In this document: in pieces, positions 1-43,627 of the stretch
Layout of the letters: every line of letters begins with the position of its first letter
How positions within the stretch are numbered: the first letter of the stretch is position 1
From: a virus
DNA: 43,627 nt
Virus record (IMG/VR): IMGVR_UViG_3300047300_000281
Location: 1-43,627 of that record
Direction: 5' to 3' (one strand)
Notes under the pieces: generated by a model
What the model saw: only the letters and a program-made list of their open reading frames with translations
What the model was told of the DNA's origin: nothing
Database searches by the model: none
Translations under genes and position numbers: made by a program

Positions 1-184
1 CCTCAGAACAGGGATGATAGTAGTCCCGACCATAACTGTAGTTATCGAACTCCACATCATAGGGCCAGTAAGCACCTTCGATAGGGGTGACACCACGGAC
101 CACCCCAACCGTCAAGTCTCGATAGTCACGATGTTCCTTCTCTTGATGCACATACCGCACCCGATCACCAACATTGAACTTCAT
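1..184 (-). CDS. Small protein of unknown function, C-terminus cut by window edge
   Basis: An ATG at 184-182 opens a frame that runs off the left edge after 61 codons. The visible protein starts MKFNVGDRVRYV and is rich in aromatic and charged residues. A VGDRVR stretch near the start is common in small SH3-like beta-barrel proteins, but that is only a resemblance. The start overlaps the stop of the upstream membrane protein as ATGA, so the two are translationally coupled in the leftward early-type operon. I do not recognise the family. Partial at its 3' end. Confidence 0.6.
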   Translation of the reverse strand, partial: MKFNVGDRVRYVHQEKEHRDYRDLTVGVVRGVTPIEGAYWPYDVEFDNYSYGRDYYHPCSE

Positions 185-327
185 TGACCCAACCCCCAGA
201 TAAAGATGAACGTGTGATACACCACGCCAAGTGCTGCACCAAAGACAAAGGCAGAGAAGAGTGACCGACAAGCCACAGTGAAAGCAGACCACATAGTATC
301 TGCATGGTCTTCCAGAAAGTATTTCAT
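181..327 (-). CDS. 48-aa single-pass membrane protein
   Basis: A 49-codon frame (MKYFLEDHADTMWSAF at the start) too short for usual gene-finder cut-offs. A charged N-terminus is followed by about 30 mostly hydrophobic residues, giving one and possibly two membrane segments. It begins two bases after the stop of the 329-706 gene and ends in an ATGA overlap with the next gene, so it fills the space exactly. That tight packing is the main evidence that it is real. Function unknown; small membrane proteins in phage early operons often act on host membrane processes, but nothing here shows that. Confidence 0.6.
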   Translation of the reverse strand: MKYFLEDHADTMWSAFTVACRSLFSAFVFGAALGVVYHTFIFIWGLGQ

Positions 328-328
328 A

Positions 329-706
329 TCACTCACCCCGCTCAACAAGAGAATCTTTCCAGTCTGTAGTACCTTGGATGTAGGACGACTGAGTTACCTT
401 GACAATTTCCTCTGTGCGTAAAGAGGCACCCCAACAATCATACATAAGTTCTGGTTTCACCTTATACAGGTAGGTGTTTCCACTACAGGAACGAGCCATC
501 CACTTGTATTGAGGCTGCACCTGATCCCAGTCGATATAGTCTTGAGTGACCTTAACACGGTAGTAGAAATCCTTGCTCCAAGAAGGGGGAGTCGTGGCAA
601 CCCAACCCACATTTTTATTAGAATAGTACTCAATGGGTTTCCCATCTACCCAAGCAGAGAAGAGTTCGATCTTCTCTTCACGAGAGAGTTCACCAAAGGT
701 TTTCAT
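329..706 (-). CDS. Hypothetical phage protein, 125 aa
   Basis: Starts MKTFGELSREEKIELF and contains many Trp and Tyr residues (for example WVATTPPSWSKDFYYRV around residues 35-51). This composition is seen in short phage accessory proteins that begin with a helical 'L..EEK..L..AW..G' segment. It lies in the leftward operon between the 57-aa gene and the small membrane protein, with one or two bases between genes. I do not recognise a catalytic motif or assign a function. Confidence 0.6.
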   Translation of the reverse strand: MKTFGELSREEKIELFSAWVDGKPIEYYSNKNVGWVATTPPSWSKDFYYRVKVTQDYIDWDQVQPQYKWMARSCSGNTYLYKVKPELMYDCWGASLRTEEIVKVTQSSYIQGTTDWKDSLVERGE

Positions 707-879
707 CAGTTCATTCCTTTCGAGTTGGACAAGCGGATAACTTCCACCTTGTCAGTGCGGATCACGTGATAGACATACCCCAGTTTGATTAGGTTGTCGA
801 GTTTGATACGGTTAATACCCCAAGCGTCAAGCTTCAAGGGAGACCGCACACCATCGGACTTTTCAAGTAGAACTTGCAT
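706..879 (-). CDS. Hypothetical protein, 57 aa
   Basis: I start this gene at the ATG at 879-877 (MQVLLEKSDGVRSPLK) rather than at a start 54 bases upstream. This ATG is preceded by GGAGG at a good distance and overlaps the stop of the pentapeptide gene as TGATG. The protein is short and mixed in charge, with no membrane segment or motif I recognise. Its position implies co-translation with the pentapeptide-repeat protein. Confidence 0.55.
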   Translation of the reverse strand: MQVLLEKSDGVRSPLKLDAWGINRIKLDNLIKLGYVYHVIRTDKVEVIRLSNSKGMN

Positions 880-1592
880 CAGTATTCCTCCGCTTCTTTG
901 CGAGTGATAAAGAAATGGATACCCGAAGTGCACTCCACACGGATATTGTCGTCATATTTGTCTGGGTAGATAGTGGCACCCACATTGTAGTAGGTTTTTC
1001 CGTCATAACTTGAGACACCTTCGCCATCAAGAACCTGAACAAACTCTGCCCGACACTTACGACCCACAAGGGAAGAGGTCCTCTTGGCTTCCGCAGGGAT
1101 CAGAAGCTTAAGGATAGCACCACCAGAAACCTTCTTCCACCCAATAAAGGACCCTTCCTCTGGGCAGATGGCGAAGTTAGGTAGCTTGGCACCAGTAAGG
1201 TCGGCACCACGAAGGTCGGCACCATAAAGGTTGGCACCATAAAGGTCGGCACCATAAAGGTTGGCACCACGAAGGTTGGCACCACGAAGGTTGGCACCAG
1301 TAAGGTCGGCACCATAAAGGTCGGCACCATAAAGGTTGGCACCACGAAGGTTGGCACCAGTAAGGTTGGCACCATAAAGGTCGGCACTACGAAGGTCGGC
1401 ACCCTGAAGGTCGGCACCCTGAAGGTCGGCACCACGAAGGTTGGCACCATAAAGGTCGGCACCACGAAGGTTGGCACCACGAAGGTTGGCACCACGAAGG
1501 TTGGCACCACGAAGGTCAGCTTTCTTACCACCCTCACCGTAGAGGTAAAGTCTGTGCTGTTCAAGCAACACTTTGAGTTCTTCTTTGTTCAT
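879..1592 (-). CDS. Pentapeptide-repeat protein with conserved C-terminal domain
   Basis: 237 residues. Residues 1-24 are a helical leader. Residues 25-134 hold 22 consecutive A(D/N)LxG units with one degenerate unit (AKLPN) after them, predicting a right-handed quadrilateral beta-helix of about five and a half coils. Residues 140-237 form a separate domain with the pattern GSFIGWKK, a GRKCR motif near 177-182 and an ending GIHFFITRKEAEEY. I recognise this from other phage pentapeptide proteins (DUF5758-like). Some pentapeptide proteins mimic DNA and bind gyrase; no such partner can be read from this sequence. It is flanked by short unknown genes with overlapping starts and stops. Confidence 0.85.
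   Translation of the reverse strand: MNKEELKVLLEQHRLYLYGEGGKKADLRGANLRGANLRGANLRGADLYGANLRGADLQGADLQGADLRSADLYGANLTGANLRGANLYGADLYGADLTGANLRGANLRGANLYGADLYGANLYGADLRGADLTGAKLPNFAICPEEGSFIGWKKVSGGAILKLLIPAEAKRTSSLVGRKCRAEFVQVLDGEGVSSYDGKTYYNVGATIYPDKYDDNIRVECTSGIHFFITRKEAEEY
1185..1520. repeat. 15-bp coding tandem repeats encoding the pentapeptide array
   Basis: The pentapeptide array is also a nucleotide-level tandem repeat with a 15-base period. On the plus strand each unit reads close to GGCACCA-N-AAGGT(T/C)G. Units differ at only a few positions, chiefly the codons for the variable fourth residue (R, Y, T or Q) and the D/N choice. Conservation of synonymous positions suggests recent expansion or homogenisation by recombination or slippage. 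Confidence 0.8.
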
Positions 1593-1993
1593 TTCACACC
1601 TTCCACAGTAAAGAATTTCCCAGTTGCTTCAACGTAGGTCCACCCAGAACGAGACATAGCCTCTGAGGCAGAGACCTCAACGAGTGGACCACCAAGACTT
1701 TCCGTCTCACCGGACGACAAGAAACAGAGGCAAGCATCTTGACGTGTGTCACCAGAGACCAGCATCACACAGATTTGATCCCTCACCCACATAGACCACT
1801 CGATATGGTCAAAGAAGTCCACCTCTCGCATCAGGTAGCAGGTTTCAAGCTGCCCTTCCCACATACCGATGCAGGGTGAACAGTAGGAAATCTGTTCAGT
1901 GGCAACAAGATTGTCCACCCACTTGAGAAACTTCTTTCGGGTGCGTAGGTCAGACCCGTTGTCGATTGCAAACACTACTTGTGACAGGTTCAT
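1589..1993 (-). CDS. Hypothetical protein, 134 aa
   Basis: Begins MNLSQVVFAIDNGSDLRTRK and ends with TGA overlapping the pentapeptide-gene start (ATGA). It contains several cysteines around residues 38-52 (YCSPCIGMWEGQLETCYL) and again near 83-90, with a CxxC. This could bind a metal, but I do not recognise the family. It sits in the leftward small-gene operon. Confidence 0.55.
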   Translation of the reverse strand: MNLSQVVFAIDNGSDLRTRKKFLKWVDNLVATEQISYCSPCIGMWEGQLETCYLMREVDFFDHIEWSMWVRDQICVMLVSGDTRQDACLCFLSSGETESLGGPLVEVSASEAMSRSGWTYVEATGKFFTVEGVK

Positions 1994-2160
1994 TACATCT
2001 TCTCCAGTTTGGCAATAATTGCATTAGCCCCCTCACGGGTGGTAGCCGAGGACACAAAACAACAGAAGCTTCGCTTAGCCCCACTCCAGTTGGTCTTTGT
2101 CACACGGGACATGACCGCAAAAAGATTTGGGTTGTGTTCAACAATATAATATTCGATCAT
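1993..2160 (-). CDS. Hypothetical protein, 55 aa
   Basis: I choose the ATG at 2160-2158 (MIEYYIVEHNPNLFAV), which overlaps the upstream stop as ATGA and has AGGA before it. A longer frame would extend 27 bases into the upstream gene. The protein has a beta-rich N-terminus and the segment SFCCFVSSATTREGANAI, reminiscent of short phage proteins with one strand-strand-helix unit. Function unknown. Confidence 0.5.
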   Translation of the reverse strand: MIEYYIVEHNPNLFAVMSRVTKTNWSGAKRSFCCFVSSATTREGANAIIAKLEKM

Positions 2161-2420
2161 GGTTCCTGTCCCTTGAACATTGCGCAAAAGTGTTCCGGTT
2201 TTGTAAGAAGCCCCGCACTATACCCAGAAGCATCGGTTGCAGCGGCTGACCTGTTAGTAAACTGAGGGAGAATAACTCTGATGGGATCGTCATTATCCTC
2301 ATCCCACTCTGTCATAGACTCTGCATGGGGGGTCCTCTTGCAGTACCCCATGATAGACCTCACAGGACACCACTCATCTTGAGCAGGTTCCTCCCAGTAG
2401 ATGCAATCCTTACAACGCAT
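2157..2420 (-). CDS. Small cysteine-rich, probably metal-binding protein
   Basis: 87 residues starting MRCKDCIYWEE, with CxxC at residues 3-6, further cysteines at 18 and 27, and one near the C-terminus (FCAMF). Short phage proteins opening with 'CKDCxYW' occur in many phages and are presumed zinc-binding. Translation starts behind AAGGTGGT inside a 13-base segment that is repeated upstream of the next small gene. The stop overlaps the next start as ATGA. Confidence 0.6.
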   Translation of the reverse strand: MRCKDCIYWEEPAQDEWCPVRSIMGYCKRTPHAESMTEWDEDNDDPIRVILPQFTNRSAAATDASGYSAGLLTKPEHFCAMFKGQEP

Positions 2421-2451
2421 AGCTTACCACCTTTCAGGCTGAGTTCATAAA

Positions 2452-2474
2452 GTATGCCCACTTTAAGGGCATAC
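2452..2474. other. Perfect 8-bp inverted repeat (hairpin)
   Basis: GTATGCCC at 2452-2459 and GGGCATAC at 2467-2474 enclose a 7-base loop, between the 42-aa gene and the cysteine-rich gene. Read on the minus strand, the stem is followed by only three T residues, so it is a weak terminator at best. It may be a processing site or an operator. Confidence 0.5.
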
Positions 2475-2482
2475 CATAAAAC

Positions 2483-2611
2483 TCACCGAAACCAGCAGAC
2501 TGATAGGGTCGGGTAACCAAGTTCTTCTGCGTAGAAGTAGACAATCACCCTGCCTTGGTAGTGTTGCAAATCGCCGCAACGAAAAGGCCCGAAGTAATCC
2601 TCTGAATACAC
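2483..2611 (-). CDS. Cryptic 42-aa protein with GTG start
   Basis: A GTG at 2611-2609 opens a 42-codon frame (MYSEDYFGPFRCGDLQHYQG at the start) ending in TGA at 2485-2483. It lies 5-6 bases behind AAGGTGGT. That sequence is part of a 13-base segment (CCTGAAAGGTGGT) that also precedes the neighbouring 2157-2420 gene. The shared ribosome-binding leader is the best evidence that it is translated. The protein is aromatic-rich with two cysteines, and its function is unknown. It would otherwise be a 340-base gap. Confidence 0.5.
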   Translation of the reverse strand: MYSEDYFGPFRCGDLQHYQGRVIVYFYAEELGYPTLSVCWFR

Positions 2612-2698
2612 AGTTCACCACCTTTCAGGTTTAGCCCACCTTGCGCCCACTACTATCATGATTTGAGTGTTAGGACGTAAGGGATAGGCTTTGGACAA

Positions 2699-2722
2699 CA
2701 AAAAACCCGCCAAGGGCGGGTT
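2699..2722 (-). terminator. Rho-independent terminator 1 of a tandem pair
   Basis: On the minus strand AACCCGCC and GGCGGGTT form an 8-bp stem with a 3-base loop, followed by six T residues. It lies downstream of the GC-rich two-gene cassette (2762-3727), immediately after a second terminator. Confidence 0.85.
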
Positions 2723-2732
2723 AGGTTCAGGT

Positions 2733-2758
2733 CAAAAGAAAAGCCCCATTCAGGGGCT
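2733..2758 (-). terminator. Rho-independent terminator 2 of a tandem pair
   Basis: On the minus strand AGCCCC and GGGGCT pair around a short loop and run into TTTTCTTTT. It follows the stop of the 2762-3172 gene by a few bases. Two terminators in a row insulate the cassette from the small genes downstream. Confidence 0.8.
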
Positions 2759-2761
2759 AGT

Positions 2762-3172
2762 CTAGGCTTTGATAACGTCAACGGAAGGCTTGAAGGTTGA
2801 TAGACCAAACCGCTTTCCCTTTGCGGCCCTGCTAGAAGGTTCATCCGGCACAAGAGATTTAACACGCTTGAACCTATCGGCATTGCCCAAGCCAATGCCC
2901 TTATTCGTGACACTGGCCCGCATTGCATCCTTGTTGCTATCATCAATAAGCGACAAATCACTTTCAAGGATAAGACGCCCTTTAGCGCCTTGTGGATAGA
3001 ATTCTTTACGATAAGCCTTGTAACTTGTCAGGCTGGCAAAGGTGATCACGCGGCGCTTGCCGTCCTTGTATTCCACGACATTGAAAGCGAAGGGCAATTT
3101 GCCCCCCGCCTCTTGATCTGCATGGAAAGCCTTTCGGGCTTCCCTCTTACGGGCATTCTTCCCGATTGCCAT
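2762..3172 (-). CDS. Basic hypothetical protein of a GC-rich cassette, 136 aa
   Basis: Starts MAIGKNARKREARKAFHADQ with a strongly basic N-terminus, then a mixed region (FAFNVVEYKDGKRRVITFAS near residues 29-48) and a basic C-terminus. I do not recognise the family. Only three bases separate it from the upstream gene, so they form one transcription unit closed by two terminators. Codon use is GC-richer than the phage genes on either side, which suggests a recently acquired pair or one adapted to a different host. Confidence 0.65.
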   Translation of the reverse strand: MAIGKNARKREARKAFHADQEAGGKLPFAFNVVEYKDGKRRVITFASLTSYKAYRKEFYPQGAKGRLILESDLSLIDDSNKDAMRASVTNKGIGLGNADRFKRVKSLVPDEPSSRAAKGKRFGLSTFKPSVDVIKA

Positions 3173-3175
3173 GGA

Positions 3176-3727
3176 TCAAAGCCCTTTCAACATCTCTGCA
3201 ATGGTAGCCTTGTCCAGCCCTTTGACTAACTTTGCCAAAGACGCTTGGGCCTTAGCCTTGGCCTCATCTTGCGTCGCGGTAGGCGCAGGAAAAGCGGCCT
3301 TGATACGCTCGCAGGTGAATGCGTCTTTCGACACGAATGCGGCGCGCAGGACAGTTACCTTGTCCAGATCATAGCCCTTGGCCAAACCATCCTTCACCAC
3401 ATACTGACCCCGCGCCTTGCCCTTTCCTTCCTTCACAAGGGCGAACCGATGCGACGGGAAAACCCCCAGAATAGCACGCTGCACAATCGCGGCGGGTTTC
3501 ACTCGCAGCATATAGGATGCAATCGGCTGCAAATCGAACGTGCGGGAAGCGTATTCAATCGCAGGAAAGAGAAGCTGCAATTCCTCTTTGCTGGCAATCA
3601 ATTCTGCATCCTTGCGGGCGTCCTTGCGGACCGTCTTAGCCTTAGCGAAAGCCTCAACGGAAACTGCGAAGGCTTCAAGGTTGAAAGCCTCTTGCGGGTG
3701 TTCGGCGGCATTGGAACGGGTGGCCAT
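3176..3727 (-). CDS. Helical hypothetical protein of a GC-rich cassette, 183 aa
   Basis: I start at the ATG at 3727-3725 (MATRSNAAEHPQEAFNLEAF), behind AAAGGA; a frame from 3808 adds 27 unlikely residues. The protein is alanine- and lysine-rich and probably helical in its first 55 residues and last 40 (ATQDEAKAKAQASLAKLVKG), with a middle segment around 95-120 that may be globular. No motif is recognised. It is the first gene of the two-gene GC-rich unit and the first leftward gene from the control region, so it may be expressed early. Confidence 0.65.
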   Translation of the reverse strand: MATRSNAAEHPQEAFNLEAFAVSVEAFAKAKTVRKDARKDAELIASKEELQLLFPAIEYASRTFDLQPIASYMLRVKPAAIVQRAILGVFPSHRFALVKEGKGKARGQYVVKDGLAKGYDLDKVTVLRAAFVSKDAFTCERIKAAFPAPTATQDEAKAKAQASLAKLVKGLDKATIAEMLKGL

Positions 3728-3939
3728 AGTGGAAGTCCTTTCAATTGTGGGCTTTGCCCTAAACAAGACAATCGGGATTGATTGCCTAGCAGTGAGCAAA
3801 GAGAACATGCCGCGCGTGGCGCTATATCGCGTAGCATTGCCCTTATGTGGACAAGCCCTTTAGCGGTAATCCCTTTCGACTAGCGGCTTTCGCGGCTGGC
3901 CTATTCGGTGGCAGTTACTAGGAAACAAAACTAACAAGC

Positions 3940-3971
3940 CCTATATGCTACGGCAAGCGATACCCTGTCAA
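3940..3971 (-). promoter_or_regulatory. Possible leftward promoter of the GC-rich cassette
   Basis: The minus strand reads TTGACA (3971-3966), then 20 bases, then TATAGG (3945-3940). The spacing is longer than the usual 16-18, so this is weak. Its interest is that four CAAAATG motifs begin about 10 bases upstream of the -35. Confidence 0.2.
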
Positions 3972-3981
3972 GCCATCTTTT

Positions 3982-4047
3982 CAAAATGTTCCTGCAAAAT
4001 GTTTGCCAGAGTGTTGCGGCAAAATGGTGTCCAAAGGTAGCAAAATG
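3982..4047. repeat. Four iterated CAAAATG motifs
   Basis: CAAAATG starts at 3982, 3995, 4020 and 4041. The last three have related right flanks (TTTGCC, GTGTCC, GTGGCC), and two continue into CAGAG. The spacing is 13, 25 and 21 bases. These could be iterons at an origin or binding sites for a regulator of the adjacent leftward genes. Confidence 0.5.
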
Positions 4048-4492
4048 GTGGCCAGAGGGTTCCCTGATGTTCTCAAGATGGTGCATCCCCTCGCCCTATC
4101 CCGATACTTAGCTAGAAAGCTAACTGTTTTTCATGGGGTATCCCTTTACCTCAACAAAATGAATTACTTCATCGACTAAATTAAATCAGAGGCTTAGCAG
4201 GGTGGTTCAATGTGAACAAACGTTAGGTTATCGGGAAAGAGGGACGACAAGAAAGGGTGTGGGGGCATGGGCCAGAGGGGGGTCCTAGGTACGTTATGCA
4301 CGGCCAGCGCCAGAAATTCTAAAAAATGACTTTGTTAACTACCTCTATGTTTACACTGTGTCAGATAACTAGGGTCAAAGTCCGGAAGTGAAATACGCAC
4401 TGAACCCCCTAAGCCGTACAAAAGTCCCTTTAAGAGCCACAAAATCTCTTCCAAAATCCTAGTTTCGTAAAGAAGCCCTTTTTAGCCCCGTA

Positions 4493-4576
4493 GAGAGGCC
4501 TCAGAGGCTCTGGGCTAGGGTGACCTATAAAAACTCTCAGAGGGCCTCTACAGGCTCTCCTACGGCCTCTATGAGG
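4493..4576. repeat. Cluster of AGAGG/CCTCT dyads
   Basis: Four short inverted repeats are built from the same letters: GAGGCCTC at 4495-4502, CAGAG-G-CTCTG at 4502-4512, AGAGG-G-CCTCT at 4539-4549 and CCTC-TAT-GAGG at 4566-4576. They precede an AT-rich tract, as at some phage origins and multi-site operators. Confidence 0.45.
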
Positions 4577-4676
4577 GTCTTTCTCTCTGAACTAGGTAGA
4601 ACGAGGTTGTAATCTAAAACTCTGGGGTGATCGGGGGGCAAGACCTTATGTTTTGAAATAATTTTAGTTAGAGGTC

Positions 4677-4704
4677 TTGACAAGAAGGAGATTTATGCTA
4701 TCTT
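4677..4704 (+). promoter_or_regulatory. Sigma70-type promoter, rightward
   Basis: TTGACA at 4677-4682 and TATCTT at 4699-4704, 16 bases apart, in an AT-rich tract. It directs transcription toward the rightward genes and lies just upstream of two pairs of ACATTATG-type inverted motifs and two copies of AAGGTTCTTTAAGA. Confidence 0.5.
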
Positions 4705-4711
4705 AAAGTAT

Positions 4712-4855
4712 ACATAATGTAAGAGTACATAATGGAGAGAACTTAAAGGTTCTTTAAGAAACCTTAAGGTTAACCTTTATCTCCTATTATATTTATATAA
4801 TTATTAAGGTTCTTTAAGAGAACTTTAAGGAGGGAACATTATGGAAAACATTATG
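4712..4855. repeat. Direct and inverted operator-like repeats downstream of the first rightward promoter
   Basis: AAGGTTCTTTAAGA occurs at 4746-4759 and 4806-4819, exactly 60 bases apart. The first copy lies in a near-palindrome and the second in a GTTCT/AGAAC hairpin. ACATAATG at 4712-4719 and 4727-4734 is mirrored as ACATTATG at 4836-4843 and 4848-4855, flanking the direct repeats. The symmetry suggests dimeric protein binding to the leader of the rightward transcript. Confidence 0.5.
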
Positions 4856-4924
4856 TATCCCTTAAGGCGCTTGAAGACCTTTTTTGTCGTCCCAGAAGTC
4901 GAAGACTTCAACTCTAGAATCTAG
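4841..4924 (+). CDS. Possible 27-aa leader peptide
   Basis: An ATG at 4841, seven bases after a strong AAGGAGGG, starts a 27-codon frame (MENIMYPLRRLKTFFVVPEV at the start) ending in TAG. The ribosome-binding site is better than that of the following gene. A hairpin (GAAGTC/GACTTC, 4895-4909) lies in the last third of the frame. TTGAAGACCTTT at 4871-4882 recurs at the start of the next gene (4977-4988). It could be a leader peptide or the remnant of a duplicated gene start. Confidence 0.4.
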   Translation: MENIMYPLRRLKTFFVVPEVEDFNSRI

Positions 4925-4934
4925 AAAAGGTGGA

Positions 4935-4962
4935 TTGACTTTAGGTACTCATAAAGTATAAC
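4935..4962 (+). promoter_or_regulatory. Sigma70-type promoter before the first rightward gene
   Basis: TTGACT at 4935-4940 and TATAAC at 4957-4962 are 16 bases apart. The predicted transcript would start near 4969, downstream of the AGGA that best serves the TTG start at 4977. Transcripts from here may therefore use the GTG at 4989, or the gene may be read mainly from the upstream promoter. Confidence 0.45.
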
Positions 4963-4976
4963 TAGGAATCTTAAAG

Positions 4977-5258
4977 TTGAAGACCTTTGTGAAAGATGCT
5001 GTTATTGAAGAATTCTACGCTGCAGTAGCTCGAAACGACAATAATTTTGTACTCTCTGTCCACATCCCTCTGTCAGATGTTTTCTATGTCCGTGAAGCTC
5101 TTTATCATGCGTTGGGAAAGAGATACACTCTGGATTATGTAGAGTGGGCAATGTTGAAAGAGGGAAAGATTGAACCTCGATTCTGTCACAAACCAGAAGA
5201 AAAATTGTCTTGGGACGAGTACCCATTTGAGAAAGAAGTGAAGTATCGTGCCACGTGA
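4977..5258 (+). CDS. Hypothetical protein, 93 aa
   Basis: Opens with TTG at 4977 (MKTFVKDAVIEEFYAAVARN) behind AGGA; GTG at 4989 is the alternative. It is an acidic alpha/beta-looking protein with aromatic residues and no recognised motif. It is the first rightward gene and its end overlaps the HNH gene start. Nothing shows its role. Confidence 0.5.
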   Translation: MKTFVKDAVIEEFYAAVARNDNNFVLSVHIPLSDVFYVREALYHALGKRYTLDYVEWAMLKEGKIEPRFCHKPEEKLSWDEYPFEKEVKYRAT

Positions 5259-5493
5259 CTTTCGAAGTGAATACAACAATTATCAGGGAAAGCCTGAACA
5301 GATCAAACGTCGAGCCTCTCGTAATGCTGCAAGAGCAAAGCTTATGAAAGCTGGTAAAGTCAAGAAGGGTGATGGTAAGGATGTGGACCATTCCAATGGT
5401 AATCCCCTTCAAAACCACAACTCTAATCTTCGTGTCGTAAGCAAGACAACCAATCGCTCTTTCCCCAGAAACTCCAAAGCAGGTAAAAAATAA
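5248..5493 (+). CDS. Small HNH-endonuclease-like protein
   Basis: 81 residues with a GTG start overlapping the previous gene. A basic helix (IKRRASRNAARAKLMKAG) precedes the HNH-type core: DVDH at 45-48, Asn 60 in NSNLRVVS, and NR at 69-70. This 'GDGxxVDHxNGxPxxNxxxNLRVVxxxxNR' layout is that of short phage HNH proteins, which nick or cleave DNA and often lie near packaging and virion genes. It is shorter than free-standing homing HNH enzymes, and its function may be in packaging or in mobility. Confidence 0.7.
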   Translation: MPRDFRSEYNNYQGKPEQIKRRASRNAARAKLMKAGKVKKGDGKDVDHSNGNPLQNHNSNLRVVSKTTNRSFPRNSKAGKK

Positions 5494-5768
5494 TGCCCAA
5501 CCCTTTCAAACAACTTCAAGAGAATCCTACTGGTCTTATCCGTACTTGGGTCTCGGTCACTCCCTCTGACTCTGCGGATAACGTAGGGACAGGTAACGTA
5601 GCTATTGGTCTCTATGTGACTGGTGCTGGTAACGTCTCTTGGTTGGACGTTGATGGAAATACCATTACTGTAGCTGTTCCGGCTAACTTCTATATCAACT
5701 GCTCTGTAGCTCGTGTTCGTTCTACTAGCACCACTGCTACCGGTATCTTTGCACTGATTTCTGCCTAA
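5493..5768 (+). CDS. Spike base-like virion protein (GTA Rcc01079-type)
   Basis: 91 residues. The core pattern is VTPSDSAD at about 22-29, then a GLYVTGAGNVS strand, a DGNTITVAVPAN strand, and a C-terminal RVRSTSTTATGIFALI. I recognise this as the spike-base family known from the Rhodobacter capsulatus gene transfer agent (Rcc01079 family) and many Rhodobacterales phages. There it forms a base on which a larger spike sits; a large carbohydrate-binding-type gene does follow here. The stop at 5768 abuts the next ATG at 5770. Confidence 0.65.
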   Translation: MPNPFKQLQENPTGLIRTWVSVTPSDSADNVGTGNVAIGLYVTGAGNVSWLDVDGNTITVAVPANFYINCSVARVRSTSTTATGIFALISA

Positions 5769-5769
5769 T

Positions 5770-7437
5770 ATGTCCAGTATCACACTCTCTCTAGCTCTGC
5801 GGGGAAGGCTCCTTAGTGGTACTCAAACCACGCTTCAAGGGGCCTTGTTTGGTAATAATGAACCCGGTTTCACCTTTGAGCCGTGGGATATCACGACGCT
5901 ATATCAGGACCGCGCTGGCACTACGCCCGTGACTGCGGCAGGGCAGAGTGTGGGGCTGCGGCTGAGTAAGGATCAGGGGCTTAGGATCGGGGCTGAGAAG
6001 GTAACAAACGGAACCTTTGATGCGGACCTAAGCGGATGGACAGTCACCAATGTTGTTTGGTCTGCTGGATCAGCATCCTTCACTGGCGCACCTTCGCTTT
6101 CTCAGAATATGTCCACAACGTCCGGCGTGACTTACCGAGTTACGATCAACGTAAGCGGATTGGTGGGCGGAAGCCTATGGCTTCGCTTCATCGGCGGGAC
6201 CGCATCCAACACCCCGACTTTCTCGAACGGGACAACCACCTTCCTGCTGAAGTCAAACGGAAACACTGCGCTTTTGATTGAGCAGGCTTCTGGGGCTATT
6301 ACCGCAGGCTCCGTTGACAACATCTCCGTCCGCGAACTCGCAGGCAACCACCAAGTTGCCGTGAGCGATGCCAAGCGCGGCGTTTACGGATGGATGCCCA
6401 AGACTGGGCGGCGGAACCTGCTGACATATACTGAGCAGTTTGATAATGCGGTTTGGACTAAGGGTTCCGCCACAATATCATCTACATCCGTCACAAGCCC
6501 TGTGGGAGATGCCGGCGCGGATAGGCTGTCGATTACAGCCGCACAAAATAACCTCTATGCTCGATACACGACTGTAAGTGGCAGTACCTACACACTGTCT
6601 GTATATGCCAAGGGCAATGGCCAAACCTTGCGCATGGTTACCACCGACAACGCGGGTGCTGTTTTAGGGTCAAAAACGCAGGCATTGACTGATAGCTGGC
6701 AGCGCGTGTCACTCACCTATAGCGGTAGCGGGACTGCCGAATTTATTAACATTCATGACAGTCGATCAGGGGGGAGCGCGTCAGGCGATATTGATTTATG
6801 GGGTGCACAGCTCGAAACCGGATCATCCGCAACTGCCTATCAGCGCGTTGCATCGCAATATGACGTGACCGAGGCTGGCGTCCAAACCTGCTACTACGTC
6901 CAAGCCGATGGCGTGGATGATGCCTATGTGACGCCCACGATCACGCCGGGAACTGATAAGGCGCAGGTGTTTGCTGGGGTGCGGAAGCTAAGTGATGCGG
7001 CGGCGGCGCTTTTCATTGAATACAGCGCAAACGTAAACAGTAACAACGGAACGTTCGTAGTCGGACCCGGGAACTTTACAACTGCGACCGGGCCAAATTA
7101 TCACGCGTCATCAAAAGGCACCGTGATTTCGCCTCTCAATACCCCGGCTTCATACACGTCTCCAATAACAAATGTTGTTTCTGCGTTGATGGATATTTCA
7201 GGAGATAGCAATGCGATTCGCGTAAACGGCACCCAAGCCGCACAATCCACCGCAGACCAAGGCACAGGAAACTATCTCGCATATCCCGCCTACATCTACG
7301 GTCGCGGCGGCACATCTCTACCCTTCAACGGCCTAGACTTCGGCCATGCCGTGCGCTTCGGCCCGAACCTTGACGCTGCAACCATCGCACGGGTGGAAGC
7401 CCTGATCGCGCGCAACACTCCGGGGGTGACGCTATGA
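5770..7437 (+). CDS. Spike / receptor-binding protein with jelly-roll and LamG-like domains
   Basis: 555 residues. The first 35 residues form a small attachment segment. A linker (FEPWDITTLYQDRAGTTPVT, near 36-55) follows, of a kind widespread in alphaproteobacterial prophage spikes. Residues 80-190 (VTNGTFDADLSGWT onward) and 215-358 (NLLTYTEQFDNAVWTKG onward) are two carbohydrate-binding-like beta-sandwiches, each ending in a LWGAQLE- or ISVREL-type strand. Residues 378-555 are LamG-like (DGVDDAYVTP, then YIYGRGG and LDFGHAVRFG). From about base 5880 the sequence is visibly GC-richer than the genes around it. Role: probably binding host surface sugars. Confidence 0.7.
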   Translation: MSSITLSLALRGRLLSGTQTTLQGALFGNNEPGFTFEPWDITTLYQDRAGTTPVTAAGQSVGLRLSKDQGLRIGAEKVTNGTFDADLSGWTVTNVVWSAGSASFTGAPSLSQNMSTTSGVTYRVTINVSGLVGGSLWLRFIGGTASNTPTFSNGTTTFLLKSNGNTALLIEQASGAITAGSVDNISVRELAGNHQVAVSDAKRGVYGWMPKTGRRNLLTYTEQFDNAVWTKGSATISSTSVTSPVGDAGADRLSITAAQNNLYARYTTVSGSTYTLSVYAKGNGQTLRMVTTDNAGAVLGSKTQALTDSWQRVSLTYSGSGTAEFINIHDSRSGGSASGDIDLWGAQLETGSSATAYQRVASQYDVTEAGVQTCYYVQADGVDDAYVTPTITPGTDKAQVFAGVRKLSDAAAALFIEYSANVNSNNGTFVVGPGNFTTATGPNYHASSKGTVISPLNTPASYTSPITNVVSALMDISGDSNAIRVNGTQAAQSTADQGTGNYLAYPAYIYGRGGTSLPFNGLDFGHAVRFGPNLDAATIARVEALIARNTPGVTL

Positions 7438-7751
7438 CTAGCGCAGTTTTGATCCTGCCAGCCGCATATCGTGACGCTGGAAACGCCTTTGGCGTGGCGC
7501 AGGGGTGGGGCGAGGATAACTTCTCTGTGCCACTGTCTGCTGATGGTGCAGAGCCTGCGACGCATTACGGGTGCCGTCCTGATGTTCAGCCGGGGTTCTT
7601 TGACCTCATGGCAGAGCCTCCTGTTGAAGCTATACCTCTTCTCCAAGCTATGATTTCTTCCTTTGAAGATAACATACAACCTTACGACCACTGGATTGCT
7701 ACTCTTGAAGCTAATAACTTGAAACGGGTTGAGTCAAGTGGGACGCTCTAA
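7434..7751 (+). CDS. Spike-associated protein, 105 aa
   Basis: The ATG overlaps the spike stop (ATGA). The first 60 residues (AVLILPAAYRDAGNAFGVAQ, then DNFSVPLSADG and ATHYGCRPDVQPGF) match a short protein type that follows spike genes in rhodobacteral prophages. The last 45 residues (IQPYDHWIATLEANNLKRV) and their codons look like the rest of this phage. The GC-rich composition ends near base 7615, inside the gene, so it may be a hybrid of an imported head and a resident tail. Confidence 0.6.
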   Translation: MTSAVLILPAAYRDAGNAFGVAQGWGEDNFSVPLSADGAEPATHYGCRPDVQPGFFDLMAEPPVEAIPLLQAMISSFEDNIQPYDHWIATLEANNLKRVESSGTL

Positions 7752-8136
7752 CGAGAAGCTCTGGTCTTCTGTCGTCTCCCAAGTTAAAGCTGGGACCAAA
7801 GGTGGTGATGCAGGTGAGTGGTCAGCACGTAAAGCTCAGCTAGCAGGTAAGCTCTACAAAGAAAAAGGTGGTACTTACTCTGGACCAAAGACCGAAGCTC
7901 AAAAATCTATGTCTAAATGGACAAAAGAAGATTGGGGAACTAAGTCAGGTAAGAACTCTACCGTAGGTAAGTCTGCTACAGGTGAAAGATACCTACCTAA
8001 AAAAGCTAGAGAAGCCCTTTCAAGCCAAGAATACTCTGCTACAACCAAAGCAAAGCGTGAAGGCTCTAAACAAGGTAAGCAATTCGTAGCTCAACCCAAG
8101 AAAATAGCAGAGAAAACGGCTAAATACAGGAAGTAA
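7729..8136 (+). CDS. DUF5872-like lysine-rich protein
   Basis: 135 residues. Start TTG at 7729 or GTG at 7738, both in frame and overlapping the previous gene. Characteristic blocks are GEWSARKAQLAGKLYKEKGG (27-47), KWTKEDWGTKSGK (63-75), GERYLPKKAREALSSQEYSA (84-103) and a C-terminal QPKKIAEKTAKYRK. I recognise this as the DUF5872 type, found in large DNA viruses of eukaryotes and in cyanophages and marine phages. It is very basic, which suggests DNA or RNA contact. It heads a run of four more short lysine-rich proteins. Confidence 0.65.
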   Translation: MSQVGRSNEKLWSSVVSQVKAGTKGGDAGEWSARKAQLAGKLYKEKGGTYSGPKTEAQKSMSKWTKEDWGTKSGKNSTVGKSATGERYLPKKAREALSSQEYSATTKAKREGSKQGKQFVAQPKKIAEKTAKYRK

Positions 8137-8137
8137 G

Positions 8138-8422
8138 ATGCCCGAAAAAGACCCTAAACTTGTCCGAGCGGGTGTTAAAGCCTACAACACCCCTAAGCGT
8201 ACCCCTAACCATCCTACTAAAAGTCATGTAGTGGTGGCTAAAGAAGGTTCAACTACCAAATTGATCCGGTTTGGGCAGCAAGGAGTCTCTGGTTCCCCTA
8301 AAAAAGAGGGTGAATCGGAAGCCTATCGCAAACGTAGGGAAGCTTTCAAGGCTCGACACGCAAAGAATATTGCTAAGGGTAAGATGAGTGCGGCTTACTG
8401 GGCTGACCTCAAAAAGTGGTAG
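8138..8422 (+). CDS. DUF6321-like lysine-rich protein
   Basis: 94 residues. The blocks PNHPTKSHVVVAKEG, KLIRFGQQGVSGSPKK and KARHAKNIAKGKMSAAYWAD are the hallmark of the DUF6321 type, common in marine phages and algal viruses. It starts one base after the previous stop. Function unknown; its abundance next to DUF5872 and DUF6496 genes suggests a shared role, perhaps in packaged nucleoprotein. Confidence 0.65.
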   Translation: MPEKDPKLVRAGVKAYNTPKRTPNHPTKSHVVVAKEGSTTKLIRFGQQGVSGSPKKEGESEAYRKRREAFKARHAKNIAKGKMSAAYWADLKKW

Positions 8423-8443
8423 CAAAATCAAGGGGTTAGCTAG

Positions 8444-8617
8444 ATGGCAAAGACTAAAGTTCAGAAAATTATGCACGAGTGGAAGCTAGGAAAGCTCCAT
8501 GCAGGTAAAGACCCTGATGGTAAAGGCCCTAAGAAAGCTCCAGTTGTCAAATCTCAAAAACAAGCTGTGGCGATTGCTCTTCGTCAAGCTGGTATCAAAA
8601 AGAAAGCGAAGAAGTAA
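8444..8617 (+). CDS. DUF6496-like 57-aa lysine-rich protein
   Basis: A short frame (MAKTKVQKIMHEWKLGKLHA at the start) ending AVAIALRQAGIKKKAKK. The 'K(V/I)xKVMxEFKxGKLxSG...KQAIAIALxxAG' layout is that of DUF6496 proteins, common in phages. Its stop overlaps the next start as TAATG. It is below the length most gene finders report. Confidence 0.65.
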   Translation: MAKTKVQKIMHEWKLGKLHAGKDPDGKGPKKAPVVKSQKQAVAIALRQAGIKKKAKK

Positions 8618-8823
8618 TGGCTATTAAAGAGACTAAAACCAAAGAGAAGTACAAGTCTAAAGCTGCTATGATGAAACACGAGAAGTCTGAACCTAAAAAG
8701 GAACAGATGAAGGAATATGGCACTTGCAAAACCTGTGGTAAACCTGTGAAGATGGCTAAAGGTGGTATGGTCAAGAAGCCTACCTGCATGGCTTGTGGCG
8801 GTATGGTCAAAGGTAAGAAATAA
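8617..8823 (+). CDS. 68-aa zinc-ribbon-like basic protein
   Basis: Two CxxC knuckles, CKTC (37-40) and CMAC (57-60), separated by a glycine/lysine linker, make a probable single zinc ribbon. The N-terminal 35 residues are nearly all charged. Coupled by TAATG overlaps on both sides. Function unknown; a nucleic-acid-binding role in the lysine-rich cassette is plausible. Confidence 0.6.
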   Translation: MAIKETKTKEKYKSKAAMMKHEKSEPKKEQMKEYGTCKTCGKPVKMAKGGMVKKPTCMACGGMVKGKK

Positions 8824-9461
8824 TGGCTGACTACAAAGAAGGTGTAGACTTCGAGATTCGTGAAGTCAAAGGTAAAGATGGTAAAGTTCTGTACAAGAAC
8901 CGCCACTTCTTTAGCAAAGCAGAAAAAGAGGCTATGAAAGCCCCTAAGCCAACCCCTAAAGCAGATAAAGCCAAGGCTGAATCTAAGCCTAAGAAGTCTC
9001 AGGCCCCCTCTAGCTCCCCCCGTCCCAAGGGTAAAGAGGAGACCAAGGCAACGAATATGGTTCGCCCTGAGGGTAAGGCTGCAGGAATGCCTGCTGCAAA
9101 ATCGAAAGGTGTTGATAAAGGAACTGCCGCAGTGGCTGCTGTAGCTGCAGGTGGTGCTCGTGCCGCTCTTGGTGCAGGTAAGGGTGTTTCCGGTGGCCTT
9201 AAAGCTTCTGCAGAGTCCGGGGTCAAACCCACAACTGCAAAACCCTTTAATCCTTCCTATACAGGTAAGGCAGGCTCACCTTCGGGTTTCCAAGGTAGGT
9301 TCGAGACTGGGGTTGCCCGTGCCGGTGGTGCTCGTGTAGGTGGTATTCCTATCGGCCCTAAACTCCGCACAAAAGGCGGCCGAATCGTCAAAATGCCAGA
9401 TATCCTTGAGCTTCAATTTATGAACAAAGGTGGTGTAGTCAAGAAAAAAGGTAAGAAGTAA
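8823..9461 (+). CDS. Lysine/alanine-rich low-complexity protein, 212 aa
   Basis: The N-terminal 35 residues (YKEGVDFEIREVKGKDGKVL) look folded. Residues 38-95 are Pro/Lys/Ala-rich and disordered, residues 100-130 are Ala/Gly-rich (GTAAVAAVAAGGARAALGAG), and the tail ends in MNKGGVVKKKGKK. The KGGxVKKK ending recurs in other short marine-phage proteins. It is presumably virion- or DNA-associated. It ends TAA next to the TTG of the following gene. Confidence 0.55.
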   Translation: MADYKEGVDFEIREVKGKDGKVLYKNRHFFSKAEKEAMKAPKPTPKADKAKAESKPKKSQAPSSSPRPKGKEETKATNMVRPEGKAAGMPAAKSKGVDKGTAAVAAVAAGGARAALGAGKGVSGGLKASAESGVKPTTAKPFNPSYTGKAGSPSGFQGRFETGVARAGGARVGGIPIGPKLRTKGGRIVKMPDILELQFMNKGGVVKKKGKK

Positions 9462-10208
9462 TTGGCAATCTACTCCTACCCGACACCAGAGAAAGACTTT
9501 GCTCTAGAAGTTGCCAAGGGTAACATTCCGGGGCATAGTATTGTTTTTCTCTCTGGTAAGCATCCTTCTGTTGCGGTAGGAGGTACGCCTACGACTATCT
9601 GGAATAATACTGCTAACACTTATCCTTGGTCTGTCTGGGATGCTGGTGCCGCAGCACTGTATCTCGTCTCCACAAGTGCAGCAGATACGCAGACAATCCT
9701 TCTAACCGGGCTAGATGCTTCCTACAATATTATCACTGCAACAGTTACCCTTACAGGTACAACCCCAGTTAATACAGGAGCAACAACCTTTAAGAGATTG
9801 AACAGTGCAATTATCATTGCTGGGGTAGCTGCTGTTGGTACAATAAGTATTCGTTATGGCTCTTCTGTGGGTAGCATTGTTGGGCTTATCAATCCGAATA
9901 CAACCAACACTTCTATGAGTATCTATACAGTCCCGGCTGGATATACAGCGTTCTCAACTTATGGGGACTTTAGTGTGAACAAAGGAAACCAAGCGGAACT
10001 TGCAGTGAAGTGGAGATTCTTTGGTCTGCCATTTATTACCGTCTACCAAACAGAAGTCTATGAACAGTTTATCTCGTCTGCCCCGAGTATTCCCGGAGCT
10101 ATCCCTGAAAAGACTGACTTAGATAATATGGTAGAGGCTGTAGATAACGCTGGTAGTAGAGTATACTCCAACCAACAACTTCTTCTCATTGATAATAGGT
10201 ACCTCTAA
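9462..10208 (+). CDS. Virion structural protein of marine-phage type, 248 aa
   Basis: The TTG start directly follows the previous stop, with AAGG upstream. The opening PEKDFALEVAKGNIPGHSIV (about 9-28) is a signature I know from structural proteins of marine phages and cyanophages, where it begins a protein near the tail or capsid fibres. The middle is Thr/Ser/Gly-rich beta structure, and the C-terminus (QAELAVKWRFFGLPFITVYQ) is conserved. Likely a head- or tail-associated fibre or decoration component. Confidence 0.6.
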   Translation: MAIYSYPTPEKDFALEVAKGNIPGHSIVFLSGKHPSVAVGGTPTTIWNNTANTYPWSVWDAGAAALYLVSTSAADTQTILLTGLDASYNIITATVTLTGTTPVNTGATTFKRLNSAIIIAGVAAVGTISIRYGSSVGSIVGLINPNTTNTSMSIYTVPAGYTAFSTYGDFSVNKGNQAELAVKWRFFGLPFITVYQTEVYEQFISSAPSIPGAIPEKTDLDNMVEAVDNAGSRVYSNQQLLLIDNRYL

Positions 10209-10546
10209 TGACAACTAAAACTAGGGTTTACCTTTCTACCTTGACAACTAGCCTAGCTGATGTGTATACTGCCCCAGACAGATTTGAATCTTCTGTAAAG
10301 TCTATTCTAGTCTCGAACATTACAGCTACTCCAGCTACCTTTAGACTTGACTACTACAAGAACAGCGGAGCTACCACAACTACTTTCGTTAAGGATGTAG
10401 AAATGGCTGGGAATAGTATTATGCAGATTGATAACTTTTTCCATCTAGAGGTTAAAGATAAACTCAAAGCTTTATCTAATACTGCATCTGCTATTGTGCT
10501 TTCTATTCTGGTAGAAGAATCATCTGTAAATTCACTTGGAATCTAA
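10208..10546 (+). CDS. Small virion-associated protein, 112 aa
   Basis: ATG overlaps the previous TAA by one base (TAATG). The protein is beta-rich (TRVYLSTLTTSLADVYTAPD at 5-24; FRLDYYKNSGATTTTF near 56-71), resembling small phage structural proteins with one beta-sandwich. It lies between two virion or packaging genes. No specific family assigned. Confidence 0.5.
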   Translation: MTTKTRVYLSTLTTSLADVYTAPDRFESSVKSILVSNITATPATFRLDYYKNSGATTTTFVKDVEMAGNSIMQIDNFFHLEVKDKLKALSNTASAIVLSILVEESSVNSLGI

Positions 10547-10547
10547 T

Positions 10548-10913
10548 ATGACACGTAAGCTATCTGAACAACAAACAAAGTTCCTCGAAGTGCTCTTTGA
10601 AGAGGCTGGTGGTGACGTTGTTGCTGCCAAGCACCTTGCTGGTTATAGCCCTAATGTAGCTACCTCACAAGTGGTTGCAGCCCTTGAAGACGAAATCTCA
10701 GAACTAACTAAAAAGTTCCTTGGTCGTTCTGCAGCCAAAGCTGCCTATGCAATGTCCAATGTGTTGACTGATCCAACTGCGCTTGGCAACAAAGAACGTA
10801 TGATTGCTGCTAAGGATATTCTTGACCGTAGTGGCTTTGTTAAAACTGAGAAAGTGGAAGTTACTACTGCTGCACCTTTGTTTATTCTCCCGGCGAAAAA
10901 TGAATCTGAGTGA
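10548..10913 (+). CDS. Terminase small subunit-like protein
   Basis: 121 residues. LSEQQTKFLEVLFEEAGGDV begins an N-terminal helical domain, followed by AAKHLAGYS; the AKDILDRSG segment near residues 89-97 is typical of phage TerS proteins of the Terminase_2 kind. TerS recognises phage DNA and regulates the TerL motor. Start at the ATG two bases after the previous stop. A second helix-turn-helix gene lies between it and TerL, so which is the true TerS is uncertain. Confidence 0.55.
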   Translation: MTRKLSEQQTKFLEVLFEEAGGDVVAAKHLAGYSPNVATSQVVAALEDEISELTKKFLGRSAAKAAYAMSNVLTDPTALGNKERMIAAKDILDRSGFVKTEKVEVTTAAPLFILPAKNESE

Positions 10914-11328
10914 AACTTGGGAACTCCCGGGGCCTGATAAAGGTTCTGAAATCAAGTGGCACCCTGTTGTCCGTGTAGGAAGAGTGGTCCCATTTGGTTA
11001 CATGCAAGACCCTAACGACCCTGATATCATCCTTCCTATTGAACGTGAACTAGAACTTTTAGAAGAAGCTAAAAAACACCTTAAGAAATATTCCTCTCGT
11101 GAAGTGGCTGCTTGGCTATCTACTCAGTCTGGACGGAGTATCTCCCACGTAGGTTTGTTGAAAAGAGTACGAATTGAAAAGAACCGACAGCGAGAAGCTA
11201 CAATCTATCGCAACCTTGCCGCGCGCTACGAAAAAGCCCTCAAGAAAGCCGAAGAGCTTGAAGCAGCCCGAATCGGTGGTGCAAGAACTCGTACCGTCAC
11301 CGAAGGTACCAGCACAGCCTCTGCCTGA
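10900..11328 (+). CDS. Helix-turn-helix protein next to TerL (alternative small terminase)
   Basis: 142 residues from the ATG at 10900, overlapping the previous gene by 14 bases. SSREVAAWLSTQSGRSISHV (about 64-83) reads as a helix-turn-helix, followed by a long basic helix (YRNLAARYEKALKKAEELEA). The N-terminus (WELPGPDKGSEIKWHPV) and this layout match proteins placed directly before TerL in marine phages. Its last 155 bases overlap the longest TerL frame. It may be the DNA-recognition subunit or a cofactor. Confidence 0.55.
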   Translation: MNLSETWELPGPDKGSEIKWHPVVRVGRVVPFGYMQDPNDPDIILPIERELELLEEAKKHLKKYSSREVAAWLSTQSGRSISHVGLLKRVRIEKNRQREATIYRNLAARYEKALKKAEELEAARIGGARTRTVTEGTSTASA

Positions 11329-13714
11329 GCCTATCGACGTACCCAAAGCTCAAGATGTAATCTTTAAGCCTAACCCGGGACCCCAGACAGACTTTCTTGC
11401 CTCCTCGGAGCAAGAGGTTCTCTATGGTGGCAGCGGGGGCGGGGGAAAAAGCTTTGCCATGGTTGCAGACCCAGTAAGATACTTTAATAACCCCCATTTT
11501 AGGGGCCTCTTACTGCGGCGTACTACAGAAGAACTTCGAGAACTTATCTCCGTCTCTAAACAACTTTATCCACAAGCTATCCCGGGGATTAAGTTTTTAG
11601 AAAGAGAAAAAACTTGGATTGCACCTTCGGGTGCAAGTTTGTGGATGAGTTATCTGGACTCAGACGACGATGTACTAAGGTACCAAGGGCAAGCCTTCGC
11701 TTGGATTGGTTTCGATGAGCTGACCCAGTGGGCCAGCCCCCACGCTTGGAACTATATGCGTTCGCGACTTCGTACAACAACCGCATCAGGCCTAAAACTA
11801 TACCAACGTGCTTGTGTCGATGAGGGGGATGTACTAACCGAGTCGGGATGGAAGCCTATTCAAGATGTGCTTACGGGAGAAAAAGTCTACTCTCTGACCT
11901 CTAAAGGGGAGCTTGAACTACGATCTGTGACTGCCACACATGCTTTTGACGTGGAAGAGCCTCTTGTACGGGTAAGAAAAAAGAACCTGTACATGTCCAT
12001 GACACCGGATCATAGAGTTCTCTACCGGAAGCAAGGCAGCGTGCGTTTTGAGTTAATTCGTTTTAATGAGCATAAGTCCTTGGCCATAGATGTAGCTAGA
12101 ACCTCTTTGAACTACGAAGCTAAGGGTTATAAGTCCCCTATCGCTGGTTTTTCTGATATAGAGTATGCAGAGTTCCTAGGGCTGTATGTTGCAGAGGGAT
12201 GTGTTTGCAAGCCACGTAATGGCAATTATAAGGTTTTAATTACTCAGAATAAAAAAGAAAATCAAAGTTGGGTGAAGTCTGTAATGGAAGCTTCTGGTTT
12301 CTCTGTGTGCGCGTGTAGCAATGGGGATTTCCAGATAACTAATAAGTCCTTGCACACTCACCTTCTCCCTTTAGGTAAAGCAGTAAATAAGCACTTTCCT
12401 AGAGAGTTTCTTTCTAACGCTACAAAAGAGCAGCTTGAGGTTGCTTTTCAAGCTTACGCAAGGGGTGATGGAAATTGGCAATCAAACTCTAGCTGCCAAG
12501 CTGTCACTTGTTCTAGGCAACTCGCAAGCGATCTACAAGAAATTGCGGTAAAACTTGGGTACAAGGTACAGGTAAATCATACTAAGTCTGAAAATAAGAA
12601 TCACAACGATCGCTTTACTATATATCTCACCAAGAACTCCCCCACTACGAAAGTAGATAAAAATACTGTGGGGAGAGATGACACAGCACTTGAACCCTAT
12701 AAAGGTAAGGTCTACTGTCTTTCTGTAGAGGGAACAGAGAATTTTGTGCTCAGACAGCGGGATTTTGTCTGGATATCTGGGAACACTACCAACCCGGGTG
12801 GCCCCGGACACGCTTGGGTCAAGAAGATGTTTGTCGATCCCGCACCTCCTAAGACTTCTTTTTGGGCTACAGATATTGAAACAGGAGAAGTCATCAAATG
12901 GCCTAAAGGACACTCCCGCGAAGGTGAGCCACTCTTCAAACGTCGATTTATTCCTGCTACGCTCTTTGACAACCCCTACCTAGCTTCTGACGGTATGTAC
13001 GAAGCAAACCTTCTCTCACTTCCTGAACATCAAAGGCGACAACTGCTCTACGGGGATTGGGACATTAACGAAGGCGCTGCGTTCCCGGAGTTTAATCGTC
13101 GTATCCATGTTGTAGAACCTTTCGATATCCCGCATGGGTGGACAAAGTTTCGTGCAGCAGACTACGGATATGGCTCTAATACTGGTGTTGTCTGGATCGC
13201 TGTAAGCCCTTCTGAGCAACTGATTGTCTATCGTGAGATGTATAACTCTAAAGTCACGGCTTGGGATTTGGCAGACCTGATCCTAGAAGCAGAAGAGGGT
13301 GATAATGTTCGTTATGGTGTTCTCGATAGCTCTCTTTGGCATAATCGTGGTGATCGTGGACCCTCTCTTGCAGAGCAGATGATTTCCAAGGGTTGTCGTT
13401 GGCGTCCTTCGGATCGCTCTCGTGGTTCTCGTGTTGCAGGTAAGAACGAACTACATAGACGGCTACAAGTTGATCCTTTCACAGGTGAACCCCGTCTTGT
13501 CATCTTTAATACTTGCAAGAACTTGATTGCTCAACTGCCTTCTATCCCACTTGATAAGAATAATCCAGAGGATGTAGATACTAACGCAGAAGATCACTTG
13601 TACGATGCTCTTCGTTACGGTATTATGAGCAGACCTAAGAGTAGTCTTTGGGACTATAACCCCGCTACACATGGAACAGGCCACAAAGTTGTGGATGAGA
13701 AATTTGGTTACTAA
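11174..13714 (+). CDS. terL: Terminase large subunit, interrupted by an intein
   Basis: 846 codons, of which 522 remain after intein removal. The ATPase domain has Walker A GGSGGGGKS (85-93) and Walker B AWIGFDE (176-182). The intein occupies 214-537 and splits the conserved RA/TTNPGGPGH segment. The nuclease domain follows, with FRAADYG (Asp 663) and later acidic sites in YGVLDSSLW and DHLYDALRYG. TerL cuts concatemers and pumps DNA through the portal. The longest frame begins with TTG at 11174, deep in the previous gene; TTG near 11255 or GTG at 11275/11278 are later options, since conserved sequence starts only near residue 58. Confidence 0.9.
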   Translation: MKRTDSEKLQSIATLPRATKKPSRKPKSLKQPESVVQELVPSPKVPAQPLPEPIDVPKAQDVIFKPNPGPQTDFLASSEQEVLYGGSGGGGKSFAMVADPVRYFNNPHFRGLLLRRTTEELRELISVSKQLYPQAIPGIKFLEREKTWIAPSGASLWMSYLDSDDDVLRYQGQAFAWIGFDELTQWASPHAWNYMRSRLRTTTASGLKLYQRACVDEGDVLTESGWKPIQDVLTGEKVYSLTSKGELELRSVTATHAFDVEEPLVRVRKKNLYMSMTPDHRVLYRKQGSVRFELIRFNEHKSLAIDVARTSLNYEAKGYKSPIAGFSDIEYAEFLGLYVAEGCVCKPRNGNYKVLITQNKKENQSWVKSVMEASGFSVCACSNGDFQITNKSLHTHLLPLGKAVNKHFPREFLSNATKEQLEVAFQAYARGDGNWQSNSSCQAVTCSRQLASDLQEIAVKLGYKVQVNHTKSENKNHNDRFTIYLTKNSPTTKVDKNTVGRDDTALEPYKGKVYCLSVEGTENFVLRQRDFVWISGNTTNPGGPGHAWVKKMFVDPAPPKTSFWATDIETGEVIKWPKGHSREGEPLFKRRFIPATLFDNPYLASDGMYEANLLSLPEHQRRQLLYGDWDINEGAAFPEFNRRIHVVEPFDIPHGWTKFRAADYGYGSNTGVVWIAVSPSEQLIVYREMYNSKVTAWDLADLILEAEEGDNVRYGVLDSSLWHNRGDRGPSLAEQMISKGCRWRPSDRSRGSRVAGKNELHRRLQVDPFTGEPRLVIFNTCKNLIAQLPSIPLDKNNPEDVDTNAEDHLYDALRYGIMSRPKSSLWDYNPATHGTGHKVVDEKFGY
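11813..12784 (+). mobile_element. Intein with LAGLIDADG homing endonuclease in TerL
   Basis: 324 residues, from Cys 1 (CVDEGDVLTESGWKPI) to Asn 324 (FVWISGN), followed by Thr as the +1 nucleophile. The N-terminal Hint half has the TxxH motif (TPDH, 64-67). The inserted endonuclease has two LAGLIDADG-type motifs, LGLYVAEGC (122-130) and AYARGDGNW (214-222). Block F is VYCLSVEGTENFVL (300-313). The penultimate His of block G is Gly, and the block F position that is often His is Glu, so the C-terminal cleavage chemistry is atypical. The codons look AT-richer than the exteins. Removing it restores QRA-TTNPGGPG. Confidence 0.9.
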
Positions 13715-13724
13715 GGAAAATTAA

Positions 13725-15824
13725 ATGGAAGTTGAAGATCGTCTTGTAATGGATGAAGCTATTGCTTCTGGGCTAAAGGATAGTTCAAAGGCAGACACTG
13801 TAGACCAGCCTGCAGGGCGTATTGTGCAACTTGTGGAATCCCGTTTCCGTAGGGCTTCTGATGCACGTCAGGGTGAAGAGCGTCGTTGGCTTCAATCCTA
13901 TCGTAACTATCGAGGTCTCTATGGCCCTGATGTGCAGTTCACTGAAACTGAAAAATCTCGTGTCTTTATTAAAGTAACCAAGACTAAGGTTTTGGCTGCT
14001 TATGGTCAAATCACAGAGGTTCTCTTTGGTAATAACCGATTCCCTATCTCTATCAACCCTACCACACTCCCTGAGGGCGTCGTAGAGAGCGTCTACATCG
14101 AGACTGCACCCCAGACCAGCCCAAGGGCTCAACAGGCTGTACAGGGCGCTCCTGCGGCCCCTGAGGCTATGCCTAAGCTTCTTCCGGGAGAAACCCTTGT
14201 AGACTTCAAAGAACGTCTTGGTGGACTTAAAAAGACTCTTGCTCCTGTCTCTGATAAACTCAAAGAGGGTGAGGGTGGTACTCCTACCCAAGTTACTATG
14301 TATCCTGCCATGGTCTCTGCCAAGAAGATGGAAAAGAAAATCCACGACCAGTTGGAAGAGTCTGACGCAAAGAAACAACTTCGTTCTACTGCCTTTGAAG
14401 CTGCCCTTTTTGGTACAGGGATCATGAAGGGTCCTTTTGCAGTAGATAAAGAGTACCCTAACTGGACAGAAGACGGGGACTACAAGCCAACTATTAAACT
14501 TGTACCGAATACCTCCTATGTCTCTCTTTGGAACTTCTACCCCGATCCTGACGCCACTAACATGGAAGAGGCTGAATACACAGTTGAGCGTCACAAAATG
14601 TCTCGCTCTCAGCTTCGTGCTTTGAAGCGGCGTCCCTTCTTCCGTAATAATGCTATTGATCGTGCTCTTGTTGGTGGTGAAAGCTACACTAAAGAGTGGT
14701 GGGAACAGGAAATGGAAGACGACGCTCAGGAAGTCGCTACCGAGCGTTTTGAAGTCCTAGAGTTCTGGGGTTTCGTAGACACTGACGTTATCAAAGACTA
14801 TGGAGTAACTATTCCTTCTGAACACTCTAAGTCTGAACAAGTCTCTGTGAATATCTGGGTTTGTAATGGTGAGGTTATGCGCCTAGTCATGAACCCGTTT
14901 AAACCTTCTTACCTCCCCTACTATGCTGTGCCCTACGAAGTTAATCCTTATAGCTTCTTTGGTATTGGTGTGGCTGAGAATATGGACGACACTCAGCAGC
15001 TTATGAATGGCTTTATGCGTATGGCTATTGATAACGCTGCTCTGTCTGGCAACCTGCTTATCGAAGTGGACGAGTCTAATCTGGTTCCGGGTCAGGACAT
15101 GAAGATTTATCCCGGTAAGGTCTTCCGTCGAGAGTCTGGTGCTCCCGGTCAGGCAATCTTTGGGACTAAGTTCCCTAACGTGTCTAACGAGAACATGCAG
15201 ATGTTTGATAAGGCACGGCAGCTTGCTGACGAATCTACGGGCTTCCCCTCTTTTGCACACGGTCAAACTGGTGTCTCTGGTGTTGGTCGTACCGCCTCTG
15301 GCATCTCGATGCTAATGAGTGCAGCTAACGGCTCTATCCGCACTGTGATCAAGAACTTTGATGACTACCTGCTTGGTCCTTTGGGTAAAGCTCTCTTCCA
15401 CTTTAACATGCAATTTGATCATGACCCTGAAATCAAGGGGGACTTGGAAGTTAAAGCTGAGGGCACTGAATCTCTCATGGCTAATGAAGTTCGTAGCCAA
15501 CGTCTGATGCAATTCTTGTCGATTGTGCAGAACCCTGTTCTGGCACCTTTTGCAAAGATGGACTACATCATCCGTGAAATTGCCAAGAGTATGGAACTTG
15601 ATCCCGATAAAGTTGCTAACTCTATGGGTGCTGCAGCTATCCAAGCGGAAATTTTGAAGCAGTTCCAAGCAACTCAACCGCAACCTCAAGCCCCGCAAGC
15701 AGGTCCTGCTGGTGTTCAGGCAACTGATACAACTGGTTCTGGTGGGGGTAACATTGGTACTGGTTCTGTGCCCCTCCCTAATGAACCGGGCTTTGCGGGC
15801 AACACGGGTGAAGGTGCACAATGA
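13725..15824 (+). CDS. Portal protein
   Basis: 699 residues, ten bases after TerL. The N-terminal segment (QLVESRFRRASDARQGEERR, 34-53, then WLQSYRNYRGLYG) and KTKVLAAYGQITEVLFGNNR lead into a long acidic middle. The later segments PYYAVPYEVNPYSFFGIGVA and FAHGQTGVSGVGRTASGISM are typical of large podovirus-type portals of marine phages. The C-terminus is Gln/Pro/Gly-rich (QPQPQAPQAGPAG). It should form the dodecameric ring through which TerL packages DNA. The next gene starts inside its stop (ATGAG). Confidence 0.8.
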   Translation: MEVEDRLVMDEAIASGLKDSSKADTVDQPAGRIVQLVESRFRRASDARQGEERRWLQSYRNYRGLYGPDVQFTETEKSRVFIKVTKTKVLAAYGQITEVLFGNNRFPISINPTTLPEGVVESVYIETAPQTSPRAQQAVQGAPAAPEAMPKLLPGETLVDFKERLGGLKKTLAPVSDKLKEGEGGTPTQVTMYPAMVSAKKMEKKIHDQLEESDAKKQLRSTAFEAALFGTGIMKGPFAVDKEYPNWTEDGDYKPTIKLVPNTSYVSLWNFYPDPDATNMEEAEYTVERHKMSRSQLRALKRRPFFRNNAIDRALVGGESYTKEWWEQEMEDDAQEVATERFEVLEFWGFVDTDVIKDYGVTIPSEHSKSEQVSVNIWVCNGEVMRLVMNPFKPSYLPYYAVPYEVNPYSFFGIGVAENMDDTQQLMNGFMRMAIDNAALSGNLLIEVDESNLVPGQDMKIYPGKVFRRESGAPGQAIFGTKFPNVSNENMQMFDKARQLADESTGFPSFAHGQTGVSGVGRTASGISMLMSAANGSIRTVIKNFDDYLLGPLGKALFHFNMQFDHDPEIKGDLEVKAEGTESLMANEVRSQRLMQFLSIVQNPVLAPFAKMDYIIREIAKSMELDPDKVANSMGAAAIQAEILKQFQATQPQPQAPQAGPAGVQATDTTGSGGGNIGTGSVPLPNEPGFAGNTGEGAQ

Positions 15825-16027
15825 GTATCAAGAAGCTAGTCAATGACCCTGTAATCTGGCAGGGCTTCTTGGAAGAGATTGATTCTTGGCTTGAGCGGGA
15901 GTATAAATTTCTAGAGCAATCTTCGGTTATCGTTGATATTCATAAAGCTCAAGGTTCAATCAAGACACTCCGTAAACTAAAAACACTTCGGGATATCGTT
16001 AATACAAGGGATAAACAAAATGGATAA
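15821..16027 (+). CDS. Small helical protein after portal, 68 aa
   Basis: Starts MSIKKLVNDPVIWQGFLEEI and is predicted all-helical (DSWLEREYKFLEQSSVIVDI). Genes of this size and type follow the portal in several marine phages. Overlaps the portal stop and the next start. It might be a packaging or head-assembly accessory; unproven. Confidence 0.6.
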   Translation: MSIKKLVNDPVIWQGFLEEIDSWLEREYKFLEQSSVIVDIHKAQGSIKTLRKLKTLRDIVNTRDKQNG

Positions 16028-17243
16028 GCTATTTGCCGAGGGTGGCATCAATACTACTGAACAAGTGACTGATCCTATCAGTGGTAACGAGGTTCCTCCG
16101 GGTTCCCTTCCAGAGGAAGTCCGTGATGATGTTCCTGCCAAACTTTCGGCTGGTGAGTACGTGGTCCCCGCAGATGTTCTTCGCTTCTATGGGGTGGCTT
16201 TCTTTGAGAAACTTCGGGCTAAAGCTAAGGCTGGTCTTGAAGAGATGGATAAAGAAGGTCGTATCGGTGGCGGTATTGATGAAGAAGATGATCTTCCCTT
16301 TGACGTAGAAGAACTTCAAGCAGAGGATGACGGCGAAGAAGAGCAAGCCTTCGCTAAGGGTGGTGTCGTCAACCCAGAAGAGCAAGAAATTCTAAACGCC
16401 CAGCCTACCTTTAATCCTAACCAATGGGGTTTCGGTGGAACAACCTACACTCCCCCCGTCTATCAAGCCCCTGTAAACGTAGCTACTAATCCTGCTGTAC
16501 CGGCTCCGGTCATTCCTCCGGTACAAGTTGGTCAAGGCTCTAAAGACGCTGTGGTTGGTTACAACAAGACCTCTGCTACAGGTAGCCAAGCAGAAGGTGC
16601 TCAGGCTGGTGGTAACTGGGCTAAGGACTTGGACTTCACCAACCCCCAGAGTGTTCTTGATTGGGCCAACAAACAAGCTAAAGGCACTCTGCTAGATAAA
16701 GGTATTACTGCTGCTGGCGCACTTCTTGGTGGCCCTCTTGGTGCAGGTCTTGCTGGTGCAGTTACAAAGACTAATAACATTGCTCAGATTCGGGCTGCCG
16801 CACGTCTTGCTGCTGATGCAGGTAACACTACCTTGCAAACACAACTTGAGGACTTGGCGGATAGTCAGCTTGAGGGTTCTCCGGTTAAAAGTATTGTAGA
16901 TACACTTGCTACTGGCAATAAATACTACGAATCTGCTGTTGAAGCTAAAAAGAAGACTGGCGCTACTGCAGCACCTACAACCAAGTCTGATAACAAACCT
17001 GTAGCTTCTGCCCCTAAGAAGTCCGCCACAACAACTACGAAACCTTCAACCAAACCTGTTGTAGGTTCCTCTACAAAAGGTGGCAGTGGGTTGATGAATA
17101 AAAACACTGTCTCTGTTACTGGTACTATTGCAGGTAAGACTGGTGCCACTAAGTCCGTATCAAGCTCAAAAGGTTTGACTGGTGGTGGTAAAGCTAAAGG
17201 TGGGCTTATTCAAAAACCAAACTTGACAAATAAGACCAAATAA
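16020..17243 (+). CDS. Virion or assembly-associated protein, 407 aa
   Basis: The first 90 residues hold a signature common to marine phages: PISGNEVPPGSLPEEVRDDV, then PAKLSAGEYVVPADVLRFYG and a helix (FFEKLRAKAKAGLEEMDKEG). An acidic stretch (100-115), a Pro/Val-rich linker, and an Ala/Gly helical region (TLLDKGITAAGALLGGPLGA) follow. The last 90 residues are Lys/Ser/Thr-rich and disordered with repeated KGG motifs. It lies between portal and scaffold, so a head-assembly role is likely; specific function unknown. Confidence 0.65.
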   Translation: MDKLFAEGGINTTEQVTDPISGNEVPPGSLPEEVRDDVPAKLSAGEYVVPADVLRFYGVAFFEKLRAKAKAGLEEMDKEGRIGGGIDEEDDLPFDVEELQAEDDGEEEQAFAKGGVVNPEEQEILNAQPTFNPNQWGFGGTTYTPPVYQAPVNVATNPAVPAPVIPPVQVGQGSKDAVVGYNKTSATGSQAEGAQAGGNWAKDLDFTNPQSVLDWANKQAKGTLLDKGITAAGALLGGPLGAGLAGAVTKTNNIAQIRAAARLAADAGNTTLQTQLEDLADSQLEGSPVKSIVDTLATGNKYYESAVEAKKKTGATAAPTTKSDNKPVASAPKKSATTTTKPSTKPVVGSSTKGGSGLMNKNTVSVTGTIAGKTGATKSVSSSKGLTGGGKAKGGLIQKPNLTNKTK

Positions 17244-17251
17244 ACTATTCT
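17223..17251 (+). promoter_or_regulatory. Candidate promoter before the scaffold gene
   Basis: TTGACA at 17223-17228, a 17-base spacer, and TATTCT at 17246-17251 at the end of the previous gene. A TCAGGA-GATAAT-TCCTGA hairpin (17266-17283) lies in the predicted leader just before the scaffold ribosome-binding site. The same -10 (TATTCT) occurs in a candidate promoter upstream of the phoH group. Confidence 0.4.
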
Positions 17252-17303
17252 AATAATAAGGCCACTCAGGAGATAATTCCTGACCCCATTGAAAGGATGC
17301 CCT

Positions 17304-18140
17304 TTGACTACTACCCTCATTGATCCTAGCTACAAGCGTAAGAATCAAGCCAAGATTGAACAAGAAGAAAAAGAACTGGAAGACCTTCTTTCTGGTAAAG
17401 CTCAAGAAGAGCCAGAAGTAAAAGAAGAACCAAAAGCTGAAGACAAACCTCTTAACCGAGAGGAAGAGTCTTTTAAGAAGCGTTACGGCGATCTTCGTCG
17501 TTATTCTCAAGAACAAGAGAAGCGTCTGCAAGAAAAGATTGATGCTCTAGAGGCCCGTCTTAATAGTTCTACTGCAACTAATCTTCCTACCTCAGAAGAA
17601 GACCTAGAGGCTTGGATCACTAAACACCCTGATGTAGCCGCCATTGTGCAAGCCATGGCTGCTCGTGAAGCTGAAAAGCGAGTTAAGGGTACTGAAGAAA
17701 AGCTTCGTCAGATTGATGAAGATCGTTATGAACTGACTCGACAAAAAGCAGAACAAGCAATTCGTGAAGCTCACTCTGACTTTGATAGCATCAAAACCTC
17801 TGATGATTTCCATGATTGGGCAGAGGAACAACCTAAGTGGGTTCAGGATGCAATCTATGAAAACTCTGATGACGCCCGTTCTGTAATCCGAGTTATTGAT
17901 CTTTATAAGGTTGATAAAGGTCTTACTAAGGCTGCAAAGAAACAACAAGATCGTGAAGCTGCTGCCTTCGTAAAAGCTAAAGGTAAAACGAATCTTGATG
18001 ACGATACTGGTGCTGCAGTCTATTCGGAATCTAAAGTTGCTAAAATGAGCAATAAAGAATACGAACAGCACGAAGCTAAGATTCTTGAAGCAATGCGCAC
18101 TGGCACCTTCAAATACGATCTTAGCGGTGGTGCACGATAA
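17304..18140 (+). CDS. Capsid scaffolding protein
   Basis: 278 residues. I start at TTG 17304, six bases after AAAGGA; a TTG at 17289 gives five extra residues but lacks a good site. The protein is acidic and mostly helical, with a coiled coil near 50-85 (SFKKRYGDLRRYSQEQEKRL), a folded middle (DLEAWITKHPDVAAIVQAMA) and a basic C-terminal region. Gene order (portal, then this, then major capsid) and composition mark it as scaffold, which guides capsid assembly and leaves or is degraded. No protease motif is visible. Confidence 0.7.
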   Translation: MTTTLIDPSYKRKNQAKIEQEEKELEDLLSGKAQEEPEVKEEPKAEDKPLNREEESFKKRYGDLRRYSQEQEKRLQEKIDALEARLNSSTATNLPTSEEDLEAWITKHPDVAAIVQAMAAREAEKRVKGTEEKLRQIDEDRYELTRQKAEQAIREAHSDFDSIKTSDDFHDWAEEQPKWVQDAIYENSDDARSVIRVIDLYKVDKGLTKAAKKQQDREAAAFVKAKGKTNLDDDTGAAVYSESKVAKMSNKEYEQHEAKILEAMRTGTFKYDLSGGAR

Positions 18141-18144
18141 CTAC

Positions 18145-18172
18145 TTGACAATAAAAAGTCACACTGTATAAC
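18145..18172 (+). promoter_or_regulatory. Strong sigma70-type promoter before tRNA-Thr and major capsid
   Basis: TTGACA at 18145-18150 and TATAAC at 18167-18172, 16 bases apart, directly after the scaffold stop. The best promoter match in the rightward block. It would raise transcription of the tRNA and the major capsid gene above that of the rest of the operon. Confidence 0.65.
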
Positions 18173-18176
18173 TCTC

Positions 18177-18222
18177 GGCAATAACCTCTGGCCCCTTTAA
18201 GGACAACCCAATGGTTATTGCC
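18177..18222 (+). other. Leader hairpin 5' of the tRNA
   Basis: GGCAATAACC (18177-18186) and GGTTATTGCC (18213-18222) form a perfect 10-bp stem with a 26-base loop, ending five bases before the tRNA. It begins about where transcription from the 18145 promoter should start. It may protect the 5' end or guide RNase P or RNase III processing. Confidence 0.6.
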
Positions 18223-18227
18223 ACAAT

Positions 18228-18303
18228 GCCACTATAGCTCATCTGGTAGAGCGCCTGTTTTGTAGTCAGGATGCGCGGGGTTCGAGTCCTCGTGGTGGCA
18301 CCA
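18228..18303 (+). tRNA. tRNA-Thr (anticodon UGU)
   Basis: 76 bases. All four arms pair: a 7-bp acceptor (GCCACTA with TGGTGGC), D stem GCTC/GAGC, anticodon stem CCTG/CAGG with anticodon TGT at 18261-18263, and T stem CGGGG/CCTCG with the TTCGAGT loop. Discriminator A and CCA are encoded. It reads ACA (and, by wobble, other ACN) threonine codons. It lies between the capsid promoter and the capsid gene and so should be made as part of that transcript and processed. Confidence 0.93.
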
Positions 18304-18465
18304 TAACGAATAACACGAGATAGACTACCCAAACTATTTGGGCCTTGTTAGGCTGATCCCCGAGCAACACCCCATATTAGATGGCCTCTTCTGCGCATGG
18401 TTGTTTTCGTTACATAGCTTCTTAGCTATATTTAACTTACGCCATAACATAAGGAGAAACCTCAT

Positions 18466-20462
18466 ATGGCTTTTCAATCCGCTCCGGGCTGGTCCTCGCT
18501 TCCTAACGGCAACTTCTCGCCCGTAATCTACTCGAAGAAAGTCCAACTGGCTTTCCGTAAAAAAGCTATCGTTCAGGATATCACCAACTCCGACTACTTC
18601 GGTGAAATCTCGAACATGGGTGATAGCGTCCGTATCATCAAAGAGCCTAAAGTTTTGGGCCTTCTGGCGGCATAACGCCAAGAAGATAATCCTGTGAATT
18701 GCTGGAAAGCTAAGGGTTCTGAGACCAACCTAAGTTAATCAGCAGCCAAGCCCCGAGAGGGGAAGGTTCAGAGACTAGAACATACATATAATCAAGTAGT
18801 GGCTCGTCGTAGCTAACGAAAGGAAGAAAACGATGGATAAACGTAAAAGAGGCATTCTTTACGGTCTTGCGTTGGGTGATGGAGGTATCTATCTCGATAA
18901 ATCCCAAGCTGCAGGCACAGCTAGGTTGATCATTGGCCATGGGCCTTCTCAGCTTGAGTATCTGCAGTATAAGCAAAGGCTATTGCACAGTGTCTTAGGG
19001 GGTAAAGAGCCTTCCCTGTACACTTCACAGTCTAGAAACTCTACTACGAATAAATTCTACACAAACCATCAAATCTATAAAAACCACACGTACTTTAGGC
19101 AAATGCACAGAGTTCTTTATCCACAAGGGAAAAAGGTCTACTCTGAACAGTTACTAAGTTACTTGACGGACGAAAGTCTTGCTTTGTGGTTTATGGACGA
19201 TGGATCGGGTACGATTTCTTTTAACCAGAAAACAAAAAAGCCTTGTGGCTGTATGACACGTCTTTCGACATACTGCTCAAAAGAAGAGGCTGAATTGCTC
19301 CAAAATTGGTTTACCGAGAAGTATAAAATTACCCCTAAGTTTGATGTAGATAAAAGAAACGGTATGTACTCTCTAAGATTTAACACTAAAGAATCCCGAG
19401 AGTTTGTCCCTATCGTAGCTCCTTACATGTTTTATACTCTTAAGTATAAGATAGCACATGTAGATAAGTATGTTCCAAGAGTGCAGGACACCCTACGGGG
19501 TGAAGATATAGTCCGATCTCTAGAGAAATCTAGAGTAGAGTAAAATTAAAAAAACTCTTCTAACAAAAATGGAAATCTCGGTCTCGGCATATGCTCGTGG
19601 TCAGCAACTGACTGCACAAGACCTGCAGGATGATGACTTCACTCTGGTTGTCGATAAGGCCAACGCCTTCGCTTTCAAAGTGGACGATATCGAAGCTGCT
19701 CACTCGCATGTCAACTTCATGGACTTGGCTACTAACCGCGCCGCCTATCGTCTGGCTGACCAGTACGACCAAGAAGTTCTGGGCTACCTGTCGGGCTACA
19801 AGCAATCGGCTAACCATGCTGCTGCTGATACTGTGAACACCACGACTTCAGGTACTGTTGCTACTGCTGGTGCTGGTACTGACGAACTTCTGTCGGCGAT
19901 GAAACTGTCGCGTCCGTCCTTCGGCAACCTGTCGTCGGCTGGTTCGACTGGGGACTCGATTCCGGTTGGTGCTCGCCTTCCGGGTGCTACCGCTCTGCCG
20001 ACCGCTTACGTTTCGCCCGTCATGCTGATCAACCGTATGGGTCGTCTGCTTGACCAACAGAACGTGGACAAGTCGGGCCGCTGGCTGGTGATCGATCCGG
20101 TCATGATGGAAGTTCTGCAGGACGAAGACTCGCGCTTCCTGAATGCTGACTTCGGTGATTCGGGTGCCCTGCGTAATGGTCTGGCTATTTCTAACTGGAA
20201 CGGCTTCCGTGTCTATGTCTCGAACAACCTGCCTAAAGTGGGTACGGGTCCGAGCACTGTTGGTACTACCGCTCAGTCGACCAACTTCGGTGTGATCGTC
20301 GCTGGTCATGATTCGGCTGTTGCTACCGCTGAGCAGATCAACAAGACCGAGACCTACCGTGACCCCGACTCGTTCGCTGACGTGGTTCGTGGTATGCACC
20401 TCTACGGTCGCAAGATTCTTCGCGCAGAGGCAATCACCGTCGCCCGTTACAATCTGGCCTAA
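18466..20462 (+). CDS. Major capsid protein, split by a group I intron
   Basis: Exon 1 is 18466-18648 (61 codons, ending RIIKEP) and exon 2 is 19572-20462 (296 codons, beginning EISVSAYARG). Joined they encode 357 residues. The start has AAGGAGA upstream. The sequence (GWSSLPNGNFSPVIYSKKVQ, then DLQDDDFTLVVDKANAFAFK) matches HK97-like major capsid proteins of marine podovirus types. Unspliced RNA would give only a 69-residue product ending at 18675. Exon 2 codon use is strongly biased to G/C-ending codons (TCG, CTG, GGT/GGC), unlike the intron and most neighbours, as expected for a very highly expressed gene. Confidence 0.85.
18649..19571 (+). mobile_element. Group I intron in the major capsid gene
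   Basis: 923 bases. The exon 1 end GAGCCT pairs with GGGC at 18657-18660 and gives the required U-G at the splice site; the intron ends in G at 19571. A P2-like hairpin TGGCG/CGCCA follows. The core elements are canonical: P (AATTGCTGGAAA, 18697), Q (AATCAGCAGCCAAGCC, 18737-18752), R (GTTCAGAGACTA, 18766-18777) and S (AAGATATAGTCC, 19503-19514); GACTA in R pairs with TAGTC in S to make P7. The endonuclease gene starts between R and S. Splicing joins KEP to EISV in frame. Confidence 0.9.
18833..19543 (+). CDS. LAGLIDADG homing endonuclease within the capsid intron
   Basis: 236 residues with two LAGLIDADG-like motifs, YGLALGDGGIY (10-20) and ALWFMDDGSGT (117-127), so one chain makes the whole active site. 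The aspartates at 16 and 121/122 are the expected metal ligands. The ribosome-binding site AAGGAAG precedes the ATG. The final residues (LRGEDIVRSLEKSRVE) are encoded by the intron's S/P7 segment, so the C-terminus and the ribozyme core constrain each other. It should cut intronless capsid alleles near the KEP/EIS junction. Confidence 0.88.
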   Translation: MDKRKRGILYGLALGDGGIYLDKSQAAGTARLIIGHGPSQLEYLQYKQRLLHSVLGGKEPSLYTSQSRNSTTNKFYTNHQIYKNHTYFRQMHRVLYPQGKKVYSEQLLSYLTDESLALWFMDDGSGTISFNQKTKKPCGCMTRLSTYCSKEEAELLQNWFTEKYKITPKFDVDKRNGMYSLRFNTKESREFVPIVAPYMFYTLKYKIAHVDKYVPRVQDTLRGEDIVRSLEKSRVE

Positions 20463-20470
20463 GCTAGCGT

Positions 20471-20510
20471 GGAGGGATGACATTAAGTTGTCCCTCCTTC
20501 ACCCCCTTTT
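20471..20510 (+). terminator. Hairpin after the capsid gene, possible partial terminator
   Basis: GGAGGGA (20471-20477) and TCCCTCC (20491-20497) make a stable stem just after the capsid stop. The nearest T run (TTTT, 20507-20510) is ten bases away, so termination would be incomplete. Such hairpins often give a stable 3' end and lower expression of downstream genes. Confidence 0.45.
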
Positions 20511-20527
20511 CCTAGAAGGATAAATAA

Positions 20528-20935
20528 ATGTCTGTTTCGCAATCTCTGCGCAATCAGCCTTACGTGATCGAAAAGTACGTGACGCTGGCTGCTACCTCGG
20601 GCACCACTGTTGGTCCCGCTGTCCCTGCTGGTACGCTTGTTCTGGCTGCTGGTTTTGAAAACCTTGCTGCTGTGCCGGATGTGACCACTTACACCGTCGC
20701 TGTTGGTGATGGTACCACGACCTTCATGGCTGCTACGAGCTTCGATGCTGCCGCTGTGAACACGATCAAGGCTGGCACTACTGCTGGTCTGGTTGCTGCT
20801 GCTGACACCATTGATGCTACCACTGTTATCTCCGGTTCGCCGGGTACCATTGCTGGTCGTATCTGGGCGCTGTGCGTTGAAGTTGACGCTTCGGTGATCA
20901 AAGGTGCTGCGGTCGTAAAGAACCAACTGGCCTAA
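20528..20935 (+). CDS. Head decoration-type protein, 135 aa
   Basis: Starts MSVSQSLRNQPYVIEKYVTL behind AGAAGGA and is Ala/Thr/Gly/Val-rich with a beta-strand pattern (TTYTVAVGDGTTTFMAATSF). It follows the major capsid gene and shares its G/C-ending codon bias, suggesting high expression. Capsid decoration or stabilisation is the natural reading; no specific family is claimed. Confidence 0.55.
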   Translation: MSVSQSLRNQPYVIEKYVTLAATSGTTVGPAVPAGTLVLAAGFENLAAVPDVTTYTVAVGDGTTTFMAATSFDAAAVNTIKAGTTAGLVAAADTIDATTVISGSPGTIAGRIWALCVEVDASVIKGAAVVKNQLA

Positions 20936-20949
20936 TTTAGGCTAATAAT

Positions 20950-20985
20950 AGGCTAGTCTGTGTTTACTCATGGGCTAGCCTTATC
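20950..20985 (+). terminator. Hairpin after the decoration gene
   Basis: AGGCTAG (20950-20956) and CTAGCCT (20975-20981) pair around an 18-base loop and are followed by TATCTAATTT rather than a clean T run. Weak terminator or processing site between the highly expressed capsid genes and the tail genes. Confidence 0.35.
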
Positions 20986-21005
20986 TAATTTCAGGGTCTA
21001 ATTAA

Positions 21006-21722
21006 GTGGCGTATAACTTTCTTGAACTAGTCAATGATGTGAACCGTCGCCTTAATGAGGTTCCTCTCTCAGAGTCTAACTTTGCTACTGCTGCAGGCTT
21101 TTATGCTGCTGCTAAAGAAGCCGTTAATGCGGCTATTCGTCAGATTAACTACGAACACTTTGAGTGGCCCTTTAATCACGTCACTCAGACTGATACCCTT
21201 GTAGCTGCAACAACCCGTTATGCTTTCCCTGCTACAATGAAGACTGCAGATATGGATAGCTTCCGTATTAAAGCTAGTGTGTCGCTTGGGAATACAACCT
21301 CTCGCCTTTCCGTCATTTCCTATGAAGACTATCTAGATCGTTTTGTTGACCAAGAGTATGATACAGACAAAGTAAATCTCCCCCGCTATGTCTTCCGTAC
21401 TCCTGACCTTCACTACGGTCTAGTCCCTGCTCCTGACAAAGCCTACGAAGTGGTTTATGAATACTATAGCCTTCCCGTGGACCTTGTTAATACTACTGAC
21501 GTTCCTTCTATCCCAGAACAGTTTCGTAATATCATTGTTGATGGCGCTATGTACCATGCCTATCTGTTCCGTGGTAATACCCAAGACGCCATGCAAATGA
21601 TGGACAAATTTAAGCGTGGTATGGATCAAATGCGTACGATCTATATTAACCGCTATGAGTATGTCCGTTCTACCGTAATTAATCGCCCATCTAACTTTGG
21701 TGGCTATTCGAGAGTTGGTTAA
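21006..21722 (+). CDS. Head-tail adaptor (tail tubular protein A-like)
   Basis: 238 residues with a GTG start. The opening YNFLELVNDVNRRLNEVPLS, the helix KEAVNAAIRQINYEHFEWPF and the segment YEVVYEYYSLPVDL follow the plan of podovirus adaptor proteins (T7 gp11-like) that form a dodecameric ring under the portal. Its C-terminal helix (AYLFRGNTQDAMQMMDKFKR) also fits. The stop overlaps the nozzle gene (TAATG). Confidence 0.65.
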   Translation: MAYNFLELVNDVNRRLNEVPLSESNFATAAGFYAAAKEAVNAAIRQINYEHFEWPFNHVTQTDTLVAATTRYAFPATMKTADMDSFRIKASVSLGNTTSRLSVISYEDYLDRFVDQEYDTDKVNLPRYVFRTPDLHYGLVPAPDKAYEVVYEYYSLPVDLVNTTDVPSIPEQFRNIIVDGAMYHAYLFRGNTQDAMQMMDKFKRGMDQMRTIYINRYEYVRSTVINRPSNFGGYSRVG

Positions 21723-23251
21723 TGCCTACAGGTTGGGAAACATTTCCTGTTGAGTTCAAAGGTGGGTTGATTAGTAACCTCAGCCCTTTGCAACAGGGTA
21801 TCAATAAAGTAGGCTCGGCTACTATTCTCCAGAACTATGAACCTACTAAAGACGGTGGGTATCGTAAGATTCTTGGGTATACTCCCTATAGTTCAACTCA
21901 AGTGTCTGGCTCTGGTGATATGCTCTGTGCCAAGATTGTGAATAATGCAGAGGTTATCGCTGCACGTAGCACTGGTACAGCCACTCGTTATTTTGTTGGT
22001 TCTGGGACTACGTGGACAACTCTAGCTACTGCGGCTAGTCTTGGTGGTAAAGTTCGTCATGATGAGTTTACCTTTGATGGAACTCACAAGGTGGTTTTTG
22101 TAGATGGGGTCAATTACCCCGCTATCTATAACGATACGACAAATGCCCTGACTTTCCTTAGTACCCCCACAGATATCCAAGGGGCTAGCTATGTTCGTGT
22201 GTACAAGAATCACATCTTCTATGCCAACGGCTCTAAGGTAATCTTTGGTGCCCCTTACAGTGACACTGACTATACTGTAGCCTCTGGTGGGGGCATCATT
22301 GATATTGGTCACACAATCACTGGAATGGTTATCTTCCGTGATATCCTCTTTGTCTTTGCCCGCAATAAGATTGTACAAGTCTCTGGGTCGTCTGTTTCTG
22401 ACTTCGTGACCTCTCCTGTTACTCAATCTATTGGTTGTATCAACGGAGACTCTATCCAAGAAGTTGGTGGGGACGTGATGTATATGTCCCCCGATGGTCT
22501 TCGTCTCTTGAGTGCCACAGATCGTAACGACGACTTTGCCCTTGAAATTGCTTCTAATCCGATCAGCAAAGATGTAGCTACCTTTATGGCAAGTGCTACG
22601 AACTTCTCTAGCATGGTTATCCGGGGTAAGGCACAGTATCGCATCTTTGCTTATGTGTCGTCCGACCCCGCAACCGCTAGTAAGGGCCTTCTAGCTACAA
22701 AGTTTAGTGATCAGGGTTCTGCAGACATTCAGTGGGGAACTCTTCGTGGCTTTAAAGTAGCTTGCTGTGACAGTAAATATACAGAAGCTGGTGAGTCTTT
22801 CATCTTTGCTAATGATGATGGCTATATCTATTCCATGGAAGTAGGTAATAGCTTCAATGGGGCAAATATTGCTTCGATCTATGAATCTCCCTACATGCCT
22901 ATCACCGACCCTCAGCTTCGTAAGACTCTCTACCGTATTACACTGTACGTGACCCCTACAGGCTCTTTTACCCTACAGTGTGGTATCAAGTACGATTTTG
23001 ACCGTATCAATGGACAGAACGTAATTCAACCTCCTGTCTTTGATATTGTAAGCACTGGCGGTGGTACATCCCTCTGGGGTTCTGCTACGTGGAATCAGTT
23101 CTACTATGGCGGGATTATTGACAAGGTTTATAGTAACCATTTGGTAGGTTCTGGAAAGACTTTCTCAGTTCGATTTGACGACAACAGCACTAATCCTTCA
23201 CACACATTAGATGCTGCAATTTTTGAATATCTTGCTTCTGACAGACAATAA
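21722..23251 (+). CDS. Tail nozzle / stabilisation protein
   Basis: 509 residues. GGLISNLSPLQQGINKVGSA near the start and a long beta-propeller-like body (VIFRDILFVFARNKIVQVSG; GDSIQEVGGDVMYMSPDGLR) are the pattern of podovirus nozzle or P22 gp10-like proteins that extend the adaptor and close the DNA channel. Placed directly after the adaptor, as in other podoviruses. A role as fibre-attachment hub is likely. Confidence 0.65.
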   Translation: MPTGWETFPVEFKGGLISNLSPLQQGINKVGSATILQNYEPTKDGGYRKILGYTPYSSTQVSGSGDMLCAKIVNNAEVIAARSTGTATRYFVGSGTTWTTLATAASLGGKVRHDEFTFDGTHKVVFVDGVNYPAIYNDTTNALTFLSTPTDIQGASYVRVYKNHIFYANGSKVIFGAPYSDTDYTVASGGGIIDIGHTITGMVIFRDILFVFARNKIVQVSGSSVSDFVTSPVTQSIGCINGDSIQEVGGDVMYMSPDGLRLLSATDRNDDFALEIASNPISKDVATFMASATNFSSMVIRGKAQYRIFAYVSSDPATASKGLLATKFSDQGSADIQWGTLRGFKVACCDSKYTEAGESFIFANDDGYIYSMEVGNSFNGANIASIYESPYMPITDPQLRKTLYRITLYVTPTGSFTLQCGIKYDFDRINGQNVIQPPVFDIVSTGGGTSLWGSATWNQFYYGGIIDKVYSNHLVGSGKTFSVRFDDNSTNPSHTLDAAIFEYLASDRQ

Positions 23252-23260
23252 GGACAGATA

Positions 23261-24535
23261 ATGACTGGCTACGTGCGGACAGACACAGCAGACAATATTG
23301 CTAACAACAAGATCGCTAATGCTGACGATCTGGACAACGAGTTCAATGCCATTCAGGCGGGCTTTAATGCCTCCACAGGGCACGTCCATGATGGTACGAC
23401 AGGTAATGGTGCTCCGATCACTAAGGTTGGTCCTGCACAGGATTTGATTGTATCTGCAACTACTGTACTTCCTAAAACGACAAACACTCTGGATATTGGT
23501 AGCTCTTCTGTTAAATTCAAAGATATCTACATTGATGGTGTAGGGTACCTTGATGCTGCTGTTTTGACTACTGCAGATATTAATGGTGGTACGGTAGATG
23601 GGGCAGTCATTGGTGGTACTACCCCTGCAGCTATTACTGGTACTACGATCACTGGTACATCGTTTGTAGGGCCTATCACAGGGTCTGTAACGGGTAACGT
23701 CACTGGGAACCTCACTGGCAACGTAACGTCTTCTGGTACCTCTACCTTCGCTACTGTAGACATTAACGGAGGTGCTATTGATGGTACTGCTATCGGAGCT
23801 GCTGTAGCCTCTTCTGGTGCCTTCACAACGCTTGCTGCTTCTGGTGCTGCTACTCTGGGGTCTACCCTTGCTGTGACTGGTGCAGTAACTCTTAGCTCGA
23901 CTCTGGGTGTCACTGGGACGATTACAGGTAACGTCACTGGTAACGTGACAGGGAACCTTACTGGCACTGCTAGCAACGCTACTACGGCAGTTACCTTGAC
24001 TGGTCTTACCTCGTCAATTATAGAGCTTAACAAACTTACTGGTGTGACTGCAAGTACCGCCGAGATTAATAAGCTAGCAGGTCTTACAGCAAGTACAGCA
24101 GAGTTGAACAAGCTTGCTGGCACGCCTGCAGGTCTTACTTCCACAGAACTTGGCTATGTAGATGGTGTTACAAGTGCAATTCAGACGCAGATCGATTCAA
24201 AGGTAGCCCTTGCTGGTTCCGATCTAACTGGTGGATTTACTTCTTCATCGGATAATGATGGCACTGCTAGTGGTACATATACCCCAACTCCGTCTGGTGG
24301 TAACTTCAAAACTATTACAAACAATGGGGCATTTACCTTTGCAGCGCCCTCTGTATCTGGTAGCTACAGTCTTGTTGTAGAGATTACAAACGGTGCTTCT
24401 GCAGGAACAGTAACTTTCAGCGGTTTTGCTAGGGTTTTTGGGGATTTGCTTACTACTACAAATGGGCACAAGTTTCAGGTTATTATCACAAAAACTGCGG
24501 GGGGTGTAACTGCAAGTCGGGTGGCGATGCAATGA
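23261..24535 (+). CDS. Tail fibre with short repeats
   Basis: 424 residues. The N-terminus (NADDLDNEFNAIQAGFNAST, then GHVHDGTTGNGAPI) is a conserved marine-phage fibre attachment domain. A trimeric stalk of repeats follows: GNVTGNLTGNVT-type beta-helix units (about 145-235) and ASTAEINKLAGL-type heptad-like units (260-300). The tip has a small beta domain (GNFKTITNNGAFTFAAPSVS). It should be a receptor-binding fibre, and its stop overlaps the next gene. Confidence 0.7.
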   Translation: MTGYVRTDTADNIANNKIANADDLDNEFNAIQAGFNASTGHVHDGTTGNGAPITKVGPAQDLIVSATTVLPKTTNTLDIGSSSVKFKDIYIDGVGYLDAAVLTTADINGGTVDGAVIGGTTPAAITGTTITGTSFVGPITGSVTGNVTGNLTGNVTSSGTSTFATVDINGGAIDGTAIGAAVASSGAFTTLAASGAATLGSTLAVTGAVTLSSTLGVTGTITGNVTGNVTGNLTGTASNATTAVTLTGLTSSIIELNKLTGVTASTAEINKLAGLTASTAELNKLAGTPAGLTSTELGYVDGVTSAIQTQIDSKVALAGSDLTGGFTSSSDNDGTASGTYTPTPSGGNFKTITNNGAFTFAAPSVSGSYSLVVEITNGASAGTVTFSGFARVFGDLLTTTNGHKFQVIITKTAGGVTASRVAMQ

Positions 24536-25173
24536 GCTTCCCACTAATGCCTTGTGTCGTAGCAAACTATGACGACCCCACATTAACTTTTACACACTCA
24601 GCTTCTGATCCTTCTAACTTAACTACCTACACCTATAGTACTGTAGCACTTGGTACTGAGTCTGCAGACAGAAAAATTCTTCTTGCTGTACATACAAACG
24701 CTGATGGTCCGGGGATTCCAACAAGCGCCGTAATCAACGGGGTTTCAGCTACACTACTTTCTAATACAACCGGTTTAGGTCTTTTTATCGCAGACGTGCC
24801 GACAGGAACCTCTGTAACCATTACAGCAACTTTCAGCACCACAGCCTCTCGTTCTGCTATTGGTGTCTGGTCTCTTAAAGGGGTATCCCGACCCTCTGAT
24901 ATTTTCACCAACTTGAGTACTGGTACGGGCACTGTCGCATCTACGTCTGTTACTGCACGAAGGGGTGATGCAGTTGTCGCTATTGTATCTCACCGTAATG
25001 CTGCAGATTTAGTTTGGACGGGTGGTACAGAGCGATATGACCTTACTGCTGGAAACCTAAATCATATGGGTGGTGCAGATACAAAAGCTACTGCAGACAC
25101 CACCGCACAAACATTTACCGCTACATCTGCATCTAGCCAAGTCTGGGCAGCTATCTCTGCGTCTTTTAAATAG
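24532..25173 (+). CDS. Fibre-associated beta-sandwich protein, 213 aa
   Basis: Overlaps the fibre gene by ATGA. Strand-rich, with ADRKILLAVHTNADGP, VTITATFSTTASRSAIGVWS and SSQVWAAISASFK; this is a common phage jelly-roll protein pattern for particle-surface domains. It may be a second tip or a fibre chaperone or partner. I cannot separate these. Confidence 0.5.
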   Translation: MSFPLMPCVVANYDDPTLTFTHSASDPSNLTTYTYSTVALGTESADRKILLAVHTNADGPGIPTSAVINGVSATLLSNTTGLGLFIADVPTGTSVTITATFSTTASRSAIGVWSLKGVSRPSDIFTNLSTGTGTVASTSVTARRGDAVVAIVSHRNAADLVWTGGTERYDLTAGNLNHMGGADTKATADTTAQTFTATSASSQVWAAISASFK

Positions 25174-25180
25174 GTGAATC

Positions 25181-25405
25181 TTGGAACTCCTTAACTCCCT
25201 TATCCAGTGGATTGTTGCCCCTGTTGCTGCCTTCGTCTTTGCTCTCCACGTTAAAGTCCAAGCTCACTCTACAGAAATTGCAGTTCTGACTAGCAAACTT
25301 GATGCTAACAAAGATTCCCATGACCGTGAGATGAACGAGATTAAAGATACAACGAATAAAATCTTTGCTAAGTTGGATAGCATTGAAGCAAGCTTGAGGA
25401 AATAA
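25181..25405 (+). CDS. Membrane-anchored coiled-coil lysis-module protein, 74 aa
   Basis: TTG start behind AGGTGA. Residues 1-25 form one membrane segment (LIQWIVAPVAAFVFALHVKV) and the rest is a coiled coil (EIAVLTSKLDANKDSHDREM). This is the layout of i-spanins or of antiholin- and XhlA-like proteins. It is the first gene of a lysis module (this, holin, lipoprotein, endolysin). Confidence 0.55.
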   Translation: MELLNSLIQWIVAPVAAFVFALHVKVQAHSTEIAVLTSKLDANKDSHDREMNEIKDTTNKIFAKLDSIEASLRK

Positions 25406-25406
25406 T

Positions 25407-25604
25407 ATGTACGTCTGGATTCGTATTGCGGCCCGTTACTTTATTGGTGCTCTCGGTGGACTTCTTGTCTACTGGAATGTTCCCGAAGAGTATATTAAAC
25501 TAATCAAGAACGACCCTGAGCTTTTTACGGGTGTAACTCTTTTCCTTGCTGGGGTAGTAGAATACCTCACCGTCTTTGCTCGTAAAAAAGGTTGGCTCAC
25601 CTAG
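25407..25604 (+). CDS. Holin candidate, 65 aa
   Basis: Two hydrophobic helices (about 9-24 and 40-57) joined by a charged loop (NVPEEYIKLIKNDPEL) and a basic C-terminus (ARKKGWLT), the form of a class II holin. The neighbouring lipoprotein and endolysin support a role in making the inner membrane permeable at lysis. Its TAG overlaps the next GTG. Confidence 0.6.
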   Translation: MYVWIRIAARYFIGALGGLLVYWNVPEEYIKLIKNDPELFTGVTLFLAGVVEYLTVFARKKGWLT

Positions 25605-25927
25605 TGAAAGCTTTACTCCTAGTCTTGTTGTTGTCTGCTTGTGGTCCTCTGTCTGCCCTGTCGAGTTTGGGGGGTGGACCTTCTGCTACAGCCATAGGAA
25701 CTCAACTAGGTAAAGAGAACACTCAACAGATTGTTGCAAGTCAGACTAAACAAGAAGCTGGTCGAGATATTGTTTCAAAAGAGATTGAAGCACAAAAGAT
25801 TGACCAAGTAACTGTCACCAATCAAAACACATCTCCTTGGCTAATTATAGCCCTAATCCTCGGATGGATACTACCTTCACCAAATGAAATTGCTAACTGG
25901 TTTATTTCCCTTTTCAAAAGGCGTTAA
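25604..25927 (+). CDS. Lipoprotein with C-terminal membrane segment, candidate u-spanin
   Basis: I start at GTG 25604, overlapping the holin stop. 107 residues: a signal peptide with lipobox LSAC (Cys 13), a Gln/Thr/Lys-rich periplasmic stretch (about 30-75), then a membrane helix (WLIIALILGWILPSP) and a basic end (LFKRR). A lipid-anchored N-terminus plus a C-terminal inner-membrane helix is the unimolecular spanin plan, which fuses the two membranes in the last step of lysis. A separate i-spanin/o-spanin pair with the 25181 gene is the alternative. Confidence 0.6.
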   Translation: MKALLLVLLLSACGPLSALSSLGGGPSATAIGTQLGKENTQQIVASQTKQEAGRDIVSKEIEAQKIDQVTVTNQNTSPWLIIALILGWILPSPNEIANWFISLFKRR

Positions 25928-25928
25928 A

Positions 25929-26537
25929 GTGAATAAGAAACAACTTGAAGCTATCCTTGTGGGGAGTAAGGAAATTGATGCTTGGCTTCCCCTGCTAACC
26001 AAAGTGCTTCCTAAATACGATATCAACACTAAAGAACGTATTGCAGGATTCCTCTCCCAGTGCGCACATGAAAGCTCCCACTTCACACGTCTTGTCGAAA
26101 ACTTTAACTACTCTAGCCAACGCCTATTACAGGTGTTTCCTAAGTATTTCAAAAATGGCGCGGAACAATTGTATGGTCGTAAGCCAGAGGCTATTGCCAA
26201 TGTTGTCTATGCCAATCGTATGGGAAATGGTGATACCGCTAGTGGTGATGGTTGGCGTTACCGTGGCAGGGGCCTTATCCAGTTGACTGGTAAAGACAAT
26301 TATGCTATGTTTGCTAAAGCAATTGGTAAAACATTAGCTGAAACTGTTGACTATGTACAAACTAAAGAGGGTGCTCTGGAATCAGCTTGCTGGTTCTGGA
26401 AGACTCGTGGTCTTAATGCTGCAGCAGATAAAAAAGATGTGGAATTGATGACCAAACTTATTAACGGCGGTAAGAACGGTATTGAATCTCGTAAGCAATA
26501 CTTTACTCATGCAATGCAGGTTCTAAATAATGGCTAA
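25929..26537 (+). CDS. Endolysin, glycoside hydrolase family 19 type
   Basis: 202 residues from GTG 25929 (MNKKQLEAIL), nine bases after AAAGG; an in-frame ATG at 25884 would add 15 residues that overlap the previous gene. AHESSHF (46-52) contains the general-acid Glu 48, and YANRMGNGDTASGDGWRYRG (94-113), then RGLIQLTGKDNY, is the classic GH19 endolysin core. It should hydrolyse peptidoglycan glycan strands after holin action. No signal peptide. Confidence 0.88.
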   Translation: MNKKQLEAILVGSKEIDAWLPLLTKVLPKYDINTKERIAGFLSQCAHESSHFTRLVENFNYSSQRLLQVFPKYFKNGAEQLYGRKPEAIANVVYANRMGNGDTASGDGWRYRGRGLIQLTGKDNYAMFAKAIGKTLAETVDYVQTKEGALESACWFWKTRGLNAAADKKDVELMTKLINGGKNGIESRKQYFTHAMQVLNNG

Positions 26538-28095
26538 GAAGTTTACTGGTTTCACCCCAACTCAGCAACATGTGCTGTTGTCTAAACTTGGTTATGCAGG
26601 TCCTGCTGATCCTAAGATGATGCAAGCCTATCTTGAGGCTACCCCTGCTGCTGCTTCTAAGATGAATACCTATCAGCACTTGGCTCAGAAGAAGTTGGAT
26701 ACCCCCAACTTGAAGTTGGCTACTGGTGGTACTGTAGAGGATACTTCCGGTCGTGGTACGACCACTACGACAAACACTGCGACCACACCGCTGGTGCCTT
26801 TGCCTACCCCTGCACCTGCACCTACAGCGACCTCTATGGGTTCTACCCAAGCTGCTCTTGACACCGCACAACAGAACCTTGCAAACGCCACTACAGCCGC
26901 TGCTGCCAGCCCCAATGACCCTGCTGCTCAAGCTGCACTGCAGACTGCACAACAAGCCTTTAACGCAACCTCTACAGCTTACAACACAGTGAACACCCCC
27001 TCTACTGGGGAGTTGATGAGTCAACAACTAACTAATCCGGCTTCTCTGGTTCAGCAAGCTCAGGCTGCTCTTGTTCCCCAAACCCCAGAGCAAACCATTG
27101 CAGAGGACAAAGGGCAAGTAGCTGCTACAGCCCCTGTAACGGCCTCTACAGTAGGTACCACTGCTACCGCTACCGCACCTGCTCCTATTGCTGCAACCAC
27201 TGTAGAAACGGCTAAAGCTACCCCTGCACTTGAAGCTGCTACACAAGACCTGACTGCTGCCACTGCAGAACCCTCTAAGAAGGCTACTGTTGCTGGTCAG
27301 CTAGAAACTCTTATGTCCCAGTTTGAAGGTGGTGCGACTCCTCCTTGGGCCTCTGGTGCTATGCGTCAAGCTATGGGGATCATGCAGCAGCGTGGTCTTG
27401 GTGCTTCGTCTATCGCTGGTCAAGCTGTTGTCCAAGCTGCTATGGAATCTGCACTGTCGATTGCTTCTCAGGATGCACAGACCCAAGCTCAGTTTGAGAT
27501 GCAGAATCTGAATAATGAGCAGCAGACTCTAATCTTTAAGACTCAACAACGAGTTGCTGGTATTCTGTCGGACACTGCTGCAGAGAATGCCTCTCAACAG
27601 TTTAATGCTTCTTCCGAGAACCAGACCAAGCAGTTCTTTGCAGGTCTCCAAGAATCCGTAGCGCGTTTTAACGCAGATCAAATCAACTCTGTTGCTCAGT
27701 ATAACGCAGGGCAAGAGAATGCTATCTCCCAGTTCAACACCCAACTTCAAGCCCAGCGTGACCAGTTTAACGCTACTAACTCTCTGGTTATCGCACAAGC
27801 CAATGCTAAGTGGCGTCAAGACATTGCGCTGACTAATACTGCAGCGCAGAACGAAGCTAACCTTACTAATGTCAAGAACTCCACTGGTATCACTATGTCG
27901 GCCCTTGATGCCTACTGGCAACAAAACCGTGACCTTATGTCGTTTGCTTTCACCTCTTCGGAGAGTGCTCTTGATCGTAAAGTTCAGTTGATGGTTGCAA
28001 ACAAGTCTGTTGAAATGGCTAAGATGCAAGCTAACGCAGAAGAGAAAGCTGGTATTGGTGCACTTGTTGGTAAAATCTTTGCAGGATTCTTTTAA
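26530..28095 (+). CDS. Internal virion protein, Ala/Gln/Asn-rich, 521 aa
   Basis: Overlaps the endolysin by eight bases. The N-terminal 60 residues are folded (FTPTQQHVLLSKLGYAGPAD). Residues 70-270 are Ala/Thr/Pro-rich and disordered. The C-terminal half is one long helix series with recurring QFNA/RFNA/QYNA motifs. The pattern matches internal or ejection proteins of marine podovirus types. It is the first of five genes that probably encode the internal core and ejected proteins. Confidence 0.6.
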   Translation: MAKKFTGFTPTQQHVLLSKLGYAGPADPKMMQAYLEATPAAASKMNTYQHLAQKKLDTPNLKLATGGTVEDTSGRGTTTTTNTATTPLVPLPTPAPAPTATSMGSTQAALDTAQQNLANATTAAAASPNDPAAQAALQTAQQAFNATSTAYNTVNTPSTGELMSQQLTNPASLVQQAQAALVPQTPEQTIAEDKGQVAATAPVTASTVGTTATATAPAPIAATTVETAKATPALEAATQDLTAATAEPSKKATVAGQLETLMSQFEGGATPPWASGAMRQAMGIMQQRGLGASSIAGQAVVQAAMESALSIASQDAQTQAQFEMQNLNNEQQTLIFKTQQRVAGILSDTAAENASQQFNASSENQTKQFFAGLQESVARFNADQINSVAQYNAGQENAISQFNTQLQAQRDQFNATNSLVIAQANAKWRQDIALTNTAAQNEANLTNVKNSTGITMSALDAYWQQNRDLMSFAFTSSESALDRKVQLMVANKSVEMAKMQANAEEKAGIGALVGKIFAGFF

Positions 28096-28853
28096 TGACC
28101 TACTATAAATTCTACATGGATGCTTCCAACATTGCTGATAAGATTCGCTCTGGCGAGTACAAGCAAGTACAACAACAGAGGGCTGAGGATACTCAGAATG
28201 CCCTTATTCGTCGTCCCCAGAAGCAGACTGTGCGAGAAGAGCCTGCACCTCGTTCTTTTGCTGATATCACTGCAGAGTATTTGAACCTTGTTTCTTTGGA
28301 AGACCTTCCTGAACAAGCTCCTCAAGGTCAAGAGCAACGCTTCCCCGGTGCTGGTGACTACGTTGATTATCAGAAAACCTACCCTGCATACAAGTCCGAT
28401 GCTGCAGAGCGTATTAAGGCAAAGCTAATGAACCGTGGTATGCCTGAGCATATTGCAGAAGGTTTTGTTATGAACTTTGTTGATGAGAGCGGTTTGAATG
28501 CTGTGATTAATGAAGCTAATCCGACTGTCAAAGGTTCTCGTGGTGGTTTTGGTCTTTATCAGTTGACCGGCCCTCGTCGTGTAAGCTATGAGACCTATGC
28601 AGAGCGTCAAGGGATCAATCCTCAGGACCCGATGGAACAGGAAGATGCCCAACTTAGCTTCTTGTTTGAAGAGCTTCAAGGCCCTGAAAGCAGTGCTTGG
28701 GAGACTATCCAAACAGCACCTAATGCTGGTACCGCTGCTGCCTATGTTGCCAAGTATTTCCTCCGTCCTGCAGAAGAGCACCTGAATCGTCGCGTAGCTA
28801 AGTATACAGAACGCCCCGCTGGCTTTGCTCGTCGTCCCCAAACTAAAGGTTAA
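28095..28853 (+). CDS. Virion-associated lysozyme-like protein
   Basis: 252 residues. Residues 100-252 follow the phage tail-lysozyme pattern: FVMNFVDESGLN (catalytic-type Glu 131), RGGFGLYQLTGPRR (149-162), QLSFLFEELQGPESSAWETI, and a YFLRPAE...RRVAKY ending. It lies among internal virion genes, not beside the endolysin, so it probably opens peptidoglycan locally during DNA entry. The first 90 residues are a linker or docking region. Start overlaps the previous stop (TAATG). Confidence 0.7.
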   Translation: MTYYKFYMDASNIADKIRSGEYKQVQQQRAEDTQNALIRRPQKQTVREEPAPRSFADITAEYLNLVSLEDLPEQAPQGQEQRFPGAGDYVDYQKTYPAYKSDAAERIKAKLMNRGMPEHIAEGFVMNFVDESGLNAVINEANPTVKGSRGGFGLYQLTGPRRVSYETYAERQGINPQDPMEQEDAQLSFLFEELQGPESSAWETIQTAPNAGTAAAYVAKYFLRPAEEHLNRRVAKYTERPAGFARRPQTKG

Positions 28854-28855
28854 CT

Positions 28856-29347
28856 ATGTTTCAAGCCCCAATCCCCGGTGAGTCGCTCACCCGCCCCCCG
28901 AAGCAATTCCCTTGGGAACGTCCTCCAGAGATGAATGATCCCGAAGAGGTTATGCAGTTCTATATCGATAAGTTGACTGATGCAGATCGTATGTCGGCTA
29001 TTATGGACACTCTTGAAGTTGGCATGACCATTCGTGATGTGACCGAGGGCATTGTACGTGTTGGTGTCTCTGAGGGTATGCACTCTATCGATGTTGGTAT
29101 CCTTGTTTCTCCAGTCATCCACCAGTATATCAAGAGCGTTGCTAAAGCTTTGAAGATCGACTTTGATGAAGGCTTTGTTGACAAGAAACAACAAGCAGAA
29201 GATCAGAAAAAGGTTATGTACCTTAAAGCTAAACTAGCTGCACAACAACAAAAAGAACTTGTCCAAGAGATTCAGCAAGAAGCTCCTGTGATGGAAGAAG
29301 AAACTGTAGTGAAGCCTAAAGGGCTTATGACACGGCGAGGTAAATAA
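28856..29347 (+). CDS. Marine-phage virion protein, 163 aa
   Basis: PIPGESLTRPPKQFPWERPP (5-24) and the helices that follow (EEVMQFYIDKLTDADRMSAI; MHSIDVGILVSPVIHQYIKS) match a conserved protein of cyanophage and marine-phage virion gene clusters. The tail is Gln/Glu/Lys-rich and disordered. Role unknown, probably structural. Confidence 0.6.
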   Translation: MFQAPIPGESLTRPPKQFPWERPPEMNDPEEVMQFYIDKLTDADRMSAIMDTLEVGMTIRDVTEGIVRVGVSEGMHSIDVGILVSPVIHQYIKSVAKALKIDFDEGFVDKKQQAEDQKKVMYLKAKLAAQQQKELVQEIQQEAPVMEEETVVKPKGLMTRRGK

Positions 29348-29349
29348 TT

Positions 29350-30276
29350 GTGGGGTTCTGGTCTGGCTTCTATCAAGGTTACACTGATGAGAAGAATCGT
29401 CAGGAAGAAAAGCGTCAGTATCAAGAGGCGCTTGATCTAAAGAAAAAAGAAATGGTTATGCAGATTGCTCAACGTAGGGCAGAGCTTGGCATGACTTCTG
29501 GCACTGGAACTGGTGGTGGTTCGGCTAACGCTTATGCAGCTTCTCTAGCTCGTATGGGTGTTGATGCTGATCGTGTGGCTCGTTTGGCTTCTGAGGGTGG
29601 AACCACTGCCCTTAAAGAGACTTACGATGCCCTACAGTCGGGCTTTGACGAAACTAATCCCTACACCCCAGAGCAGCTTAATACTTTTGTTGATGGTGTT
29701 GTTATTGCTAGTTCTGAGGGTGGTACTGTAGACGTAAACGAAATTGCTCGTACTGCAGGTGTTACCCTTGATCCTTTGGAACAAGAGTTTGCAAGTGTGA
29801 TGACTGCTCAACCAAGTGCTACCACTGTTCTTATGCCTCTCCCGGGGGCTAAGGGTCCTAGTATTGAACAGATCAACCAAGCTATCAACTTGGCTAATGG
29901 TCGTATTGGTGATACACTGGATGAAGCTATTGCCTCTAATAATGCAGCTATGGCTGCTGCAACAGATGATGAAACTAAGCGCATTCTGGCAGAGAAGAAC
30001 ACTGAACTTCTGAGTGCTAAGACTAGCTTGGATCAAGGTGTTATCGGCCCTGCACAACGTCTTGTTGGTGGCAACATCATGTCTCAGATTGTAGCTAGCC
30101 AACCATCTCTGGCAGAGTCTCCTGTGATTCAGAACTATGGGGTTGTAGTTCAAGAAGTCCCTGCTGCAGGTCTCCGCTTTAATACCGAAGCTGAGGCACA
30201 GGCTGCTATTGAAGCGGGTCAAGTACCCCCGGACGCTATCTTCTGGGTTGGTAATAAACAGTATACGAATAACTGA
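29350..30276 (+). CDS. Internal virion-associated protein, 308 aa
   Basis: GTG start behind GAGGT. The N-terminus (WSGFYQGYTDEKNRQEEKRQ) is a helical motif seen at the start of internal virion proteins of marine phages. The rest is Ala/Thr-rich and helical, with a small domain at the end (GLRFNTEAEAQAAIEAGQVP), perhaps a SPOR-like or tail-end fold. It lies just before the largest gene of the block. Confidence 0.5.
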   Translation: MGFWSGFYQGYTDEKNRQEEKRQYQEALDLKKKEMVMQIAQRRAELGMTSGTGTGGGSANAYAASLARMGVDADRVARLASEGGTTALKETYDALQSGFDETNPYTPEQLNTFVDGVVIASSEGGTVDVNEIARTAGVTLDPLEQEFASVMTAQPSATTVLMPLPGAKGPSIEQINQAINLANGRIGDTLDEAIASNNAAMAAATDDETKRILAEKNTELLSAKTSLDQGVIGPAQRLVGGNIMSQIVASQPSLAESPVIQNYGVVVQEVPAAGLRFNTEAEAQAAIEAGQVPPDAIFWVGNKQYTNN

Positions 30277-30278
30277 TA

Positions 30279-33200
30279 ATGGAACCAGAAGAAGCACCGA
30301 TCCCGTTTAGCCAGCGTCAGAAGGTTGAAGGTCCTATTCCTTTCAGCCAGCGTACTGCTGTAACCCCTGCAGAAGCTCCTGCGCAGGTTGTAACACCCTT
30401 TAGTCAACGTGTTAAAACTGAACCCAGTTATGTTCAAGAAGTAACGGACACAATTAAAGCTTATGGTCGTGGTCTTACTAGAGAAGACTTCCTCAAAGAC
30501 CCCAAGCTCATGTCTTTTGTTCGTAATGGTTTGTCTATTCGCAACAACAACGGAGGTTTTGTTAATTCAACTGCTGATGCAGCTATCACTGCTGCTGGTG
30601 GTGTGGCAATTAATTTTGTCGATAAACTAAATGACGAAGATGCTTTTGAATTGTGGCAAAACCGTCACCGCTCGTTTGCTGGTGGTCAAACTGTAACCAC
30701 TTTTGGTGAAGCTCGTATTGCGACTTTCTCTGATGAAGAGACTCGTGCTCGTTTGGGGGCCGACTATCTACTCTTCGACAGCATGGACAATGCCTTCACT
30801 GGTAATGGCACTTGGGGTGAAACCTTTGATGCCCTTGGTGACTATGCCTCTGCGGCTATCTGGGACCCTACTACGGTAGTTGGTCTAGGTGTTGGTCGTC
30901 TATACACCGCAGGTGGTGCCAAGGCTGCTTCTCAGGGGATCAAGCTTGCTGCACAAGAGACTTTTAAGAACGTACTGCAGCGGGAAGTAGCTAAGGGTGT
31001 AGCTAAACAAGTTGCCACTCAAACCGCTAAAGCTGCTGCAAAGTCTGCTGCTAAAAAGGGCTTTATGAAGATCGGCATGAAGCAAGCCGCTGTAATGGCT
31101 ACACCTGACATTATCGCTAATGTTGGTCTTGATGCTTTGTATCAAAATACCATGATTAAGACTGGTGTACAGGAAGAGTTCAGCTTCTCTCAATCTGCTG
31201 TGGCTGCTATGGGTGCTATTGCACTTCCTCTTGCTGTTGGTGCTACCAAGCTTAGTGTTAAGGGTGTAGAGAGAGTCTTTAAGGGCACGAAGTACGAAGG
31301 TACTTTCTCTGCCTACAAGGAACTAAAGAACACCCTTGCAGGTAAGTCTCCTGCGCAGATCACTGCTGCCATCAAACAACGTATCAATCTTAATGCTGTT
31401 GATGCAAGTCTTCGTTCTACATTTGACGACTTCAACAAGAACATCATGAACTACTTGCCTTGGGCAGATGCTAAGGTTGAAGCAGGAAAGCTTCTTAAAG
31501 CTAACAATCTCCCTGTTGGTGCAGAGGATGTGGATAACCTCTTCTGGCACACCTTCTTGACTGGCGACCAGAAAGGTAAGTCAAAGGGCTTTATTGAGTC
31601 TTTGTCTGATGCAGGCTTTGTCATGGTTGACCGTGATCCTTTGGATAAGACTTCCAACTGGATTGGAGATGCTATCTCTTGGATGCCAGACAATCTGGTC
31701 AGTAAGATTGTAACAGACTTTGAATCCGCTATCGGTGTCAAACTTGATGTTGGCACCACAGGCGCAGAACTTGCTGTAGCCTTCAAGAAACGTGCAAGCA
31801 ATGCTGGTCAAATCCTAGCTGACTCTAGCTACGCCTCTCGTATGCTTCGGGAGAAGGCGGTTAAGAAGCCCGGTATGGCTCGTATGCTGAAAGGTCTTGG
31901 TGGGCAGGCTTTGGATAAACACCCCCCGGAATACCTTGGGTATGTTCAATCTGTCTGGAAGCGTCTTATGACTTCTGCTCCAGCAACGGTTGCCCTGAAC
32001 GTAAAAGGCTGGTCTGCTTCTGTGTTGTTGAACAGTTACTCTGATGCTGTTAATGGTGCACTCTATAGCGCTCGTGCAGTCGGTAAAGCTGCCTTGGGTG
32101 ATGTTGTTGGTGCTAAGGATATGCTTCAAAAGGGTAAAGGCACAATCCTTGGTATGATGAAACGTGGTTATGCTATTGTTGATTATGATAGCACTCTCGA
32201 TACGGCCAAGAACTTCTTTGAGTTTAATCCAGATGTGCATGAGCTACTCTTCAAGAACCTTGGGGATACAGACGCTGTAGGAAGCCTTTTGAAGCGGTAT
32301 AACCTTTCTGAGTCTAATACCCCCCTAAGGGGTCTTGAACGCTCTGTAGAGGCCGTACAGACAGTCACAGGTACACTCCTGCAGGATGAAGTCACAAAGA
32401 GTCTTTCCTTTGTTACGAATCTTGAGCAGCGTATTATGATGGAGTATGGACTTAGCTATAATGACTTCTTGGACAAGTTTGGCAAAGACGCTTTCTTGGA
32501 GATGCAGACTGAACGGTTTGTAACCAAAGCTGTTGCCCCCGCACTTGATCGCACACTCCGTGAAACCTTCTCTAAGAGTTGGTCCGATAAGGTTGGTGCG
32601 GCTCCCATGCTCAAAGTCGCTAAGGCTGTTGAAGCTATTTCCTCTCACTCCTACGGTGGTTTTGTTGTCCCTTTTGGACGCTTTTTTAATACCTCTATAG
32701 CTTTTCTAGGAGATACCACAGGTATCAACGCATTCCGTTGGGTGCTTAAGAAGTTTGGTGGTTATGATGTAGACTTGGCACAAGAGAGCGGTCAGGAACT
32801 TCTTGCAAAGGGTATCGCAGGTTGGTCTTTGTTCACTTACTTTGCTTTGAAGGGGCAAGAGAAGATCGAGAATGGTCTGGCTTGGAACCAAGAGCGTGAC
32901 GAGACTACTGGTGAAATCCGAGATGTAACTTATGACTCTCCTGAGGCATATTACCACTTGATTGGGCAGCTACTTGGTCATAGATTGCTCAAGGATGGTG
33001 AGGTCTCTGAGGACCTTAAGGCAGAGGCTTTTAGTATGGTTACAGGACAAATCTTTCGTTCTGGGGAAGAGTCTCTTAAGCTCCTTTCAGACTTTGTTCA
33101 ATCTGCTCTGGCAGGTGATACGGAAGAGTTGTCTAGTACCTTTTTGGATATAATGCTTGCCTCTGCTACAAATATCACCTCTGGTACTACTCGTTTCCTT

Positions 33201-33866
33201 GATCCTATCAATCAAGCTGCAATGGTAGTTACAGGGGACTATGAAGCACCTGACCGTCGTCAGGGTTACAAGTTCTTTAACGAGTCTCTTCGTTACGTTG
33301 ACAAGCTCCCCGGACTATTGGGGATGGAAGACAACCGTGAACCTCGCTGGAGTCCTACTCAAGGTAAGGTCCCTGTGGACGTGAACAAGAGCTTTGGTGA
33401 ACGTACAACACCAGAGAACTCCCCGATCAACATGCTTCTTAATTCTATCGGAAGTCGTGATTGGCAGAAGATCAAGTGGGGTGGTGATCCAGAAGTAAAG
33501 AACCGTATGGATGAGTTGATCTACCCTGCGCTTAACACTCTGGCAGCCTCTCTTCTAGAGAAAGAGCCGGACTTCTTTAAGCAGCCCTTGGGCTACCGAC
33601 AGAACAAAGTTCAAGCTATTATCACTGCTGCTAAGGCTCAGGCGCAAGCTGTTCTTGACACTGGTGTGGGTAAAGATGAGGGTCTTAAGCTCCTCCGTGA
33701 ACTGTCTTCTCTCCCTAACCAAGCTAACGTAAAGAAGGCTCTAGACTATCTGGGTATTGAAGAAAGTCCTGTAGACATTGTGGCTCTTGAAGGTGGACCA
33801 GATAAGCTACGAACACTTATCCACCTAGCTAAGAACTGGGACAAGATCATGTACGAGTCCAAATAA
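30279..33866 (+). CDS. Large internal virion protein, 1195 aa
   Basis: The last and longest gene of the rightward block. The N-terminus has three PFSQR motifs (APIPFSQR, GPIPFSQR, VTPFSQR) in the first 45 residues. Residues about 215-335 are Ala/Lys-rich with amphipathic or membrane-like helices (KQAAVMATPDIIANVGLDAL; VAAMGAIALPLAVGATKLSV). The remainder is helical. Size and position match podovirus ejection or internal core proteins. No lytic motif is seen here; that job may belong to the 28095 gene. A strong terminator follows seven bases after the stop. Confidence 0.6.
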   Translation: MEPEEAPIPFSQRQKVEGPIPFSQRTAVTPAEAPAQVVTPFSQRVKTEPSYVQEVTDTIKAYGRGLTREDFLKDPKLMSFVRNGLSIRNNNGGFVNSTADAAITAAGGVAINFVDKLNDEDAFELWQNRHRSFAGGQTVTTFGEARIATFSDEETRARLGADYLLFDSMDNAFTGNGTWGETFDALGDYASAAIWDPTTVVGLGVGRLYTAGGAKAASQGIKLAAQETFKNVLQREVAKGVAKQVATQTAKAAAKSAAKKGFMKIGMKQAAVMATPDIIANVGLDALYQNTMIKTGVQEEFSFSQSAVAAMGAIALPLAVGATKLSVKGVERVFKGTKYEGTFSAYKELKNTLAGKSPAQITAAIKQRINLNAVDASLRSTFDDFNKNIMNYLPWADAKVEAGKLLKANNLPVGAEDVDNLFWHTFLTGDQKGKSKGFIESLSDAGFVMVDRDPLDKTSNWIGDAISWMPDNLVSKIVTDFESAIGVKLDVGTTGAELAVAFKKRASNAGQILADSSYASRMLREKAVKKPGMARMLKGLGGQALDKHPPEYLGYVQSVWKRLMTSAPATVALNVKGWSASVLLNSYSDAVNGALYSARAVGKAALGDVVGAKDMLQKGKGTILGMMKRGYAIVDYDSTLDTAKNFFEFNPDVHELLFKNLGDTDAVGSLLKRYNLSESNTPLRGLERSVEAVQTVTGTLLQDEVTKSLSFVTNLEQRIMMEYGLSYNDFLDKFGKDAFLEMQTERFVTKAVAPALDRTLRETFSKSWSDKVGAAPMLKVAKAVEAISSHSYGGFVVPFGRFFNTSIAFLGDTTGINAFRWVLKKFGGYDVDLAQESGQELLAKGIAGWSLFTYFALKGQEKIENGLAWNQERDETTGEIRDVTYDSPEAYYHLIGQLLGHRLLKDGEVSEDLKAEAFSMVTGQIFRSGEESLKLLSDFVQSALAGDTEELSSTFLDIMLASATNITSGTTRFLDPINQAAMVVTGDYEAPDRRQGYKFFNESLRYVDKLPGLLGMEDNREPRWSPTQGKVPVDVNKSFGERTTPENSPINMLLNSIGSRDWQKIKWGGDPEVKNRMDELIYPALNTLAASLLEKEPDFFKQPLGYRQNKVQAIITAAKAQAQAVLDTGVGKDEGLKLLRELSSLPNQANVKKALDYLGIEESPVDIVALEGGPDKLRTLIHLAKNWDKIMYESK

Positions 33867-33872
33867 AAAGAG

Positions 33873-33905
33873 ACACCCTAAGGAACAAACCTTAGGGTGT
33901 TTTTC
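33873..33905. terminator. Bidirectional rho-independent terminator between converging blocks
   Basis: ACACCCTAAGG and CCTTAGGGTGT form a perfect 11-bp stem with a 6-base loop, flanked by TTTTTCTTT on the plus strand and CTCTTTTT on the minus strand. It ends both the rightward late block and the leftward metabolism block. Confidence 0.93.
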
Positions 33906-33906
33906 T

Positions 33907-34128
33907 TTAGTCTTCCAGAAAGGCTTCTGCGTATTCGTAGGCTGCTTGTTTAAGTTCTCGAAGGTCTTCTCTGCGAATCATGCCAGAGCTTCGTGATAGT
34001 AGCCCCGTGAACATTGCAATAGCTACATAGTCTTTTGTAGTCAGTACCTTCTCTGGGGCCTTGTTCTGGGTTAGAAACTGTTTAGCTTCGATTTCCAGTG
34101 GAATCGGTGACTTTCTCGGCCTTCCCAT
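33907..34128 (-). CDS. Hypothetical protein, 73 aa
   Basis: Starts MGRPRKSPIPLEIEAKQFLT behind GGAG and overlaps the upstream gene by 47 bases, which is more than usual here. A basic N-terminal tail precedes a helical region (EDLRELKQAAYEYAEAFLED). No family recognised. Last gene of the leftward block before the terminator. Confidence 0.5.
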   Translation of the reverse strand: MGRPRKSPIPLEIEAKQFLTQNKAPEKVLTTKDYVAIAMFTGLLSRSSGMIRREDLRELKQAAYEYAEAFLED

Positions 34129-34267
34129 TCAGCATCTCCAAGTTGGCGAAGTAAGCTTTGTTGAAGCCATACTCCCAATCACGATATCGACTTGTCCCTT
34201 GGGGATAAGGGTTAGTCAGGTTTTTTCCTCGTTTGAAGGCGTAGGCACCTTCGTCAAAGGCTTTCAT
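34082..34267 (-). CDS. Ribosome modulation factor-like protein, 61 aa
   Basis: The pattern G-x2-A-x3-G-x5-NPY-x8-W-x2-GF-x2-A is clear in GAYAFKRGKNLTNPYPQGTS followed by RYRDWEYGFNKAYF. This is the RMF/CrpP-type fold; true RMF binds ribosomes and drives 100S dimer formation. Phage versions are common and little studied. Behind GGAGGA, overlapping the previous stop (ATGA). Confidence 0.55.
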   Translation of the reverse strand: MKAFDEGAYAFKRGKNLTNPYPQGTSRYRDWEYGFNKAYFANLEMLNGKAEKVTDSTGNRS

Positions 34268-34779
34268 TTGTCGTCCTCCTTGAACTGAGGATCATCGAGC
34301 ATCCTCTGTAGAGTATCACGAAGTTCCTTTACTCCAGCATACTTCATGAGTAGTCGTGCGCCAGAATAGATAAACTTACGTGCATCGTAGGATTCTGTAG
34401 TCCCTTGCTTGACACCCCAACGCCACGCAGCCTTAACTAGGTTAGCTAGGTGGAAGCTGTCGCCTCTCCAGTGATATTCCCCTTTATACTCAAGTAGATC
34501 ATTCAGAGTATGTGCTTTGTAAGGGATATCATAGTAGTCTGCAGGACCTCCATCAGGCTTCTTGTGTTCTTTTTGGTTTGCAGTGTACTGTTTTGGGGCT
34601 AGTGGGGAAGTGGGGTATAGGTTGTCTTCATAGACATAATGCAGTTTTTGACGTAAATCTCTTACTGTGTACATATTTGCACGAAGAGGGTCTCCCTCGG
34701 CCATTTTAGTTATGATTACCACTTTTTCAATCACGCCACCAGATACGTTTGCGCAGACAATATCTCCGGGGTTAAACAT
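34264..34779 (-). CDS. DUF3310-like protein, 171 aa
   Basis: I start at the ATG at 34779 (MFNPGDIVCANVSGGVIEKV), which overlaps the PhoH stop as TGATG. Residues 1-70 look like a small beta barrel. Residues 85-171 (DYYDIPYKAHTLNDLLEYKG, then FHLANLVKAAWRWGVKQGTT and ARKFIYSGARLLMKYAGVKE) follow the DUF3310 plan of T7 gp1.7-like small proteins, with a variant motif. Function unknown; in T7 the relative acts in nucleotide metabolism. Confidence 0.5.
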   Translation of the reverse strand: MFNPGDIVCANVSGGVIEKVVIITKMAEGDPLRANMYTVRDLRQKLHYVYEDNLYPTSPLAPKQYTANQKEHKKPDGGPADYYDIPYKAHTLNDLLEYKGEYHWRGDSFHLANLVKAAWRWGVKQGTTESYDARKFIYSGARLLMKYAGVKELRDTLQRMLDDPQFKEDDK

Positions 34780-35507
34780 CAAAGACCCTCCTTAGTAAAG
34801 GCAATGATCCATTGTTTGCAGATATCTGAACGAACAATGTCGTCAATACCAAACTCAATAACTGGGATACCCATGTTGTGTTTCTTAGAAAGATAGAGGA
34901 TTTTATCCAACCCAGAACCCCCTTTGATATCGGACTGAGTAATATCTCCGTTAAGGACAACGCGAGTGTTTTTACCAACCCGAGTTAGCAACATCTTGAT
35001 TTCTTCTACGGAGGTGTTCTGTACTTCGTCGCACAACATGAAAGCGTTATCAAAGGAACGTCCCCGCATGGTAGACAGGGGTGCAGTCTCAATGTTACCA
35101 TGTTTCAAGGCAGACTCTACAACACCAATACCCATATGCTTGTTAAGAACATCCATAACGGGGGCAGCCCAAGGTGCAAACTTTTCTTGTAGGGTCCCCG
35201 GAAGAAAACCTAGGTCATTTCCTACAGGTACATTAGGTCGTGTGACAACAATCTTGTGGATTTTCTTGGCAAGATAGAGATTAGCAGCGTGAGTAGCCGC
35301 CATAAAGGTTTTACCAGTCCCCGCTGGGCCAAGTACAATAGTCTGCTGTGAAGTTTCTAGTGCATTCAAGTACAGCTTTTGATTATCGTTGTAAGCTTTT
35401 AGAAGTACTTGTTTGAGTGCTTGTTCTTCTTCTGCGCCTTTGTATCGAGAGACACGCTTATTGTCATTACTAGCTACTGCTGGGGTACGAGACCGCTTCG
35501 TGGTCAT
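34779..35507 (-). CDS. phoH: PhoH-like ATPase
   Basis: 242 residues. Walker A GPAGTGKT (60-67), Walker B FMLCDE (156-161) and the flanking KIVVTRPNVPVGNDLGFLPG and NGDITQSDIKGGSGL segments define the PhoH family. PhoH genes are frequent in marine phages. The cellular role is debated (RNA metabolism or phosphate stress), so I claim only NTP hydrolysis. Start overlaps the stop of the small membrane gene (ATGA). Confidence 0.9.
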   Translation of the reverse strand: MTTKRSRTPAVASNDNKRVSRYKGAEEEQALKQVLLKAYNDNQKLYLNALETSQQTIVLGPAGTGKTFMAATHAANLYLAKKIHKIVVTRPNVPVGNDLGFLPGTLQEKFAPWAAPVMDVLNKHMGIGVVESALKHGNIETAPLSTMRGRSFDNAFMLCDEVQNTSVEEIKMLLTRVGKNTRVVLNGDITQSDIKGGSGLDKILYLSKKHNMGIPVIEFGIDDIVRSDICKQWIIAFTKEGL

Positions 35508-35686
35508 TGCTTAATCTCTTCCAAAGGAACTGCATTATTCTCGAGGAAGTCTTCAACATGCTCTAGGTCTTCGTCCATTTCTGTAAGAAGCTCTTCAAGC
35601 TTGTTGATTCGGTTGTGAGTAAAGATTACCCAGCCTAGAATTACAATGATACTGAAACTGGTTGCAAGGATCGTAATAGGGTCCAT
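35504..35686 (-). CDS. 60-aa membrane-anchored coiled-coil protein
   Basis: A membrane helix (ILATSFSIIVILGWVIFTHN, 6-25) followed by an acidic coiled coil (RINKLEELLTEMDEDLEHVE). Start behind AGGA. It is the first gene of the phoH transcription group and overlaps phoH (ATGA). Unknown function. Confidence 0.6.
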   Translation of the reverse strand: MDPITILATSFSIIVILGWVIFTHNRINKLEELLTEMDEDLEHVEDFLENNAVPLEEIKQ

Positions 35687-35734
35687 GTATTTATCCTATT
35701 AGGATACAGACGTTATGCCTGTATTACTTAGGTA

Positions 35735-35763
35735 AGAATAGCAGAGATATTTTCAGTGGTCAA
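35735..35763 (-). promoter_or_regulatory. Candidate promoter of the phoH group
   Basis: On the minus strand TTGACC (35763-35758), 17 bases, and TATTCT (35740-35735), with TGC just before the -10. It overlaps the end of the glutaredoxin gene. An ATACAG/CTGTAT hairpin follows in the leader before the ribosome-binding site. Confidence 0.45.
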
Positions 35764-35971
35764 GGTACTTTAGAAGGTCTTCATAACCACCAATATAAGT
35801 CTTGTCATAGTAGATACGAGGAACAGTCTTGTAGTCCACTTTAGAGAATAGATCGATAAGGTAGTGGTTATCTTCCAGAGGGATTTCTTTGAACTCTTCT
35901 CCTCGACTATTAAGAACTTCTTTAGCTAGGTCACACCATTTGCAGTGATCTTTTGAGATGATGTAGAACAT
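35753..35971 (-). CDS. Glutaredoxin
   Basis: 72 residues. Active-site CKWC (10-13), the TVP cis-Pro loop (49-51), and GGYEDL near the end are the complete glutaredoxin fold set. It lies directly after the ribonucleotide reductase gene and probably reduces its active-site and C-terminal cysteines. Start behind AAGGAA. Confidence 0.9.
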   Translation of the reverse strand: MFYIISKDHCKWCDLAKEVLNSRGEEFKEIPLEDNHYLIDLFSKVDYKTVPRIYYDKTYIGGYEDLLKYLDH

Positions 35972-36021
35972 TTGGATTCCTTATGAAGGAGCCTTTTACA
36001 GACTTGCTCAGGTCTTGAAGT

Positions 36022-36059
36022 AACTAAGATGCTCTTTCTTCGCGGGATCGATCTTAGTT
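36022..36059 (-). other. Hairpin at the end of the RNR gene
   Basis: AACTAAGAT (36022-36030) and ATCTTAGTT (36051-36059) form a 9-bp stem that takes in the RNR stop codon. No T run follows on the minus strand, so it is more likely to stabilise or process the RNA than to terminate it. Confidence 0.45.
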
Positions 36060-38040
36060 AGCGGATTGGACAAGCTCCCGTGGAGCAAGCTTCGTCTGAA
36101 AGGTCGTCAGTAGTGCCAAGGCTGTTAAGATTTACAGGCCACAAGGTACTCACGTAGGCTTCATACTCTTCTTTTGTGACAACCTCTTGGGGAAGGTACA
36201 AGTAGCCCAAGTCTTTAGCGGTCTTGGTAGCATCATTACGATAGATGAAAGATACCCCAACGTAGTGATCCCAGTTAGTATGAATCCAATCTACAATCTG
36301 GGGAATCTCACCCTGATCATAGCTAATTGTCACAGAGCAGTTGTGGTCTACGTAATTATCCATAAGCAACTTATAGCGATCAAGCTGCTCAAGGGCAGAC
36401 TCTTGGTTCACGTACTTCCCGTCTACCAGATTAAAGTCAACATCTGCATACTCGACAGGGAGGGTGACAAGAACGCTGTCAGCTTCCATAGGTTTATCAA
36501 TGATCTTGTAGCCAGCCTCTTTAAGCATAGGAAGAATGGTGTCGTGCTTAGAGAAAGTTACGTTGTTGAAGATATAACGACCAAGAGGTTTATGGACGCC
36601 CTCTGTAGTATCCATAATCTTCGACAAAGTGCCACTAGGCTTTACAGTTGTAACAGCTTGAGGTCGAGGCAAGCCAAGCTCATCTGCCATGCTGTTAGCA
36701 CCATCAATAGCTGCTTGGCGAAGACCCTGCAGCTTATCTTCTACACCAGTCATATTCCGTGCCAGCCACTTCACAATACCTGTAGCCCCCACACCACAGA
36801 GTCGAAGGAACTCGTTAAGTTCGTGCCAAGAGCGTTGTAGAACGCCATCGTCAAGGTTTACACAGGTTTGACGGTAGTTAGCTCGTGCAGCATCATATAC
36901 AGCATTACGAAGTTCTGCGTAGTCATCTACGTACTTACCCCAATCGACCTCTACAAGGTTACAAAAAGATTTGTTACCCAAGAGTATCTCCGCGCAGGGG
37001 TTAACACCTTTGAACCAAGGTGCTCGTTTAAGTGCTGCCTCCCCGTTAATAAAGCCGGGTTCAGACCCACCACCCTCTACGATCTTTTGAAAGATGTAGG
37101 TCAACTCCCACTTGCTGGGTTTAGAGTAGAAGATAAGGGAGTTGTTTGATTGTTGTCGGTGGTCGTTGTTATGAAGCCAGAAGTCTTTCTTTGCCAGAAT
37201 AAACTCATCGGCCTCTGGGTCAGTTACAGGCATTACTGCAATCTCTGCAGAACGACGAGAAGAAAGGGTAGTACCAAGGTGGTTTAGGAGATCGAGGATA
37301 TCCATACGACGAAGGAGTTTCTTTGCCCGCTTATTAAGCAAAGCCACAATAGCTTCCATCGCTTTTGAAAAGGTTTCATCGCCAGAGCTAATCCAGCCGT
37401 AACCTTTTAGTCGTTCACCTGCAGGACGAATCTGGCTAAAGTCTAGGTGGATAATATCTACAGGGTCTTTAAGGGCAAGCAACTTACCCGGAACTTTGGC
37501 CCAAGAGTCTGCACTGTCACCTACTACAAGCTGCCAGACTTTTTTTCCTTCTTGGTTGATACCTTGGAAGACTTGGTTAAATTCCCAACCACCTTTTTCA
37601 GTTCTCGTAGAGCGCGTGATCTTGAGTTCAACCTCTTTAGAGAATCCACTAAGAGTCCCCACAATAGGCTCAAAGCCAACACCGCAACCCTGCAGAAGAA
37701 GCCAGAAGGCATCTACCACGTCGTGTACAGTCTCAATCTTACCAAAGCTACAGTTGAACTGAGAGGCTTCACGAGTTTTTGATACGTCAGTCCCGCCAAG
37801 CCACAAAGTACGTCCAGACACAGTGGCTTTACGCTCTTCCATAAGATTACCCAGACGGCCCAGTTCTGCCATCTCGTGGTGATTTAGTGTTGTACCCTTA
37901 GCCCGTTCCCAGAGCCACTTCTGGTGCTCAATAACTCGGTCTACGGTCTCTCCCCAAGTCTCAAAGGTTCCATCTTCTTTAGGGCGGTTATAGGTCCGTC
38001 GAGTAACAATTTCTGCTCGGGTAGAGGGGTGCGTGTTCAT
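36058..38040 (-). CDS. Class II (adenosylcobalamin-dependent) ribonucleotide reductase, monomeric type
   Basis: 660 residues, close to the monomeric RTPR type (Lactobacillus leichmannii-like). NPCAEI (347-352) carries the radical Cys 349 and Glu 351. Cys 97 (QFNCSFG) and Cys 360 (11 after the radical Cys) form the active-site redox pair. Cys 652 and Cys 657 near the end (EACSTGACPIR) are the C-terminal shuttle pair. It makes deoxynucleotides using host vitamin B12, without oxygen. The same enzyme type marks the cobavirus group of Rhodobacteraceae podoviruses. Followed by glutaredoxin. Confidence 0.92.
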   Translation of the reverse strand: MNTHPSTRAEIVTRRTYNRPKEDGTFETWGETVDRVIEHQKWLWERAKGTTLNHHEMAELGRLGNLMEERKATVSGRTLWLGGTDVSKTREASQFNCSFGKIETVHDVVDAFWLLLQGCGVGFEPIVGTLSGFSKEVELKITRSTRTEKGGWEFNQVFQGINQEGKKVWQLVVGDSADSWAKVPGKLLALKDPVDIIHLDFSQIRPAGERLKGYGWISSGDETFSKAMEAIVALLNKRAKKLLRRMDILDLLNHLGTTLSSRRSAEIAVMPVTDPEADEFILAKKDFWLHNNDHRQQSNNSLIFYSKPSKWELTYIFQKIVEGGGSEPGFINGEAALKRAPWFKGVNPCAEILLGNKSFCNLVEVDWGKYVDDYAELRNAVYDAARANYRQTCVNLDDGVLQRSWHELNEFLRLCGVGATGIVKWLARNMTGVEDKLQGLRQAAIDGANSMADELGLPRPQAVTTVKPSGTLSKIMDTTEGVHKPLGRYIFNNVTFSKHDTILPMLKEAGYKIIDKPMEADSVLVTLPVEYADVDFNLVDGKYVNQESALEQLDRYKLLMDNYVDHNCSVTISYDQGEIPQIVDWIHTNWDHYVGVSFIYRNDATKTAKDLGYLYLPQEVVTKEEYEAYVSTLWPVNLNSLGTTDDLSDEACSTGACPIR

Positions 38041-38043
38041 ACT

Positions 38044-38187
38044 TTATCCTACAAGTAGTTGGTGTGGTTGGTCTCGGAAATGCCAATGCCACAGTGCGTC
38101 AGTTAGTGCGGTACTGCCAGTGATCATAACTGGCTTCTCTTTGTCTTTGATCTTTTCTAGTTTGTTGATTAACTCTTGAACAGTCAT
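38044..38187 (-). CDS. Cryptic 47-aa protein between MazG-like and RNR genes
   Basis: ATG at 38187 overlaps the MazG-like stop (ATGA); TAA at 38046-38044 lies three bases before the RNR ATG. It starts MTVQELINKLEKIKDKEKPV and ends HFRDQPHQLLVG. Phage proteins with 'TVxELIxxLxxxxDxxxPV' openings are common, but the family function is unknown. The exact fit between two genes is good evidence that it is coding. Confidence 0.6.
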   Translation of the reverse strand: MTVQELINKLEKIKDKEKPVMITGSTALTDALWHWHFRDQPHQLLVG

Positions 38188-38639
38188 TTAGCTAGAGCCT
38201 TCAAGTCAGGTTCTTTGTAGAGTTTACTTTTAAGAATCTTCCCATCTTCTCGTCGGATAGGTTTACCATTCTCATCAAGCTTGGACATATTACTTTCGTG
38301 AACTAGCTTCAAGGCTTCTGCTACAGTTTCCTCAGAGAACATAGTTGAAACAGTGGTCATGTACTTGTCAGCAAGAGTAATCTTTTCTTCTGCTAACTTG
38401 CTTAGTTCAGTACTCAAGAATCCAAGCTCATAAAGAACTTGACCAAGAGACATAACAGGTGCGATTACGTAGAGAACATCTGCTGCTTCTTTAAGTACAT
38501 GCTCTCGGTCAGTACCCTCAAGGGCTTCTTTAAGCTCTTTGGTCTCCTCCTCAAGAAGTTTTACCCACAGCTTCATATCTACAGAGGCATCAAAGGTACG
38601 GATAAACTCTGCGGGATAGTCAATTTCAGCTTTGAACAT
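38184..38639 (-). CDS. MazG-like NTP pyrophosphohydrolase
   Basis: 151 residues, all helical. The metal-binding elements are KLLEEETKELKEAL (27-40) and LKEAADVLYVI (49-59). The C-terminal VHESNMSKLDENGKPI is typical of the phage-type MazG/PRA-PH-like family. It probably cleaves (d)NTPs to monophosphates to balance pools or remove alarmone-like nucleotides. Clustered with ThyX and RNR. Confidence 0.75.
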   Translation of the reverse strand: MFKAEIDYPAEFIRTFDASVDMKLWVKLLEEETKELKEALEGTDREHVLKEAADVLYVIAPVMSLGQVLYELGFLSTELSKLAEEKITLADKYMTTVSTMFSEETVAEALKLVHESNMSKLDENGKPIRREDGKILKSKLYKEPDLKALAK

Positions 38640-38810
38640 TTAGTCTTCCTGTACTTGGAGGTCTTGGATTTGGATGTCGTCAATCTCGTAGATTGCATCC
38701 TCGATCAGGTCGTGTAGTACACTGAGTCGGCTTCGAGGATCAACTTCAAGGAAGTTCGCATCTGGGTCTACAGTAATCGAAAACGTAATGTTATATCGAA
38801 GCGGGTTCAT
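38640..38810 (-). CDS. Cryptic 56-aa acidic protein
   Basis: A short frame from ATG 38810 to TAA 38642-38640, filling exactly the space between the phosphoesterase and the MazG-like gene. It starts MNPLRYNITFSITVDPDANF and is a strand-then-helix protein with an acidic tail (DAIYEIDDIQIQDLQVQED). No family recognised. Its sharp fit and even codon use support it. Confidence 0.6.
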   Translation of the reverse strand: MNPLRYNITFSITVDPDANFLEVDPRSRLSVLHDLIEDAIYEIDDIQIQDLQVQED

Positions 38811-39596
38811 TTAGCAAGCTCCATATTGCTTTTCCAAGCGTTTCATACTAACAAATTCAGGGTCGAAATACCCATTCTCTACATCCCGCATAACGACAAC
38901 ACCCTTCCACCATGCGTTCTGTGACTGCCCGGCCCAAGTCTCTTCTGCACCTTTGTAGCAACCGACAACCATGCCGATAGAAGCTACTGGATAGGCTTCA
39001 TCCTTGAAATAGAGTCCACGCTTGTGGCTATGCCCGCAGACCGAAGAACTGTGGCGTTTTTGAATTAGAGAGTAGGCATGATGCAGGCCGCTCATAGCGT
39101 TTCCATAGTTTCCTGCACTAAAGAAGTGTGCGTAGCTTACTCCGTCATAGGAAGCAATAGCTGGCCCCCCGTTGTGGTACCCATGATACTCATCAAACCA
39201 ATGGTCTGTATCTAGGTGAGAGAAGCTGATTCCATATTTATCCCCTTCGAGTCGTGGGTCAAGGCTGATTGCTTTACGCAGTCGATTCTCGTGATTACCC
39301 TCAAAGCCAATACGATATGGTCGCTTCTTCTTGGTTAGTTTATAACGAGACCAGATACGATCTTGAGAGTCGTTGTAAGCTTCGATATCCGCTTGATAGC
39401 TCTGTGCTACAATGGCCTTAGGATTACGGGTATCAAAGCTGTTTAGACTTTGCATGTCGGCCCCATCACCCAAGTCTACTACGTAGTCTGGCTTAAGGTC
39501 TTCAATAAAGTCCCCCAACCAAGTGAAGCGTTCATTAGAAACATCTGGATGCGCATGGGCGCAAGAATACACTACACACGTCTTACCCATGTACAT
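38811..39596 (-). CDS. Calcineurin-like metallophosphoesterase
   Basis: 261 residues with the motifs GDGAD (43-47), GNHE (100-103), a His-containing HFFSAGNYG segment (157-165) and GHSH (188-191). The first motif reads SCAHAHP, so the usual Asp of D-x-H is not plain. The enzyme probably hydrolyses a phosphodiester (nucleic acid or cyclic nucleotide). Start at 39596 (ATGTACATG); a second ATG at 39590 is possible. It overlaps the previous gene by 8-14 bases. Confidence 0.75.
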   Translation of the reverse strand: MYMGKTCVVYSCAHAHPDVSNERFTWLGDFIEDLKPDYVVDLGDGADMQSLNSFDTRNPKAIVAQSYQADIEAYNDSQDRIWSRYKLTKKKRPYRIGFEGNHENRLRKAISLDPRLEGDKYGISFSHLDTDHWFDEYHGYHNGGPAIASYDGVSYAHFFSAGNYGNAMSGLHHAYSLIQKRHSSSVCGHSHKRGLYFKDEAYPVASIGMVVGCYKGAEETWAGQSQNAWWKGVVVMRDVENGYFDPEFVSMKRLEKQYGAC

Positions 39597-39864
39597 TCAA
39601 CTCCATTGGCTCAATATTACTCTTGAAATGATCTACCATTGCGCGAGCTTCGTCAAGAGTCTCAAACCAAAACTCTCGATCAAATACTTCTTTCTTGTAA
39701 GAGGCTTTACATAGAACCATGTAGTTCAATCCATCTGGAACATAGGGGTCACCTACTTCTTGTCGAGAGTAAGGACCTTGAAGTACACCCCAGATTTTAA
39801 GTTTCTCTTGTGGAATCTCTTGAGGTTCAGGCTTCTTAAAGAGACTCAGAATCTTTTTTAGCAT
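39583..39864 (-). CDS. Hypothetical protein, 93 aa
   Basis: I choose ATG 39864 (MLKKILSLFKKPEPQEIPQE); a TTG at 39891 would lengthen the overlap with the nuclease gene. The N-terminus is a short amphipathic helix, then a small domain (FDREFWFETLDEARAMVDHF) that resembles short phage alpha/beta proteins. Unknown function, within the DNA-processing gene group. Confidence 0.5.
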   Translation of the reverse strand: MLKKILSLFKKPEPQEIPQEKLKIWGVLQGPYSRQEVGDPYVPDGLNYMVLCKASYKKEVFDREFWFETLDEARAMVDHFKSNIEPMELNVHG

Positions 39865-40207
39865 TCTTGGACAACTCCATAAAGTGTTCAAAGTCTAGTA
39901 TGGCTAGGGGTTTCTTTCGATCACCTTGGATTACCAATAGTGGTTGATAACCTTTGGAGTTTGTTTTAGCTTGTTCAAAAGGCCCATAGACTGCAAAAGC
40001 TTTGTGTCGTTTGCACTCTACACTGTAGGGAAAGACTTTCCGCGCTGCGGGGGATAGCTGAACATCTTCCCCTCCTTGCCCCATAGCCGTACTCTTACAG
40101 TCATCAGGCTCTAGCAAAGGGAAGGACTCCAAGATGGAATCCCTCACCATTTTTTGTAAGTTCCTGCCCTTAGCCTTACGGGAGGCTGTGGAGATACCTT
40201 TAGTCAT
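39836..40207 (-). CDS. PD-(D/E)XK nuclease, probable Holliday-junction or DNA-repair type
   Basis: 123 residues. GGEDVQLS (45-52) and VECKRHKAF (63-71) give the acidic residue Asp 48 and the E-x-K pair (Glu 64, Lys 66) of a small PD-(D/E)XK enzyme. Size and layout match phage nucleases of the Hjc or VRR-like class that process recombination intermediates. Start overlaps the Cas4-like stop (ATGA). Confidence 0.65.
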   Translation of the reverse strand: MTKGISTASRKAKGRNLQKMVRDSILESFPLLEPDDCKSTAMGQGGEDVQLSPAARKVFPYSVECKRHKAFAVYGPFEQAKTNSKGYQPLLVIQGDRKKPLAILDFEHFMELSKNAKKDSESL

Positions 40208-41055
40208 TCGATAATCTCCGTAACCTTTGGCTCAGTGACAACATCAACAAGGTGTTGGTAGCCCGTAGAGTAGGCAAAGGTACGAGCTTCGGGCCAGCAG
40301 GTTTTACGGAACTCACAGTAAGAGCATTGAGTATCCAGCATCGTATTAGGACTAGTCTTAGACTGAGGCACTGGCTTGATACGATCTTCGGGGATAGGCC
40401 CTTTAACCATCTCCTTAGCTGCCAGCATCTCCTGCTCTTTGACCTTCAACTCTTCTGTGAAGTCATACTTGTCTAGGCAGAGCTTGAATCGGTCTTTCTG
40501 TACAACGAGAAAAGCTCCAGAGGTCTTGTCGAGTACCAGTGGATCGTCCTTACCTGCGTAGACATAAGAGCTAAGCTGACTGATATAGCCAAATGGGTCT
40601 TCCTCTCGGAGGTTATGGTTGGCAAACTTTTGGAAGGAGTACTTGCTAGCAGACTTAACGTCTACCGTAACCCCGTCAATGATACAGTCACGATGCCCGA
40701 TAATGCCATGAACATTAAGCTTGGTCTGCTCACCTTGCACGTCATGACCAGAAGCTTTAGCCAGAGCAATAACCAGAGCTTCGATCATATCCCCATAGAA
40801 GAAGGTACCAATAGCTTCTGCACCAAGTGGTTCTCCCTTCTCTGCTTCGTTGACCTTATACCAGAGCTTACGACTGCACGGTGTGCCAATGGACGACAGA
40901 GAAAGATACTTACGAACTTGTGCTGGCTTATGGAAGCGTTGGTAGGAGACTTCTTTCAGATCGTTGCCGAAGATTTCAGAAGCTGCTCGGTCCCAACCAC
41001 CGAGACCTAGAAGGGTTTGCTCGATATCGTAACACAACGTATCTAGAGTTTTCAT
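40204..41055 (-). CDS. Cas4-like RecB-family exonuclease with iron-sulfur cysteines
   Basis: 283 residues. A single cysteine at 60 (IGTPCSRKLWY) and a C-terminal CxxC-x5-C set (244, 247, 253) are the four ligands of a 4Fe-4S cluster. The core has GHRDCIIDG (120-128), VDVKSAS (Asp 132, Lys 134) and QLSSY (160-164, the QxxxY motif). This is the Cas4/AddB-C nuclease architecture. In a phage it probably resects DNA ends for replication and recombination; no CRISPR array or cas1/cas2 is present. Overlaps ThyX (ATGA). Confidence 0.85.
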   Translation of the reverse strand: MKTLDTLCYDIEQTLLGLGGWDRAASEIFGNDLKEVSYQRFHKPAQVRKYLSLSSIGTPCSRKLWYKVNEAEKGEPLGAEAIGTFFYGDMIEALVIALAKASGHDVQGEQTKLNVHGIIGHRDCIIDGVTVDVKSASKYSFQKFANHNLREEDPFGYISQLSSYVYAGKDDPLVLDKTSGAFLVVQKDRFKLCLDKYDFTEELKVKEQEMLAAKEMVKGPIPEDRIKPVPQSKTSPNTMLDTQCSYCEFRKTCWPEARTFAYSTGYQHLVDVVTEPKVTEIIE

Positions 41056-41708
41056 TCACTATCTTTCTTTAGTACAGTTGGGAAGATGGGTAGTAGGGCT
41101 TCTCGGATAGCTTGTGCCAAGAGGACATGCTCGTGTTGGGTTACGTGAGGGTCGTCACGAACTTCAAGGTACGTGAGCCAACTGCGGAGGGTTCCATTGA
41201 CGTATAGAGTACTCATAGTAAGACCCTCTGGCAAGATTACACGAGCACACTCTTTAGCTACATTACCCTTACGCATAGCCTCATAGCTATCTTTAACGTA
41301 GTCTAGCAAGGCTTCCATCTGAGAGATGGACATATTACCTACATCTTCGTCAAGATCGTCAATGCTGTTTTGTCGATTCTTGTTATCCTGACGCCGGAAG
41401 TCTCGATCAGTGAAATCAATCTTGTCCGAATAGCGTTGACTGAATTCTTGAAACGAAAAGCTTCGATGACGAAGAAGTTGTCGGGTAATATCTCGGGGAG
41501 CCTTAACTTCTACTACAGCGTTGACCATCTCAAACACTGACCAATGTTTGTTACGAATACAGTATTCCAGAAGCTTTTTGTAGTCTGGGTTGTCTTGATT
41601 AGAAGGGTTACTTACACGAGCACAGTAAGCCACAAGAGCTTCTGGACCAGAGGTAGGGATACCAATAACAGATTGGGTATAACCTACCAGCTTTGCACTA
41701 TACTTCAT
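41052..41708 (-). CDS. thyX: Flavin-dependent thymidylate synthase
   Basis: 218 residues with the signature RHRSFSFQEFSQRY at 80-93 (the RHRx7S motif) that binds FAD and dUMP. It makes dTMP from dUMP with methylenetetrahydrofolate and FAD, independent of ThyA and dihydrofolate reductase. Start overlaps the upstream membrane gene (ATGA). Grouped with RNR and MazG-like genes for DNA precursor supply. Confidence 0.93.
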   Translation of the reverse strand: MKYSAKLVGYTQSVIGIPTSGPEALVAYCARVSNPSNQDNPDYKKLLEYCIRNKHWSVFEMVNAVVEVKAPRDITRQLLRHRSFSFQEFSQRYSDKIDFTDRDFRRQDNKNRQNSIDDLDEDVGNMSISQMEALLDYVKDSYEAMRKGNVAKECARVILPEGLTMSTLYVNGTLRSWLTYLEVRDDPHVTQHEHVLLAQAIREALLPIFPTVLKKDSE

Positions 41709-41866
41709 TGAAATACCCCCATATCTGTGTTTACCGCGAGTACCAAGAAAGTTGCCCAGATTACGTGCTTAATCTCTTTAATATCTTCTTTAGATAGCGC
41801 GGCAGCAATCAAGTGAATTAGTGCAAAGAGAAGCGCTGCAATGTTGAGATAAGCATTAAGAGTCAT
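41705..41866 (-). CDS. Cryptic 53-aa two-helix membrane protein
   Basis: ATG at 41866 overlaps the next-upstream gene stop (ATGA) and TGA at 41707-41705 overlaps thyX (ATGA). It starts MTLNAYLNIAALLFALIHLI and has a second hydrophobic helix (HVIWATFLVLAVN). It is too short for common gene-finder cut-offs. Two-helix membrane proteins could be holin-like or an inhibitor of host membrane processes; no function can be assigned. Confidence 0.6.
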   Translation of the reverse strand: MTLNAYLNIAALLFALIHLIAAALSKEDIKEIKHVIWATFLVLAVNTDMGVFQ

Positions 41867-42051
41867 TTAGTAGACCCCTTCACGGTATACGAGTCAATAT
41901 TTCGGATAACCTCGAACTGCTTACCATTGATCTGCTCTTTAACAGAGCTACTACGACCAGACTTCTGATTAGAGTTTTGTGCAGTGACTCGGAAGACCAT
42001 GTTGAGCATTACACCAAAGTCTGCAGGATTTCCATCAAGAATTACTTTCAT
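41863..42051 (-). CDS. Hypothetical protein, 62 aa
   Basis: Starts MKVILDGNPADFGVMLNMVF and has a polar middle (QNSNQKSGRSSSVKEQINGK). It lies between the SSB-like gene and the small membrane gene. No family recognised. A GC-rich hairpin stands upstream at 42070-42087. Confidence 0.5.
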   Translation of the reverse strand: MKVILDGNPADFGVMLNMVFRVTAQNSNQKSGRSSSVKEQINGKQFEVIRNIDSYTVKGSTK

Positions 42052-42069
42052 TCTTTCTCCTAAAGAGTT

Positions 42070-42087
42070 AGGGGCCTTTCGGCCCCT
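42070..42087. terminator. GC-rich hairpin after the SSB-like gene
   Basis: AGGGGCC and GGCCCCT pair around TTTC (read as GAAA, a GNRA-type tetraloop, on the minus strand). On the plus strand TTTCTTTG follows; on the minus strand TAACTCTTT follows. It is probably a partial terminator or an RNA end stabiliser for the SSB-like gene. Confidence 0.6.
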
Positions 42088-42103
42088 TTCTTTGTGTTAC
42101 ACC

Positions 42104-42637
42104 TCAAAAAGGCAGGTCGTCGTTCAAGTCATCTTGCGGAGGTGGACTCTTCACCGCAGGCTTACTGGTTTGCGGCTTAGGTGCCACTTCCTCTGCGGAG
42201 TCGTCAGGGTTGTACTCTACGTGCTCAAGTACAGTCACCTTATCCAGTCGAGTGCCTACGATAGACTTACGTGAAGTGTCATAGACAGATAAAATCACAC
42301 TAACTTTGGAGCCATTACCGATAGGACCATCCATATCGTAGTCCCAGTTAGAGGCATCTGCTTTATGCACCACAGGTGCACCACCTCCAAAGTTCTCAGT
42401 CCACTTTCGTGTGAACTTAACGCGAGTCAGACCCGGATTATCAGGACTCGGAGTTCCACGTTTCATGGACTTGGACTTCTGCAGCAGGTCCATGTTGTCT
42501 TTATCAAGGTCTACATCAATGGTGGTTTGTCCACCAATTTCCTTGAGTGCATCCTCGAAACCAGTCAAATCTCTATTGCCGGGAAACACCTTGCTCCAGT
42601 ATGCAAGGCCAGTAAGTTTTACGCGACGAGTGCCCAT
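42104..42637 (-). CDS. Single-stranded DNA-binding protein-like
   Basis: 177 residues with an acidic disordered tail ending DDLNDDLPF, the partner-docking end of SSBs and T7 gp2.5-like proteins. The body (KLTGLAYWSKVFPGNRDLTG, then a strand-rich middle, RTPSPDNPG-type loop and GSKVSVILSVYDTSRKSIVG) fits a phage OB-fold SSB. The start has AGGAGA upstream and the gene has its own promoter. A phage SSB interacts with polymerase, primase and recombination proteins. Confidence 0.75.
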   Translation of the reverse strand: MGTRRVKLTGLAYWSKVFPGNRDLTGFEDALKEIGGQTTIDVDLDKDNMDLLQKSKSMKRGTPSPDNPGLTRVKFTRKWTENFGGGAPVVHKADASNWDYDMDGPIGNGSKVSVILSVYDTSRKSIVGTRLDKVTVLEHVEYNPDDSAEEVAPKPQTSKPAVKSPPPQDDLNDDLPF

Positions 42638-42666
42638 ACTATCTCCTATATGGTTTTGTTAGTGAA

Positions 42667-42696
42667 ATTGTAGCAGGTTTTCTTGGCGGTGTGCAA
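42667..42696 (-). promoter_or_regulatory. Extended -10 promoter of the SSB-like gene
   Basis: On the minus strand TTGCAC (42696-42691), 18 bases, and TGC-TACAAT with the -10 at 42672-42667. The extended -10 compensates for the poor -35. The predicted transcript begins shortly before the SSB ribosome-binding site. Confidence 0.5.
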
Positions 42697-42704
42697 GAGG
42701 TTTT

Positions 42705-43055
42705 TTATTCAAATTCAACCTTAATGACGTGTTTAGGCTGCACAACTTTGAAATCGTCAAAGGTAGCTCCATCATAAGATGCATACCAGCCATGAAACTT
42801 GATGTACACGTCTTCTTCACCGTCTTTACTGAACTGGTATACAGCGTAGTAAGTCGAACCTTGATCTTCTCCCCCGTAGTTATCAACTAGCTTGATAGAG
42901 ATTCCAAGAGGTTCAGCAAACTCACCGAACTCAGTCAGAACAGGTTGAGTTTGTTTCCAAGGTACATAGCTAATAGCTAGGTCACAGTGCATAGCCTCGG
43001 TTGCTACACTCTGGTTGGCATTGAAGTAGTCTACGAGGGTTTGTTCAAAGGTCAT
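42705..43055 (-). CDS. Hypothetical protein, 116 aa
   Basis: Starts MTFEQTLVDYFNANQSVATE. The body (AEPLGISIKLVDNYGGEDQG, then TYYAVYQFSKDGEEDVYIKF and a Trp/Tyr-rich HGWYASYDG) is a beta-rich domain seen in short phage proteins of unknown function. Start overlaps the upstream gene (ATGA). Confidence 0.55.
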   Translation of the reverse strand: MTFEQTLVDYFNANQSVATEAMHCDLAISYVPWKQTQPVLTEFGEFAEPLGISIKLVDNYGGEDQGSTYYAVYQFSKDGEEDVYIKFHGWYASYDGATFDDFKVVQPKHVIKVEFE

Positions 43056-43627
43056 TTCAAGTTCTCCTTGATGTGTTGGAATTTGTTAGTGTCGAATAGT
43101 GCCACAACTTCTGGGTAGTAGTCAATGGCTTTGTCTCGGAAGAAGCCCGAAGTCAGTGTGGTACAGACTTTCTTTAGGGCCTCTAGATAAGCTAGTTTGA
43201 GTGGGTATTCCCAATTGTTACGAACAAGGAAGCGTTCAGTTGCGATTACATAGGTTTCTTCTGCCACACACTTTAGTTGGTCTTCGTGAGGTAGAGCTTC
43301 CCATAGGTCTTTCTCACACCAAGCTTTAGAGAAGTCTCTCTTCAAACTAAGATAGAGTGGCTCTTTGCCATAAGCTGCAAGCTCGTGGATGAAGTCATGA
43401 TCATAGACTTTCTTTACTGCATCGTCAAAGAACTCCTCGTTAGTTTTATTGAGGCTTGGTTTACCCTGTGGATAGGCTTCTTTGGTGAGTTTGATACGCT
43501 CCTCAAGGTCTTCCACAGGATAGGCATAAGCAAACTTCTTGATCTGCTTATGATACTGAGTGATGTGCTTGTCCCACTTGTAGTCTCGCCACAAGTGAGA
43601 GCGTTTGATCAGCGCAAGAGTGCCCAT
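43052..43627 (-). CDS. Phage nucleotidyltransferase-associated-type protein, probably truncated at the edge
   Basis: 191 residues whose first Met is the last three bases of the window. TLALIKRSHLWRDYKWDKHI, the segment FFDDAVKKVYDHDFIHELAA and the ending TTLTSGFFRDKAIDYYPEV match the C-terminal part of a larger phage family (DUF7275-like). In that family, as I recall it, an N-terminal domain precedes 'LxxLKxSH'. The ATG at the edge may thus be internal, with the gene continuing to the right. Function unknown. Confidence 0.6.
   Translation of the reverse strand: MGTLALIKRSHLWRDYKWDKHITQYHKQIKKFAYAYPVEDLEERIKLTKEAYPQGKPSLNKTNEEFFDDAVKKVYDHDFIHELAAYGKEPLYLSLKRDFSKAWCEKDLWEALPHEDQLKCVAEETYVIATERFLVRNNWEYPLKLAYLEALKKVCTTLTSGFFRDKAIDYYPEVVALFDTNKFQHIKENLK

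Follow-up and report, generated by a model that had tools for sequence, protein, structure and literature searches.

Can an intein that interrupts the large terminase (TerL) of a phage, and that ends in Ser-Gly-Asn rather than His-Asn, splice efficiently, or does it hold back DNA packaging? The question is raised by the terL gene of a virus in IMG/VR record IMGVR_UViG_3300047300_000281, of which the window analysed here is the whole stretch of 43,627 nucleotides. This marine phage carries a predicted self-removing segment in the gene of its DNA-packaging motor. We conclude, with a probability of roughly 0.78, that the segment is a working, mobile, full-length intein, that it belongs to a phage family marked by Cys at block position F:4 together with a Gly-Asn end (the GN family), and that it is spliced by the mechanism proposed below.

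An intein in the coupling motif of TerL

The phage is an HMO-2011-like podovirus, and its TerL is of the Terminase_6 type, with relatives in HMO-2011-like phages of Roseobacter, Puniceispirillum and Pelagibacter. The precursor has 846 aa, or 522 aa without the intein; the start codon of the gene is uncertain, as the TTG at 11174 overlaps the preceding open reading frame. That frame (10900-11328, 142 aa, without family match) covers the terL start by about 155 bases in another frame, and a small terminase gene (10536-10913) lies just upstream of terL. Conservation counts in the list below refer to an alignment, A3, of 27 divergent phage inteins that were picked for their GN end, the HN-ending L111 being left out, so that the invariance of GN in A3 is partly a matter of construction.

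11174-13714, plus strand: terL precursor gene, a single open frame of 846 codons, with matches to phrog_979, phrog_2 and Terminase_6N
11813-12784, plus strand: intein of 324 aa, Cys1 to Asn324, from profiles, empty site, predicted fold and structural alignment
11813-11815, plus strand: Cys1 (A:1), 27/27 in A3
12002-12016, plus strand: block B T64-P-D-H67-R68 with Thr B:7 (26/27), His B:10 (27/27) and Arg B:11 (21/27), the last with a candidate role by analogy with Arg69 of AceL NrdHF (PMC7891396)
12131-12643, plus strand: I-DmoI-like LAGLIDADG homing endonuclease domain, model residues 117-287 aligning with I-DmoI at Z of about 15
12716-12718, plus strand: Cys302 (F:4), replacing the usual Asp, 26/27 in A3 and 29/29 among GN inteins collected independently of block F
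12737-12739, plus strand: Glu309 at F:13, where His is common; varies in A3 (E 10, G 10, H 3 of 27)
12752-12754, plus strand: Arg314, the conserved Arg of the block F strand, 25/27 in A3
12776-12784, plus strand: Ser322-Gly323-Asn324, the GN-type C-terminus, as in same-site relatives, A3 and the wider GN set
12785-12799, plus strand: Thr+1 and the start of the TTNPG coupling motif, the right half of the empty site, from intein-free TerLs

The first-pass annotation had read a full intein from Cys1 to Asn324, followed by Thr+1, between RA and TTNPGGPG, and these limits are exact. The insertion is in frame within the coupling motif of TerL, and the empty site in the joined exteins is CTATACCAACGTGCT running directly into ACTACCAACCCGGGT. 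Exact intein-free alleles exist in relatives: 75 intein-free TerLs from IMG/VR, 68-80% identical, align to the joined exteins without a gap at the site and read straight through it as R[AG]/T[TS]NPGG.

Blocks A, B, F and G and a HINT fold were all found within 11813-12784. Block B reads T64-P-D-H67-R68-V69, which puts Val69 at B:12, and block F reads V300-Y-C302...E309-N-F; both the SGN end of block G and the Glu at F:13 had been read correctly. The N-terminal blocks and two LAGLIDADG motifs that had been noted by eye are borne out by profiles and by the predicted fold. Pfam Intein_splicing matches at E=3e-7 with 30.8 bits, which is below its curated cut-off of 35.8, LAGLIDADG_3 matches at 6e-5, and NCBIfam intein_Cterm matches above its cut-off. 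From an input of 20 sequences (A4; the window and IMG/VR), AlphaFold2 predicted a confident HINT fold with a LAGLIDADG domain (mean pLDDT 91.8, pTM 0.90), and over its full length the model could be aligned with the PI-PkoII and TliVMA inteins (PDB 2cw7, 7qsu) at Z 25.6. These two share the whole fold, HINT and LAGLIDADG, with the window intein, but they are archaeal, only about 20% identical to it, and have VYD/VYDIT in block F instead of VYC; a Glu at the ENF position is found in PI-PkoII as well. The endonuclease has both motifs (FLGLYVAEG at 121-129 and AYARGDG at 214-220), the acidic residues E128 (E/D in 26/27 of A3) and D219 (26/27) and an I-DmoI-like fold, and would allow the element to home into intein-free terL alleles.

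The same bond is occupied in other viral contigs (L001-L009, L115) by inteins 53-76% identical to that of the window. The penultimate Gly, whose conservation at this site the first-pass annotation had proposed to check, is kept: SGN and Thr+1 are present in every readable same-site copy (L010 is cut off before its end), and Glu at F:13 is constant among the same-site inteins. Compared with its nearest homologue, the window intein is 76% identical in amino acids and 68% in nucleotides, and dN is 0.15-0.21 in the splicing and endonuclease parts alike, with dS saturated; purifying selection is thus apparent on both parts. The anatomy, the empty site, the conservation in the family, the predicted fold and the purifying selection are direct results of this analysis.

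It is hard to reconcile these results with a decaying intein that no longer splices, in a phage that has lost its TerL or in an artefactual record. Both of the usual helper histidines are missing and the record is a metagenomic virus contig, as such a reading would have it, but the frame is open, all nucleophiles are in place, and selection has acted on the splicing and the endonuclease parts. Moreover, the same architecture recurs in several further contigs, with at least six distinct sequences, and no second terL was found in the 43,627-base record, which is possibly partial. We regard decay as very improbable.

Inteins are also present in other phage terminases. A related phage has a separate GN intein, also with an SGN end, eight residues downstream in TerL (L017:1795-2787), and the coupling motif upstream of that intein reads TSDSGGAG as against T[TS]NPGG. 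The TerL6-f inteins of mycobacteriophage clusters B3/B4 (PMC5050341), compared by description only, likewise interrupt a TerL of the Terminase_6 type at its coupling (C) motif.

A second intervening element was seen elsewhere in the window. A group I intron (Rfam RF00028, 64.9 bits; about 18639-19571) apparently interrupts the major capsid protein gene at 18466-20462, with exon 1 starting near 18466 and exon 2 ending at 20462, and it carries its own LAGLIDADG endonuclease frame (18833-19543). One phage therefore carries intervening elements of two kinds, an intein (terL) and an intron (capsid gene); no relation was found between the two endonucleases (E=0.29). A tRNA-Thr (TGT) gene (18228-18303) lies directly upstream of the capsid gene. 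On the minus strand, 34779-41708 holds genes of nucleotide metabolism and related functions (ribonucleotide reductase alpha, ThyX, PhoH, MazG-like), among which the intein profiles gave no match.

A phage family in which Gly-Asn is the rule

The penultimate-Gly/Cys F:4 (RDF/AceL-like) grouping was defined in the present analysis, and the window intein has both marks, the GN end and Cys F:4. Judged from sequence comparison, the two features appear to mark a large, mostly phage-borne intein family of 31 clusters, with members in TerL, RDF, ThyX, polymerase, methylase and portal genes and with C-termini that are mostly (Ser/Thr)-Gly-Asn. When phage matches were chosen across different host genes, 16 of 17 ended in GN and one (L111) in HN. 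A block F pattern blind to block G brought up a set of contigs in which the family ends that were read were GN except in L120, where a member at 2501-3460 ends in Ser-Ser-Asn. The "non-standard" label given earlier to the C-terminal site therefore holds against chromosomal HN inteins but not within the GN phage family, where Gly-Asn is the rule.

The link between the two marks is strong. Cys F:4 was present in 29/29 GN inteins collected with no regard to block F, these being the GN inteins covered by the block model, versus 1/58 HN inteins (Fisher 3e-22), and in a comparison by cluster at 50% identity (19 versus 12 clusters) the association with the penultimate residue stood at 7e-9, both p-values being too optimistic owing to kinship and the HN set being mostly actinobacterial and drawn by an N-terminal profile. 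One GN intein that the block model missed, L014, is a true exception, with Gly at F:4. By a direct block B pattern, Arg or Lys is found at B:11 in 21/31 GN clusters versus 11/53 HN inteins (p=2.6e-5). Arg is not universal there, since some members have Lys, Asn or Thr; the RDF intein has Arg. Glu309 was considered as a family-wide substitute for His and rejected, as F:13 varies (E, G, H, N, T, S and K in A3).

In a tree of the splicing blocks, 27/27 GN inteins are split from 47/47 HN inteins with support 0.96; in a tree of the N-terminal part alone, eight HN inteins, of which five come from phages, join the GN inteins (0.91). A scan of genome contigs with A2 gave one locus, in Arthrobacter (L154), but the block F pattern of A2 makes the scan a weak gauge of chromosomal absence. 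Several viral contigs, L126 and L132 among them, carry GN/Cys F:4 and HN/Asp F:4 inteins together and so offer natural within-virus controls.

Probable splicing without the usual histidines

Two penultimate-Gly relatives have been tested in the literature. The RDF intein of mycobacteriophage Bethlehem gp51 (Kelley et al. 2016) splices completely with its penultimate Gly316, and the G316H change slowed splicing and left mostly precursor (PMC5050341). The Euphoria gp49 RDF intein (L097), of 317 aa and ending in Gly316-Asn317, is tied to the GN family by tblastn and alignment. Like the window intein, it has Cys1, a TxxH motif, Cys F:4, a Gly-Asn end and an endonuclease domain, and it resides in a phage gene; it differs in its host protein and site, in Ser+1 and in a Glu at the Arg314 position, and is about 15% identical. 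The AceL NrdHF intein (Hoffmann et al., PMC7891396; PDB 6zgq), with penultimate Gly145 and no F:13 His, splices within minutes. At B:11 its Arg69 comes within 2.5 A of the C-scissile carbonyl, and splicing is slower in the R69A mutant; a clash with this residue has been suggested to explain why the G145H mutant was inactive (PMC7891396). It is the best mini-intein fold match to the window model (Z 17.8, rmsd 2.2) and matches the GN family profile at E=2e-10. With the window intein it shares penultimate Gly, the lack of F:13 His, Cys F:4, Thr/Ser at G:5, His B:10 and Arg B:11, but it is a split class 3 intein with Ala1, Met B:12 and Ser+1, and without an endonuclease domain.

The tested relatives splice well and Arg68 is present in the window intein, and we therefore favour efficient splicing, the task of the penultimate His falling to Arg68, a reading carried over from published relatives. 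The following pathway can be envisioned. Splicing would start with an N-to-S shift at Cys1, while Thr64 and His67 put strain on the N-scissile bond. The acyl group would then pass to Thr+1, and Cys302, which holds the place of the usual catalytic Asp, could help this transfer or carry the acyl itself. Asn324 would next cyclise without either usual His, Gly323 giving Arg68 room to bind the C-scissile carbonyl oxygen, and an O-to-N shift would finally join the exteins and rebuild the RA-TTNPGGPG coupling loop. Before excision of the intein, TerL presumably has no activity. The earlier suggestion that another residue takes over Asn cyclisation is probably right, and by analogy with Arg69 of AceL NrdHF the best candidate is Arg68 (B:11), although AceL NrdHF is a class 3 intein with Ala1 and the role of Arg B:11 may differ in an intein with Cys1.

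The same Gly could instead be taken to make Asn cyclisation slow or conditional, turning the intein into a timer that delays DNA packaging. An active precursor is unlikely with an insertion in the coupling motif, Asn cyclisation is apparently rate-limiting in AceL NrdHF (PMC7891396), and introducing His makes certain unusual inteins that have other residues at the penultimate position more active (PMC5050341, discussion), all of which would suit a timer. Against this, splicing is complete in one tested penultimate-Gly relative and takes minutes in the other, and His slows or inactivates them, the Gly is kept in 31 clusters across many unrelated host proteins, and no regulatory feature was found. 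The slow or conditional splicing put forward in the first-pass annotation is thus without support and faces contrary data from relatives, and we consider it unlikely. By analogy with those relatives, the window intein is most likely an efficient splicer in which Arg68 covers for the missing His, rather than a timing switch. What looked like an odd end is characteristic of a phage family in which the members that were tested splice well, and the intein is a further member of an already known kind.

Cys1 and Cys F:4 in one intein

In class 1 inteins, residue 1 is the nucleophile of the first step. By its Cys1 the window intein is, on sequence grounds, of the class 1 type, and the lack of a position-1 nucleophile expected of class 3 is not seen. 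Class 3 was also rejected on the evidence of the WCT triplet (Trp B:12, Cys F:4, Thr G:5); the residues here are Val69, Cys302 and Ser322, and the Cys alone is exact. The catalytic triad of class 3 consists of Cys F:4, His B:10 and Thr G:5 (PMC7664689), and the window intein, with Cys F:4, His B:10 and Ser G:5 alongside Cys1, comes near to it.

It is conceivable, if doubtful, that Cys302 attacks first as in class 3, or that the acyl group moves from Cys1 to Cys302 and then to Thr+1, the family being a bridge between the two classes. Cys F:4, His B:10 and Ser/Thr G:5 match or resemble the class 3 triad here and in most members (PMC7664689), fold and profile both point to a class 3 intein, AceL NrdHF, as the nearest mini-intein, and two inteins, in the polymerase of Pseudomonas phage KIL3 (L100:592-1584) and the portal of Gordonia phage Belphegor (L109:601-1596), combine Cys1 with the complete WCT triplet and a GN end. 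On the other side, Cys1 is present in 27/27 members, unlike in class 3, and is thus probably used; B:12 of the window intein is Val, not Trp or Met; and Cys F:4 is also known in ordinary inteins (PMC4031507), as well as in L218. A search with the Euphoria TerL for class 3 TerL inteins gave only intein-free terminases among the matches listed.

For the window intein we keep to initiation at Cys1. For the family, we put forward only tentatively that the GN/Cys F:4 phage inteins form a bridge from class 1 to class 3, in evolution as well as in mechanism, in which either cysteine may take the first acyl group and from which class 3 inteins like AceL NrdHF could have arisen by loss of Cys1. A direct origin of class 3 from class 1 has been argued to be impossible (PMC7664689), and a bridge of this kind, if true, would answer that argument. 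Natural sequences with both the class 1 and the class 3 nucleophiles make the origin of class 3 splicing open to test, and the active site yields testable predictions for Arg B:11 and Cys F:4. Members of the GN family may also be useful as splicing tools. For phage inteins in general, the lack of a penultimate His is no sign of weakness, Gly being the fixed state of a large family.

Follow-up and report, generated by a model that had tools for sequence, protein, structure and literature searches.

It was found that the major capsid gene (18466-20462, plus strand) of an IMG/VR virus carries, directly after codon 61, a 923-nucleotide group I intron, whose boundaries (18649-19571) could be fixed exactly within the window, that is, the whole 43,627-base stretch of DNA analysed. 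The intron carries an intact LAGLIDADG endonuclease gene in its P7.1 loop, and this gene overlaps the ribozyme core. I consider it very likely that the element is an active mobile intron in an HMO-2011-type capsid gene and that it must be spliced for the capsid protein to be produced. The features of the locus are as follows.

18466-18648, plus strand: exon 1, codons 1-61, with a Shine-Dalgarno AAGGAG just upstream (phrog_267; aligned with intronless coat proteins)
18645-18660, plus strand: P1, exon GCCU (18645-18648) with internal guide GGGC (18657-18660) and the U18648-G18657 wobble at the 5′ splice site; invariant in 9/9 sequences
18652-18656, plus strand: 5′ strand of P10, pairing with GAAAU of exon 2 (19572-19576)
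18665-18680, plus strand: P2 hairpin, containing the in-frame stop codon 18673-18675; double changes in 5/5 pairs
18690-18695, plus strand: 5′ strand of P3, UCCUGU, 100% paired with GCAGGA (19483-19488); three pairs doubly changed
18694-18708, plus strand: P element, with the 5′ strand of P4 at 18699-18704 (sequence and alignment)
18737-18749, plus strand: Q element, with the 3′ strand of P4 at 18740-18745 and the start of P6 (sequence and alignment)
18765-18777, plus strand: R element, with the 5′ strand of P7, GACUA, at 18773-18777 (sequence and alignment)
18778-18785, plus strand: 5′ strand of P7.1, GAACAUAC, the helix enclosing the endonuclease gene; 5/8 pairs doubly changed, 100% paired
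18800-18815, plus strand: putative small P7.2-like hairpin UGGCU/AGCUA in the P7.1 loop, just 5′ of the ribosome-binding site of the endonuclease gene (RNAalifold)
18819-18826, plus strand: Shine-Dalgarno-like sequence of the endonuclease gene, AAAGGAAG, kept in most relatives
18833-19543, plus strand: LAGLIDADG endonuclease gene, 236 amino acids, motifs LALGDGG and LWFMDDGSG intact (PF03161, phrog_11023, AlphaFold, Foldseek)
19468-19475, plus strand: 3′ strand of P7.1, GUAUGUUC, within the endonuclease coding sequence (covariation)
19483-19488, plus strand: 3′ strand of P3, GCAGGA, within the endonuclease coding sequence and just 5′ of P8 (covariation)
19489-19502, plus strand: P8 hairpin, within the endonuclease coding sequence (alignment, covariation)
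19503-19513, plus strand: S element, with the 3′ strand of P7, UAGUC, at 19509-19513, within the endonuclease coding sequence (sequence and alignment)
19515-19517, plus strand: CGA replacing the endonuclease stop codon UGA of most same-site relatives; the ORF reads on for nine codons to UAA 19541-19543
19518-19535, plus strand: P9 hairpin (alignment, covariation)
19537-19558, plus strand: P9.1 hairpin AGAGU/ACUCU (alignment, covariation)
19572-20462, plus strand: exon 2, codons 62-357 and the stop codon (phrog_267, 2e-54; 79% identity to the CRP-13 coat protein)

The gene had been proposed to encode the major capsid protein, and both exons bear this out. Both match PHROG 267 'major head protein' (exon 1 with 2.4e-4, exon 2 with 2e-54), and the exon 2 product shares 67-79% identity with coat proteins from Roseobacter phages CRP-13, CRP-9, CRP-1, and CRP-345 and from Puniceispirillum phage HMO-2011. 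The terminase of the window is likewise nearest to the HMO-2011-type group; the virus is an HMO-2011-type marine podovirus. To place codon 61 in the fold, an intronless capsid relative was modelled with AlphaFold; the model, with a mean pLDDT of 34, was discarded. Two further observations concern neighbouring genes. A tRNA-Thr (TGT) gene lies immediately upstream of the capsid gene (18228-18303), and the capsid gene of contig L085 is also preceded by a tRNA gene. The terminase ORF (TerL, 11174-13714) contains an in-frame intein of about 324 amino acids at 11813-12784 (RA/C...SGN/TTNPGG, where slashes mark junctions) with Intein_splicing and LAGLIDADG_3 matches; it is absent from CRP-13 and other relatives. 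The window virus therefore has a second mobile element, lodged in a gene essential for packaging.

The intron span given in the original prediction proved exact to the base. The same insertion base is used in 14 IMG/VR contigs (L085-L090 and L092-L099); GAGCCU precedes the intron in all of them except L096, and a G precedes exon 2 in 14/14. Intronless homologues in IMG/VR and GenBank are uninterrupted at this point and read IIKEP/E(I/V)SV, carrying straight through the residues that the predicted KEP-to-EISV join brings together. Joining 18648 to 19572 in frame gives RIIKEP/EISVSA and a protein of 357 amino acids. The U-G pair proposed at the 5′ site (U18648-G18657) and the omega-G that ends the intron (G19571) are invariant in nine aligned sequences. 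The covariance search that had been called for gave an RF00028 match at 18639-19535 (plus strand; Rfam cmscan) with 64.9 bits and E=2.4e-14, above the gathering score of 50; in the whole window, the tRNA-Thr is the only other Rfam match passing its threshold. The predicted spliced junction is ...AAAGAGCCT joined to GAAATCTCGGTCTCGGCATATGC. No junction with the exact flanks of the window virus was found among the viral contigs, and no near-identical intronless allele is known. In L096 (1230-1265) and also in L117, the intronless exon AAAGAACCAGAAATTACGG runs directly into the intron at GGGCTTCC, and the 5′ splice site is absent; either assembly has made a chimera from two alleles, or the copy is truly broken.

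What would be read without splicing? The unspliced exon 1 ORF ends within the intron at the stop codon 18673-18675 after 69 amino acids, while the exon 2 frame is open for 297 amino acids with an in-frame ATG at 19569-19571. The aligned relatives likewise have an in-frame stop no more than about 30 nucleotides from the 5′ splice site, and such an early stop is the usual arrangement in group I introns (PMC3073962). The trap foreseen for simple annotation, a 69-amino-acid protein and a headless capsid protein, is real. The open frame and its ATG might suggest that the intron is dead, the capsid gene being either broken or expressed by translation of exon 2 alone from 19569. This is highly improbable. 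The ATG is formed by the last three bases of the window intron, where the same-site relatives have TTG, and no Shine-Dalgarno sequence was found ahead of 19569 in the sequence read. Moreover, exon 1 is conserved with its own Shine-Dalgarno sequence, and the helices of the core are all intact. Independent translation of exon 2 was rejected, as the start codon is not conserved and lacks a Shine-Dalgarno sequence. Because the intron has an in-frame stop codon and exon 2 has no credible start of its own, capsid production is predicted from this anatomy to need splicing, as had been claimed for an essential gene.

The proposed P, Q, R, and S elements are all readable at their predicted positions. 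In a structure alignment of nine same-site introns from which the endonuclease gene was removed, the named structure has 64 pairs in 13 helices, and 95.1% of the cells are paired; sliding the partners by one to three columns reduced this to 33-46%. Changes on both sides occur in 26 of the 64 pairs, against a shuffled mean of 14.0, and none of 500 shuffles reached this number. The double changes are found in P2, P3, P5, P6a, P7.1, P8, P9, P9.1, and P10, while P1, P4, P6, and P7 are invariant; P7 is compensated as GACCA/UGGUC in the second intron of L113. P3, P4, P5, P6, and P7 are 100% paired and P8 is 97% paired in the nine sequences, so that the P3-P8 and P4-P6 domains and the P7 pseudoknot are present. 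The periphery is looser. P9.1 is paired in just 75% of the cells, P9 fails in two of the nine sequences, and in P10 one pair has changed from U-A to C-G in three relatives while the outermost G-U is kept in only 3/9.

The cmscan alignment puts the 3′ strand of P3 at the start codon of the endonuclease gene. If Rfam were right, the gene would lie in P8, with P3′ beside its start, but this is scarcely tenable. The region upstream of S pairs with P3 at 6/6 positions in 12/12 introns, with compensatory changes, whereas the Rfam site gives 3-5/6 pairs. In addition, P8 is formed by a local hairpin, and P7.1 covaries at 5/8 pairs. The Rfam placement was ruled out by this covariation, and the gene is assigned to the P7.1 loop. 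In a crude test, the P7.1 helix was longer than every control window from the same gene in 16 of 21 introns, other insertion sites included (the exceptions being L085, L122, L130, L100a, and L125a). A P7.1/P7.2 extension between P7 and P3′, the sole subgroup IA criterion examined, is present, and offers a lead to subgroup IA. It was also noticed that RF00028 puts P3′ and P8 in the wrong place in introns whose P7.1 holds an ORF, and that several such introns fall below its threshold (L022, L085, and L099 gave no intron match). Surveys relying on RF00028 will undercount them.

The original prediction did not include the endonuclease gene, the way this gene overlaps the core, or the wider capsid hotspot described below. 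The ORF matches LAGLIDADG_2 (PF03161; 97.7 bits, 9e-28) and PHROG 11023 (3e-20), and the acidic motif residues D16 and D122/D123 are conserved. No relatives were confirmed in bacterial and archaeal genomes. The AlphaFold model (16 window and locus sequences) has a mean pLDDT of 89.6 and is nearest to I-WcaI and I-SceI by Foldseek (TM about 0.7), while residues 218-236 are below 50. The ribozyme core encodes residues 212-215 (P7.1′), 217-219 (P3′), 219-224 (P8), 226-227 (P7′), and 229-235 (P9). Since the low-confidence tail coincides with the core-encoded residues, the model suggests that the ordered enzyme ends almost exactly where the 3′ part of the core starts. Within the overlap, the coding sequence tracks the RNA structure: residue 214 is Val, Ser, Asn, or Thr, varying in step with the P7.1 pairs. 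In most same-site relatives, the endonuclease gene stops at a UGA directly 3′ of P7′, and three stop slightly earlier, in P8. By sequence comparison, the change from UGA to CGA in the window reads as a step of 'core creep' between close relatives, a step proposed earlier (PMC3073962).

Is the intron mobile, or merely inherited? In the tree of exon 2 proteins, a single clade of intron-bearing capsids was rejected (p-AU 5.6e-33). The L088 and L089 capsids group with the intronless HMO-2011, and the L113 capsid is distant from the others, yet the endonuclease at its site 61 shares 62% identity with that of the window. The introns of relatives are 74-76% identical to the window intron where their exon 2 DNA (more than 30 nucleotides from the junction) is 60-75% identical. 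The conflict between the endonuclease and capsid trees is mild (the window and L085 as a pair, p-AU 0.029 in one direct test). Repeated gain or loss by homing may explain the patchy distribution and flat intron identity, which fit such a history. A spliceable intron with an inactive endonuclease, passed on by vertical descent only, seems unlikely. Gain and decay of such genes are general, the second endonuclease of L113 lacks the first motif aspartate (AIGGSYL), and the window enzyme has a nine-codon C-terminal extension; however, both LAGLIDADG motifs and the fold of the window enzyme are intact, and the distribution among capsids is patchy.

The preferred reading of an active mobile intron leads to the following scheme. 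Judged from the sequence, the ribozyme would cut after U18648, join codons 61 and 62, and exit after the omega-G at 19571 to give the 357-residue capsid protein. The I-SceI/I-WcaI-like monomeric endonuclease probably cuts intronless IIKEP/EISV alleles, and this cleavage may copy the intron into co-infecting phages. The last 25 or so codons of the endonuclease gene double as the 3′ half of the core (P7.1′, P3′, P8, P7′, and here also P9). A ribosome finishing the endonuclease gene would have to unfold the core, so splicing and endonuclease translation are expected to be mutually exclusive on one RNA.

Other introns were found in the same stretch of the capsid gene. An intron in codon 44 is present in L022 and L109-L112. 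L100 and L125 are interrupted at both codon 44 and codon 61. L113 (2699-5663) and L114 have three capsid introns (codon 44, near 51, and after 61), each with its own LAGLIDADG gene, and the exons between them are 20 and 33 nucleotides long. In the capsid gene region of L251 (3637-5845) and L226 (3089-4943), whose capsid-like genes belong to the PHROG 1357 major head protein lineage, there are six and four RF00028 matches, respectively, between short exons. The viral contigs were scanned more widely with a pattern for the conserved P4-Q core, and at least 73 introns in which R and S are both recognisable were obtained, a set that includes near-duplicates. Among the matches listed, the two P7 strands are separated by an insert the size of a gene in 14; major capsid genes harbour 13 of the 14, and 11 have a perfect P3′ just 5′ of S. 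By comparison, 8/59 introns with a short P7-P7′ interval adjoin these capsid genes (Fisher p=3e-8 against 13/14, for the matches listed, whose rows are not independent). There is probably a lineage of introns with a LAGLIDADG gene in the P7.1 loop that is specialised on phage major capsid genes, occupies sites in a short N-terminal stretch (here at codons of about 44, about 51, and 61), and has spread over distant capsids, with two, three, or about six introns per gene and exons down to 20 nucleotides.

Few phage genes are expressed as strongly as the major capsid gene, which is also a widely used marker. Introns in this marker gene lead to capsid genes in metagenomes being annotated as fragments and missed. 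The introns also offer a natural series for studying how a ribozyme and a protein gene can occupy the same bases: where pairs of P7.1 and P3 have changed in a compensatory way, the encoded amino acids differ, and the stop codon lost into P9 is a further case. They may serve as well to address whether capsid-aimed endonucleases act in competition between co-infecting viruses, a role demonstrated for an intron-encoded endonuclease of phage PhiPA3 (PMC11620839).

No published introns in HMO-2011-type capsid genes were found in the literature searched, which covers few subscription journals, and that literature describes neither the placement in P7.1, nor the spread specific to capsid genes, nor capsid genes with several introns. 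The category itself is not new, since capsid-gene group I introns are known from mycobacteriophage LittleE and lactococcal phage Tuc2009 (PMC3706429). LittleE, of Cluster J, has a probable group I intron in its major capsid gene, with a U before the 5′ site, a terminal G, and a putative LAGLIDADG gene, and its splicing was proven by RT-PCR and N-terminal sequencing of the capsid protein (PMC3706429). It differs from the window in its unrelated capsid and insertion site, its length of 819 bp, its endonuclease gene on the opposite strand, and its high-GC Gram-positive host (PMC3706429). In Tuc2009, a phage of a different type, the group I intron lies in the gene for a capsid subunit (cited in PMC3706429). 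I-SceI (1r7m, 5a0m) and I-WcaI (6x1j) share the monomeric two-motif LAGLIDADG fold with the window enzyme (TM 0.69-0.71) at only 20-25% identity, and the ribozyme-encoded tail of the window enzyme is predicted to lie outside the folded domain. In the T4 td intron, the I-TevI coding sequence also overlaps the ribozyme core, and ribosome occupancy of the overlap is reported to harm splicing (PMC3073962). However, I-TevI is a GIY-YIG enzyme encoded in P6 with a 20-nucleotide overlap (PMC3073962), in contrast to the LAGLIDADG gene in P7.1 and the overlap of about 76 nucleotides (19468-19543) in the window. The LSU rDNA intron of Synechococcus lividus resembles the window in having a LAGLIDADG gene and an 81-nucleotide core overlap (P6/P7/P3/P8/P9.0/P9), although its gene is assigned to P8 and its host gene encodes rRNA (PMC3073962). 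Finally, the orf182 gene of phage Twort has three group I introns and exon skipping (PMC3073962), comparable with the multi-intron genes of L100, L113, L125, L226, and L251. Twort orf182 is not this capsid gene, and here the exons between introns are as short as 20 nucleotides (L113).
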